A program made the position numbers and the translations under genes. This document shows, piece by piece, positions 1 through 41,108 of a stretch of DNA of 41,108 nt. This DNA comes from Oscillospiraceae bacterium. GTDB taxonomy: Bacteria > Bacillota > Clostridia > Oscillospirales > Ruminococcaceae. The notes below the pieces were generated by a model. The model worked only from the letters and a program-made list of their open reading frames with translations. It had not been told where the DNA came from and did no database searches. The stretch covers positions 1-41,108 of the forward strand of contig JAFXIC010000026.1 of NCBI GenBank assembly GCA_017533485.1. The letters are read 5' to 3'. How positions within the stretch are numbered: the first letter of the stretch is position 1; each line of letters opens with the position of its first letter.

Positions 1-59
1 ACCGAAGCTGAAAGCAACAGATTTACAGTCTGCCCCCTTTGGCCACTCGGGAACTCTCC
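1..59 (-). tRNA. tRNA-Tyr (GTA), 3' part cut by the window edge
   Basis: Read on the minus strand, the sequence begins GGAGAGTTCCCGAGTGG and carries the anticodon arm AGACTGTAAATCT, giving anticodon GTA. The GTTCCCGAGTGG-CC D-arm and the start of a long variable arm fit a class II tRNA-Tyr. The T-arm and acceptor 3' strand lie outside the window. It lies 10 bases downstream of tRNA-Thr and is probably co-transcribed with it. Confidence 0.9.
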
Positions 60-69
60 CATATGCAAT

Positions 70-145
70 TGGAGCTGGTGGACGGACTCGAACCCCCGAC
101 CTGCTGATTACAAATCAGCTGCTCTACCAACTGAGCTACACCAGC
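70..145 (-). tRNA. tRNA-Thr (TGT), CCA encoded
   Basis: The minus strand folds as a canonical 76-nt tRNA. The acceptor strands GCTGGTG and CACCAGC pair, the D-arm contains GTAGCTCAGTTGGTAGAGC, the anticodon arm is CTGATTTGTAATCAG with anticodon TGT, and the T-arm contains GGTTCGAGTCC. The discriminator base is T and the 3' CCA is encoded. It is first in a tRNA-Thr/tRNA-Tyr unit driven by the promoter at 189-217. Confidence 0.96.
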
Positions 146-188
146 ACGCTGTATGGTTTCGGTTTCATCCTCCGTAACCAGCTTTATT

Positions 189-217
189 ATTATAGCACGT
201 TGCCGACCAAATGTCAA
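189..217 (-). promoter_or_regulatory. Promoter of the tRNA-Thr/tRNA-Tyr unit
   Basis: On the minus strand there is a perfect TTGACA (212-217) and a perfect TATAAT (189-194) separated by 17 bp, about 45 bases upstream of tRNA-Thr. This is a full consensus housekeeping promoter, as expected for a stable RNA unit. Confidence 0.85.
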
Positions 218-311
218 GCATTTTTTCGGATTTTTTGAAAGATATCTAAAATATGTGAATCTTATACGAAATATATCAATTTTCAATCGGATATTTAGCA
301 CTTGCAAAAGC

Positions 312-340
312 GGCGGTATGTGCGTCACGCCCATACCGCC
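312..340 (-). terminator. Terminator after the dockerin gene
   Basis: GGCGGTATG (312-320) and CATACCGCC (332-340) form a perfect 9-bp stem. On the minus strand it is followed by GCTTTTGC. It lies 30 bases past the stop codon of the minus-strand dockerin gene and separates that gene from the tRNA promoter. Confidence 0.7.
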
Positions 341-369
341 TTCTTTTCCCGATTCCGATAAACAACTGC

Positions 370-1248
370 TCAGAGATCATCCCAGTTCGGGGTATCGCCC
401 ATCATTGCTTCCAGATAATAGTGGAGAATTTTCGTGGAATCATCCGCTGTAATCGTGGAATCCGAAACGACGTCCGCCGCACGGAATGCGGTATTGACAT
501 ACGGTGTTCCGAACGCCTGATTGCATTCTTCTTTTGTACCGCCCATCATATCGCTCAGATAGTAGAGCAGTGCAGCATTCGCGTCATCCGCGGTAATCAG
601 TCCGTCACAGTTGACATCGCCTTTCAGCACATCCGGTTCCACCAGAATTTTTGCCGGCTTCGTCGTAAACGGTACTTCGGCATCTTCGCTGTAAATATAA
701 GTATAGTATTCCTTCTGACCGGCGATATTGGTTTCATAGCCGTCCTTGACATAGCAGTAATAAACGCCTGCCTTTGTACCCTGGGGAATCCGGATCTGAT
801 AGGAGAGGAAGGAAGTACCGTCCGATGCGATCACACCATTCTGATAGGGGAAATCTCCGCCATACCAGAGTGCGACATTATGCACGCTTGCGTCTTCCGT
901 TGAATCCTGAACATACTCCGAGTCATCCGCAGTATTATTCGCGTCAAAGCCCACGAATAATTCCGGAACAGTAAATCCGCCGTTGACTATCGTCAGCGGT
1001 GCAGAAGAATCCAATGTGACCTGCATCGAAGCGATCCCGTCATAATGATCGAGGAAGAGTGCGCCATTCAGCACCGCACCACTTTGTGCGAGCGCCGATT
1101 CTGTGAGATAGGTATCCTCGACATCCATACGCAGCACAAGCTCGGAAGAATCTGCTGCAACTGTGCCGAGATGGCCTGCCGTAGAGAAAAGGATACTGCC
1201 TGCCGCAGCCATTGCGGTAATCTTTGCATAGAATTTACGATGTTTCAT
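370..1248 (-). CDS. Secreted dockerin-containing protein
   Basis: This 292-residue protein has an N-terminal signal peptide: basic MKHRKF start, hydrophobic AAAGSILFSTAG, likely cleavage near the VAA-DSS region. Residues about 33-200 form a beta-rich domain with no catalytic motif I recognise; it may be cohesin-like or Ig-like. The C terminus, about 208-285, is a type I dockerin. Its first loop, DVNCDGLITADD, has the normal calcium-ligand spacing. The second, DVVSDSTITADD, is less perfect, and the two are separated by an unusually long linker. Dockerins plug enzymes or structural proteins into cellulosome scaffoldins, so the product is probably exported and bound to a scaffold. The AGGAATTAT spacer before ATG supports the start. 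It follows metG on the same strand; no separate promoter is clear in the 124-bp gap. Confidence 0.85.
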   Translation of the reverse strand: MKHRKFYAKITAMAAAGSILFSTAGHLGTVAADSSELVLRMDVEDTYLTESALAQSGAVLNGALFLDHYDGIASMQVTLDSSAPLTIVNGGFTVPELFVGFDANNTADDSEYVQDSTEDASVHNVALWYGGDFPYQNGVIASDGTSFLSYQIRIPQGTKAGVYYCYVKDGYETNIAGQKEYYTYIYSEDAEVPFTTKPAKILVEPDVLKGDVNCDGLITADDANAALLYYLSDMMGGTKEECNQAFGTPYVNTAFRAADVVSDSTITADDSTKILHYYLEAMMGDTPNWDDL

Positions 1249-1372
1249 ATAATTCCTTTCCGCCTCATAGGCTATATCAAAGAGGTGATATCACATGACA
1301 GCCATTCCAAGCCGCCGTGCGGTTATACATTACGGCACCCAGCCGCTCCATACGCTCACATCGCCCTATCAA

Positions 1373-3355
1373 TCAGTGCAGGCGTGCACCGGCGGGGATA
1401 TCTCCATCGACAAACAGCACCTTACAGCTTCCGTCGGGGAGATCTGCCGCACAGATCATACCGTTGCTCTCCACTCCGCAAAGCTTCACGGGCTTGAGGT
1501 TTGCGACAAGGAGAATCTTCTTTCCGACTAAATCCTCCGGTGCATACCATTTCGCAATACCGGAAACGACCTGACGCTGTGAAACGCCGTCAAAGACCTG
1601 GAGACAAAGCAGCTTATTCGATTTCTTTACCTTTTCACAGGAAACAACTTCTGCAACACGGAGATCGGACTGTGCAAAGGTTTCGATTCCGATTTCTTCC
1701 GCAAACGGCTCCGTCTTTGCAGCTTCCGCCTGCTTTGCGGCCTTTGCGGCAGCTTCCTGAATCGCCTGAAGCTCCTTCATCAGTTCTGCTGCATTCATAC
1801 GGACAAACAGCGGTTTTGCTTCACCGACTGCCGCGCCGTACTGCACCATACCATCAAACTTCTCGTATTTTCTGATTTCCGCTTCTGTTTCCGCGGAAGC
1901 GTTCTGCGGCGTATGACGCAGAATCTTTTCTGCGGTCTCCGGCATGAACGGTGCAATCAGACCGCCGATCATCCGGATACCTGACAAGAGGTTGTACATT
2001 ACTTTCGCAAGCCGTGCACGGGATTCCGGTGCCTTTGCCAGCACCCATGGCGTTGTTTCGTCAATATACTTATTGCAGCGGCGTGCAAGCTCCATCACGG
2101 CATCAACTGCATCACTGACACGGAATGCATCCAGCATTGCCGTCAGTTTCGGTGCGGTTTCTTCTGCAACACGCTTGAGATCCGCGTCACATTCTTCGTC
2201 CGGCGCAGATGCAATCAGTTCAGCATCCGGTACTGCGCCGTCAAAATACTGATTCACCATCGCCACAGTACGGTTCACGAGATTGCCGAGCGTATTGGCA
2301 AGATCGGAATTAAACCGCTCGATCATTGTCTCGTAGGTAATCGAGCCATCGGATGCAAACGGCATCTCGGACAGCAGATAATAGCGGACTGCGTCCACGC
2401 CGAATCGCTCCACCAGCTCATCTGCATAAATGACATTGCCGCGCGATTTACTCATCTTATCCGCACCAAACAGCATCCACGGATGACCGAAGATCTGTTT
2501 CGGGAGCGGCGCGCCCAGCATATGCAGCATAATAATCCAATAAATGCTGTGGAAGCGCACGATGTCCTTTCCGATGACGTGAACATTCGCGGGCCAGTAT
2601 TTCTGATAAAGCGCATCGTGATTTCCGTTCGCGTCATATCCGAGCGCAGTAATATAGTTCGAGAGCGCATCAATCCAGATATAGATGACATGGTTCGGAT
2701 CGAACGGAACCGGAATGCCCCATTTCACGGTTGTACGGGAAACACAAAGATCCTGAAGACCGGGCTTGATGAAGTTGTTGAGCATTTCCTTTTTACGGGA
2801 TTCGGGATAAATGAAATCGGGATTCTGTTCGATATATTCCTCGAGCCAGTCCTGATATTTCGAAAGCTTCAGGAAGTAGGCTTCTTCCTTGGCGTCACGG
2901 ACATCTCTGCCGCAGTCGGGACATTTCCCATCCACAAGCTGAGATTCGGTCCAGAAGCTTTCACAGGGAGTACAGTATTTTCCGACATACTCCCCTTTAT
3001 AGATATCGCCCTGATCATAAAGACGCTGGAAGATATCCTGAACCGCCTTGACATGATAATCATCGGTTGTACGGATAAAGCGGTCATAGGATGCGCCGAG
3101 CATATCACAGATCGCACGGATTTCTCCGGCGATTTTATCGACGTGTTCCTGTGGAGTGATACCGGTTTCTTTTGCGATTTCTTCGATTTTCTGACCATGT
3201 TCATCGGTTCCGGTCAGGAAAAATACATCATAGCCCTGCATTCTGCGGAATCGGGCAAGCGCATCGGTCATCACAATTTCATAGGTATTGCCGATATGGG
3301 GCTTGCGCGAGGTATAGGCAATGGCGGTTGTCAGGTAATAGGGCTGTTTGTTCAT
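1373..3355 (-). CDS. metG: Methionyl-tRNA synthetase
   Basis: Charges tRNA-Met with methionine in the cytoplasm. The 660-residue protein has the class I signature PHIGN (19-23, the HIGH motif) and KMSKS (300-304). A zinc knuckle lies between them with Cys128, Cys131, Cys145 and Cys148. The anticodon-binding helical domain follows, then a Lys/Ala-rich linker and a C-terminal EMAP/Trbp111-type tRNA-binding domain from about 559 to the end. That is the usual long bacterial form. A GGAGG Shine-Dalgarno precedes the ATG. The promoter at 3408-3436 is close, leaving a leader of about 45 nt, too short for a T-box. Confidence 0.97.
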   Translation of the reverse strand: MNKQPYYLTTAIAYTSRKPHIGNTYEIVMTDALARFRRMQGYDVFFLTGTDEHGQKIEEIAKETGITPQEHVDKIAGEIRAICDMLGASYDRFIRTTDDYHVKAVQDIFQRLYDQGDIYKGEYVGKYCTPCESFWTESQLVDGKCPDCGRDVRDAKEEAYFLKLSKYQDWLEEYIEQNPDFIYPESRKKEMLNNFIKPGLQDLCVSRTTVKWGIPVPFDPNHVIYIWIDALSNYITALGYDANGNHDALYQKYWPANVHVIGKDIVRFHSIYWIIMLHMLGAPLPKQIFGHPWMLFGADKMSKSRGNVIYADELVERFGVDAVRYYLLSEMPFASDGSITYETMIERFNSDLANTLGNLVNRTVAMVNQYFDGAVPDAELIASAPDEECDADLKRVAEETAPKLTAMLDAFRVSDAVDAVMELARRCNKYIDETTPWVLAKAPESRARLAKVMYNLLSGIRMIGGLIAPFMPETAEKILRHTPQNASAETEAEIRKYEKFDGMVQYGAAVGEAKPLFVRMNAAELMKELQAIQEAAAKAAKQAEAAKTEPFAEEIGIETFAQSDLRVAEVVSCEKVKKSNKLLCLQVFDGVSQRQVVSGIAKWYAPEDLVGKKILLVANLKPVKLCGVESNGMICAADLPDGSCKVLFVDGDIPAGARLH

Positions 3356-3407
3356 AGGTGGACGCCTCCGATTTAGGATTTACAGCGAATGGGCTGCAGT
3401 TGTTGTT

Positions 3408-3436
3408 ATTATATCACACTTTTCTGATTCCGTCAA
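3408..3436 (-). promoter_or_regulatory. Promoter of metG
   Basis: Minus-strand TTGACG (3431-3436), 17-bp spacer, perfect TATAAT (3408-3413). It is placed about 50 bases upstream of the metG ATG. Confidence 0.75.
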
Positions 3437-3484
3437 GCAATTTGGACAGCTTTCACATTTTCCTCCCGGCAGTTTCCGCCTGCA

Positions 3485-3534
3485 AAAAAGCCGATGCCCC
3501 CTGTACTTTCACAGGGACGGCATCGGCTTTTTTT
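3485..3534. terminator. Bidirectional-type terminator between metG and the zinc-ribbon gene
   Basis: AAAGCCGATGCC pairs with GGCATCGGCTTT around an internal CCTGT...ACAGGG extension. The hairpin is flanked by an A-run on the left and a T-run on the right, so it can terminate in both directions. In context it ends the minus-strand zinc-ribbon gene that stops at 3563. Confidence 0.85.
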
Positions 3535-3562
3535 GATTTGCTATCAGGCAGATTTGAGGCAA

Positions 3563-4171
3563 TTACCTTTTTTCAAGCTGACGATAGATTGCAGTATGGG
3601 CACTTTCGGCATTTTCAATTAAGAACACGTATTCTTTATCCGCTTTCACAATCAGCATATCTTTATTCTTAGAATACACTTCACGAATCGAACGAATAGG
3701 AAGATTATGGACATCCACAGTAGTAAATCCAACTTTCAGACAAGAGACACCCTGAATAAAGCCATCTCCCACTTTCAGATAATTCCGTTTTGTCAAAACA
3801 CATCGCCATAACATTGCGCCAATTAAAGCCAACTCAAATGCAGAAGTCCAGTTTCTGATTGAAGTCAGCTTCCGGATTTCGGTCTCAAATCGCCAGCTAT
3901 ATTCCATTAACGATTCAATCTGACCATTTATATAAACGATGACCAAAAGCATCATAACCACAAGTGCAGCAATTGTAATACCATAGGTAGTAATTGCCTT
4001 ATTGCTAAACCCCCAAATTTGTTCTTTGGGTGATTCAGCCTTCTTGGTTTCCCATGGTGCTTCTCTTTTCTCCTCCACTGCAGGCGCAGATTCGGTCTGC
4101 TTACAGCCGCATTTCCCGCAAAACACGGAATCCTCCGCGAGCTGTGCTCCGCATTTTTTACAAAAAGACAT
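3563..4171 (-). CDS. Zinc-ribbon membrane protein with PH-like C-terminal domain
   Basis: The 202-residue protein begins with a compact zinc ribbon (CxxC at Cys5/Cys8 and Cys18/Cys21 within the first 25 residues). A linker follows, then a clear membrane segment (ITIAALVVMMLLVIVYI) and possibly a second hydrophobic stretch near ALIGAML. The C-terminal 80 residues (YLKVGDGFIQGVS... to the end) resemble the short bacterial PH-like domains found on membrane stress proteins. The cellular role is unknown. It is divergent from a small XRE regulator, and its promoter is overlaid by two palindromes, so it is probably that regulator's target. An AGGTG site lies before the ATG. Confidence 0.8.
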   Translation of the reverse strand: MSFCKKCGAQLAEDSVFCGKCGCKQTESAPAVEEKREAPWETKKAESPKEQIWGFSNKAITTYGITIAALVVMMLLVIVYINGQIESLMEYSWRFETEIRKLTSIRNWTSAFELALIGAMLWRCVLTKRNYLKVGDGFIQGVSCLKVGFTTVDVHNLPIRSIREVYSKNKDMLIVKADKEYVFLIENAESAHTAIYRQLEKR

Positions 4172-4190
4172 AATTTACACCTCCGAATAT

Positions 4191-4213
4191 ATTTAGGACA
4201 ATACGTCCTAAAT
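4191..4213. promoter_or_regulatory. Operator palindrome 1 (proximal to zinc-ribbon gene)
   Basis: ATTTAGGAC (4191-4199) and GTCCTAAAT (4205-4213) are perfect 9-bp arms around a 5-bp centre, AATAC. The core TAGGAC-N5-GTCCTA is shared with palindrome 2. It sits just downstream of the -10 box, over the predicted transcription start of the zinc-ribbon gene. This is a classic repressor position. Confidence 0.75.
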
Positions 4214-4215
4214 AT

Positions 4216-4244
4216 ATTATAGGACATATTGTCCTATTTGTCAA
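4216..4244 (-). promoter_or_regulatory. Consensus promoter of the zinc-ribbon gene
   Basis: On the minus strand there is perfect TTGACA (4239-4244), a 17-bp spacer and perfect TATAAT (4216-4221). The spacer is almost wholly occupied by palindrome 2. A promoter this strong would need a repressor to be off, consistent with the adjacent XRE gene. Confidence 0.85.
4219..4237. promoter_or_regulatory. Operator palindrome 2 (inside the promoter spacer)
   Basis: ATAGGAC (4219-4225) and GTCCTAT (4231-4237) are perfect 7-bp arms around ATATT. It shares the core TAGGAC-N5-GTCCTA with palindrome 1; the centres are 26 bp apart. Binding would cover the -35/-10 spacer of the zinc-ribbon promoter and lie upstream of the XRE gene. 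Confidence 0.75.
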
Positions 4245-4287
4245 GTGCTTTTTAAAATTTGATTTATAATAAAAATGAGGTGATATT

Positions 4288-4500
4288 ATGTTTGTACGAA
4301 TCCGAAATCTCCGCGAAGATCATGACAAAACACAGCAGGAAATTGCAGATTATCTTTTTTGTGACCAGTCTCTGTATTCAAAATATGAACGCGGATTACG
4401 AGACGTACCGGTAGAAATTATCATTCAGCTTGCCAAACTTTATCATACCAGTACCGACTATATTCTCGGCTTAACAGACCGCAAAACTCCATATAAATAA
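4288..4500 (+). CDS. Small XRE/Cro-type transcriptional regulator
   Basis: This 70-residue protein is essentially a single HTH_3 domain. It reads IRNLREDHDKTQQEIADYLF, then the recognition region CDQSLYSKYERG, then helices ending in the family-typical STDYILGLTD. There is no extra effector domain, as in many Cro-like repressors. GAGGTGATATT before the ATG is a good ribosome site. It is divergent from the zinc-ribbon gene, with two matching palindromes between them, and a strong terminator follows its stop. The likely role is local repressor, possibly autoregulatory. The ligand or trigger is unknown. Confidence 0.9.
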   Translation: MFVRIRNLREDHDKTQQEIADYLFCDQSLYSKYERGLRDVPVEIIIQLAKLYHTSTDYILGLTDRKTPYK

Positions 4501-4503
4501 ACA

Positions 4504-4546
4504 GAACCCATACGGCATCCATCACGCCGCATGGGTTCATTTTTTC
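4504..4546 (+). terminator. Terminator of the XRE gene
   Basis: GAACCCATACGGC (4504-4516) pairs with GCCGCATGGGTTC (4526-4538) with one mismatch, followed by ATTTTTTCTT. It starts 4 bases after the stop codon and also lies just past the end of the convergent cellobiose phosphorylase gene. Confidence 0.85.
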
Positions 4547-4555
4547 TTGATTCGA

Positions 4556-6949
4556 TTATCCAAGTACCACTACGATTTCGTTATTCTCTGCAAGCGCATC
4601 CGCTGCGAGGAAATTATCCGCAGCTTCCGCACCGTTGACTGTCATCGACTTCACACCGCACTGTACATGGTCAGGGTTCAAAACGGTGATATTCAGCCAC
4701 TTTCCGCGGAACAGCTTACGAATCCGGAAGCTTTCCCAGTCAGACGGGATCGACGGGTCAATCCGCAGTCCGCCCAGCTCTGTACGCATACCGCAGATAC
4801 CCTCGACACAGCCGACCATGACTGTCGAAGCGGTGCCGGTCAGCCAGTGAACATGAGAACGGCCGGCAAACGGAGAACGCTTGCTTTCGGTGAACTGGCC
4901 ATGGACATACGGCTCCATCACGCGGATTTCTGCCTTATCATTCATCGCGGCAGGAGAGCTTTCCATGAAATATTCGAAGGCTCTGTTGCCGTGACCCAGC
5001 AGCGATTCCGCCAGAATCAGCCAGCCCTGAGACTGGGAGAAGATACCGCCGTTTTCTTTTGTATCGGGATTGAAGATATGCATCAGCGCACCGTCAAAAT
5101 AATGATCGACATACGGTGGCTCCAGAAGCTTTGCGCCATACGGGGTATTGAGAATCCGATGGACGCTTTCCATTGCGGTTTCCGCCTGATCCTTGCTTGC
5201 GAAACGGGAAATGACCGACCAGCTCTGGGGGTTCAGCCACATATTCGCTTCCGGGTCATTCTTCGCACCGACAATCGTACCATCCTCACGAATACCGCGG
5301 ATGAATCTGTCCTCATCCCAGCATTTTTCGAGGATATCCGCCAGATCCGCCTGAATCCGCTCGAGGTATGCAAGATATTCGGTATCCTTCTGATATTCCG
5401 CCATATCCTTCATCGCAAGGATTGCATAGTAGAGCTGGAACGCAACAAACGTAGACTCGCCCTTTGCGCCGAGACGCAGACAGTCGTTCCAGTCCGCGTG
5501 CAGACCGGCAGGCATATTGTGGGAACCCAGACGCTCCATCGAGAAGTTGATGGCACGCTTCAAGTGGTTATATACGCTGTCCTCGCCGCCGTTTGCATAG
5601 ACAATGACCTCATCCAGGAAAGCCTGATTGCCGCTCTCGCCGATATACTTCACGATCGTCGGGAACAGCCACAATGCATCATCCGCACGATACGACGGAT
5701 GGCCGGTTTCCTTGACATATGCAGGATCATCGGGCGTATTTTCATGTCCGGCATTGTGGGTGAATTTCACGAGCGGAAGACCGCCGCCGTTATCAACCTG
5801 TGCGGAAAGCATAAAGCGGATTTTATCGAGTGCCATTTCGGGATTGAGGTGGATAATACCCTGAATATCCTGAACGGTATCGCGGTAGCCGTAGCCGTTT
5901 CGCTCACCACAATAGATGAGGGAAGCCGCTCTGCTCCAGATCGAGGTAATATAGCACTGATATGCATTCCAGACGCCAACCATATTGTTGAATTCCTCGG
6001 AGGGTGTTTCGACCTCGAAGTGCGAGAGCTGCTCATGCCAGTAGTCGCGCAGCTTCGTAATCTCCTGATCCGCGGTTTCAACCGTTTCATATTTCTTCAG
6101 AATCTCGGCGGCTTCTGCGGCATTGCGCTGGCCAAAAACATAAATCAGAGTGCGGGTTTCACCGGGCTGAAGCGTGATTTCAGACTGGAGCGCACCGCAG
6201 GAATTTGCGTTATAGTTCATCATCCCGTCACAGACGCCGTTTTCGACTGCAATCGGATTCGAATAGGTACGATAAGCACCGATAAAATGATCGAGACTGC
6301 CGTTTGCGGACTGAACCGGCGCACCAACCATACCGAAGAAACGCTCCATATGGTTCGAACCGTTTTCATCCTTTCCGCTGTTTTCATTGATATGCTGGAC
6401 GATACAGTTTCCGCCCTCAAGGCTTGTACGGGAGATAAAGAGGGAGTACTGGAGATTGACCTGATCCTGGCTGTAATTGCTTTCATTCGTAAACTCGATG
6501 AAACCGAAGACAGAAAGCGTCCGCGAACGATCGGAGCGGTTGGTGATTTTACACTGCCAGACTTCATAGGTATCGGGCACATAATAGGTGGTTTCGGACT
6601 CGATTCCGGCATACTCGGAGGTGATGACGGTATATGCCGTACCGTGGCGGCAGACGCACTTGTACTGGTCGAGCGGCTTGCCGACCGGCTGCCACGAGGC
6701 AGACCAGAAATCCTTTGTTTCGCTGTCGCGGAGATAGATATATCTTCCCGGAAGCGACATCATGGAATTAAAACGGAATCTTCCGATTCTTCCGTTCGCA
6801 CCGCTTTTTACAAAGCTGTAGCCTGCTGCGTTATTGGTAATAATCGCACCGTATTCCGGATCACCGAGATAATTGGACCATGCCGCCGGTGTATCGGGGC
6901 GCGTAATGACATACTCTTTCTTCTTAAAATCAAAGTAGCCGAAATTCAT
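4556..6949 (-). CDS. Cellobiose phosphorylase, GH94
   Basis: Phosphorolysis of cytoplasmic cellobiose to glucose 1-phosphate and glucose, which saves ATP compared with hydrolysis. The 797 residues match the length of clostridial cellobiose phosphorylases and are much shorter than cellodextrin phosphorylases. The N terminus (FGYFDFKKKEYVITRPDTP, WSNYLG) is typical of the family's beta-sandwich domain. The (alpha/alpha)6 catalytic region carries HADWNDCLRLG, with Asp486 at the expected general-acid position. The GTASTVMVGCVEGICGMR region resembles the phosphate-side loop. No signal peptide is present. AGGAGG at 6958-6963 sets the start. It is monocistronic with its own promoter at 7024-7052. 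Exact substrate preference within GH94 is inferred. Confidence 0.92.
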   Translation of the reverse strand: MNFGYFDFKKKEYVITRPDTPAAWSNYLGDPEYGAIITNNAAGYSFVKSGANGRIGRFRFNSMMSLPGRYIYLRDSETKDFWSASWQPVGKPLDQYKCVCRHGTAYTVITSEYAGIESETTYYVPDTYEVWQCKITNRSDRSRTLSVFGFIEFTNESNYSQDQVNLQYSLFISRTSLEGGNCIVQHINENSGKDENGSNHMERFFGMVGAPVQSANGSLDHFIGAYRTYSNPIAVENGVCDGMMNYNANSCGALQSEITLQPGETRTLIYVFGQRNAAEAAEILKKYETVETADQEITKLRDYWHEQLSHFEVETPSEEFNNMVGVWNAYQCYITSIWSRAASLIYCGERNGYGYRDTVQDIQGIIHLNPEMALDKIRFMLSAQVDNGGGLPLVKFTHNAGHENTPDDPAYVKETGHPSYRADDALWLFPTIVKYIGESGNQAFLDEVIVYANGGEDSVYNHLKRAINFSMERLGSHNMPAGLHADWNDCLRLGAKGESTFVAFQLYYAILAMKDMAEYQKDTEYLAYLERIQADLADILEKCWDEDRFIRGIREDGTIVGAKNDPEANMWLNPQSWSVISRFASKDQAETAMESVHRILNTPYGAKLLEPPYVDHYFDGALMHIFNPDTKENGGIFSQSQGWLILAESLLGHGNRAFEYFMESSPAAMNDKAEIRVMEPYVHGQFTESKRSPFAGRSHVHWLTGTASTVMVGCVEGICGMRTELGGLRIDPSIPSDWESFRIRKLFRGKWLNITVLNPDHVQCGVKSMTVNGAEAADNFLAADALAENNEIVVVLG

Positions 6950-6992
6950 GGGGAAATCCTCCTGTTATTCGTGGAAAGATAAGATTCGGATG

Positions 6993-7012
6993 CTGCGGCA
7001 CACAGACCGCAG
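6993..7012 (-). other. Small hairpin in the cellobiose phosphorylase leader
   Basis: CTGCGG (6993-6998) and CCGCAG (7007-7012) form a 6-bp stem with an 8-nt loop in the 5' untranslated leader, about 10 bases from the predicted transcription start. No known riboswitch was recognised. It may only stabilise the transcript. Confidence 0.35.
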
Positions 7013-7023
7013 AGTATCATCCT

Positions 7024-7052
7024 ATTCTACCACATTTCTTTCAAAATTGCAA
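7024..7052 (-). promoter_or_regulatory. Promoter of the cellobiose phosphorylase gene
   Basis: Minus-strand TTGCAA (7047-7052), 17-bp spacer and TAGAAT (7024-7029). It gives a leader of roughly 65-70 nt. The remainder of the 397-bp intergenic stretch (6950-7346) holds this promoter, the divergent promoter at 7171-7199 and its leader. I see no separate gene there that I can support. Confidence 0.75.
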
Positions 7053-7170
7053 GAGGGAAACCTACGAATTTTTATGATTTTCGGAAGAAACTCCAACAAA
7101 TTTTCAGGTTGTTTTGTATAACCCATATGATTCTATACTAAATGTAGATTTTGCCCGCAAAAAATAATCC

Positions 7171-7199
7171 TTGACAAATCTTTCACAATATGGTATACT
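7171..7199 (+). promoter_or_regulatory. Promoter of the ECF S-component/coaX operon
   Basis: Perfect TTGACA (7171-7176), 17-bp spacer, TATACT (7194-7199). The resulting leader is about 140 nt long before the S-component ATG. It contains a 38-codon proline-rich open frame (7208-7324) but no riboswitch consensus I recognise. Confidence 0.85.
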
Positions 7200-7346
7200 A
7201 TGCTCGGATGAAAACGGCGGCAATGCAGGAATACCCGTACCATACAGGATTCCATGCGCCATACCCGTCAAATCCGAAATTCCGATGTCCGTGTCCGCGT
7301 ATTGTATCTCTGATTCGAGAATAATAACATGGAGGAGGCATTTTTT

Positions 7347-7961
7347 ATGCGTAATACGAACACAAAAACTTATAAGCTGGTTGTCACAGCCCTGCTTTCC
7401 GCACTCGTCATCGTGATGGCGTTCACACCCCTTGGGTTTCTCAAGGTCGGTGCGGTCGAAATCTCGTTCCTGATGCTGCCCGTCGCAATCGGTGCAGTTA
7501 CCTGCGGATTCGGGCCGGCAGTATTCCTTGCACTGCTGTTTGGTGTCGCCAGCTTTATTCAATGCTTCGGAATGTCCGCGCTGGGCGTATTCCTGATGAC
7601 ATTGAATCCCGTTTTCTGCTTCATTACCTGTGTGGTTGCCCGTCTGATTGCCGGCGTCATCGCAGGACTTGTCGCAAAGGCAACCAGAAAAATCGGTGTC
7701 GCAGGCTATATTCTCACCGGTCTTTCGGCAGCTTGTGCCAACACAATCTTCTTCGTCGGCGCAATTATCCTGTTCTTCTTTGGCAATGACGCTTTCCAGA
7801 CACAGATGACAGAATGGGGAATCTCGACGGAAAATGCATGGCTCTTCGCCTGTGCATTCGCAACCACAAACTGTCTGATTGAAGCTGCCGCAACCGCATT
7901 TCTCACAGGCGCGGTCGGTGCCGCTCTCAAAAAAGCCGGTTTTATCAAAACTGCTGACTGA
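7347..7961 (+). CDS. ECF transporter S component, probably for pantothenate
   Basis: An integral membrane substrate-binding subunit of an energy-coupling factor vitamin transporter. The 205 residues form about six hydrophobic segments, starting YKLVVTALLSALVIVMAF. The pattern of Gly/Ala-rich helices, ISFLMLPVAIGAVTCGFGPA and LNPVFCFITCVVARLIAG, is typical of ECF S subunits. The start at 7347 is chosen because GGAGGAGG (7331-7338) lies 8 bases before it; the in-frame ATG at 7329 overlaps that site and has none of its own. Type III pantothenate kinase follows 39 bases downstream in the same operon, so the substrate is inferred to be pantothenate. No ATPase is encoded here; the EcfA1A2T module at 14.8-17.4 kb is the obvious partner. 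Confidence 0.85.
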   Translation: MRNTNTKTYKLVVTALLSALVIVMAFTPLGFLKVGAVEISFLMLPVAIGAVTCGFGPAVFLALLFGVASFIQCFGMSALGVFLMTLNPVFCFITCVVARLIAGVIAGLVAKATRKIGVAGYILTGLSAACANTIFFVGAIILFFFGNDAFQTQMTEWGISTENAWLFACAFATTNCLIEAAATAFLTGAVGAALKKAGFIKTAD

Positions 7962-8000
7962 TACGCGCAGTCAGTATCCTGAAAAAGGAGTTTTACCTTT

Positions 8001-8780
8001 ATGCAGATTTTAACCATTGACATCGGGAATACCAATATCGTAATCGGCTGTGTGGTAGACCATAAGGTCACATTCGTCGAACGAATGCACACAAGTCATA
8101 CCAAAACAGATCTGGAATATGCAATCGACTGCCGGATGGTACTCGAACTGCACCGGATCTCCGCGGAACAGCTCGACGGCGCAATCATTTCTTCGGTTGT
8201 ACCGCCGCTTACCGATAAGCTTGCCCTCGCAATCAAAAAGCTGACCGGAATCGAACCGCTGATTGTCGGACCGGGCATCAAAACCGGCATCAATATTATG
8301 ATGGATCAGCCCTCTCAGGTCGGAAGTGATCTTGTGGTGGCTGCCGTCGCCGCAATCCACGATTACGGCGCACCCGTCATTATCATCGACATGGGTACGG
8401 CAACCACGATGACTGTCATCGACAAAAACCGTACATTCATCGGCGGACTGATTCTCCCCGGTGTGCAGATTGCCCTCGGATCCCTCGAAAATTCTGCCGC
8501 ACAGCTCCCGAAAATTCATCTCAAGGCGCCGGCAAAGGTGATCGGCGGAAACACGATCGACTCGATGCAGAGCGGTCTGGTCTACGGCAATGCGTCCGCA
8601 ATTGACGGACTGATTGACCGCATTACGGATGAACTCGGATATCCCGCAAAAATTGTTGCAAGCGGCGGTCTTTCTACGCTGATCGTCCCCCACTGCAAAC
8701 ACGAAATTCTGCTGGATGACGAGCTGCTGCTCAAAGGGCTCGACCTGCTGTTCACGAAAAATTATAAACCCAAATCATAA
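8001..8780 (+). CDS. coaX: Type III pantothenate kinase
   Basis: Phosphorylates pantothenate, the first step of coenzyme A synthesis. The 259-residue protein has the ASKHA-fold landmarks of CoaX: N-terminal DIGNTNIVIG phosphate loop with catalytic Asp6, GPGIKTGI, VGSDLVVAAVAA, IIDMGTATTMTVID, GGLILPGVQIA and the C-terminal ASGGL adenosine motif. The length is normal. AAAGGAG lies upstream of the ATG. It is second in the operon after the ECF S component, so uptake and first-step trapping of the vitamin are encoded together. Confidence 0.96.
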   Translation: MQILTIDIGNTNIVIGCVVDHKVTFVERMHTSHTKTDLEYAIDCRMVLELHRISAEQLDGAIISSVVPPLTDKLALAIKKLTGIEPLIVGPGIKTGINIMMDQPSQVGSDLVVAAVAAIHDYGAPVIIIDMGTATTMTVIDKNRTFIGGLILPGVQIALGSLENSAAQLPKIHLKAPAKVIGGNTIDSMQSGLVYGNASAIDGLIDRITDELGYPAKIVASGGLSTLIVPHCKHEILLDDELLLKGLDLLFTKNYKPKS

Positions 8781-8783
8781 AAG

Positions 8784-8830
8784 AATCTCCGCAGAACACC
8801 GTCATATTTACGGTTCTGCGGAGATTTTTA
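8784..8830. terminator. Terminator shared by coaX and the convergent glycosylase gene
   Basis: AATCTCCGCAGAA (8784-8796) pairs perfectly with TTCTGCGGAGATT (8814-8826), extended inside by CCGT/ACGG. It is followed by a T-run (8825-8829) for coaX and, in the other direction, by a T-containing stretch. The right arm is part of the coding end of the minus-strand glycosylase gene. Confidence 0.88.
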
Positions 8831-9302
8831 TCTGGCTCCACGCCTCCGTCAGGCGTGAAAGCGTCCATGCCGCATTCGCAGGGCTGGTGGACGGAAGGGT
8901 AACCGCTTCGATGCCCGTCAGCGGAAGCTGGTATTTCGCATAGTATTTCGCGGCTGTCCCACCGTTGACAAAGATATGCCGGATCGAAGCGGTTTCCAGA
9001 ATCTCCGAAAGGTCATTGACGATGACATTCCGGATACTGCTGTCGGAAGAACCCGTAATCTCACAGGACGCAATCACATCCCAGACGGCAATGCCGTTTC
9101 TCAGAAGAAAATTCCGCTTTTCGGAGATGTCCTGCGGCACAGCCTCTCCGAATACGGCTGCTGTCACACGCCAGAACCGGTTCTGCGGATGGCCGTAGAA
9201 AAACATCGCTTCGCGTGATTTCACAGACGGAAAGCTCCCAAGTACCAGAATCCTTGCATTTGCATCATAAACCGGCGGAATCGGATGTACGATTCGTTCC
9301 AA
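8808..9302 (-). CDS. DNA-deoxyinosine glycosylase (uracil-DNA glycosylase superfamily, HDG type)
   Basis: Removes damaged bases, in this family mainly hypoxanthine from deaminated adenine. The protein starts with the family-typical HPIPPVYD and LVLGSFPSVKSRE, then FFYGHPQNRFW (motif 1 region), NGIAVWDV and a C-terminal LPSTSPANAAW (motif 2 region). Length is about 164 residues from the TTG at 9302, chosen because AGGGGGG lies 7 bases before it. The frame stays open upstream to a GTG at 9350, but that falls inside a hairpin and lacks a ribosome site. An ATG at 9326 is another alternative. The gene lies 72 bases after clpE on the same strand. Product class is clear; exact lesion preference is inferred. 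Confidence 0.85.
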   Translation of the reverse strand: MERIVHPIPPVYDANARILVLGSFPSVKSREAMFFYGHPQNRFWRVTAAVFGEAVPQDISEKRNFLLRNGIAVWDVIASCEITGSSDSSIRNVIVNDLSEILETASIRHIFVNGGTAAKYYAKYQLPLTGIEAVTLPSTSPANAAWTLSRLTEAWSQIKISAEP

Positions 9303-9333
9303 GACAGCACCCCCCTTTTTTTCCATGCAATCA

Positions 9334-9366
9334 AATACCGTCCTGACCACGCATCAGGACGGTATT
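9334..9366 (-). terminator. Hairpin after clpE
   Basis: AATACCGTCCTGA (9334-9346) pairs perfectly with TCAGGACGGTATT (9354-9366) around a 7-base loop, 8 bases past the clpE stop codon. The following tract (TTGATT on the minus strand) is a weak T-run, so read-through into the glycosylase gene is plausible. Confidence 0.6.
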
Positions 9367-9374
9367 CGTTTCAT

Positions 9375-11672
9375 TTAATCCGTTTCCGCATCCGTTACCG
9401 TAATGCCGTCTTCTGCCGCACGAATATGCAGCGACTTTCCTTTCATCGTACCGTTGATGATACACGAGGCAATCGGATCCTCCACATGATCGCGCAGTAC
9501 ACGGCGGATATCACGCGCACCATACTTCTGACCATGTGCTTTTTCTGCAATCCAGCACAGTGATTTCTCATCCCAGTCGAGAATGATATTCTGTTCCGCA
9601 AGCGCTTCCGCCATTTCTCGCAGCATCAGATCTGCAATCTTCGCATAATCCTCCACCGTCAGCGGCTTAAAGACGATAATTTCATCCACACGTCCCACAA
9701 ATTCCGGGCGCAGGAATTCTTTCAGCGACTTCATTGCTTTCTCACGGGAAATATCCTCCTCGGTGCGGTTGAAGCCGACACCTGTGGATTTATCGGTGCT
9801 TCCGGCGTTCGAGGTCATCACGATAATCGTGTTTTCGAAATTCACCGTTCTGCCCTGTGCGTCATTGATATTACCCTCATCAAGAATTTGCAGCAGCAGG
9901 TTCATGACATCGGGGTGTGCTTTTTCGATCTCGTCGAACAGAATCACAGAATACGGTCTGCGGCGCACCTTTTCGGTGAGCTGACCGGCTTCGTCATATC
10001 CGACATATCCCGGAGGCGAGCCGATCATTCTCGAAACGGCGTGCTTTTCCATATATTCCGTCATATCCAGTCGGATCAGCGGTTCGGTCGAATCGAACAG
10101 CTCCGATGACAGCACTTTCACAAGCTCGGTTTTACCGACACCGGTCGGGCCGACAAAGATAAAGGATGCCGGTCTGCGGCGTTTGCTGAGACGGACGCGT
10201 GTCCGCTTAATCGCAGACGCAAGTGCTTCAATCGCTTCCTCCTGACCGATGACCTTTTCGGAGAGCCGTTTGGAGAGACCCTGAAGCTTGACAAATTCTG
10301 TTTCCTCAATCTTATTGGCAGGAATTCCGGTCCAAAGTTCAATCACGTGTGCGAGATCGGAAGCTTCCACATGAACCTCCTCCGCAATTTTCCGGACTTC
10401 CTTTTCACGCTCCCGAAGACGGATCATTTCACCCTTACGCTCCGCAAGCTTTTCATAATCGGGATTCACATCCGATTCGATACCGTCAATTTCTTCCTGT
10501 TTCTCGGCAATCTGTTTCGCAAGAATATCCACCTCGCCAAGCTCCGGATGGCTGATACTCGCATACGCACAGCTTTCATCCAGCAGGTCGATTGCTTTAT
10601 CGGGCAGGAATCTGTCGGTAATATAACGCTCCGAAAGCACTGCGCATAACCGCAGCAGATCGGGGGCAATATGAATCCGATGATATTCCTCATAGTAACG
10701 AGCGATTCCGTTCAAAATCGAAATCGTATCCTCGACAGTCGGTTCCTCTACCTTCACCGGCTGGAATCTGCGCTCCAGTGCGCCGTCCTTTTCGATATAT
10801 TTCCGGTATTCGGTAAAGGTTGTCGCACCAATCACCTGTACCTCACCGCGAGACAGTGCAGGCTTTAAGATATTTGCGGCATTCATCGAGCCTTCCGCGT
10901 CACCCGTACCGACCAGATTATGCACCTCGTCGATGAACAGGATGATATTCCCCTGCTCCTTGACCTCCTGCACAAGTCCCTTGACACGGCTTTCGAACTG
11001 ACCGCGGAACTGTGTACCGGCGACCAATGCCGTGAGATCCAGCAGGTAGATTTTCTTATCTCTGAGGTGATACGGGACATTTCCTTCCGCAATTCTGAGA
11101 GCGATGCCCTCCGCGATCGCAGTCTTACCAACACCCGGTTCACCAATCAGACAGGGATTATTTTTCTGACGTCTGGAAAGAATCTGAACGACGCGTGCGA
11201 TTTCACGGTCACGCCCGATAATCCGATCCAGCTTCCCCTCCTCTGCACGCAGACTGAGGTTCGTACAGTAGGAATCGAGAAATTTCAGTTCTTTTTTCTG
11301 TGCCTTATCCTTTTTCTTCTGTTTTGCACGATCTTTCGCATCCGGATTGCTGTTCTTATCATCCTCCGGATTGGATGGCTGTTCGGATTCGACCGAATTA
11401 TCATTGCGGAAGAGCTTCTGGATGAAGGAAGGCATTGTGCTTGCGCCGCCCATTTCAAAGGCATCGCCGTCCATCAGCCCCATCATCTGGTCGCTCATCT
11501 GTTCGACATCTTCATCGCTCAGTCCCATATGCTCCATATACTCCGCGACCTGCGGGATATTCATTTTCTTGGCGCATACAAGACAAAAGCCTTCATTCTT
11601 CTTTTCGTTGCCCTGCATTGAGGTCACAAAGACAACGGCGGGACGTTTCTTACATTTGCTACATAAAACCAT
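9375..11672 (-). CDS. clpE: ClpE-type ATP-dependent protease ATPase subunit
   Basis: Unfoldase that feeds substrates to ClpP. The 765-residue protein lacks the usual Clp_N double repeat. It begins instead with a ClpE-type zinc finger (Cys4, Cys7, Cys30, Cys33), then a charged low-complexity linker. AAA domain 1 has Walker A GEPGVGKT (177-184) and [12 protein letters not shown]-like coiled segment ([24 protein letters not shown], split by eye) follows. AAA domain 2 has Walker A GPTGVGKT (508-515). The ClpP-docking tripeptide VGF lies at 632-634. The ribosome site before the ATG is weak. No CtsR-type or CIRCE repeat was seen in the 80-bp gap upstream, so stress control is not evident from sequence. 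Confidence 0.92.
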
Positions 11673-11752
11673 AGTATCTTATACCCTATACGCATTCCGT
11701 ACACGAATGCCTTGTATATCTCCTTTCCGGTATCCAAAAACCTGCTTGATTC

Positions 11753-12664
11753 TTATAAAAGCAGATCTGTGTGATTATACAAATACTTGAACAGTCTGGT
11801 TGCCTGGATCGTTTCCTCATTAAAGCACATCAACTCTCCGCCGCACAGCACGACGATCAGCCGGATCACAAGCGTCATCAGAAGCACCATGACTGCTGCT
11901 TCGATGATACCAATCACAGCACCCAGTAAATGATCCGTTGTTTTCTTGACATTGAAGATCAGGCTGTACTGCAAAAGCTTTGAGAACAGTGCCGCAAACA
12001 CCATGACAACCGAGAAAATCACGACATATGTAAACATCTGGAACAAGTGGATTGTCGTGTCCTTCACAAAGGTCTCCTGGACATAAGCCGCATTATCCAG
12101 CTCTGTGGAATACATACTGTAAAACTCTGTGAACATTGTATGGATGGTTGCCGGATCGCTTGTCATCTGACGGCGGAAATTCACCTCCGCATAATACGGC
12201 AGATGGTTTCCAAGCGCCTCCCCATATCTCTCGGCAAATTCATTTGTCAGCATCTTCTTGAAATCCATCAGCGAGCTGACCTGATAGCCGCACTTGGCAT
12301 TCACATAATTATAGATATTCTGATCGAATTTATCGGTATCCGGCGGAAGCAGGAACGTCTGGATTCTGCCCTGTTCGATTTCGATCCCATAGTTCTGATC
12401 TTTTAAGATTTCACAGAGACACTCGGTGATATCCACCTCTTTATTGACCTGCACAATTGCATTGATATTGCTTTCCTGCACAAACACCTCATACATTGTC
12501 GGCGCGGCGACTGCCGAAAGGACAGAAGCTGCGAGCGTTGCGACAATATAGCCGATACACATGACCAATACTTTTGTCATGCCCTTTCTGGCGTTGGCAA
12601 AAACAACCCATGCAATCACAATCACCAGCAGTGCATCAAAAACCCACCAGAAAAATCCTTCCAT
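11753..12664 (-). CDS. CvpA-family-like membrane protein
   Basis: This 303-residue protein has an N-terminal pair of hydrophobic segments (ALLVIVIAWVVFANARKGMTK, then VLVMCIGYIVATLAASVLSAV). A soluble insert of about 130 residues separates them from two more segments (FQMFTYVVIFSVVMVFAALF and GAVIGIIEAAVMVLLMTLVIRLIVVL). The R/K-G turn after the first helix and the LLGAVIGIIEA motif are typical of the CvpA (colicin V production) family. That family's molecular role in Firmicutes is not settled. AGGAGGAG lies before the ATG. It sits between a DUF5711 gene and clpE on one strand, probably in the same transcription unit. Confidence 0.7.
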   Translation of the reverse strand: MEGFFWWVFDALLVIVIAWVVFANARKGMTKVLVMCIGYIVATLAASVLSAVAAPTMYEVFVQESNINAIVQVNKEVDITECLCEILKDQNYGIEIEQGRIQTFLLPPDTDKFDQNIYNYVNAKCGYQVSSLMDFKKMLTNEFAERYGEALGNHLPYYAEVNFRRQMTSDPATIHTMFTEFYSMYSTELDNAAYVQETFVKDTTIHLFQMFTYVVIFSVVMVFAALFSKLLQYSLIFNVKKTTDHLLGAVIGIIEAAVMVLLMTLVIRLIVVLCGGELMCFNEETIQATRLFKYLYNHTDLLL

Positions 12665-12784
12665 TCAAAACTCCTCCTGTTTTACATCGCTGCGCAATAT
12701 GACTGAAGCTCTGGTGTACTCACTCCAAACCCATTCACTCTGATCTTATGATCCGGAACGCAATGTTCCATTCTTTCTTCTTTT

Positions 12785-13996
12785 TTATCCGGCATACTCC
12801 AACCGGTCAATCCGGTCATATGCCATCAGGAACAGATAATCTCCGATCCGCACAAATTCATCATACATATCAGAAATCACTGCCTGTGAGATTGCGCCGC
12901 CCATCATACCGTAGGTACGGATACAGTCACGCATCTGGATGGTTGCGGAATCTCCGCCGTCGCTTACGGAAACACACTTGATTTCTCCTTCAAATTCCCG
13001 TATATTCGGAGAAGCCGCGTCACCGCGCATCATCACGACTTTATTGGTACGTTTTTCTTCATTCCGAAGGATAATTGCGGCTGCACCGTCCTTACTGTCG
13101 GCACAAACCAGCGTATCGGGGTAGGTATAGGTGCTCGTGGTTGCACCGGCAAGGCTCAGGTAGGCACATCCGGTATCTCCCAGCACGAACACATTATCTC
13201 CCTTTGTATTATATACCGAAATGCAGAGCATGTCAAGAGGCTGGCTCGTCCATTTTTCTCCCATTTCCTTAAAATCGTAATGATGCACCACCGATTTCAG
13301 CGCACCACGGTCGGTATGAATGCTCACACCATAGCAGCCGCCGCTGTCGGGACGGAAGGAAACCTCGGTCAGCTTTTCCACACAGCTTCTGGCATAAATC
13401 TGTTTTCCCTTTTTATTGAACACAATCAGCTTACACGCAGAGGTATCCGAACCGGTGACAACGGCAGTATAGCCGGCATCTGAAACCCGTCCGAATACAA
13501 TCGGATCGCTGACATTTTTCTCAAAGTAAGTGCGCGTACTTCCCTCCAGCCGGAAATGGGTGCCGCCGCTTTCGTATACCAGTGCATAGCTTCCTGCCGC
13601 CTGTAACATCGCGCTTCCGTAGGCGTGCTGACGCCGTGCAAGCAGATTGCCGTCGGTCTGGTACATATATAAATACGAATCGCTGAGTATCATCAGCAGA
13701 TTATCTATCGTTGCGGTCTGATATGCCGCGCCGCCATAAATCGAAAGCGGAAAATTTCCCTCGGAAAATGTCCCGTCATTCTGGCGGATTGTCTGGCGGT
13801 TGAAGCTCATCTCCTCCAGCCGCGGAAGCCAGATATCCCGCCGCTGATACAGCACAAGCAGCAATGCCACCAGAAGTGTAAAGATCACAGCACGCCGAAC
13901 ATAGCGTTTTCTTTTTTTCTGCCGCCGCAGCGCGTGGACATCTTCGGTCTGCGGTACCTGCTGCACAGTCGGCAGCTTGGATTTCTTTTTGAACAT
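12785..13996 (-). CDS. DUF5711-like membrane-anchored beta-propeller protein
   Basis: The 403-residue protein starts with a basic cytoplasmic stretch (RRQKKRKRYVRR), then one membrane helix (AVIFTLLVALLLVLYQ). A long extracytoplasmic region follows with repeated blade-like beta motifs such as LLMILSDSYLYMYQTDGNLLARRQHA and SYALVYESGGTHFRL. This layout matches the DUF5711 family as I know it. No catalytic residue can be named; the function is unknown. AAAGGA precedes the ATG. It lies 26 bases after truA and upstream of the CvpA-like gene, so it is in a membrane/envelope-leaning tail of the ecf-truA operon. Confidence 0.72.
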   Translation of the reverse strand: MFKKKSKLPTVQQVPQTEDVHALRRQKKRKRYVRRAVIFTLLVALLLVLYQRRDIWLPRLEEMSFNRQTIRQNDGTFSEGNFPLSIYGGAAYQTATIDNLLMILSDSYLYMYQTDGNLLARRQHAYGSAMLQAAGSYALVYESGGTHFRLEGSTRTYFEKNVSDPIVFGRVSDAGYTAVVTGSDTSACKLIVFNKKGKQIYARSCVEKLTEVSFRPDSGGCYGVSIHTDRGALKSVVHHYDFKEMGEKWTSQPLDMLCISVYNTKGDNVFVLGDTGCAYLSLAGATTSTYTYPDTLVCADSKDGAAAIILRNEEKRTNKVVMMRGDAASPNIREFEGEIKCVSVSDGGDSATIQMRDCIRTYGMMGGAISQAVISDMYDEFVRIGDYLFLMAYDRIDRLEYAG

Positions 13997-14022
13997 TGTA
14001 ATCCTTTCTCTGTATCTTCGTT

Positions 14023-14814
14023 CTACGGAATGAGAATCGGCTGTACCGGATCCGCACGCGGAATCTCCGCATCCTCATAAAATACACGATTCAGATAAAG
14101 CCCGTGCGCCATTGCGGTTCGTCCGGCAGCCAGCCTGTTTTTTGCGGCAAGAATATCGTGCATCGCGTCGGGCGGAAAATAGCCTTCGTTGATATCGAGG
14201 AGCGTCCCGACAAAGATTCTTACCATATTATAGAGGAATCCGTCGCCGCTGACCAGTAAATCAACTGCATCACCGCGGCGTTCTACGGAAACATGATAGA
14301 TTGTCCGTACAGTATTGGACGCTTCCGTTGCCTGTGCACAGAAGCTATGGAAATCGTGGGTACCGACAACCGGCATTGCCGCCTCGCGCAGCAAATCCAC
14401 ATCCAGCGGTCTGCGGTAATGGAATGCCAGATCGGTTGCGAACGGATTCTTGCTTTCATGATTATGAATCCGGTAAAGGTATTCCTTTCCCTTACAGTCA
14501 AAGCGTGCGTGGAAGGCTTCGGGCATCTCCTCGCACGACAGCACCGAAATATCAGCAGGCAGATAACCGTTTGCCGCCCGCACCAGATTCTTGCAGCGAA
14601 TCTCACGCTCGGTATGCAGATGCAGACAGAACATATTCGCGTGTACGCCCGTATCGGTGCGCGAACAGCCGTACACCGTCACCGGTCCGTTTAAGATGCG
14701 CGAGAGCACCTTTTCCAGCTCGCCCTGAATCGTAACCGCATTGGGCTGACGCTGGAAGCCATGGTACTTCGTACCACGGTACGCGATCGTGAGCTTCAGA
14801 TTCCGCACGCGCAT
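14023..14814 (-). CDS. truA: tRNA pseudouridine(38-40) synthase
   Basis: Converts uridines 38-40 in the anticodon arm of tRNAs. The 263-residue protein shows the TruA signatures LTIAYRGTKYHGFQRQPN, then the catalytic block CSRTDTGVHA with the nucleophilic Asp. FHARFDCKGKEYLYRI, FHSFC and GDGFLYNMVRIFVGTLLDI complete the pattern. The ATG at 14814 is preferred because AGGAG lies 8 bases before it; the frame extends 8 codons further to a TTG without a site. It lies 33 bases after ecfT, the conserved ecfA1-ecfA2-ecfT-truA arrangement of Firmicutes. Confidence 0.96.
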   Translation of the reverse strand: MRVRNLKLTIAYRGTKYHGFQRQPNAVTIQGELEKVLSRILNGPVTVYGCSRTDTGVHANMFCLHLHTEREIRCKNLVRAANGYLPADISVLSCEEMPEAFHARFDCKGKEYLYRIHNHESKNPFATDLAFHYRRPLDVDLLREAAMPVVGTHDFHSFCAQATEASNTVRTIYHVSVERRGDAVDLLVSGDGFLYNMVRIFVGTLLDINEGYFPPDAMHDILAAKNRLAAGRTAMAHGLYLNRVFYEDAEIPRADPVQPILIP

Positions 14815-14847
14815 TCTCCTTTCTCCTGCAATCTGCAAACAATTGAT

Positions 14848-15654
14848 TCAGTGCAGCACCGCATTCAGCACAATCACTCCTGCAAACATCAGAAGCGTGA
14901 TTGCCAGCGCAATATAATCGCGCAATCCGCTCTGTAATTTCCTAAGTCTTGTTCTTCCCTCGCCGCCGTGATAACAGCGGCATTCCATTGCCAGCGCGAG
15001 TTCCTCCGCACGCCGGAATGCCGATACAAACAGCGGAATCAGAATCGGTACAAGTGCCTGTGCACGCTGGACAATACTTCCGCTTTCCAGATCCGCACCA
15101 CGCGCTTTCTGTGCCGCCATAATCTTCGAGGTTTCTTCGATCAGCGTCGGAATGAACCGCAGTGCGATCGTCATCATCATTGCCAGCTCATGCACCGGCA
15201 TTTTCAGCTTTTTCATCGGTGACAGCAGCGATTCGATCGCGTCCGTCAGCACAATCGGGGATGTCGTATAGGTCAGCAGGGATGTTCCGGCAATCAGCAG
15301 GCAGATCCGCACAATCATGAACACAGAAGTCTGGACACCCTCCTCTGTGATACGGATCACCCACCATTTCCAGTATACATCGCCGCCGTCCAGCATCAGC
15401 AGATTGATCAGTCCCGTAAATATCAGAATCGGTACAATCGGCTTAATACTCTTTATAATCATCTTCGGCGGAATCTTCGAACAAAAGACTGCGGTTGCCG
15501 TAAAGATCAGCCCTGCCGCGAGACTCCAGATCTGCTGACCCCAGAACAGCATCACCAGATAAATCAGCGTAATCACAATCTTATAGCGTGCGTCCATCCG
15601 ATGCACGACACTATTCATCGGAAAATACTGACCGAGGGTAATATCCTTCAGCAT
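14848..15654 (-). CDS. ecfT: ECF transporter transmembrane subunit EcfT
   Basis: Membrane scaffold that couples the EcfA1A2 ATPases to interchangeable vitamin-binding S components. The 268 residues begin LGQYFPMNSVVHRMDARYK, the normal EcfT start, with about five membrane segments. The coupling helices carry AQKARGAD and, near the C terminus, AMECRCYHGGEGRTRL. In the second motif the usual Ala-Arg-Gly reads Cys-Arg-Cys, which I believe occurs in clostridial members. Its ATG overlaps the end of ecfA2 by 7 bases, indicating translational coupling. The probable clients include the S component at 7347-7961. Confidence 0.95.
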   Translation of the reverse strand: MLKDITLGQYFPMNSVVHRMDARYKIVITLIYLVMLFWGQQIWSLAAGLIFTATAVFCSKIPPKMIIKSIKPIVPILIFTGLINLLMLDGGDVYWKWWVIRITEEGVQTSVFMIVRICLLIAGTSLLTYTTSPIVLTDAIESLLSPMKKLKMPVHELAMMMTIALRFIPTLIEETSKIMAAQKARGADLESGSIVQRAQALVPILIPLFVSAFRRAEELALAMECRCYHGGEGRTRLRKLQSGLRDYIALAITLLMFAGVIVLNAVLH

Positions 15655-16514
15655 TCAGGATTCCTCCCCTCTAACCTTGTTTTCAGCAGCTCCGCGCCAT
15701 ATTTTACGGTATATACCTCATCCTCGAACGAGATCCCCTTTTCCGCGAGCTGCTTGAAAATGCGTGTAATCTGCGGCAGCGCGAGTCCCATGCTTTCGAG
15801 GGACTGTGACTGTGCGAAGACGCCCGTCGGGGTATCGTAACAGACAACCTTTGCCTGTGACAGCACCAGCAGCTTCGACGCATACCGCGCAACATCCTCC
15901 ATGCTGTGGGAAACGAGGAGAATGGTACAGCCGGTGCGTTTATGAAATGCCTGGAGCTGTGTCAGGATTTTTGTTCTGCCTTTCGGGTCGAGGCCTGCGG
16001 TCGGTTCGTCCAGTATCAGAACCCGCGGCTCCATTGCCATAACGCCGGCAATCGCTGCACGCCGTTTCTGACCGCCCGACAGCGCATACGGTGCTTTTTT
16101 GAGCTGTTCCTCCGTCAGTCCGACTGCTTCTGCGGTTTCCCGCACTCTGCGGTCGATTTCCGCTTCGGAAAGCTTCATGTTTTTCGGCCCGAATGCAATA
16201 TCCTGATAGACCGTTTCCTCGAACAGCTGATATTCGGGATACTGAAACACCAGTCCGACCTGAAACCGGATATTTCTCCGGTCGGTCTTCTTATCCCAGA
16301 TATCACAGCCATCCAGCAGAATTTGTCCGCTTGTCGGCTGGAGCAGCCCGTTCATCATCTGCATCAGCGTGGATTTTCCGGAGCCTGTATGTCCGATGAC
16401 TCCGACAAACTCTCCCTCTGCAATCGACAGATCAATATGGTCAACCGCTGTTTTCTCAAAGGGAGAACCGATGCTGTATGTATATGTCAGGTTCTTTGCT
16501 TCCAAAATTGGCAT
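15648..16514 (-). CDS. ecfA2: ECF transporter ATPase EcfA2
   Basis: One of the two ATPases of the energy-coupling factor. The 288-residue protein has Walker A GHTGSGKST, Q-loop VFQYPEYQLF, signature LSGGQKRRAAIAG, Walker B VLILDEPTAGLDPKGR and switch His in LLVSHSMED. The ATG at 16514 is chosen: CGGAGG is 6 bases before it. The frame extends 17 codons to a GTG at 16565 that has no homologue-like sequence. Ends within ecfT and follows ecfA1 by 47 bases. Confidence 0.95.
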   Translation of the reverse strand: MPILEAKNLTYTYSIGSPFEKTAVDHIDLSIAEGEFVGVIGHTGSGKSTLMQMMNGLLQPTSGQILLDGCDIWDKKTDRRNIRFQVGLVFQYPEYQLFEETVYQDIAFGPKNMKLSEAEIDRRVRETAEAVGLTEEQLKKAPYALSGGQKRRAAIAGVMAMEPRVLILDEPTAGLDPKGRTKILTQLQAFHKRTGCTILLVSHSMEDVARYASKLLVLSQAKVVCYDTPTGVFAQSQSLESMGLALPQITRIFKQLAEKGISFEDEVYTVKYGAELLKTRLEGRNPEC

Positions 16515-16561
16515 GGAACGCCTCCGTTCTTTGGGGCAGAATACAGCAGAATCATGTGCAC

Positions 16562-17419
16562 TCACGATTTCTGCGAAAAAAGCTCAGTCAGCGCGTCTAC
16601 ACACGCTTCTTCGGTAATAATTTCGGGATCGAGCGGATAGCCTGCTTCCCGCAGCATATGAATCAGCTCGGTTGCCTGCGGCACATCCAGTCCGATCTGC
16701 TTCATTTCCCCGACTTTCGAAAACACCTTCTCCGGCACATCATCCATCCGTACCATACCGTGGTCGATGACAACCACACGCTGGCACTGTGCCGCTTCAT
16801 CCATCTCATGGGTAATCAGAATGACCGTAATCCCATAGTCCCGATTCAGCCGCTTGATGGTTTTCATAACCTCCCGTCTGCCCTGTGGGTCGAGCATCGC
16901 GGTCGGCTCATCCAGCACGATACAGTCCGGCCGCATCGCAATAATGCCGGCAATTGCCACACGCTGTTTCTGACCGCCCGAAAGCTGATGGGGGGCGTGT
17001 TCGCGGAAATCATACATCTTCACGGCTTTGAGGGCTTCATCGACACGTTCGCGCATCTCATCCGGATCAACGCCCATGTTTTCCAGCGCGAACGCCACAT
17101 CCTCCTCGACAATCGTTGCAACGATCTGATTATCGGGATTCTGGAACACCATTCCGACGCGCTGACGGATATCGAACAGCCGTGCTTCATCGGTTGTATC
17201 CATCCCGTCCACTTGTACGCTGCCCGATGTCGGCAGCAGTATCGCATTCAAAAGCTTTGCGAGCGTAGATTTTCCCGAACCGTTATGGCCGAGTACCGCC
17301 ACAAGCTCACCCTTTTGAATCTCCAGCGAGATGCCTTTCAAAACCTCTGTGGGCTGTTCGGTTTCGTCGCCCGCGGCATACGCAAACCGCACATCCCGTA
17401 TTGAAATCAAAGATTCCAT
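16562..17419 (-). CDS. ecfA1: ECF transporter ATPase EcfA1
   Basis: Partner ATPase of EcfA2. The 285 residues include Walker A GHNGSGKST, Q-loop VFQNPDNQIV, signature LSGGQKQRVAIAG, Walker B CIVLDEPTAMLDPQGR and switch His in ILITHEMDEA. VFQNPDNQ is characteristic of EcfA1. GGAGG lies 4 bases before the ATG. It opens the ecf module, 79 bases downstream of the methyltransferase-like gene and on the same strand. Confidence 0.95.
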   Translation of the reverse strand: MESLISIRDVRFAYAAGDETEQPTEVLKGISLEIQKGELVAVLGHNGSGKSTLAKLLNAILLPTSGSVQVDGMDTTDEARLFDIRQRVGMVFQNPDNQIVATIVEEDVAFALENMGVDPDEMRERVDEALKAVKMYDFREHAPHQLSGGQKQRVAIAGIIAMRPDCIVLDEPTAMLDPQGRREVMKTIKRLNRDYGITVILITHEMDEAAQCQRVVVIDHGMVRMDDVPEKVFSKVGEMKQIGLDVPQATELIHMLREAGYPLDPEIITEEACVDALTELFSQKS

Positions 17420-17498
17420 GGATCCTCCAAGTCTCGAATTCTCATCCGGACAGACATTCCTGCGTCAGGCGCATCGCTGTCATACTCCGGTTACGCGC

Positions 17499-18362
17499 TT
17501 ATTTCTCCCAGATTGCTGTCGCACCACAGGGCAGAGCAGCACCGGCGAGTGCGACCGGAAGTCCGATTTCATCCGCCGAAACACTGCCGCCGAATCTCGG
17601 CACCAGCAGCGCATTCAACAGATATCCCATGACAGACGGTGAAAGTCCCGTGGTATAGCTGTTGAGCAGAAAGAACAGCGGATCCTCCGAAAGAATATCC
17701 ATGCACGCTTCCACCAGCGGATAGATACAGTTTTCCAGCTTCCAGATTTCACCCGACGGGCCTCTGCCATAGCTGGGCGGATCCATAATAATCGCGTCAT
17801 AGGTTTTCCCTCTGCGGGCTTCTCTGCGGATGAATTTCTCACAGTCATCCACAATCCATCGGATCGGCTTTTCTGTCAGTCCGGATGCTGCGGCGTTTTC
17901 TCTCGCCCACTGCACCATTCCCTTTGCCGCATCCACATGACAGACCTCTGCGCCTGCCGCAGCACACGCAAGCGTTGCGCCGCCGGTATACGCGAATAAG
18001 TTCAGCACACGAACCGGTCTTCCCGCATTGCGGATTTTTTCTGTCATCCAGTCCCAGTTGACAGCCTGTTCGGGGAAAAGTCCCGTATGTTTAAAGCCGG
18101 TCGGCCGGACAATAAACTGAAGATCCCGATAACGGATGTTCCAGCTCTCCGGCGGCATTTTCCGATATTCCCATGAACCGCCGCCGCTTTTGCTGCGGTG
18201 GTAGTGGCCGTCCGCCTTTTCCCATTGCGGAGAAAGCTTCGGGGTCTGCCAGATGACCTGTGGATCGGGGCGGATCAGGATCACATTCCCCCATCGCTCC
18301 AGCCGTTCTCCACAGGATGTATCCAGAAGGCGGTAATCCGCCCAATGTTCTGATGCTCTCAC
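17499..18362 (-). CDS. Class I SAM-dependent methyltransferase, RlmI/RlmK-like
   Basis: The protein is 287 residues from the chosen GTG. An N-terminal region (DYRLLDTSCGERLERWG, LIRPDPQVIW) precedes a Rossmann methyltransferase domain. Motif I is VLNLFAYTGGATLA, the acidic SAM-binding residue lies in VCHVDAAKG, and motif IV is DPPSYGRG. DPPS-type motif IV and the flanking GLFPEQAVNW resemble the C5-methyltransferases that act on 23S rRNA. The target base cannot be told from sequence. The GTG at 18362 lies 10 bases after the stop of the upstream gene and matches where family members begin. The frame is open further to an ATG at 18413 that would overlap the upstream gene. Confidence 0.85.
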   Translation of the reverse strand: MRASEHWADYRLLDTSCGERLERWGNVILIRPDPQVIWQTPKLSPQWEKADGHYHRSKSGGGSWEYRKMPPESWNIRYRDLQFIVRPTGFKHTGLFPEQAVNWDWMTEKIRNAGRPVRVLNLFAYTGGATLACAAAGAEVCHVDAAKGMVQWARENAAASGLTEKPIRWIVDDCEKFIRREARRGKTYDAIIMDPPSYGRGPSGEIWKLENCIYPLVEACMDILSEDPLFFLLNSYTTGLSPSVMGYLLNALLVPRFGGSVSADEIGLPVALAGAALPCGATAIWEK

Positions 18363-18372
18363 GTTTTTAATT

Positions 18373-19764
18373 TCAATCCTTCCGTATTTGCGGTTTTGCT
18401 GTATGTGCGGCATTCTGGCCGGTGCGGTTCCGGATCGTATCCGCAATCGTCACGGCATAGCGGTTAATCCGCTCAAAATCCCGTCCTTCCAGCAGTACCT
18501 GTATCAGCGGTTCCCGCGAATGCTCCCGCACCAGAATGCGGCCTTCGCTTCCGAGTGTGGTCTGACACTGGGAAACTGCTTTCACGATCTCCGGATCATT
18601 TTTCCAGATCTCACGCCATTTTTCTGATATTCTGACCGTCAGCGAAACCTGTGGGGCGTGTTCCATCACACTCGCAAGCTTGGAAAGCGGTTTTCCGGTA
18701 CGGTGCATCAGACAGCAAAGTCTGAGTGCGGTACAAAGCCCATCCGACGCCGGCATATCCGAGAAATACAGGTAGCCGCCGCGTTCGCCGCCCAATGACA
18801 GCCCTTCCTCGCGCATCCGTTCTGCGACAAAACGAGGCATCGGTTCCGTAATATGAACCGCCACGCCGTTTTTTTCTGCAAACCGCAGAAATCCGTGATT
18901 TGTCATCACGGTTGCCGCCACACCGGCTTTTCCGAGTGTTTTCTGTTTCAGCGCGTCCTGTGTCAATATCGCGAGAATCCGGTCGCCGTCAAGCAGCTTT
19001 CCATGTTCATCGACAGCCAGACAGCGTTCTCCGTTTCCATCAAACGCAAAACCTGCTGCACACTGATATTTTTTAACGCAGTCGAGCAGATCTCCGACCG
19101 ACATCACGCCGCAGTCATTGTTGATATTCGTACCGTCAGGCCGACAATTCAGCTCCAGTACCTCCATCCCGTATGCTGACAGCAACGGTTTCGCAATCTC
19201 GCTCAGCACGCCGTTTGCACAGTCTACTGCCACACGGATGGTTGTTTTTTTCCGCGGATCCGGATTCTTTTCCTGCAACATCCGAAGATAACGCTGCTGC
19301 GCGGCAGTATCGTGCGTAATCGTGCCGCAGGAACGATGGGATTTCGGGGGAACCTGAATTCCGCCGGGCATCATCGCTTCAATCCGGGTGAGCTGTTCCT
19401 CCGACATCGGCAGACCCTGCTTTGTCAGAATCCGCAGCCCCGAATATTCATAGCTGGACGTATCGGCAGTCAGTGCAAAGCCACAGTCGGCATTCTCCTC
19501 CGAAACCAGCAATGCCAGCGCAGAGGATGACAGCACGCCCAGACACACAGCATTGCCGCCGCCCGAACAGATCCCTGCACAAAGCGCCGACTCCAGTGCA
19601 TCCGCAGAACGTCTTGGGTCATGTCCAATATAAAAAACAGGCGGACGGCCACAGGTTCTGCCGATGACCTGCGCCGCAGCCCTGCCGATATGCAGCATCA
19701 GCTCACAGCTCAGTTCTGTCACGGCAATGCCGCGCAGTCCGTCCGATTTCAGGATTTTGCTCAT
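18373..19764 (-). CDS. Degenerate phosphohexomutase (GlmM/PMM-like), probable pseudoenzyme
   Basis: The 463-residue protein has the four-domain layout and normal length of the alpha-D-phosphohexomutase family, but the active site is almost wholly altered. The loop that normally reads SASHNP reads TADTSS (99-104), so the phosphorylated Ser is Asp101. The metal site DGDGDR reads DGNGER (242-247). The sugar loop GEQSGH reads GERGGY (326-331). The phosphate loop RPSGTEP reads REHSREP (413-419). The surrounding fold is well kept (SDGLRG, VDCANGV, ITEPMPRFV, SDGLCTAL, PLIQVLLEG), so it is not decaying randomly. It is unlikely to interconvert sugar phosphates and may bind or regulate instead. The ATG at 19764 has AGAGGA 7 bases upstream. 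It is not next to cdaA or cdaR, the usual glmM partners. Confidence 0.85.
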   Translation of the reverse strand: MSKILKSDGLRGIAVTELSCELMLHIGRAAAQVIGRTCGRPPVFYIGHDPRRSADALESALCAGICSGGGNAVCLGVLSSSALALLVSEENADCGFALTADTSSYEYSGLRILTKQGLPMSEEQLTRIEAMMPGGIQVPPKSHRSCGTITHDTAAQQRYLRMLQEKNPDPRKKTTIRVAVDCANGVLSEIAKPLLSAYGMEVLELNCRPDGTNINNDCGVMSVGDLLDCVKKYQCAAGFAFDGNGERCLAVDEHGKLLDGDRILAILTQDALKQKTLGKAGVAATVMTNHGFLRFAEKNGVAVHITEPMPRFVAERMREEGLSLGGERGGYLYFSDMPASDGLCTALRLCCLMHRTGKPLSKLASVMEHAPQVSLTVRISEKWREIWKNDPEIVKAVSQCQTTLGSEGRILVREHSREPLIQVLLEGRDFERINRYAVTIADTIRNRTGQNAAHTAKPQIRKD

Positions 19765-19778
19765 TTCTTCTTCCTCTT

Positions 19779-20306
19779 TCAGGAGCATACCTCGTAGGCA
19801 GTCAGCATTCTTCTGCCCTGTAAATAAGCATCGGGCGTTGTCACATATGCGTGCCCGACCCTATTGTATGCATTATATACATACAGCCTGCCCTGCTTTC
19901 GTTCCATACAGACCGTATGGATCGCAGAAAACAGCCGTCGTTTTGTCCAATATACATAGATGCAGCGATTCCCCGCTTCGAGTGCACGCCTCACATCATC
20001 AGGTCTGCGCAGCTTTTTCGATTCCAGCCCGAATTTCCGCATACAGCGTCCGAGTACAAAGGGATTTGTCCCCCAAAGCCCGAACAGCATGGCATATTTC
20101 CGCATACACGCTGCGACCTTAGGAAACGGCTGCGGCATTCCGGACAGCAGCAGCATATTATACACGGCAATCACTTCACAGCCGCATTTCCCGATTGTGC
20201 CAAGTCCGAATTTCATGCCTGATACCGCCCCCAGCGACTGACCATTCATCAGTTCATCGGAAAGCGGTATCGGATTGTAATCTGTTCGATTGTCTGAGCG
20301 GTTCAT
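19779..20306 (-). CDS. C39-like papain-fold protein, putative cysteine peptidase
   Basis: The function of this 175-residue protein is not certain. The segment GTIGKCGCEVIAVYNMLLLSG resembles the catalytic-Cys helix of C39-type and related papain-fold proteins, where a C-G-x segment precedes a helix (candidate nucleophile Cys41 or Cys43). His130 in FSAIHTV and Asn145 in YVYNAYN fit the later His and Asn/Asp positions. There is no signal peptide or membrane segment, so it would be cytoplasmic. AAAGGAG precedes the ATG. It sits 28 bases after ruvB and 14 bases before the phosphohexomutase-like gene, an unexpected insertion in a DNA-repair/housekeeping operon. An inactive structural relative is also possible. 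Confidence 0.65.
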   Translation of the reverse strand: MNRSDNRTDYNPIPLSDELMNGQSLGAVSGMKFGLGTIGKCGCEVIAVYNMLLLSGMPQPFPKVAACMRKYAMLFGLWGTNPFVLGRCMRKFGLESKKLRRPDDVRRALEAGNRCIYVYWTKRRLFSAIHTVCMERKQGRLYVYNAYNRVGHAYVTTPDAYLQGRRMLTAYEVCS

Positions 20307-20334
20307 ACTTCGCTCCTTTATTGCAAGCGTCCGT

Positions 20335-21426
20335 TCACGATTCTTCCAGCATATCAGTCAGGGAAAACTGTTTCGGACGAATCTGTTCCTCCTGTACCGG
20401 ATAGCCGAGGTGTGCATACGCAAGTCCGGTCGCACATCTTCCGCGCGGCGTTCTTGCAAGCATTCCGAGCTGCATCAGATACGGCTCACAGACATCCTCC
20501 AGTGTAACCGCTTCCTCACCGATTGCGGAAGCAAGTGTTTCGAGTCCGACGGGGCCGCCGTGATATCCGCGGATCATCATATCGAGCATCCGGCGGTCCA
20601 GCTTATCCAGCCCCAGCGCATCAATTTCCAGACGTTCGAGCGCAAGTTTTGTTGTCTGTTCGTCGATCACGCCTTTTCCCATGACATCTGCAAAATCCCG
20701 GACTCTCCGGAGCAGACGGTTTGCAATACGGGGGGTTCCTCTCGAACGCTTCGCAAGCTCCATCGCACCATCCGCTTCACATGGGATATCAAGAATCATC
20801 GCACTTCTTCGGATAATATCACAAAGCTGCTCCGGGGTATAAAGCTCAAGTCTCTGTACAATTCCGAAGCGATCCCGCAGCGGCGGCGTCAGCTGTCCGG
20901 CACGTGTGGTTGCACCCACCAGCGTAAACGGCTGTAAATCGACACGGATACTGCGTGCAGAAGGGCCTTTTCCGATCATGATATCGAGGACTCTGTCTTC
21001 CATTGCGGGATAGAGGATTTCCTCGACTGCTCTGGAAAGGCGATGGATCTCGTCCACGAACAGCACATCGCCGCGGCCGAGATTGGTCAGCAGTGCTGCC
21101 AGATCGCCGGGCTTTTCGATGGCCGGACCGGACGTAACACGAAGATTGACGCCCATCTCATGTGCGATAATACCCGAAAGGGTTGTTTTACCGAGTCCCG
21201 GAGGACCGTAGAGCAATACATGGTCAAGCGGTTCCCCGCGTCTTCTTGCCGCCTCGATATAGACCGCAAGATTCTCCTTGACCTTTTCCTGACCGATATA
21301 ATCCTTCAGTTCCTTCGGACGAAGCGACAGTTCCATATCGCCGTCGATTGTGATGACCTCAGGAGAGGAAAGCCGCTCATATGCGTCCTGCGGCTCATAG
21401 ATTGCCGCGTCACCAGTCTGAATCAT
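20335..21426 (-). CDS. ruvB: Holliday junction branch migration helicase RuvB
   Basis: Hexameric motor that drives branch migration with RuvA. The 363-residue AAA+ protein has [18 protein letters not shown], Walker A GPPGLGKT (74-81), Walker B FVDEIHRL (123-130), sensor 1 LVGATTRAG and LRDRFG. The C-terminal winged-helix domain includes RRMLDMMI and VEPYL-like [13 protein letters not shown] lies before the ATG. It is in an operon with ruvC and ruvA but separated from ruvA by an SseB-like gene. Confidence 0.97.
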
Positions 21427-21465
21427 GCTGCTTTTTTCTCCTTCCGATGCGGGTCAAAATCCAAA

Positions 21466-22191
21466 TTATTTCTCAAAATAACGCTTTTTCCGGATATAGA
21501 ACGGGTCGATGCCTTCGATTGCTTTTTTCGCAGCCGCTTCTTCAAGGCTGATAAACACAAGGCTGTCGCCGGATTTGGTATAGCTCTGCATATACTTCGA
21601 AAGCGGGAAAAAGAGCTTACGGGTATTGCCGATCATATCGAATACAAAGAGCGTCTGCGGCCGTTCGCATCCGCGCACCATCTCTACGACATAACAGGTA
21701 TCGACATTTGCCTGTCTTGCGAGATATCTGGAAATCGGGCGCATGAGATGTTCGATATCCTTCTGGGGCTTTCGGTACTCAATCGTTTCCTCCTCTTTCA
21801 TCGAAATTGCAGGAATATTGAGATTTCGCGCAACCATCAGGATACTTTTGATTTCCTGTGACGAAAATTCCTTGCCATAGGAATTGGGGTTCAGGACGGC
21901 AGAAGCCGACTGAATCAGGTCAAACAGGCGCAGACAATTCAGACGATAGCAATTGACATACCGCTTTGCAAACTGCTGGAGTGAACGATAGCTTGTAAAG
22001 AACGGGATAAACACATCGCCATCAGGGTTTTGTGTCGTGACGAGTTCCATGGATACGCCGCCGTTGATTTCATCCTGTTTCACGGGCTTCTTACAGATGA
22101 CGTATACATCGCTCTTGATGAGCATCTGTAAAAACACAGAACGCTTTTCAGGTTTCGTAATCGCTTCTTTCAATAATTCGTCCAGATTCAT
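21466..22191 (-). CDS. SseB-family protein
   Basis: The 241-residue protein has an N-terminal SseB-like domain of about 110 residues (SVFLQMLIKSDVYVICKKP, FIPFFTSYRSLQQF). The C-terminal SseB-type domain spans residues from about 140 (PKDIEHL-like QKDIEHLMRPISRYLA, VDTCYVVEMV, LFVFDMIG). SseB proteins are named for serine sensitivity in E. coli; in Firmicutes the role is unclear. No membrane segments or catalytic motif were found. It lies between ruvA and ruvB, 88 and 39 bases away. Confidence 0.75.
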   Translation of the reverse strand: MNLDELLKEAITKPEKRSVFLQMLIKSDVYVICKKPVKQDEINGGVSMELVTTQNPDGDVFIPFFTSYRSLQQFAKRYVNCYRLNCLRLFDLIQSASAVLNPNSYGKEFSSQEIKSILMVARNLNIPAISMKEEETIEYRKPQKDIEHLMRPISRYLARQANVDTCYVVEMVRGCERPQTLFVFDMIGNTRKLFFPLSKYMQSYTKSGDSLVFISLEEAAAKKAIEGIDPFYIRKKRYFEK

Positions 22192-22279
22192 AAATGCACC
22201 CTCCTATAATTCATATCAAAATCATGCCAATTCAAATGGATTCGTCATTTCCGGGATGTCTGCATCAAAATCATCAGAA

Positions 22280-22882
22280 TCAGCCGAACATTTGCTTTCC
22301 GAGCCGCATCAGTGACTGACGAATCAGCTCCGAGGACGGCAGCGACGGGTCAAGCGTCTGTAATACGCCGGCAACCTCGCCCTGGGTATAGCCAAGCACC
22401 AGCAGCGCAGACATTGCTTCTTCCATCGCACCGCCCGCAATGCTGACAGGCTCCGGAGAAAGTCCTTCCGTCTGCACGGTTTTTGCGACCTTATCCCGAA
22501 GCTCCAGCACAATCCGCTGGGCAGTCTTCGTACCGATGCCTTTTATTTTTGTAAAGATTTTCGGATCACCCGCGGCTACCGCGAGTGCAAACCGGTCAGG
22601 GGACAAGTCCGAGAGAATGGCGAGTGCATTCTTCGGGCCGACGCCGGATATTCCGGTCAGCTGGTAAAAACAGGTTCGTTCGCTGCGGGAAGCAAAGCCG
22701 AAGAGTGAAATCTCATCCTCCCGCACAGCAAGATGGGTAAAGAGGGAGACTTCCTCGCCGACATTGCCGACTGCCGCTGCTGTCTGCATACTGGTTTTGC
22801 AGGCATAGCCCACACCGCCGCATTCGATCACAATCAGATTCGGTTCTTTATGCAGCACAACACCGCGCAAGCTGTCTATCAT
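22280..22882 (-). CDS. ruvA: Holliday junction branch migration protein RuvA
   Basis: Tetrameric junction-binding subunit of RuvAB. The 200 residues show the OB-fold domain I (IDSLRGVVLHKEPNLIVIEC). Two helix-hairpin-helix motifs follow (GISGVGPKNALAIL and IKGIGTKTAQRIVLEL), then the C-terminal domain III that contacts RuvB (ALLVLGYTQGEVAGVL). The ATG at 22882 is preferred to the GTG at 22894 because GAGGTG then lies 9 bases upstream. It is 29 bases after ruvC. Confidence 0.96.
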   Translation of the reverse strand: MIDSLRGVVLHKEPNLIVIECGGVGYACKTSMQTAAAVGNVGEEVSLFTHLAVREDEISLFGFASRSERTCFYQLTGISGVGPKNALAILSDLSPDRFALAVAAGDPKIFTKIKGIGTKTAQRIVLELRDKVAKTVQTEGLSPEPVSIAGGAMEEAMSALLVLGYTQGEVAGVLQTLDPSLPSSELIRQSLMRLGKQMFG

Positions 22883-22911
22883 CGGAAGCTTCACCTCTGT
22901 TTATCATTCAT

Positions 22912-23391
22912 TCAGTAATCCGGTTTGGCACAATGCCCATGGCAAATCGCGAGTGCCAGCGCATCCGCCGCATCATCGGGCTTTGGAATTTCGGAAAGCC
23001 GCAGTATCCTTCGGGTCATGTCCATTACCTGCATCTTTTCGGCTTTTCCATAGCCCACGACTGCTGATTTGACCTGCAGCGGCGTATATTCATACACAGG
23101 AATCCGGTTCTGTGCACAGGCAAGCAGAATCACCCCTCTTGCCTCCGCGACCATAATTCCGGTTGTTTTGTTGGTATTGAAATAGAGTTTTTCGATGGAA
23201 AGCACCTGGGGGCGGTACCGTTCCAGCAGATACCGCATATCCTCATAGATCTGCTGTATTCTGCACGAGAAGTCGGTATGTGCCTCGGTGAGAATCGCGC
23301 CATACTCCACAGTCTGGAAGCGCATCCCCTGATAATCGAGGATTCCGAAGCCGACTGTGGCATAGCCCGGGTCGATGCCCAGAATTCGCAT
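22912..23391 (-). CDS. ruvC: Crossover junction endodeoxyribonuclease RuvC
   Basis: Resolves Holliday junctions by paired nicks. The 159-residue protein has MRILGIDPGYATVGFG with catalytic Asp7, SIEKLYF with Glu67, and DDAADALALAICH with Asp140 and Asp143. All four acidic residues are present. GGAGGG lies 4 bases before the ATG at 23391, preferred to an upstream TTG. It heads a run of same-strand genes from its own promoter at 23419-23447. Confidence 0.96.
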   Translation of the reverse strand: MRILGIDPGYATVGFGILDYQGMRFQTVEYGAILTEAHTDFSCRIQQIYEDMRYLLERYRPQVLSIEKLYFNTNKTTGIMVAEARGVILLACAQNRIPVYEYTPLQVKSAVVGYGKAEKMQVMDMTRRILRLSEIPKPDDAADALALAICHGHCAKPDY

Positions 23392-23418
23392 AACGCCCTC
23401 CAATCCATATTCAAAAAT

Positions 23419-23447
23419 ATTATACCATAAATGCGTACAAATTTCAA
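23419..23447 (-). promoter_or_regulatory. Promoter of the ruvC-led operon
   Basis: Minus-strand TTGAAA (23442-23447), 17-bp spacer, perfect TATAAT (23419-23424), about 27 bases upstream of the ruvC ATG. No LexA-like box was recognised. The rest of the gap to parC (to 23583) contains a hairpin with TTGCC/GGCAA arms at 23516-23534 but no convincing terminator. Confidence 0.75.
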
Positions 23448-23583
23448 GTGGTTCCGCCGAAGATTCTTTTGGATTTCGGCGATTTTAAAAAAGTTTGTCG
23501 ATGTTGCACAGGATATTGCCGAAATCTTTGGCAAGTAAAATGTTTCACCTGATTTCCTTCCCTATGCTTCGACAAATTCCGTC

Positions 23584-25824
23584 TTACAGCAGCATCTGAC
23601 CGGCAATTTCCATATCTTTTGCCATACCGCCGGCGACAGGAATATTCTTTACGATATATTTCTGCCACTGCTCCGTCTGTTCGGGGGTGAGCGCGGCAGC
23701 ATATTCAAGCTTTGCGCCCTTGGCTTTCAGCGTCATGACCTGCACACCGATGCTGTCGCGTGTTGTTTTCGGCATCAGCATCGCACTGTTGAACACAAGC
23801 GCCCTGCCATTGCTTGCGCGCAGCAGAATATTCGCTTCCTCCGGAAGATGGATGACCGCAACCAGCGGTGATTTATCGGAATATGCATTCGCAAGCTTCT
23901 TGCGGTTTGTCTTCGTTTCATAAGCGGATACCGGCACTTTCGCGATTTTTCCGTTTTCAAAACAAAACAGCAGATAACCGCTGTAATCGCCTGCCGCAAC
24001 CAGATGCTTCACACTCTCGCCCTCGTCAAATCCAAGCTTCACCGGTACATAATCACCCAGCACACTCGCTTTGGATGCGGCAAAGACATTCGCACGCGCC
24101 TTATAGACCTGTGCACGGTTTGTGAAGAACAAAAGCTCGGTGCGATTGGTGGTATCAATCTGCTGACGCAGGACATCCCCTTCTTTTAGCTTCTGCTCAC
24201 CGCTCATGCGCAGACTCTGGGGCGTAATCTTCTTGAAATAGCCCTCGGCAGAAAGGAAGAGATGTACCGGATCATCGGGAATATCCAGCTCCGGTTCTTC
24301 CTCCGGAATATCCGCTGCATCATAGAACATGGTTTTCCGCGGCTGGCCATACTTTACGGCAACTGCCTTCAGTTCCTCTGTCATGATTCTGCGGATTTTC
24401 CGAACATCCTTCAGGATCCCGTCCATTTCCTCGATATCCTTCCGCAGCTGTTCGATTTCCTTTGTGCGGTTCAGGATATATTCACGGTTCAAATGGCGCA
24501 GCTTAATTTCCGCGACATACTCCGCCTGGAGCTTATCAATCGCAAATCCGATCATCAGGTTCGATACAACCTCCGATTCCTCCTCGGTTTCACGAATGAT
24601 CCGGATTGCCTTATCAATATCCAGCAATATCTTCTCCAGACCTTCTAAGAGATGCAGCTTATCCATCTTCTTATGCAGGTCAAAATAAACTCTGCGGCGG
24701 ATGCATTCCGTCCGGAACGCGACCCATTCCTCCAGAATCTCCCGCACACCCATAACCTTCGGCATTCCTGCAATCAGGATATTGAAATTACAGGAAACAC
24801 TGTCCTGAAGCGGTGTCATCCGGTAAAGCTTCTGCATCAGGCGTTCGGGGTCTGTACCGCGTTTCAGGTCGATTGTCAGCTTTAAGCCGTTGATATCCGT
24901 TTCGTCACGCATATATGAAATTTCCCGTATCTTTCCCGCTTTCACAAGCTCCACGATCTTTTCCATAATCGCTTCGATGGTAGTGGAATAGGGAATTTCC
25001 GTAATCTCGATACAGTTCGCGTCCTTATCATAATTCCATTTCGAACGCAGCTTGACGCTTCCGCGTCCGGTATCATAAATCCGCTGGAGCTCCGTTTCGT
25101 CATACATCAGGAAGCCGCCGGTCGGAAAATCAGGGCCTTTGAGGGTAGAAAGGAGGTCATGATCGGGATTTTTCAGATACGCAATCGTGGTTTCACATAC
25201 CTCCGCCAGATTGAACGGACAGACATTGCTCGCCATAGATACCGCGATACCCACATTTGCATTCACCAGAACTGACGGATAGGTTGCCGGAAGGAGTGTG
25301 GGTTCTGTTGTCGTATTATCATAATTCGGCGTGAAATCCACCGTATCCTTGTCGATATCCCGAAACAGCTCGCCTGCGATTGCTTCGAGCTTTACTTCGG
25401 TATATCGCGGTGCGGCATATGCCATATCACGGCTATACGCCTTTCCGAAATTGCCCTTGCTGTCCACGTACGGATGCAGCAGCGATTCATTGCCGCGTGC
25501 CATACGAACCATTGTTTCATAAATCGCCGCGTCACCATGGGGATTGAGCCGCATCGTCTGGCCGACCACATTGGCGGATTTTGTACGTGCGCCGCTCAGC
25601 AGCCCCATCTTATACATCGTATAAAGCAGCTTACGGTGGGAGGGCTTAAAGCCGTCGATCTCCGGCAGCGCACGGGAAACAATTGCGCTCATTGCATAGG
25701 GCATAAAGTTCTTACGGAGCGTTTCGGTGATCCGCTCCTCAACCATTAACCCTGCACCCTCGATATATGCGTTCGAAGGATTCGCATTCTTCGGACGTTC
25801 TTTATTTTTTCTGGGCTTTGCCAT
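23584..25824 (-). CDS. parC: DNA topoisomerase IV subunit A (ParC-type)
   Basis: DNA-cleaving subunit of a type IIA topoisomerase. The 746-residue protein has the 5Y-CAP domain with SRALPEIDGFKPSHRKLLYTM. The quinolone-contact helix follows (NPHGDAAIYETMVRM), then the catalytic Tyr in AAPRYTE. The GyrA/ParC C-terminal region is short and has no clear GyrA box (QRRGGKG-like), so decatenation by topoisomerase IV is more likely than supercoiling. At the position of the usual quinolone-binding Ser there is Ala. It lies 29 bases after parE. It is a divergent clostridial paralogue; whether gyrA exists elsewhere cannot be seen here. Confidence 0.9.
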   Translation of the reverse strand: MAKPRKNKERPKNANPSNAYIEGAGLMVEERITETLRKNFMPYAMSAIVSRALPEIDGFKPSHRKLLYTMYKMGLLSGARTKSANVVGQTMRLNPHGDAAIYETMVRMARGNESLLHPYVDSKGNFGKAYSRDMAYAAPRYTEVKLEAIAGELFRDIDKDTVDFTPNYDNTTTEPTLLPATYPSVLVNANVGIAVSMASNVCPFNLAEVCETTIAYLKNPDHDLLSTLKGPDFPTGGFLMYDETELQRIYDTGRGSVKLRSKWNYDKDANCIEITEIPYSTTIEAIMEKIVELVKAGKIREISYMRDETDINGLKLTIDLKRGTDPERLMQKLYRMTPLQDSVSCNFNILIAGMPKVMGVREILEEWVAFRTECIRRRVYFDLHKKMDKLHLLEGLEKILLDIDKAIRIIRETEEESEVVSNLMIGFAIDKLQAEYVAEIKLRHLNREYILNRTKEIEQLRKDIEEMDGILKDVRKIRRIMTEELKAVAVKYGQPRKTMFYDAADIPEEEPELDIPDDPVHLFLSAEGYFKKITPQSLRMSGEQKLKEGDVLRQQIDTTNRTELLFFTNRAQVYKARANVFAASKASVLGDYVPVKLGFDEGESVKHLVAAGDYSGYLLFCFENGKIAKVPVSAYETKTNRKKLANAYSDKSPLVAVIHLPEEANILLRASNGRALVFNSAMLMPKTTRDSIGVQVMTLKAKGAKLEYAAALTPEQTEQWQKYIVKNIPVAGGMAKDMEIAGQMLL

Positions 25825-25853
25825 AGTCTCATAATCCTTTCTGACGGGTATGT

Positions 25854-27836
25854 TCAGCTGATATCCGCGAGATCCAGATATTCTCCGCCGTGTTCCGCGA
25901 TATAATCCTTACGCGCCTGTAAATTATCTCCCAGCAGCATATCAAACATTTCTGCGGTTGCCGCGGCATCCTCCGGCGTGACACGGATAATCCGGCGCGT
26001 TTCCGGATTCATCGTTGTCAGCGCCATCATTTCCGCTTCGTTCTCACCAAGTCCCTTGGAACGCTGGAGCGTATATTTCTGACCTTCCAGCATATTCAGG
26101 ATCTTGACGCGTTCCTTTTCGTCGTATGCAAAATACGTGCGGTCTTTCGTCGTAATCTCAAACAGCGGCGATTCCGCAATATAAACATAGCCCTCCCGGA
26201 TCAGCGTCGGCGCAAGCCGGTACAGCATCGTCAGAATCAGCGTGCGGATATGGAAACCGTCCTCGTCGGCATCCGTACAGATGACAATCTTATTCCAGCG
26301 AAGATTGTCCAGCGAAAATGTCGCAAGTTCTTTATTTGCCTTCGCCGTAACCTCAACGCCGCAGCCCAGTACCTTTACCAGATCGGTGATGATTTCACTC
26401 TTGAAGATACGGCTGTAATCCGCTTTCAGACAGTTCAGAATCTTTCCGCGCACCGGAATCACCGCCTGAAACTCCGCATCCCGCGCCATCTTAACAGAAC
26501 CGAGTGCGGAATCACCCTCCACGATATATACCTCGCGGCGTGACGTATCCTTCGAACGACAGTCCACAAATTTCGGCACCATGTTCGAAATATCCAGATT
26601 TCCCGAAAGCTTCTTCTTGAGGTTCAGTCTTGTCCGCTCCGCATTCTCACGGCTCCGCTTATTGACAAGCACCTGTTCGGCGATTCTTGCCGCATCATCC
26701 GGATTTTCCGTGAAATAGACCTCCAGCTGATGCTTTAAGAAATCGGTCATCGCTTCATAGATAAAACGGTTGGTGATTGCTTTTTTGGTCTGGTTCTCAT
26801 AGGATGCAATCGTTGAGAACGAGGAGGATATCAGCACCAGACAGTCCTGGATATCCGCAAAGGAAATCTTACTCTCATTCTTCTGGTAGCGGTTATTCGT
26901 TTTCAGGAATGCATCAATCTGGGCGGTGAACGCACGCTTTACCGCATCATCCGGTGAACCGCCATGCTCCAGAAAGCTGGAGTTATGGTAATATTCAATC
27001 CGCTGGACTGTATTGGAGAAAGCAACCGCAACCGATAGCTTCAGCTTATATTCCTCACGGTCTGCACTGTCTCTGCCTTTACGGTCGGTCTGCCAGAACT
27101 GTACCGGCGTCATGCCCTTTCCGTCCAGAATTTCATTGGCATAGTCCGTAATTCCGTTTTCATAGAAATATTCCGTTGTATCGAAGCTGTTTTTCGAAAT
27201 CTCAACCCGATATACGAACAGAAGATTGGGATTGACAACAGCCTGACGCTTCAGGACATCCCGAAACCACTCGTCCGGTATCATGGTATCGACAAATACA
27301 CTCCGATCGGGCTTCCAGCGTGTTTTCGTACCGGTCTGGCGGCGGGAAGTCGGCGCCTTATGGAGTCCGCCGATATTCTCGCCCTGTTCGAAATGCAGCG
27401 TATACTGCTGACCGTCGCGGACGACCGTGACATCCATATACTCCGACGCGAACTGTGTCGCACAGAGTCCCAGTCCGTTCAGTCCCAGGGAATAGGCATA
27501 CGTATCCGCATTCGAATCATATTTTCCGCCCGCGTACAGCTCACAGTACACAAGCTCCCAGTTATACCGTTCCTCATTCGGATTCCAGTCCACCGGACAG
27601 CCTCTTCCGAAGTCCTCAACTTCAATCGAACCATCCAGATATTTTGTAATCATAATCTTTTTTCCGAAGCCTGCACGCGCTTCGTCCACCGAGTTGGTAA
27701 TGACCTCAAAGACCGAATGGGCACAGCCGTCCAGTCCATCCGAGCCAAAAATGACTGCCGGACGCTTCCGGACCTTATCGGGGCCTTTGAGCATCGTAAT
27801 ACTTTCGTTGCCATATTCCGGTGTTTTCTTCGCCAT
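25854..27836 (-). CDS. parE: DNA topoisomerase IV subunit B (ParE-type)
   Basis: ATPase subunit partner of ParC. The 660-residue protein contains the GHKL ATP site (FEVITNSVDEARAG, VEDFGRGCPVDW, SLGLNGLG) and the transducer domain. The TOPRIM domain has EGDSALGSVKMARD and metal-binding DADEDGFHIRTL, and the C-terminal RSKGLGENEAEMM completes it. In GRGCPV the usual Ile/Met after GRG is Cys. The ATG at 27836 is chosen since AAAGGA precedes it; the open frame extends 32 codons upstream across the promoter. Promoter at 27904-27932. Confidence 0.92.
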   Translation of the reverse strand: MAKKTPEYGNESITMLKGPDKVRKRPAVIFGSDGLDGCAHSVFEVITNSVDEARAGFGKKIMITKYLDGSIEVEDFGRGCPVDWNPNEERYNWELVYCELYAGGKYDSNADTYAYSLGLNGLGLCATQFASEYMDVTVVRDGQQYTLHFEQGENIGGLHKAPTSRRQTGTKTRWKPDRSVFVDTMIPDEWFRDVLKRQAVVNPNLLFVYRVEISKNSFDTTEYFYENGITDYANEILDGKGMTPVQFWQTDRKGRDSADREEYKLKLSVAVAFSNTVQRIEYYHNSSFLEHGGSPDDAVKRAFTAQIDAFLKTNNRYQKNESKISFADIQDCLVLISSSFSTIASYENQTKKAITNRFIYEAMTDFLKHQLEVYFTENPDDAARIAEQVLVNKRSRENAERTRLNLKKKLSGNLDISNMVPKFVDCRSKDTSRREVYIVEGDSALGSVKMARDAEFQAVIPVRGKILNCLKADYSRIFKSEIITDLVKVLGCGVEVTAKANKELATFSLDNLRWNKIVICTDADEDGFHIRTLILTMLYRLAPTLIREGYVYIAESPLFEITTKDRTYFAYDEKERVKILNMLEGQKYTLQRSKGLGENEAEMMALTTMNPETRRIIRVTPEDAAATAEMFDMLLGDNLQARKDYIAEHGGEYLDLADIS

Positions 27837-27903
27837 GGTATTGATCCTTTCTCTGCCCCGTTCCGTCGGCGGCAGAACCTTCGTTTTCCAGACATACAGT
27901 ATT

Positions 27904-27932
27904 ATTGTAGCATATTCTTCCCGAAATTGCAA
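27904..27932 (-). promoter_or_regulatory. Promoter of parE-parC
   Basis: Minus-strand TTGCAA (27927-27932), 17-bp spacer, TACAAT (27904-27909), about 68 bases upstream of the parE start codon. It lies just beyond the terminator of the preceding gene. Confidence 0.75.
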
Positions 27933-27949
27933 CCCTTAATCCAACGAAA

Positions 27950-27995
27950 AATCCGCCCGTCTCTGGAATGTACATACATCCATCACGGGCGGATT
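27950..27995 (-). terminator. Terminator of the small membrane protein gene
   Basis: AATCCGCCCGT (27950-27960) and ACGGGCGGATT (27985-27995) form a perfect 11-bp GC-rich stem. On the minus strand it is followed by TTTTCG. In the plus direction it is followed by GTTTTTTC, so it could work both ways. It isolates the 28002-28334 gene from parE. Confidence 0.85.
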
Positions 27996-28001
27996 GTTTT
28001 T

Positions 28002-28334
28002 TCAGCGTTTCCATTTCATGGTCGCAGACTGATGCCAGCAGCCATCCTTATATTCCGGTTCACTTTTGGAGATTTCCTGCTGGTTCACTTTCATGTCACC
28101 GGCAAGGAGTGCTGCGGACTGGCGGCAGAGTTCATCGTTCAGTTTCCCTTCCAGCTCGCTCTGATGACCGGCAGCCACATTCGTTTTGATTTCGCCCTGT
28201 GTGGCAGGCGGATCCTTCTTTCCGGCAAAGCACAGGGCGAAAAAGATCAGCAGGATAATCAGCACAAACGCAAGCAGTTCCGCTTCATCGCCTGACTGAA
28301 AACCGAGCCGATCGAGGATTCTATCAATTGCCAT
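28002..28334 (-). CDS. Small single-pass membrane protein, unknown function
   Basis: Not recognised. The protein is 110 residues, with an N-terminal amphipathic start (MAIDRILDRLGFQSG). One strong membrane helix (ELLAFVLIILLIFFALCFAG) at about 19-38 is followed by a hydrophilic 70-residue tail (KKDPPATQGEIK... to MKWKR). It is supported as a real gene by a full consensus promoter upstream (28393-28421), GGTGAT before the ATG and a dedicated terminator downstream. It is monocistronic. Confidence 0.65.
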   Translation of the reverse strand: MAIDRILDRLGFQSGDEAELLAFVLIILLIFFALCFAGKKDPPATQGEIKTNVAAGHQSELEGKLNDELCRQSAALLAGDMKVNQQEISKSEPEYKDGCWHQSATMKWKR

Positions 28335-28392
28335 ACCGCATCACCGTTCCCTTCCTGTCGTCAGAGAAATCCAAAAAACGAGCTATACCTAT

Positions 28393-28421
28393 ATTATAAT
28401 ATGCATCCGATGGCTTGTCAA
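28393..28421 (-). promoter_or_regulatory. Consensus promoter of the small membrane protein gene
   Basis: Minus-strand perfect TTGACA (28416-28421), 17-bp spacer, perfect TATAAT (28393-28398). It is one of the strongest promoter matches in the window, although the gene it drives is unknown. It is divergent from the promoter at 28540-28568. Confidence 0.85.
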
Positions 28422-28539
28422 TAGCTTTTTTGCGACTTTCTGTTTTTTTGTGATTCCCCACAATCCGACAATTCCATTTTTATGGAAATCCACGTAAAAT
28501 AAGATTTTTTGAAGCTTCATGAAAAATGGGTGAAAAAAC

Positions 28540-28568
28540 TTGCATAATCGACAGGAGTGTGCTAAAAT
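28540..28568 (+). promoter_or_regulatory. Promoter of the 28604 gene pair
   Basis: TTGCAT (28540-28545), 17-bp spacer, TAAAAT (28563-28568). The start codon is about 36 bases downstream of the -10 box. Confidence 0.65.
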
Positions 28569-28603
28569 AGATATATTCATGTAAATTAGAAAAGGAGTTT
28601 GTC

Positions 28604-29518
28604 ATGCCAACCAAGGAACAGCCCAAAGCACCAAAAAAACAATCCGTTTCCGCATTTAAGAATGCAAAGAAATTAGAAGCACAGAAACAGCGTGCCGAAG
28701 AAATCGCGTTCCGCGAAAAACAGGCTGCCGAGAATGAAGCCGCATATCAGGCACGCGAAGAATATGCCAAGGAATTAAGTGAGGATCATGTCAATCTCAT
28801 CCGCCTGAAACAGGGCATCATCTCCGAGGATGATCCCGCTTTCGCAAAGCAGGAAACAAAAAAACATTACACGCTCTTCCAGAAAATCAGCAACTGGTTC
28901 TACCATGCCAAATGGTGGCTCGGAATCGCAGCATTCTGTGTACTGCTCGGCGGATTCCTGATTTACGATATGGTCACACGCGTCGATCCGGATATGCGCA
29001 TCCTCGTCCTCAGCGGCAATTCCTACCTCACCGCTCAGGAACCAAAACTCTGTGAAATCGCACAGTCCGCTGCCGAAGATGTCAATGATGACGAAAAGGT
29101 GATCGTAACTACGATCTCCATTCCGCTTGTCAAAGAAATCATGGATGGCGCGTCTGCTGCCGCACAGTCCTACCATACCCAAATGACCGTTCAGCTCCAG
29201 AGCGCGATGTGTATGCTGGTGCTGGCGGATTCCAAAGCGGATGAATGTCTGACCGAAAGCGAGAATTTCTTTGTGGATCTTGAACCGCTGTTTCCGGAAT
29301 ACGACTTCGTATCCGGCCACCGTGCCTATGTCAACGACACAAATTTCGCGCAGCTGCTCGGCATCACCGAACCGCTCACCGAAGGAACCTATTTCGCACT
29401 CCGGAAGCCAACGGAAAATATGGACACGCTGGAGGAAAATCAGGCTGCCTACGATCAGGCACACCAGGTTCTCTCGGAAATCCTCCGGTTGATTGCGAAT
29501 GAGAAAGGAGCGTCCTAA
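28604..29518 (+). CDS. Unknown bitopic membrane protein with coiled-coil cytoplasmic head
   Basis: Not recognised. The 304-residue protein has residues 1-65 that are highly charged and Ala/Lys/Glu-rich, probably helical coiled coil. A linker to about 100 is followed by a membrane helix (WWLGIAAFCVLLGGFLIY, about 104-121). A 180-residue extracytoplasmic domain then begins RILVLSGNSYLT and is rich in acidic residues. The orientation (basic inside, acidic outside) fits the positive-inside rule. AAAGGAG lies 6 bases before the ATG. The next gene starts 3 bases after its stop, so the two products probably act together. Confidence 0.75.
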   Translation: MPTKEQPKAPKKQSVSAFKNAKKLEAQKQRAEEIAFREKQAAENEAAYQAREEYAKELSEDHVNLIRLKQGIISEDDPAFAKQETKKHYTLFQKISNWFYHAKWWLGIAAFCVLLGGFLIYDMVTRVDPDMRILVLSGNSYLTAQEPKLCEIAQSAAEDVNDDEKVIVTTISIPLVKEIMDGASAAAQSYHTQMTVQLQSAMCMLVLADSKADECLTESENFFVDLEPLFPEYDFVSGHRAYVNDTNFAQLLGITEPLTEGTYFALRKPTENMDTLEENQAAYDQAHQVLSEILRLIANEKGAS

Positions 29519-29521
29519 GCC

Positions 29522-30121
29522 ATGAATGAAGAAACCAGTGTAAAACAACCGTCCGCTCCGCAGCAGCAGACCTCCGGCATCTTCCCGCAGAAACCGCCGA
29601 TGCAGCCGCTCAATATCAAATCCGGAAAACGGAAATCCATTGAACTGCTCTGCGGCGCGGTCGTTGTCATCCTCGCGTTTATTCTCATCTCGATTCTGAA
29701 AAACAGCTACTTAAAGCCGGTTCATACCTACTACAAGGGACTTTCAAAATCCGATACGTCCGCAATGTGTGAGGCGTTTCCCTCCTGGCTCCGCAATGCC
29801 AATACGGACGACGAAACCATTACGGTCGAAGGAATGTGCAACACGATTATGACATCCGTACTCGCCAAATGCGGCGCAGACTGCAAGGTATCCGCAGAAA
29901 TGGTCTCCTACTCCGAGAAGGATGACGCCTACCTCAATACGCTCGAAGAAGGAATCGAAACACAGTACGGAAAAACAGTCAATATCACAAAGGGACGCTG
30001 GGTCAAGCTCAACGTCACCTACCAGTACGGCGGCGGAAAACAGGAAATGACAGAATACGCCAGAATCTATAAAATTAACGGCAGATGGGTGCTGCTGGAT
30101 ATTCCGGGCGCAGAAGCCTAA
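29522..30121 (+). CDS. Unknown bitopic membrane protein
   Basis: Not recognised. The 199-residue protein has a Pro/Gln-rich N terminus of about 38 residues and a membrane helix (IELLCGAVVVILAFILISIL, 40-59). The extracytoplasmic domain has a pattern reminiscent of NTF2-like/lumazine-binding-like folds: KPVHTYYKGLSKSDTSAMCEA, later YARIYKINGRWVLLDI at the end. That assignment is only a shape impression. Its ribosome site GGAG lies in the end of the preceding gene, indicating coupling. A new promoter follows at 30187, so it likely ends its transcript here, although I see no strong terminator. Confidence 0.72.
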   Translation: MNEETSVKQPSAPQQQTSGIFPQKPPMQPLNIKSGKRKSIELLCGAVVVILAFILISILKNSYLKPVHTYYKGLSKSDTSAMCEAFPSWLRNANTDDETITVEGMCNTIMTSVLAKCGADCKVSAEMVSYSEKDDAYLNTLEEGIETQYGKTVNITKGRWVKLNVTYQYGGGKQEMTEYARIYKINGRWVLLDIPGAEA

Positions 30122-30186
30122 ACAAAATCGACAAAATGCAAATCGCCGGCACAGAAAAGATTGTCGGAAAATAGCGAACTGCCTAC

Positions 30187-30215
30187 TTGCATTTTATGTC
30201 GAAAAAGGTTATAAT
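30187..30215 (+). promoter_or_regulatory. Promoter of the DHHW-MBOAT-DHHW operon
   Basis: TTGCAT (30187-30192), 17-bp spacer, perfect TATAAT (30210-30215). The predicted transcript begins near 30222 and at once enters the hairpin at 30222-30265. Confidence 0.8.
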
Positions 30216-30221
30216 GATAGT

Positions 30222-30265
30222 AGAGTGGATACGAGCGCAAAATCGCATCCATTCTGCTATTTTTT
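30222..30265 (+). promoter_or_regulatory. Terminator-like hairpin at the very start of the DHHW operon transcript
   Basis: AGAGTGGAT (30222-30230) pairs with ATCCATTCT (30247-30255) with one G-U pair, extended inside by GCG/CGC, and is followed after 4 bases by TTTTTT (30260-30265). The shape is that of a Rho-independent terminator, placed between promoter and first gene. It could attenuate the operon. Pairing is moderate, so this is tentative. Confidence 0.4.
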
Positions 30266-30294
30266 ATATCTTCCGAAAGAAAGGGACATCAGAA

Positions 30295-31965
30295 ATGAAA
30301 CTGAATTTTTGGCGCCGCGCCGCCGCAGTCTTCTTCGCCGGTGCAACCATCCTCTCCTGTACCACAGGATGTGAAGACATCGAAGGCGGTTCCGCAATCA
30401 TGCTCAGCGCAAAACAATTCGCCGACATCCTCTATACCAAAGTGCCGCTCTCGGACAACCTCTCCTATCAGGACGGCAGCACAATGGGACTGCTGATGAA
30501 TATCAACGGCTTTACCGATGCCGCAGGCTATACCGCAAACGGCCAGATTCCCGATATGATCGCCGTGTTCTGCGGCGCCGATACGACACAGGCCGCATCC
30601 TTCGAAACATCCATCCACACCTATCTCGATGAAATGACGCGCGAATATGAAAAATATGCGCCCGAACAGGTCGAAAAGCTTGAGAATGCTGTCGTAAAGG
30701 CTTCCGGAAATTATGCGGTGCTCTGTGTCACACCCGATACCAAAACCGCAAAACAGGTCATTACCGATGTGCTGACAACCGGAACCTGTACGCTCGCAAA
30801 TCTTCGCACACTCCCCGATGAAAATGCGGAACCTGCCGGAACTGTTCCGTCCGTTTCCGAACCGCTCGGTGACACGACACTGCCGCAGTCCGATACCACA
30901 AGCAGCTCGCGCATTGCCTCCGACACGCTCCCCCTGACGGACACCACCCTCCTCACTTCTGCGACCACCACCACGACTGCATCCGCTTCTCAGCCCGGTG
31001 CACCTGTCATGGGTACCAATCCCATACCGTCCGGTGATATTCCGATTGCCGCACAAAACGATTACCAGGATTTCGGTGCTGTATTCCGTGACGGCGATAC
31101 CGCATACGAAGCATTCTACTACAACGATAAATATGCGACACAGTATGCCGACGCACTCAATCGTCTTGCAGCGAAGGTGCCCGCGACCGTCCGCATCTTC
31201 GATCTCCTCATTCCCACCAGTGCGGATATCACCCTCCCGGATGCACTCGTCGGAAAGGTCAATGTCACCAGCCAGCAGAATGCAATCGCTCAGGTCAACC
31301 AGAAGCTCGGTGCGGCTGTCAACAGCGTCGATATCTATCAGACCATGCGCTCGCACCGCGGCGAATACATCTATTTCCGTACCGACCACCACTGGACTGC
31401 GCTCGGCAGCTACTACGCATTCGCCGATTACTGTAAGGCAGCCGGAAAAACCGCACCGGAGCTTGCAAGCTGTACCATCAAGGAATTCCCCGGTTTCCTC
31501 GGCTCGTTCTATCGTGATACGAAAGAGCATCCGAAGCTTGCGGCAAATCCCGATACCATCTATGCATACTATCCGCCCCATTTCAATGATATCAAGCTCC
31601 AGTACACCGATGCAAACGGCGTCGTCCATGACTGGCCGCTGATTTCGGATGTCTCGAATTATACTGCCCGCCTCAAGTACAGCACCTTTGCCGGCGGCGA
31701 TAACCCGAAGGTCACAACTGTCAACAATGCAGTAACGGACGGCTCGGTCTGTATCCTCGTAAAGGAATCCTTCGGCAATGCGCTGATTCCTTATCTCGCG
31801 GATGTCTATCAGTATGTCTACGCATTCGATTATCGTTACGACAAGCGCGATTTCGCGGCGTTCGTTGCACAGTTCCCGCATGCCGACGTCGTCTTCGCCA
31901 ACAACCTCTCTGCACTCCAGAGCAGTTACAGCTGCGGTAAAATCGCAGCCTATATCGGATCATGA
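30295..31965 (+). CDS. DHHW-motif lipoprotein, AlgJ/AlgX-like, polysaccharide O-acetylation partner
   Basis: The 556-residue exported protein is probably lipidated: signal MKLNFWRRAAAVFFAGATIL ends in a lipobox-like ILSC, with a second Cys at TTGC. Residues about 45-180 form an unknown domain. A Ser/Thr-rich spacer (about 190-245) follows, then an SGNH-like DHHW domain. FRTDHHW is at 361-367, with the Asp-His pair at 364-366, and a candidate nucleophile Ser492 lies in LVKESFGNAL. Such proteins accept acyl groups exported by MBOAT proteins and pass them to polysaccharide outside the cell. The ATG at 30295 follows AAAGGGACATCAGA; the frame extends 36 codons upstream across the promoter. MBOAT follows 25 bases later. 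Confidence 0.85.
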   Translation: MKLNFWRRAAAVFFAGATILSCTTGCEDIEGGSAIMLSAKQFADILYTKVPLSDNLSYQDGSTMGLLMNINGFTDAAGYTANGQIPDMIAVFCGADTTQAASFETSIHTYLDEMTREYEKYAPEQVEKLENAVVKASGNYAVLCVTPDTKTAKQVITDVLTTGTCTLANLRTLPDENAEPAGTVPSVSEPLGDTTLPQSDTTSSSRIASDTLPLTDTTLLTSATTTTTASASQPGAPVMGTNPIPSGDIPIAAQNDYQDFGAVFRDGDTAYEAFYYNDKYATQYADALNRLAAKVPATVRIFDLLIPTSADITLPDALVGKVNVTSQQNAIAQVNQKLGAAVNSVDIYQTMRSHRGEYIYFRTDHHWTALGSYYAFADYCKAAGKTAPELASCTIKEFPGFLGSFYRDTKEHPKLAANPDTIYAYYPPHFNDIKLQYTDANGVVHDWPLISDVSNYTARLKYSTFAGGDNPKVTTVNNAVTDGSVCILVKESFGNALIPYLADVYQYVYAFDYRYDKRDFAAFVAQFPHADVVFANNLSALQSSYSCGKIAAYIGS

Positions 31966-31990
31966 TTCTACGAAAGGAACCGGCTAGTTT

Positions 31991-33388
31991 ATGGTTTTCA
32001 GCAGTCTGATTTTCCTCTGCGGCTTTCTTCCCATCACCATTCTCGGCTATCGGCTGCTTCCGCAGCGGCTCCGCAATCTCTTTTTGCTGATCATGAGTCT
32101 GCTGTTTTACGCATGGGGAGAACCGATCTATTTCTTCCTGATGGCAGCGTCAATCTTTCTCAACTATATGGGCGGATTGTTCGTTGCGAATGCACAGCGC
32201 AAACGTCCAAACGGCGGAAAATTTGCCCTTTTCCTCACTTCCCTCATCAATCTCGCGCTGCTCGGCTTCTTCAAGTACACCGATTTTCTGATCGGTACCA
32301 TCAATTCCCTGACGGACGCAGGTCTTTCGCTGCTGAAAATCGCACTCCCGATCGGCATCTCTTTCTATACGTTCCAGGCTATGTCCTATGTCATAGATGT
32401 CTACCGGAAGGAAGTGCGCGTCCAGCGCAATCTCATCAATTTCGCAATGTATGTCACGCTGTTCCCGCAGCTCATCGCCGGCCCCATTGTACGCTATGCG
32501 GATGTGGAGGAACAGATCGAAACGCGTGACGACAATGCATCCGTATTCTGGTCGGGTGTTGTCCGCTTCAGCATCGGTCTCGCAAAAAAAGCACTCCTTG
32601 CCAATCAGGCAGGAAAGCTCTGGGACATGATCTCCGCACAGCCCGAACTGCCTGCCGCAACCGCATGGCTCGGCGCGATCGCATTTACTTTCCAGATCTA
32701 TTTCGATTTCTCCGGCTATTCCGATATGGCAATCGGTCTGGGAAGAATGTTCGGCTTCCAGTTCGTCGAAAACTTCCGCTACCCCTATCAGTCCGACAGC
32801 ATCACCGAATTCTGGCGCAGATGGCATATCTCCCTCAGCACATGGTTCCGGGAATATGTCTATATCCCGCTCGGCGGAAACCGTAAGGGTAAGGCGCGTC
32901 AGATCATCAATCTCTTTATCGTCTGGGCACTCACCGGACTCTGGCATGGCGCAGGCTGGAATTTCCTCTGCTGGGGACTTTATTTCTTCCTCCTGCTCGT
33001 CATCGAAAAGAATTTCCTCTTAAAGCTGTTAAAGAAAATTCCTGCGGTATTCCGCCACCTCTATGCGCTTCTCTTTATCATCCTCGGATGGGTACTCTTT
33101 GCAGTCGAGGATTTTTCTGCGCTCGCAGATTATTTCCGTGCGCTCGTCGGCAGCAGCGGCGGATATAACGAGCTGACGCTCTATTTACTGAGCAGCTATG
33201 CAATACTGCTGGTTGTGATGCTGATTGCGTCCACCGAGCTTCCCGCACGCATCGGCAAAGCATTCTGTCGGCGTGCCGGAAACGGTGCAGTGGTACTGGA
33301 GGCTGTCTGGACAGTCGCCATTCTTGTGCTGAGCGTATCCGCAATCGTTGCGGACAGCTATAATCCGTTTTTGTATTTCCGATTCTGA
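31991..33388 (+). CDS. MBOAT-family O-acyltransferase, AlgI/DltB-like
   Basis: Transfers acyl (usually acetyl) groups from the cytoplasm across the membrane. The 465-residue polytopic protein has the MBOAT landmarks LPIGISFYTFQAMSYVIDVY, LIAGPIVRY, IYFDFSGYSDMAIG and FRYPYQSDSITEFWRRWHIS. Also present are STWFREYVYIPLGGNRKG and TGLWHGAGWNF with the invariant His319. About ten or more membrane helices are predicted by eye. It is flanked on both sides by DHHW proteins, the arrangement seen with extracellular polysaccharide acetylation. Teichoic acid D-alanylation is less likely because no dltA or dltC is present. Confidence 0.93.
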   Translation: MVFSSLIFLCGFLPITILGYRLLPQRLRNLFLLIMSLLFYAWGEPIYFFLMAASIFLNYMGGLFVANAQRKRPNGGKFALFLTSLINLALLGFFKYTDFLIGTINSLTDAGLSLLKIALPIGISFYTFQAMSYVIDVYRKEVRVQRNLINFAMYVTLFPQLIAGPIVRYADVEEQIETRDDNASVFWSGVVRFSIGLAKKALLANQAGKLWDMISAQPELPAATAWLGAIAFTFQIYFDFSGYSDMAIGLGRMFGFQFVENFRYPYQSDSITEFWRRWHISLSTWFREYVYIPLGGNRKGKARQIINLFIVWALTGLWHGAGWNFLCWGLYFFLLLVIEKNFLLKLLKKIPAVFRHLYALLFIILGWVLFAVEDFSALADYFRALVGSSGGYNELTLYLLSSYAILLVVMLIASTELPARIGKAFCRRAGNGAVVLEAVWTVAILVLSVSAIVADSYNPFLYFRF

Positions 33389-33406
33389 GAAAGGGGAACT
33401 GAATCT

Positions 33407-34534
33407 ATGTCAAATAAAGTAAAAGCTGCCCTTTCCGTCTGCTTCTGCGCGGCAGTCACCTGCACAGGACTGACGCTGCTCATCAAAAAGCCGCGTACAT
33501 ATTCCGAAACGGAAAACCGATACCTCCAGCAGCGTCCTGTTTTCTCGTTCGATGCCGTTGCCGACGGCAGCTGGCAGGAGGATATGGCGGATTATATGAG
33601 CGACCAGATGCCGTTTCGTGACACATGGACTGCGTTCCAGACGAAAACACAGCTCGCACTCGGCAAAAAAGATATCGGCGGAATCTATATCGGTAAGGAT
33701 GACCATTATTTCGAAAAGCTGACCGATCTCGATATCAGCCGCCTTCGCTACCAATCCAATCTCAATGCGGTACTCGCCGCGGCACAGGCATATCCACAGA
33801 TCCCCTTTTCCGTGATGTTTATCCCCTCCGCCGGCATCATCCAGAAGCAATTTCTCCCCGATCATGCAGAGCTTTATAATGCCGAATATCTCTACGCAAT
33901 GGCACAGTCCACGCTGCGGGATGCCTGTACGCTGGTTGACTGTACGACAGCCCTCAAGACACATTCCGAGGAAGCAATCTATTACCGCACCGACCACCAC
34001 TGGACAACCTACGGCGCATGGTTCGGCTATCAGGCATGGATGGAATCACAGGGACTCGTACCAAATGCATTCGAAGAACTGAATGTCCATCCGATCTCCG
34101 ACAGCTTCTATGGCACACTCTATTCCAAAGCCCCCAATCCCGATATCATGCCCGATACCGTTGAAATTCGTTATGAAACACCGCAATGCACAGTGACGGC
34201 TGACGGCGCTGAAGGAACGCTCTATGCAATGGATGCGCTCAACGAAAAGGATCATTACGAGGTATTCTTCGGCGGAAACTATGGTGAGCTGAACATCCGG
34301 ACGCAATGTCAAACGGAGAAATCCATCCTGATTTTCAAGGACTCCTATGCGAACTGTCTGGTGCCGTACCTGCTGGAGCACTATTCGGATATTACGATGA
34401 TTGACCTTCGGTATACCGACGGAAGCTGGATCGACCGGCTGAATGAACAGCCCGATCAGGTTCTCTTCCTCTATGAAATCAGCAACTTCGCACAAGACCC
34501 CAATATCAGCACGATGATTACCGCACTCAAATAA
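33407..34534 (+). CDS. Second DHHW-motif protein, AlgJ/AlgX-like
   Basis: The 375-residue protein has an N-terminal signal or anchor (VKAALSVCFCAAVTCTGLTLL) and then the DHHW-family opening TYSETENRYLQQRPVFSF. FRDTWTAFQTKTQL, YYRTDHHWTTYGAW (DHHW at 196-199) and a candidate Ser313 in IFKDSYANCL follow. It is more compact than the first DHHW protein and lacks its long N-terminal domain and Ser/Thr spacer. AAGGGGAAC precedes the ATG. It is last in the operon, followed by a strong terminator. The two DHHW proteins may act in series or on different acceptors. Confidence 0.88.
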   Translation: MSNKVKAALSVCFCAAVTCTGLTLLIKKPRTYSETENRYLQQRPVFSFDAVADGSWQEDMADYMSDQMPFRDTWTAFQTKTQLALGKKDIGGIYIGKDDHYFEKLTDLDISRLRYQSNLNAVLAAAQAYPQIPFSVMFIPSAGIIQKQFLPDHAELYNAEYLYAMAQSTLRDACTLVDCTTALKTHSEEAIYYRTDHHWTTYGAWFGYQAWMESQGLVPNAFEELNVHPISDSFYGTLYSKAPNPDIMPDTVEIRYETPQCTVTADGAEGTLYAMDALNEKDHYEVFFGGNYGELNIRTQCQTEKSILIFKDSYANCLVPYLLEHYSDITMIDLRYTDGSWIDRLNEQPDQVLFLYEISNFAQDPNISTMITALK

Positions 34535-34538
34535 AAAG

Positions 34539-34576
34539 AACGGCTGCACTCCGTATTACACGGAATGCAGCCGTAT
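34539..34576. terminator. Bidirectional terminator between DHHW operon and cohesin-dockerin gene
   Basis: AACGGCTGCACTCCGT (34539-34554) pairs with ACGGAATGCAGCCGT (34560-34574) with one mismatch. A T-rich tract follows on the right and, read on the minus strand, TTCTTTTT on the left. It lies between two convergent genes and can end both. Confidence 0.88.
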
Positions 34577-34582
34577 TTGTTT

Positions 34583-35797
34583 TTATTCTGCCGCTTTTAC
34601 TTCAATCAGCTTTGCAATGACACGAAGAATATATACAACGTCTTCCGCAGTATATCTGTTATCTTCGTTCATATCCGCATTCTTTTTGCCTTCGGTGGAA
34701 ACGGAAACCGAAGTATCCTCCGAAATGTAACGGCTCAGCAGAATGACATCCGAAATATCAACCAGTTCATCGACATTGACATCACCCATCGAGGAAACCG
34801 GATCTCTCGGTGCAGTAGATTTCGGTACCGCAAGCCAGCCGTTTGTAATCTCTGTATACTCTATGAGACTGAGATGACCATCGGTCTCGAAATAATCCAA
34901 CTCAATCCGGATCGGGAATTCATCACCGGTCTGTGCATCCTCAGGCATCTTGAACCGGAGTTTCAAAAGCTCTCCGTCACAAACCTCTGTCTGTGTACCG
35001 GAAATACTGATACCCATCATCGCGGCATCCTTCTCCCAGTAGGAGCTGAATTCCAGACCGCCGAGTGCTGTGCCGCCTTCCAGCGAGGGTTTTCCTGCTG
35101 CATCGAGCACCGGTGTCAGCCGCTCGTCATAATACAGCTTCATACCGCATCCGCCAAAGCCGATATTTTCGAGAATATCAATCGTATATTCCTTTTCGCT
35201 TCCGGCAAGCGCATATTCTGTATCACAGCGCAATGCAGTCTTATCGCCGTCCAACACGTCACGCACCGTACCGGTTACCGTAATCGAACCGTTTGCTGTT
35301 ATGACCTGAGACAATTTGCTGTTCTGTTCGCTGTCGGAAAGAAGATCCATCACCACTTCAATGTCATAAATCGAGCCGATCTTCGCGTCATCCGGAACCT
35401 TGAAATATACGCGGAACAGCATACCGTCATCGGTATAATCCTGAACACCCGATACACCGAATGCAAGCGTCTGGGTTTCGAGATTGACCGCGGCTGCCGT
35501 ATAGCGATCTTCCGCAAGCGCTCCGAGCTGACAGTCCGGAATTGCTTGTCCATGTGTATCCTCGCTGTACAGGGGTACAAGCGCTTCATCATAATGCAGG
35601 ATAATACCACAGTTACAGAAACCCATATTGTCCGAAACCGATACGGTAAATTCTGCGACTTCACCGGCATATACTTCAGTATCTCCGCCGTAAATCTGTG
35701 CTTTTTCCGCGGCGTCAGCCTGAAGGCAGCCTCCTTTCCAGTCAATGCACGACATTGACAGGATCACTGCTGCTGCCGTAGCTAAAAGTCGCTTCAT
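34583..35797 (-). CDS. Secreted protein with two cohesin-like domains and a C-terminal dockerin
   Basis: The 404-residue protein has a signal peptide (MKRLLATAAAVILSMSC... cleavage likely near ADA-AEK). Two tandem domains follow: about 35-180 (GGDTEVYAGEVAEFTVSVSD, ILHYDEALVPLYS, end NGSITVTG) and about 190-335 (ALAGSEKEYTIDILEN, LYYDERLTPVL, end TNGWLAV). Both have the cohesin-type order of an opening GE-V strand, an L-x-YD strand and a closing TNG/ANG strand. The dockerin at about 345-398 has two calcium-loop-like repeats (DVNVDELVDISD and DMNEDNRYTAED). It would be a small adaptor in a cellulosome: held by its dockerin and able to hold two partners. The ATG at 35797 is chosen since AGGAGG lies 7 bases upstream; an ATG two codons earlier overlaps that site. 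Confidence 0.82.
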   Translation of the reverse strand: MKRLLATAAAVILSMSCIDWKGGCLQADAAEKAQIYGGDTEVYAGEVAEFTVSVSDNMGFCNCGIILHYDEALVPLYSEDTHGQAIPDCQLGALAEDRYTAAAVNLETQTLAFGVSGVQDYTDDGMLFRVYFKVPDDAKIGSIYDIEVVMDLLSDSEQNSKLSQVITANGSITVTGTVRDVLDGDKTALRCDTEYALAGSEKEYTIDILENIGFGGCGMKLYYDERLTPVLDAAGKPSLEGGTALGGLEFSSYWEKDAAMMGISISGTQTEVCDGELLKLRFKMPEDAQTGDEFPIRIELDYFETDGHLSLIEYTEITNGWLAVPKSTAPRDPVSSMGDVNVDELVDISDVILLSRYISEDTSVSVSTEGKKNADMNEDNRYTAEDVVYILRVIAKLIEVKAAE

Positions 35798-35844
35798 GTC
35801 CATTCCTCCTTAAACATACTGTTTTCCTCAGTATCTGTATGTTA

Positions 35845-35873
35845 ATTATACACAACTCACAGTCAAATTGCAA
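35845..35873 (-). promoter_or_regulatory. Promoter of the cohesin-dockerin gene
   Basis: Minus-strand TTGCAA (35868-35873), 17-bp spacer, perfect TATAAT (35845-35850). The 341-bp gap 35798-36138 holds only this promoter, an imperfect AACATAC/GTATGTT inverted repeat in its leader (35812-35843) and the divergent promoter at 36039-36067. No further gene is seen. Confidence 0.8.
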
Positions 35874-36038
35874 GCGCTTTTCTATGATTCTATATTTCAT
35901 ACAAATTACGATTTGTGTTTTTGGAAATATTGTACCGAAATTTCCGGTAGCATTTTCGGGATTCCGCACAAAAACTTTGCCCCCTTCCTGAATCATCGCA
36001 CATTATTTCAGAAAAATTAACCTTTATTTTATATTTTC

Positions 36039-36067
36039 TTGCAATTTCAGGAGATTTGTTTTATAAT
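36039..36067 (+). promoter_or_regulatory. Promoter of the MacA-MacB-like operon
   Basis: TTGCAA (36039-36044), 17-bp spacer, perfect TATAAT (36062-36067), about 70 bases upstream of the adaptor gene's start. Confidence 0.8.
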
Positions 36068-36138
36068 AAATCATGGACTTTCGAATGGAAAAACGTGATT
36101 TTCATTCGTCCCGATGACTACAATTTAGGAGATGCACT

Positions 36139-37605
36139 ATGAAGAAAAAACTTGTTTCCGTACTGCTGGCAGCCCTTACTGTCACAGCCCTGCCCCTGTT
36201 CTCCCTGACCGGCTGCAACAGCGCTTCCGAAATCGGTGAAGAGGAAATGCTGATCCCGACACAGCCCCTCGAACAGCAGGATCTGATGAACTTCATCAGC
36301 ACCACCGGTACTGTCGAAGGGTCCAATACCGTTCATGTTACAACCGAACTGACCGCAAAAGTCGCTACACTGAATGTCGAACTCGGAAGCGAAGTCAAAG
36401 TCGGCGATGTACTCTGTACATTCGATACCACCGAGCTCCAGAAGCAGTATGATACGCTCAAGAAAAGCTCTGACCGTATGAACGCACAGCGCGAGCGTAC
36501 CAATGAAAAACAGCAGCAGATGCTTCAGGACGCCAAACTCTCAAAATCCGAAATGCTCGAAAAAGCACAGAAAATGGTTGACCGTGCACAGAGCCAGAAA
36601 GACGCCGCACAAAATAACCTGAGCAGCATGGAAGCGCAGCTCAAGGAAATCGGTGAGGCCATCGAAAACTTTGAGTTCTCCGAGGATGATCCGGAAGCAG
36701 GTGCACTCTATAACGATTTTATCGAACAGTACAATACGATCGGTGAAAGTATTACCGAAATGCAAAACAGCATGGCGGAATTTGATGCCGCACTCGAAGA
36801 CGCAAAAAGTGCATACCGTGAAACCGAACGCGCCGCACAGGATAATATCGACGCCGCTCGCGAAGCCATCGAAGATGCACAGTTCGAAGTCGAGGATGAA
36901 TTCACTGAGCAGCTCGAAGAATTAAAGGAACAAATCGACAGCGCTGTCATCAAGGCTGATCGCAATGGTGTTGTGACCGCCCTCAATATCGCGGAAGGCA
37001 GCATCCCCGCATCCACAACGCTCATGACCATCGAAGATACCAATATCCTCCGTATCAATGTCCAGATTTCTGAAACCGATATCCTTGATGTCCACGAGGG
37101 TCAGCTCGCAACCATCCGTACCACTGCAACCGGCGATACCGAATTCACCGGAAAGGTTTCCCGTGTCGTCAATATTTACAGCGCAAACAGCAACGATATG
37201 TACGGCTATGGCTACGGCGAACCCATCGGCGGCTATTCTGCTGAAATCACCCTCGACGGCACCGGCAATCAGCTCCTGATCGGCATGAACGCAAAAGCAA
37301 AGATTGTCCTCGAAGAAAAGGAATCTGTCTTTGCCGTTCCGTATGACGCAATCGGAGAAACTGAAGACGGCGAAAACTGTATCTATATCGCGGAAGAAAG
37401 CGGCGATGCCTATACTGTCCGCTGTATCACGGTCGAAAAAGGCATGGAAGCAAACTTCATGACCGAGGTTTCCGGTAAGGAGCTCGAAGAAGGTGCGCTC
37501 GTCATCACCGACATCTCCTCCGTTTCCGAGGGCGATACCATTCAGATTACAGAAGGCTATCAGGACTACATGGACGACGCGGATGCCATGAATGCAGACT
37601 TCTGA
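36139..37605 (+). CDS. MacA-like membrane-fusion/adaptor lipoprotein
   Basis: Extracytoplasmic adaptor of an ABC exporter. The 488-residue protein has a lipoprotein signal with lipobox LTGC (Cys26). The first half of a lipoyl-like beta domain (TVEGSNTVHVTTELTAKVA) is followed by LNVELGSEVKVGDVLCTFD. A long charged alpha-helical hairpin spans about 105-270 (EKQQQMLQDAKLSKSEMLEKA and later repeats rich in Glu/Gln/Ala). The second lipoyl half (VIKADRNGVVTALNIAEGS) and a beta-barrel/membrane-proximal domain complete it. AGGAG lies 7 bases before the ATG. It is first of three genes with an ATPase and a MacB-type permease. Confidence 0.92.
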   Translation: MKKKLVSVLLAALTVTALPLFSLTGCNSASEIGEEEMLIPTQPLEQQDLMNFISTTGTVEGSNTVHVTTELTAKVATLNVELGSEVKVGDVLCTFDTTELQKQYDTLKKSSDRMNAQRERTNEKQQQMLQDAKLSKSEMLEKAQKMVDRAQSQKDAAQNNLSSMEAQLKEIGEAIENFEFSEDDPEAGALYNDFIEQYNTIGESITEMQNSMAEFDAALEDAKSAYRETERAAQDNIDAAREAIEDAQFEVEDEFTEQLEELKEQIDSAVIKADRNGVVTALNIAEGSIPASTTLMTIEDTNILRINVQISETDILDVHEGQLATIRTTATGDTEFTGKVSRVVNIYSANSNDMYGYGYGEPIGGYSAEITLDGTGNQLLIGMNAKAKIVLEEKESVFAVPYDAIGETEDGENCIYIAEESGDAYTVRCITVEKGMEANFMTEVSGKELEEGALVITDISSVSEGDTIQITEGYQDYMDDADAMNADF

Positions 37606-37624
37606 TCGGGAGGAGCATCATAGC

Positions 37625-38380
37625 ATGAGTAATTTTATCATTGACATGACAGATATCTACAAGCGTTACTTTATCGGACGCCCCAATGAACTCCAGATCC
37701 TGAACCGGATTACCCTTCAGGTCAAAAAGGGTGAGTTTGTTGCCATCGTCGGACCGTCGGGCTCCGGTAAGTCTACGCTGATGAATATCATCGGCGCACT
37801 CGATAAGCCAACCGAAGGAACCTACTGTCTCAACGGCACCGATATCGGTAAGCTCTCCGATAAAGAGCTTTCGAATATCCGAAACCGTGAAATCGGCTTC
37901 GTCTTCCAGACCTTTAACCTCATCCCCCGTGCCAATGCACTCAAAAACGTCGAGCTGCCCATGATGTATGCCGGAACGTCCGCACGGGAACGTACTGCGC
38001 GTGCAAAAGAACTCCTCAAGCTCGTCGGTATGGAAGATCGTATGACGCATAAACCCAACGAGCTTTCCGGCGGTCAGAAACAACGTGTCGCAATCGCCCG
38101 CGCAATGGCGAACAATCCCTCGATTATCTTAGCGGATGAGCCGACCGGTGCGCTCGACAGTAAGACCGGACGTATGGTCATGGATATCTTCCATAAGCTC
38201 CACCGCGAAGAAGGGAAAACCGTCGTCCTCATCACACACAGTCCGGAACTTGCATCCGAAACCGAACGCACCATCTCCATCTATGACGGTGCAATTACCT
38301 CGGATGTTCAGAATCCGAAGTATCAAAGTGCAGCCGCGCCGACCGAATCCGATCAAAGTGGCGAGGAGGTGACAGCATGA
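37625..38380 (+). CDS. MacB-type ABC transporter ATP-binding protein
   Basis: The 252-residue ATPase of the MacB/LolD class has Walker A GPSGSGKSTLMN, Q-loop FVFQTFNLIPR, signature LSGGQKQRVAIARAM, Walker B IILADEPTGALDSKTG and switch His in VLITHSPELA. The ATG at 37625 follows GGGAGGAG by 9 bases; the frame is open 11 codons further but overlaps the upstream gene's stop. Its stop codon overlaps the permease ATG (ATGA), so the two are translationally coupled. Confidence 0.95.
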   Translation: MSNFIIDMTDIYKRYFIGRPNELQILNRITLQVKKGEFVAIVGPSGSGKSTLMNIIGALDKPTEGTYCLNGTDIGKLSDKELSNIRNREIGFVFQTFNLIPRANALKNVELPMMYAGTSARERTARAKELLKLVGMEDRMTHKPNELSGGQKQRVAIARAMANNPSIILADEPTGALDSKTGRMVMDIFHKLHREEGKTVVLITHSPELASETERTISIYDGAITSDVQNPKYQSAAAPTESDQSGEEVTA

Positions 38381-39705
38381 GTTTTCTCGAAAGCATTAAA
38401 ACCGCGCTTTCGTCTATTGCTGCAAATAAGATGCGCTCTCTGCTGACGATGCTCGGTATTATTATCGGTATCAGTGCTGTCATTACCATCACCACACTCG
38501 GCAGCTCTCTGACCGCTACCATCCAGAATGCATTCTCCGTTCTCGGCGCCAATTATTTTGATGTCTATGTCGAAGAAGAATGGCTGTACGATGAAGAAAC
38601 GGATAGCTGGTACCCGAATTCCGAAGCCAATCTCGAAGACAATCTCATTACAACGGAGATGCTCGATCGGCTCTATACCCAGTATCCCGATTGCTATTAC
38701 AACGCTTCCGTGGAAAATGTCGGCAGCGCTTCCACAACCAATGCGCTCAAGGAAACCATTAACCTCCGGATCGACGGCATCATGGACGGCTATCTCTCCT
38801 ACAATGATTTCGATTTAGTTGCCGGAAGAAATATTACGCTGCGCGATAATATCGAAGAAAAATATTCCGCGCTCGTTTCCGATATCTTCGTCAGACAATA
38901 TTTCAAACATAACGAAGAACCGATCGGTAAAACCATTGCCGTCATTGATGACAACGGTATTTCGCGTGATTTCACTATCGTCGGCGTCTACCAGTATTCC
39001 GAAATCTATCAGCGTCTGGTCATGGGAGATTCACGGGAAGACGATATGACTACCGATATCCTCATCCCCTATATCACCGCCTTTTCTATGATGAACAGAG
39101 AATTCAACGGCTTCGAATACCTGACGCTGACCTGTAATTCCACAAAGCAGGCAGAAGACCTCACGAATGAACTCAGAAGCTTCTTTGAGGCGGAATATGC
39201 CGATACCCCCGGTATCAGCTGTAACATATACAGCAGCCTCGAAGAACTCGATATCATCTCTACCGTCATCAATGTCGTAACCATCGTCATTTCTATCATT
39301 GCAGCAATCTCGCTGCTGGTCGGCGGCGTCGGCGTTATGAATATCATGCTCGTCAGCGTCACGGAGCGAACCCGTGAAATCGGTATCCGAAAAGCACTCG
39401 GTGCGAAAAGCAGCAATATCCGCCTTCAGTTCGTCATCGAGGCAATCACCATCTGTCTCATCGGCGGTATTATCGGTATTATTATCGGTATATGGAACGG
39501 CGAGATATTCGGATTTATTGCAAAATTCCTCATCCAGCAGAATGAAGAATTCGGCGTTCTCTTCCGTACCATCAAAATTACGCCCTCTATTGGTGCAATC
39601 CTGATTTCGATTACGTTCTCAACCCTCATCGGCATCTTCTTCGGACTCTATCCCGCAAGCAAAGCAGCAAAAATGAATCCGATTGATGCACTCCGTTACG
39701 ACTGA
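38377..39705 (+). CDS. MacB-type ABC transporter permease
   Basis: The 442-residue protein has one N-terminal membrane helix (LLTMLGIIIGISAVITITTLG). A large extracytoplasmic MacB_PCD domain of about 230 residues follows, then three C-terminal FtsX-type helices (VVTIVISIIAAISLLVGGVGVMNI, ITICLIGGIIGIIIGIW, ILISITFSTLIGIFFGLYPA). The cytoplasmic turn VTERTREIGIRKALGAK and the end NPIDALRYD are typical of the family. The substrate is unknown; no two-component system or immunity gene is adjacent. A very strong terminator follows. Confidence 0.94.
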   Translation: MSFLESIKTALSSIAANKMRSLLTMLGIIIGISAVITITTLGSSLTATIQNAFSVLGANYFDVYVEEEWLYDEETDSWYPNSEANLEDNLITTEMLDRLYTQYPDCYYNASVENVGSASTTNALKETINLRIDGIMDGYLSYNDFDLVAGRNITLRDNIEEKYSALVSDIFVRQYFKHNEEPIGKTIAVIDDNGISRDFTIVGVYQYSEIYQRLVMGDSREDDMTTDILIPYITAFSMMNREFNGFEYLTLTCNSTKQAEDLTNELRSFFEAEYADTPGISCNIYSSLEELDIISTVINVVTIVISIIAAISLLVGGVGVMNIMLVSVTERTREIGIRKALGAKSSNIRLQFVIEAITICLIGGIIGIIIGIWNGEIFGFIAKFLIQQNEEFGVLFRTIKITPSIGAILISITFSTLIGIFFGLYPASKAAKMNPIDALRYD

Positions 39706-39729
39706 TCGTATTCGTATCCGTCAAGCTCC

Positions 39730-39772
39730 AAATCGGACAGTCTGTCAGCCTATGACAGCTGTCCGATTTTTT
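39730..39772 (+). terminator. Terminator of the MacA-MacB-like operon
   Basis: AAATCGGACAG (39730-39740) and CTGTCCGATTT (39759-39769) form a perfect outer stem, and CTGTCA/TGACAG (39742-39747, 39753-39758) a stacked inner stem, followed by TTTT. Confidence 0.92.
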
Positions 39773-39788
39773 ATCCGATATATAAAAC

Positions 39789-39822
39789 ATCGCCCCCAGG
39801 TTCCGTAGAACTTGGGGGCGAT
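39789..39822 (-). terminator. Terminator of the Thr-rich surface protein gene
   Basis: ATCGCCCCCAGGTTC (39789-39803) pairs with GAACTTGGGGGCGAT (39808-39822) with one G-T position and a 4-base loop. On the minus strand it is followed by GTTTTATA. It lies 44 bases beyond the stop of the minus-strand gene. Confidence 0.85.
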
Positions 39823-39866
39823 TGCTTTCGATGACTCTGCGTCTGGAATCAGAAGCCGATTTCAGC

Positions 39867-41108
39867 TTATGCTTCTTCTTCCGCGTCCTTGCGCTTGCGT
39901 ACTGCAAATGCCGCAGCAGCAGCCATCAGCATCATGACAACTGCACCAATCGGCTCACTGGAACCGGTCTGTACGGACGGTGCCGGTGTGGTTCCGTTGA
40001 CCTTCGTGGTGGTCTGCGTGGTTGTTGCGGCTGTACCGGTCGTCGTCGTGGTAGTAGTTGTCGTAGTGGTGGTGGTGGTCGTTGTCTCAGACGTTGTTGT
40101 GGTAGTAGTGGTGGTAGTCGTCTCAGACGTTGTTGTGGTGGTAGTAGTGGTCGTCGTCTCAGACGTTGTTGTGGTGGTAGTAGTGGTCGTCGTCTCAGAC
40201 GTTGTTGTAGTGGTGGTAGTAGTGGTCGTCGTCTCAGACGTTGTTGTGGTAGTAGTAGTGGTCGTGGTCTCAGACGTTGTTGTGGTGGTAGTGGTGGTCG
40301 TTGTCTCAGACGTTGTGGTGGTAGTAGTAGTGGTGGTCGTCTCAGACGTTGTTGTGGTGGTAGTAGTGGTCGTCGTCTCAGACGTTGTTGTGGTGGTAGT
40401 AGTGGTCGTCGTCTCAGACGTTGTTGTGGTGGTAGTAGTAGTGGTCGTCGTCTCAGTCGGTGTGGTTGTAGTTTCTGTTGTTGTGGTTGTCGTAGTAGTT
40501 GTTGTTTCGGTCGGAGTCGTGGTTACAGTTGTTTCGGTCGGAACGGTAGTTGTTGTCGTTTCCGTAGTTGTCGTGGTTTCTCCAATGGTAAGCGTCGAGC
40601 TTGCTGTGGTCTTAGAATTACCGTCTGCGTCCTCCGTCGATGCAACTGTGGTCACTGTGGTTTCGGTTGTGGTGGTCGTTGTTTCGGTTGTAGTAGTGGT
40701 AGTTTCGGTTGTAGTAGTCGTGGTTTCAGTTGTAGTAGTCGTGGTTTCAGTTGTAGTAGTCGTTGTTTCAGTTGTAGTAGTGGTAGTTTCGGTCGTAGTA
40801 GTCGTGGTTTCAGTTGTAGTGGTGGTTGTTTCGGTCGTAGTAGTCGTAGTTTCGGTTGTGGTGGTCGTGGTTTCGGTCGTAGTAGTTGTTGTTTCGGTCG
40901 TAGTCGTCGTGGTTTCAGTTGTAGTAGTGGTTGTTTCGGTTGTAGTAGTCGTAGTTTCAGTTGTAGTAGTGGTAGTTTCGGTCGTAGTGGTGGTAGTTTC
41001 GGTCGTAGTAGTCGTGGTTTCAGTTGTAGTAGTGGTAGTTTCGGTTGTAGTAGTCGTGGTTACGGTCGTAGTGGTGGTAGTTTCGGTTGTGGTAGTGGTT
41101 GTTTCAGT
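39867..41108 (-). CDS. Thr-rich repeat surface protein with sortase-like C terminus, 5' end outside the window
   Basis: The minus-strand frame stays open from 39867 to the right window edge, so the N terminus is missing. An internal GTG at 40655 is only a Val within the repeats, not a start. From the edge to about 40655 the protein is 7-residue Glu-Thr6 units. A non-repetitive island (STEDADGNSKTTASSTLTIG) follows, then about ten 12-residue Ser-Glu-Thr10 units. The C terminus is GTTPAPSVQTGSSEP, then hydrophobic IGAVVMMLMAAAAAFAV and RKRKDAEEEA. That is the layout of a wall-sorted protein, with SVQTG in place of LPxTG. Such Thr stalks are usually heavily O-glycosylated and hold an N-terminal domain away from the cell. 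Confidence 0.85.
   Translation of the reverse strand, partial: TETTTTTTETTTTTTVTTTTTTETTTTTTETTTTTTETTTTTTETTTTTTETTTTTTETTTTTTETTTTTTETTTTTTETTTTTTETTTTTTETTTTTTETTTTTTETTTTTTETTTTTTETTTTTTETTTTTTETTTTTTETTTTTTETTVTTVASTEDADGNSKTTASSTLTIGETTTTTETTTTTVPTETTVTTTPTETTTTTTTTTTETTTTPTETTTTTTTTTTTSETTTTTTTTTTSETTTTTTTTTTSETTTTTTTTTTSETTTTTTTTTTSETTTTTTTTTTSETTTTTTTTTTTSETTTTTTTTTTSETTTTTTTTTTSETTTTTTTTTTSETTTTTTTTTTTTTTTTGTAATTTQTTTKVNGTTPAPSVQTGSSEPIGAVVMMLMAAAAAFAVRKRKDAEEEA
40085..40455 (-). repeat. 36-bp tandem repeat array within the Thr-rich gene
   Basis: About ten copies of a 36-bp unit beginning CTCAGACGTTGTTGTGG on the plus strand, each coding Ser-Glu followed by ten Thr. One or two copies are 3 bp longer (eleven Thr). 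Several copies are identical at DNA level, which suggests recent duplication or gene-conversion-like homogenisation. Confidence 0.9.
40660..41108 (-). repeat. 21-bp tandem repeat array within the Thr-rich gene
   Basis: About 21 copies of a 21-bp unit (plus strand like GTAGTAGTCGTGGTTTCAGTT) coding Glu followed by six Thr. The array continues past the window edge. The third positions vary between copies (GTA, GTG, GTC, GTT for Thr on the opposite strand) more than in the 36-bp array. One unit near 41062 has Val in place of Glu. Confidence 0.9.

Follow-up and report, generated by a model that had tools for sequence, protein, structure and literature searches.

GlmM, the phosphoglucosamine mutase, is an essential cell-wall enzyme for which a non-catalytic role has a precedent: in Bacillus it forms a complex with CdaA (PDB 7ojs, 7olh), as presented in part of PMC8573169. 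According to the available portion of PMC6797236, B. subtilis glmM is essential and no deletion was obtained even when PgcA, or PgcA with the G47S change, was overexpressed; the explanation its authors prefer is a second essential function of GlmM. The same text credits B. subtilis PgcA with phosphoglucosamine mutase activity in vitro, comparable to the highest values reported for GlmM. It also cites published work in which E. coli Pgm failed to rescue a thermosensitive E. coli glmM mutant. Vertebrate PGM5 (aciculin) is a superfamily member kept without mutase activity, and the abstract of PMC7761743 describes it as keeping its active site and binding glucose-1-phosphate. Our searches of the open-access literature found no description of a dead bacterial GlmM.

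Here we describe a catalytically degenerate GlmM orthologue (pseudo-GlmM) encoded in a 41,108-nucleotide stretch of Oscillospiraceae DNA, the window (contig JAFXIC010000026.1). Like GlmM (TIGR01455; B. subtilis 7ojr, S. aureus 6gyz), it has the four-domain fold over its full length, with 32–33% identity, and it lies at the same genomic locus as the glmM of sister genera. Unlike GlmM, it lacks the catalytic Ser as well as residues of the metal (Asp), general-base and phosphate-loop sets, and it scores below the equivalog cut-off. It would resemble PGM5 in being retained without mutase activity. It differs from PGM5 in that degeneration has reached the catalytic and phosphate loops themselves, and in that it is the GlmM orthologue of its lineage, not a paralogue that accompanies an active enzyme. 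PgcA, which shares the superfamily and is the presumed supplier of the lost activity (compare PMC6797236, in part), contrasts with pseudo-GlmM in its length of about 578 aa, in having all loops intact and in belonging to a distinct subfamily. The reading we favor, at a probability of roughly 60%, is that a vertically inherited glmM at the ancestral ruvB locus has lost catalysis and that purifying selection maintains its product in a non-catalytic role.

The gene, its product and its locus

The features of the window on which the analysis turns are as follows.

18373..19764, minus strand: pseudo-GlmM, catalytically degenerate GlmM orthologue of 463 aa (from the open reading frame, loops, domains, model and 26 genus orthologues)
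19453..19470, minus strand: loop I, phosphoserine loop, TADTSS where the intact form is SASHNP (alignment to GlmM)
19024..19041, minus strand: loop II, metal loop, DGNGER where the intact form is DGDADR/DGDGDR (alignment to GlmM)
18772..18789, minus strand: loop III, sugar loop, GERGGY where the intact form is GEQSGH (alignment to GlmM)
18508..18528, minus strand: loop IV, phosphate loop, REHSREP where the intact form is RxSGTEP (alignment to GlmM)
19779..20306, minus strand: cl11, 175-aa C39/papain-fold cysteine-peptidase-like protein, ending 15 nt before the pseudo-GlmM start
20335..21426, minus strand: ruvB, flanking the ancestral glmM locus on its upstream side
17499..18446, minus strand: SAM-dependent (RNA-type) methyltransferase, conserved downstream neighbor, start uncertain

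The pseudo-GlmM reading frame is unbroken over 18373..19788 (minus strand). Translation probably starts at the ATG at 19764, and because this codon has a GAGG-type ribosome site ahead of it and lies 15 nt past the end of the upstream gene, the extent 18373–19764 proposed in an earlier sequence-only reading is right. The four loop sequences in that reading are likewise exact. Asp101, in the numbering of the 463-aa protein, aligns with Ser100 of B. subtilis GlmM. The protein lacks the catalytic Ser, 2 of the 3 metal Asps (the triad reads D-N-E) and the His of the sugar loop, and its phosphate loop is abnormal.

The length is normal and the fold preserved, as had been claimed. All 4 Pfam PGM_PMM domains score above their cut-offs, and the best NCBIfam match is glmM TIGR01455, at 343.7 bits against an equivalog cut-off of 447.55. 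The AlphaFold2 model, built with 24 genus sequences (pLDDT 89.4, pTM 0.86), is predicted to be GlmM-like throughout and superposes over its whole length on GlmM crystal structures (TM 0.90/0.94 with 3pdk and 0.90/0.93 with 7ojr). The WKND motif of domain IV was considered as a new binding site and rejected, since intact ruv-locus relatives carry WKND too.

In sister genera the gene order is ruvC, ruvA, ruvB, intact glmM, methyltransferase, ecfA1, ecfA2 and ecfT (L149–L153, L230–L233), with truA and DUF5711 also part of it in most. Pseudo-GlmM fills the glmM slot of this ruvC-ruvA-ruvB-glmM-methyltransferase-ecf locus and, because it occupies the ancestral position, is the lineage's own glmM and no extra paralogue. 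A 4-gene tree (RuvB, methyltransferase, EcfA1 and EcfT; 41 loci) places genus g117, whose GlmM is intact, as sister of the window's genus with support 84; genus g20 branches next, with a weak support of 51. Elsewhere in the window, we note a gyrA/gyrB-like topoisomerase pair near ruvC (23584–27932, minus strand) and a ClpA/ClpB-like Clp ATPase (9375–11672, minus strand), both under the cut-offs of the models listed.

Conservation within the genus and the source of mutase activity

Protein searches recovered pseudo-GlmM orthologues in 26 of 30 genus genomes. Three of the remaining assemblies are 58–76% complete (G013, G014, G026); the fourth, G022, was considered as a real gene loss, a reading we rejected since ruvB was not found in that assembly either, and the locus is probably missing from the assembly. 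The equivalents of Ser100, His101, Lys118, Asp244 and His329 are gone in 26/26 orthologues, and those of Ser412 and Thr414 in all 24 with data, 2 of the 26 rows being cut by contig ends and lacking data for 3 of the 14 scored residues. Between 2 and 7 of these 14 catalytic or binding residues are left. The orthologue alignment that the sequence-only reading proposed as a check thus shows altered loops across the genus (26/26), and since every orthologue lacks catalytic residues, sequence error or recent decay in the window genome is excluded. The same reading took Asp101 for a mimic of phosphoserine. That idea is weak: the residue at the Ser position is Gly in 17 orthologues, against 6 with Asp and 3 with Glu. 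A phosphomimic at Asp101 is therefore not conserved, though an acid occurs at position 100 or 101 in 21/26.

Loss of the active site has been accompanied by constraint on the protein. Frames over the domain region are uninterrupted in the 24 orthologues not cut by contig ends, and dN/dS (Nei–Gojobori, own implementation) is 0.040–0.178 in 12/12 chosen genus pairs, with dS of 0.16–1.7. With the fold kept, residues lost and dN/dS low, the proposal of a conserved pseudoenzyme under purifying selection has held up. These values, together with retention in 26/30 genomes and incomplete assemblies among the remainder, argue against a functionless, decaying relic held by time and operon linkage alone. 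A relic would fit the faster evolution of pseudo-GlmM relative to RuvB (76% versus 96% identity between the window and G020), a point that also weighs against the reading we favor, and would fit two family-wide observations given below, namely the repeated loss of catalytic residues where a second GlmM exists and the relatives with no glmM at the locus; overall we consider it improbable.

Low dN/dS is also compatible with a changed enzymatic activity, and pseudo-GlmM might still carry out the phosphoglucosamine mutase step of the cell, or have rebuilt its active site to serve as another kind of phosphosugar enzyme. Asp240 (26/26), Arg410 (24/24) and Arg245 (25/26) are nearly always kept, the acid at 100/101 is frequent, and the changed loops, too, remain conserved among genus members. 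Their conservation shows no excess, at 0.682 versus 0.633 for the rest of the protein (1150 of 5000 random block sets were as high), and loop I is the least conserved of them at 0.455. The 7 residues named above are gone in every orthologue with data, the substitutes at several lost catalytic positions differ from species to species, and the phosphate loop reads RERRDDA or similar in many orthologues, all of which speaks against a working mutase; we judge an enzymatic role unlikely. Compared with other canonical invariant sites, the active site of the genus orthologues has not been lost significantly more strongly (Fisher p 0.28; 11 kept and 21 lost of 32 active-site residues versus 33 and 36 of 69 other invariant sites), which counts against the favored explanation. 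In 18 other decayed copies, under a laxer threshold, the same test gives p 0.016.

The supply of the mutase step bears directly on this alternative. GlmS is over cut-off in 29/30 genus genomes and GlmU in 24/30, and their presence means that the step between them must be made. A PF02878 search of the 30 genomes found no second, intact GlmM, contrary to the expectation of the sequence-only reading; the matches are the degenerate GlmM and, in 26/30, a PgcA-type enzyme of about 578 aa (G023 has an additional fragment, a second PgcA-like piece). The sequence-only reading had held that absence of any other glmM would speak against a pseudoenzyme. No other glmM was indeed found in the 30 genomes; with active-site degeneration in all orthologues, we prefer to read this as PgcA supplying the catalysis. 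The genus PgcA has intact loops in 26/26, and the enzyme is thus at hand in most genomes, which further argues against pseudo-GlmM as the mutase. We consider that the chemistry has probably moved to PgcA: the conversion of GlcN-6-P to GlcN-1-P would be done by the one other superfamily enzyme seen.

Several observations pull the other way. In G001, G017, G018 and G028 (77–88% complete), the search detected no PgcA and no intact GlmM; this, like the presence of GlmS and GlmU without another GlmM in the genus, favors an enzymatic role, and it also speaks against the favored reading. No class-specific change was found in the PgcA substrate loop, which reads GTGGLRG in 26/26 genus proteins and in 12/12 relatives with intact GlmM; a specificity shift at the G47-equivalent residue was looked for in genus PgcA and not found. 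The unchanged loop also counts against the favored explanation, as does the failure of overexpressed PgcA to substitute for glmM in B. subtilis (PMC6797236, in the portion available). Because B. subtilis PgcA fails in vivo and the genus loop is unchanged, we infer replacement by PgcA rather than observe it.

In G022, pgcA lies directly after cdaA-cdaR (L138 6516–11328); in the other genus genomes compared, pgcA and cdaA-cdaR are on different contigs. In Bacillus it is glmM that sits after cdaA-cdaR.

Decayed and intact copies across the family

GlmM is over cut-off in 125/148 genomes of the family, and several carry 2. In 7 of these (G048, G163, G125, G119, G135, G073 and G100), the copy at the ruv locus has degenerate loops and an intact GlmM with a GTDGFRG N-terminal loop lies elsewhere; the degenerate copy of G100 adjoins the methyltransferase, with ruvB on another contig. 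With congeners added, the ruv-locus copy is altered, retaining 3–12 of the 14 residues, in 18/18 genomes with a second GTDGFRG-type GlmM, a figure that describes a pattern rather than a random sample or an unbiased test, because low scores had partly guided the choice of genomes. The second GTDGFRG-type protein has 14 of 14 catalytic residues in the 18 genomes. The mildest decay, with 12 of 14 residues, is in G330. Conversely, the ruv-locus GlmM has 14 of 14 residues in 12/12 scored genomes without the GTDGFRG type. Both states occur within genus g91, where G205 and G314 are intact without the second type and G119, G264 and G355 are decayed with it. Where the second copy is of the ordinary kind, in G033 (in tandem) and G113, the ruv-locus copy is intact; of these 2 genomes, only G033 is among the 12 scored.

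New here is the finding that, as judged from aligned residues, the ruv-locus GlmM of 6 other genera has lost catalytic residues too. On the 4-gene tree, whose support is uneven and from which g72 (G100) is absent, intact genera lie between the decayed groups g1, g20, g45, g91, g97 and g107, which suggests about 6 losses of catalytic residues at the ruv locus. The decayed copies of other genera have dN/dS of 0.139–0.247 in 7 of 9 pairs, the remaining 2 being saturated.

Retention of a decayed copy at this locus alongside a second, intact GlmM has happened repeatedly in related genera, and for this reason the dead protein may serve a second role of the ruvB-locus GlmM that predates catalytic loss, presumably one of binding. 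The broader proposal is that the ruvB-locus GlmM has an old non-catalytic function separable from catalysis, and that in several lineages a second GlmM or PgcA took over catalysis while the dead GlmM persisted because of the older function; we hold it tentatively, at slightly under even odds. Six family genomes stand against it and against the favored reading: in G089, G126, G101, G108, G109 and G149 (L341, L342, L346, L348, L349, L351) no glmM lies between ruvB and the methyltransferase, and no GlmM over cut-off was found in any of the 6, 2 of which are less than 90% complete. Since ruvB is followed directly by the methyltransferase, the putative second role would be dispensable in these genomes.

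Mutase-like proteins were seen at G126:C44:143705–145087 and G059:C32:17799–19160, in frames of about 480–510 aa that score about 160 bits to GlmM; neither genome has a GlmM over cut-off.

Candidate partners and biological meaning

A dead GlmM would most likely act by binding a partner or ligand, as a scaffold or regulator. The sequence-only reading pointed to CdaA, with pseudo-GlmM as its regulator. There is a precedent, in that intact GlmM binds CdaA in several Firmicutes. In B. subtilis, GlmM D151, E154 and D195 contact CdaA Arg126, which is needed for binding, its change to Ala having abolished the interaction; alanine in place of the GlmM acids changed binding little or not at all (all from part of PMC8573169). 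CdaA was found in 30/30 genus genomes. Arg126 is replaced by Thr, Ser or Asn in 30/30 of these proteins, in contrast to the Bacillus complex, and of 57 family CdaAs found, 30 were aligned and a single one has Arg at 126. A basic residue lies one position earlier, at 125, in 26/30 genus CdaAs, for which reason another CdaA contact is conceivable. On the GlmM side, position 154 is acidic in 21/26 orthologues, D151 in 0/26 and D195 in 2/26; in the window protein D151/E154/D195 are H/A/A. Also unlike the Bacillus system, pseudo-GlmM lies outside the cda operon at the loci examined. With Arg126 in 0/30 genus CdaAs and the acids gone from the window protein, the CdaA proposal is unsupported, and we consider it very improbable.

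A positional candidate for the partner is the product of cl11, encoded just upstream. Its predicted model (pLDDT 81.6) resembles C39/papain-like peptidases in fold comparison, with 27 matches at E ≤0.001 (best 3.5e-5) that include the peptidase domains of PCAT1 and ComA; no Pfam match was obtained at E 0.001. Cys43, His130 and Asn145 are invariant in 24 sequences. Pseudo-GlmM might pair with cl11, for example as a binding or inhibitory partner. In the window, 15 nt separate the genes. Of the 17 named genus loci, 16 have cl11 between ruvB and pseudo-GlmM, the exception being a 4.4-kb contig, and the same position is seen in 7/7 g20 genomes. Against a pairing, only 8 of the 16 loci have the genes directly adjacent, the other 8 having 0.7–1.5 kb between them; in G276 the GlmM next to cl11 looks intact, as seen across 2 contig pieces; the cl11 homologue is broken over 3 frames in G024 (L040/L141, at about 10.1–10.7 kb in L141) where pseudo-GlmM is intact; and no cl11 match lies beside the decayed GlmM of g45, g91, g97 and g107. 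Nor was a fusion found: the 627- and 652-aa open reading frames of L214 and L052, considered as cl11/pseudo-GlmM fusions, were rejected, since their additional residues come from an overlapping open frame and cl11 is encoded in a different one. A functional link is possible; a physical or inhibitory partnership in particular seems a long shot. The idea that cl11 marks dead GlmM exclusively was rejected too, because of its position in G276 and the presence of cl11-like genes in 30/126 genera searched.

If the broader proposal is true, these genomes offer a natural series for studying separation of function in an essential cell-wall enzyme. The series bears on the second essential GlmM role proposed for B. 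subtilis (PMC6797236, in the portion available): nature has apparently separated catalysis from the dead GlmM, which makes the question testable with natural dead proteins. For annotation and metabolic models, a 'GlmM' label at the ruv locus is no evidence of mutase activity. In this genus of the rumen and gut, PgcA is the likely supplier of an essential cell-wall precursor.
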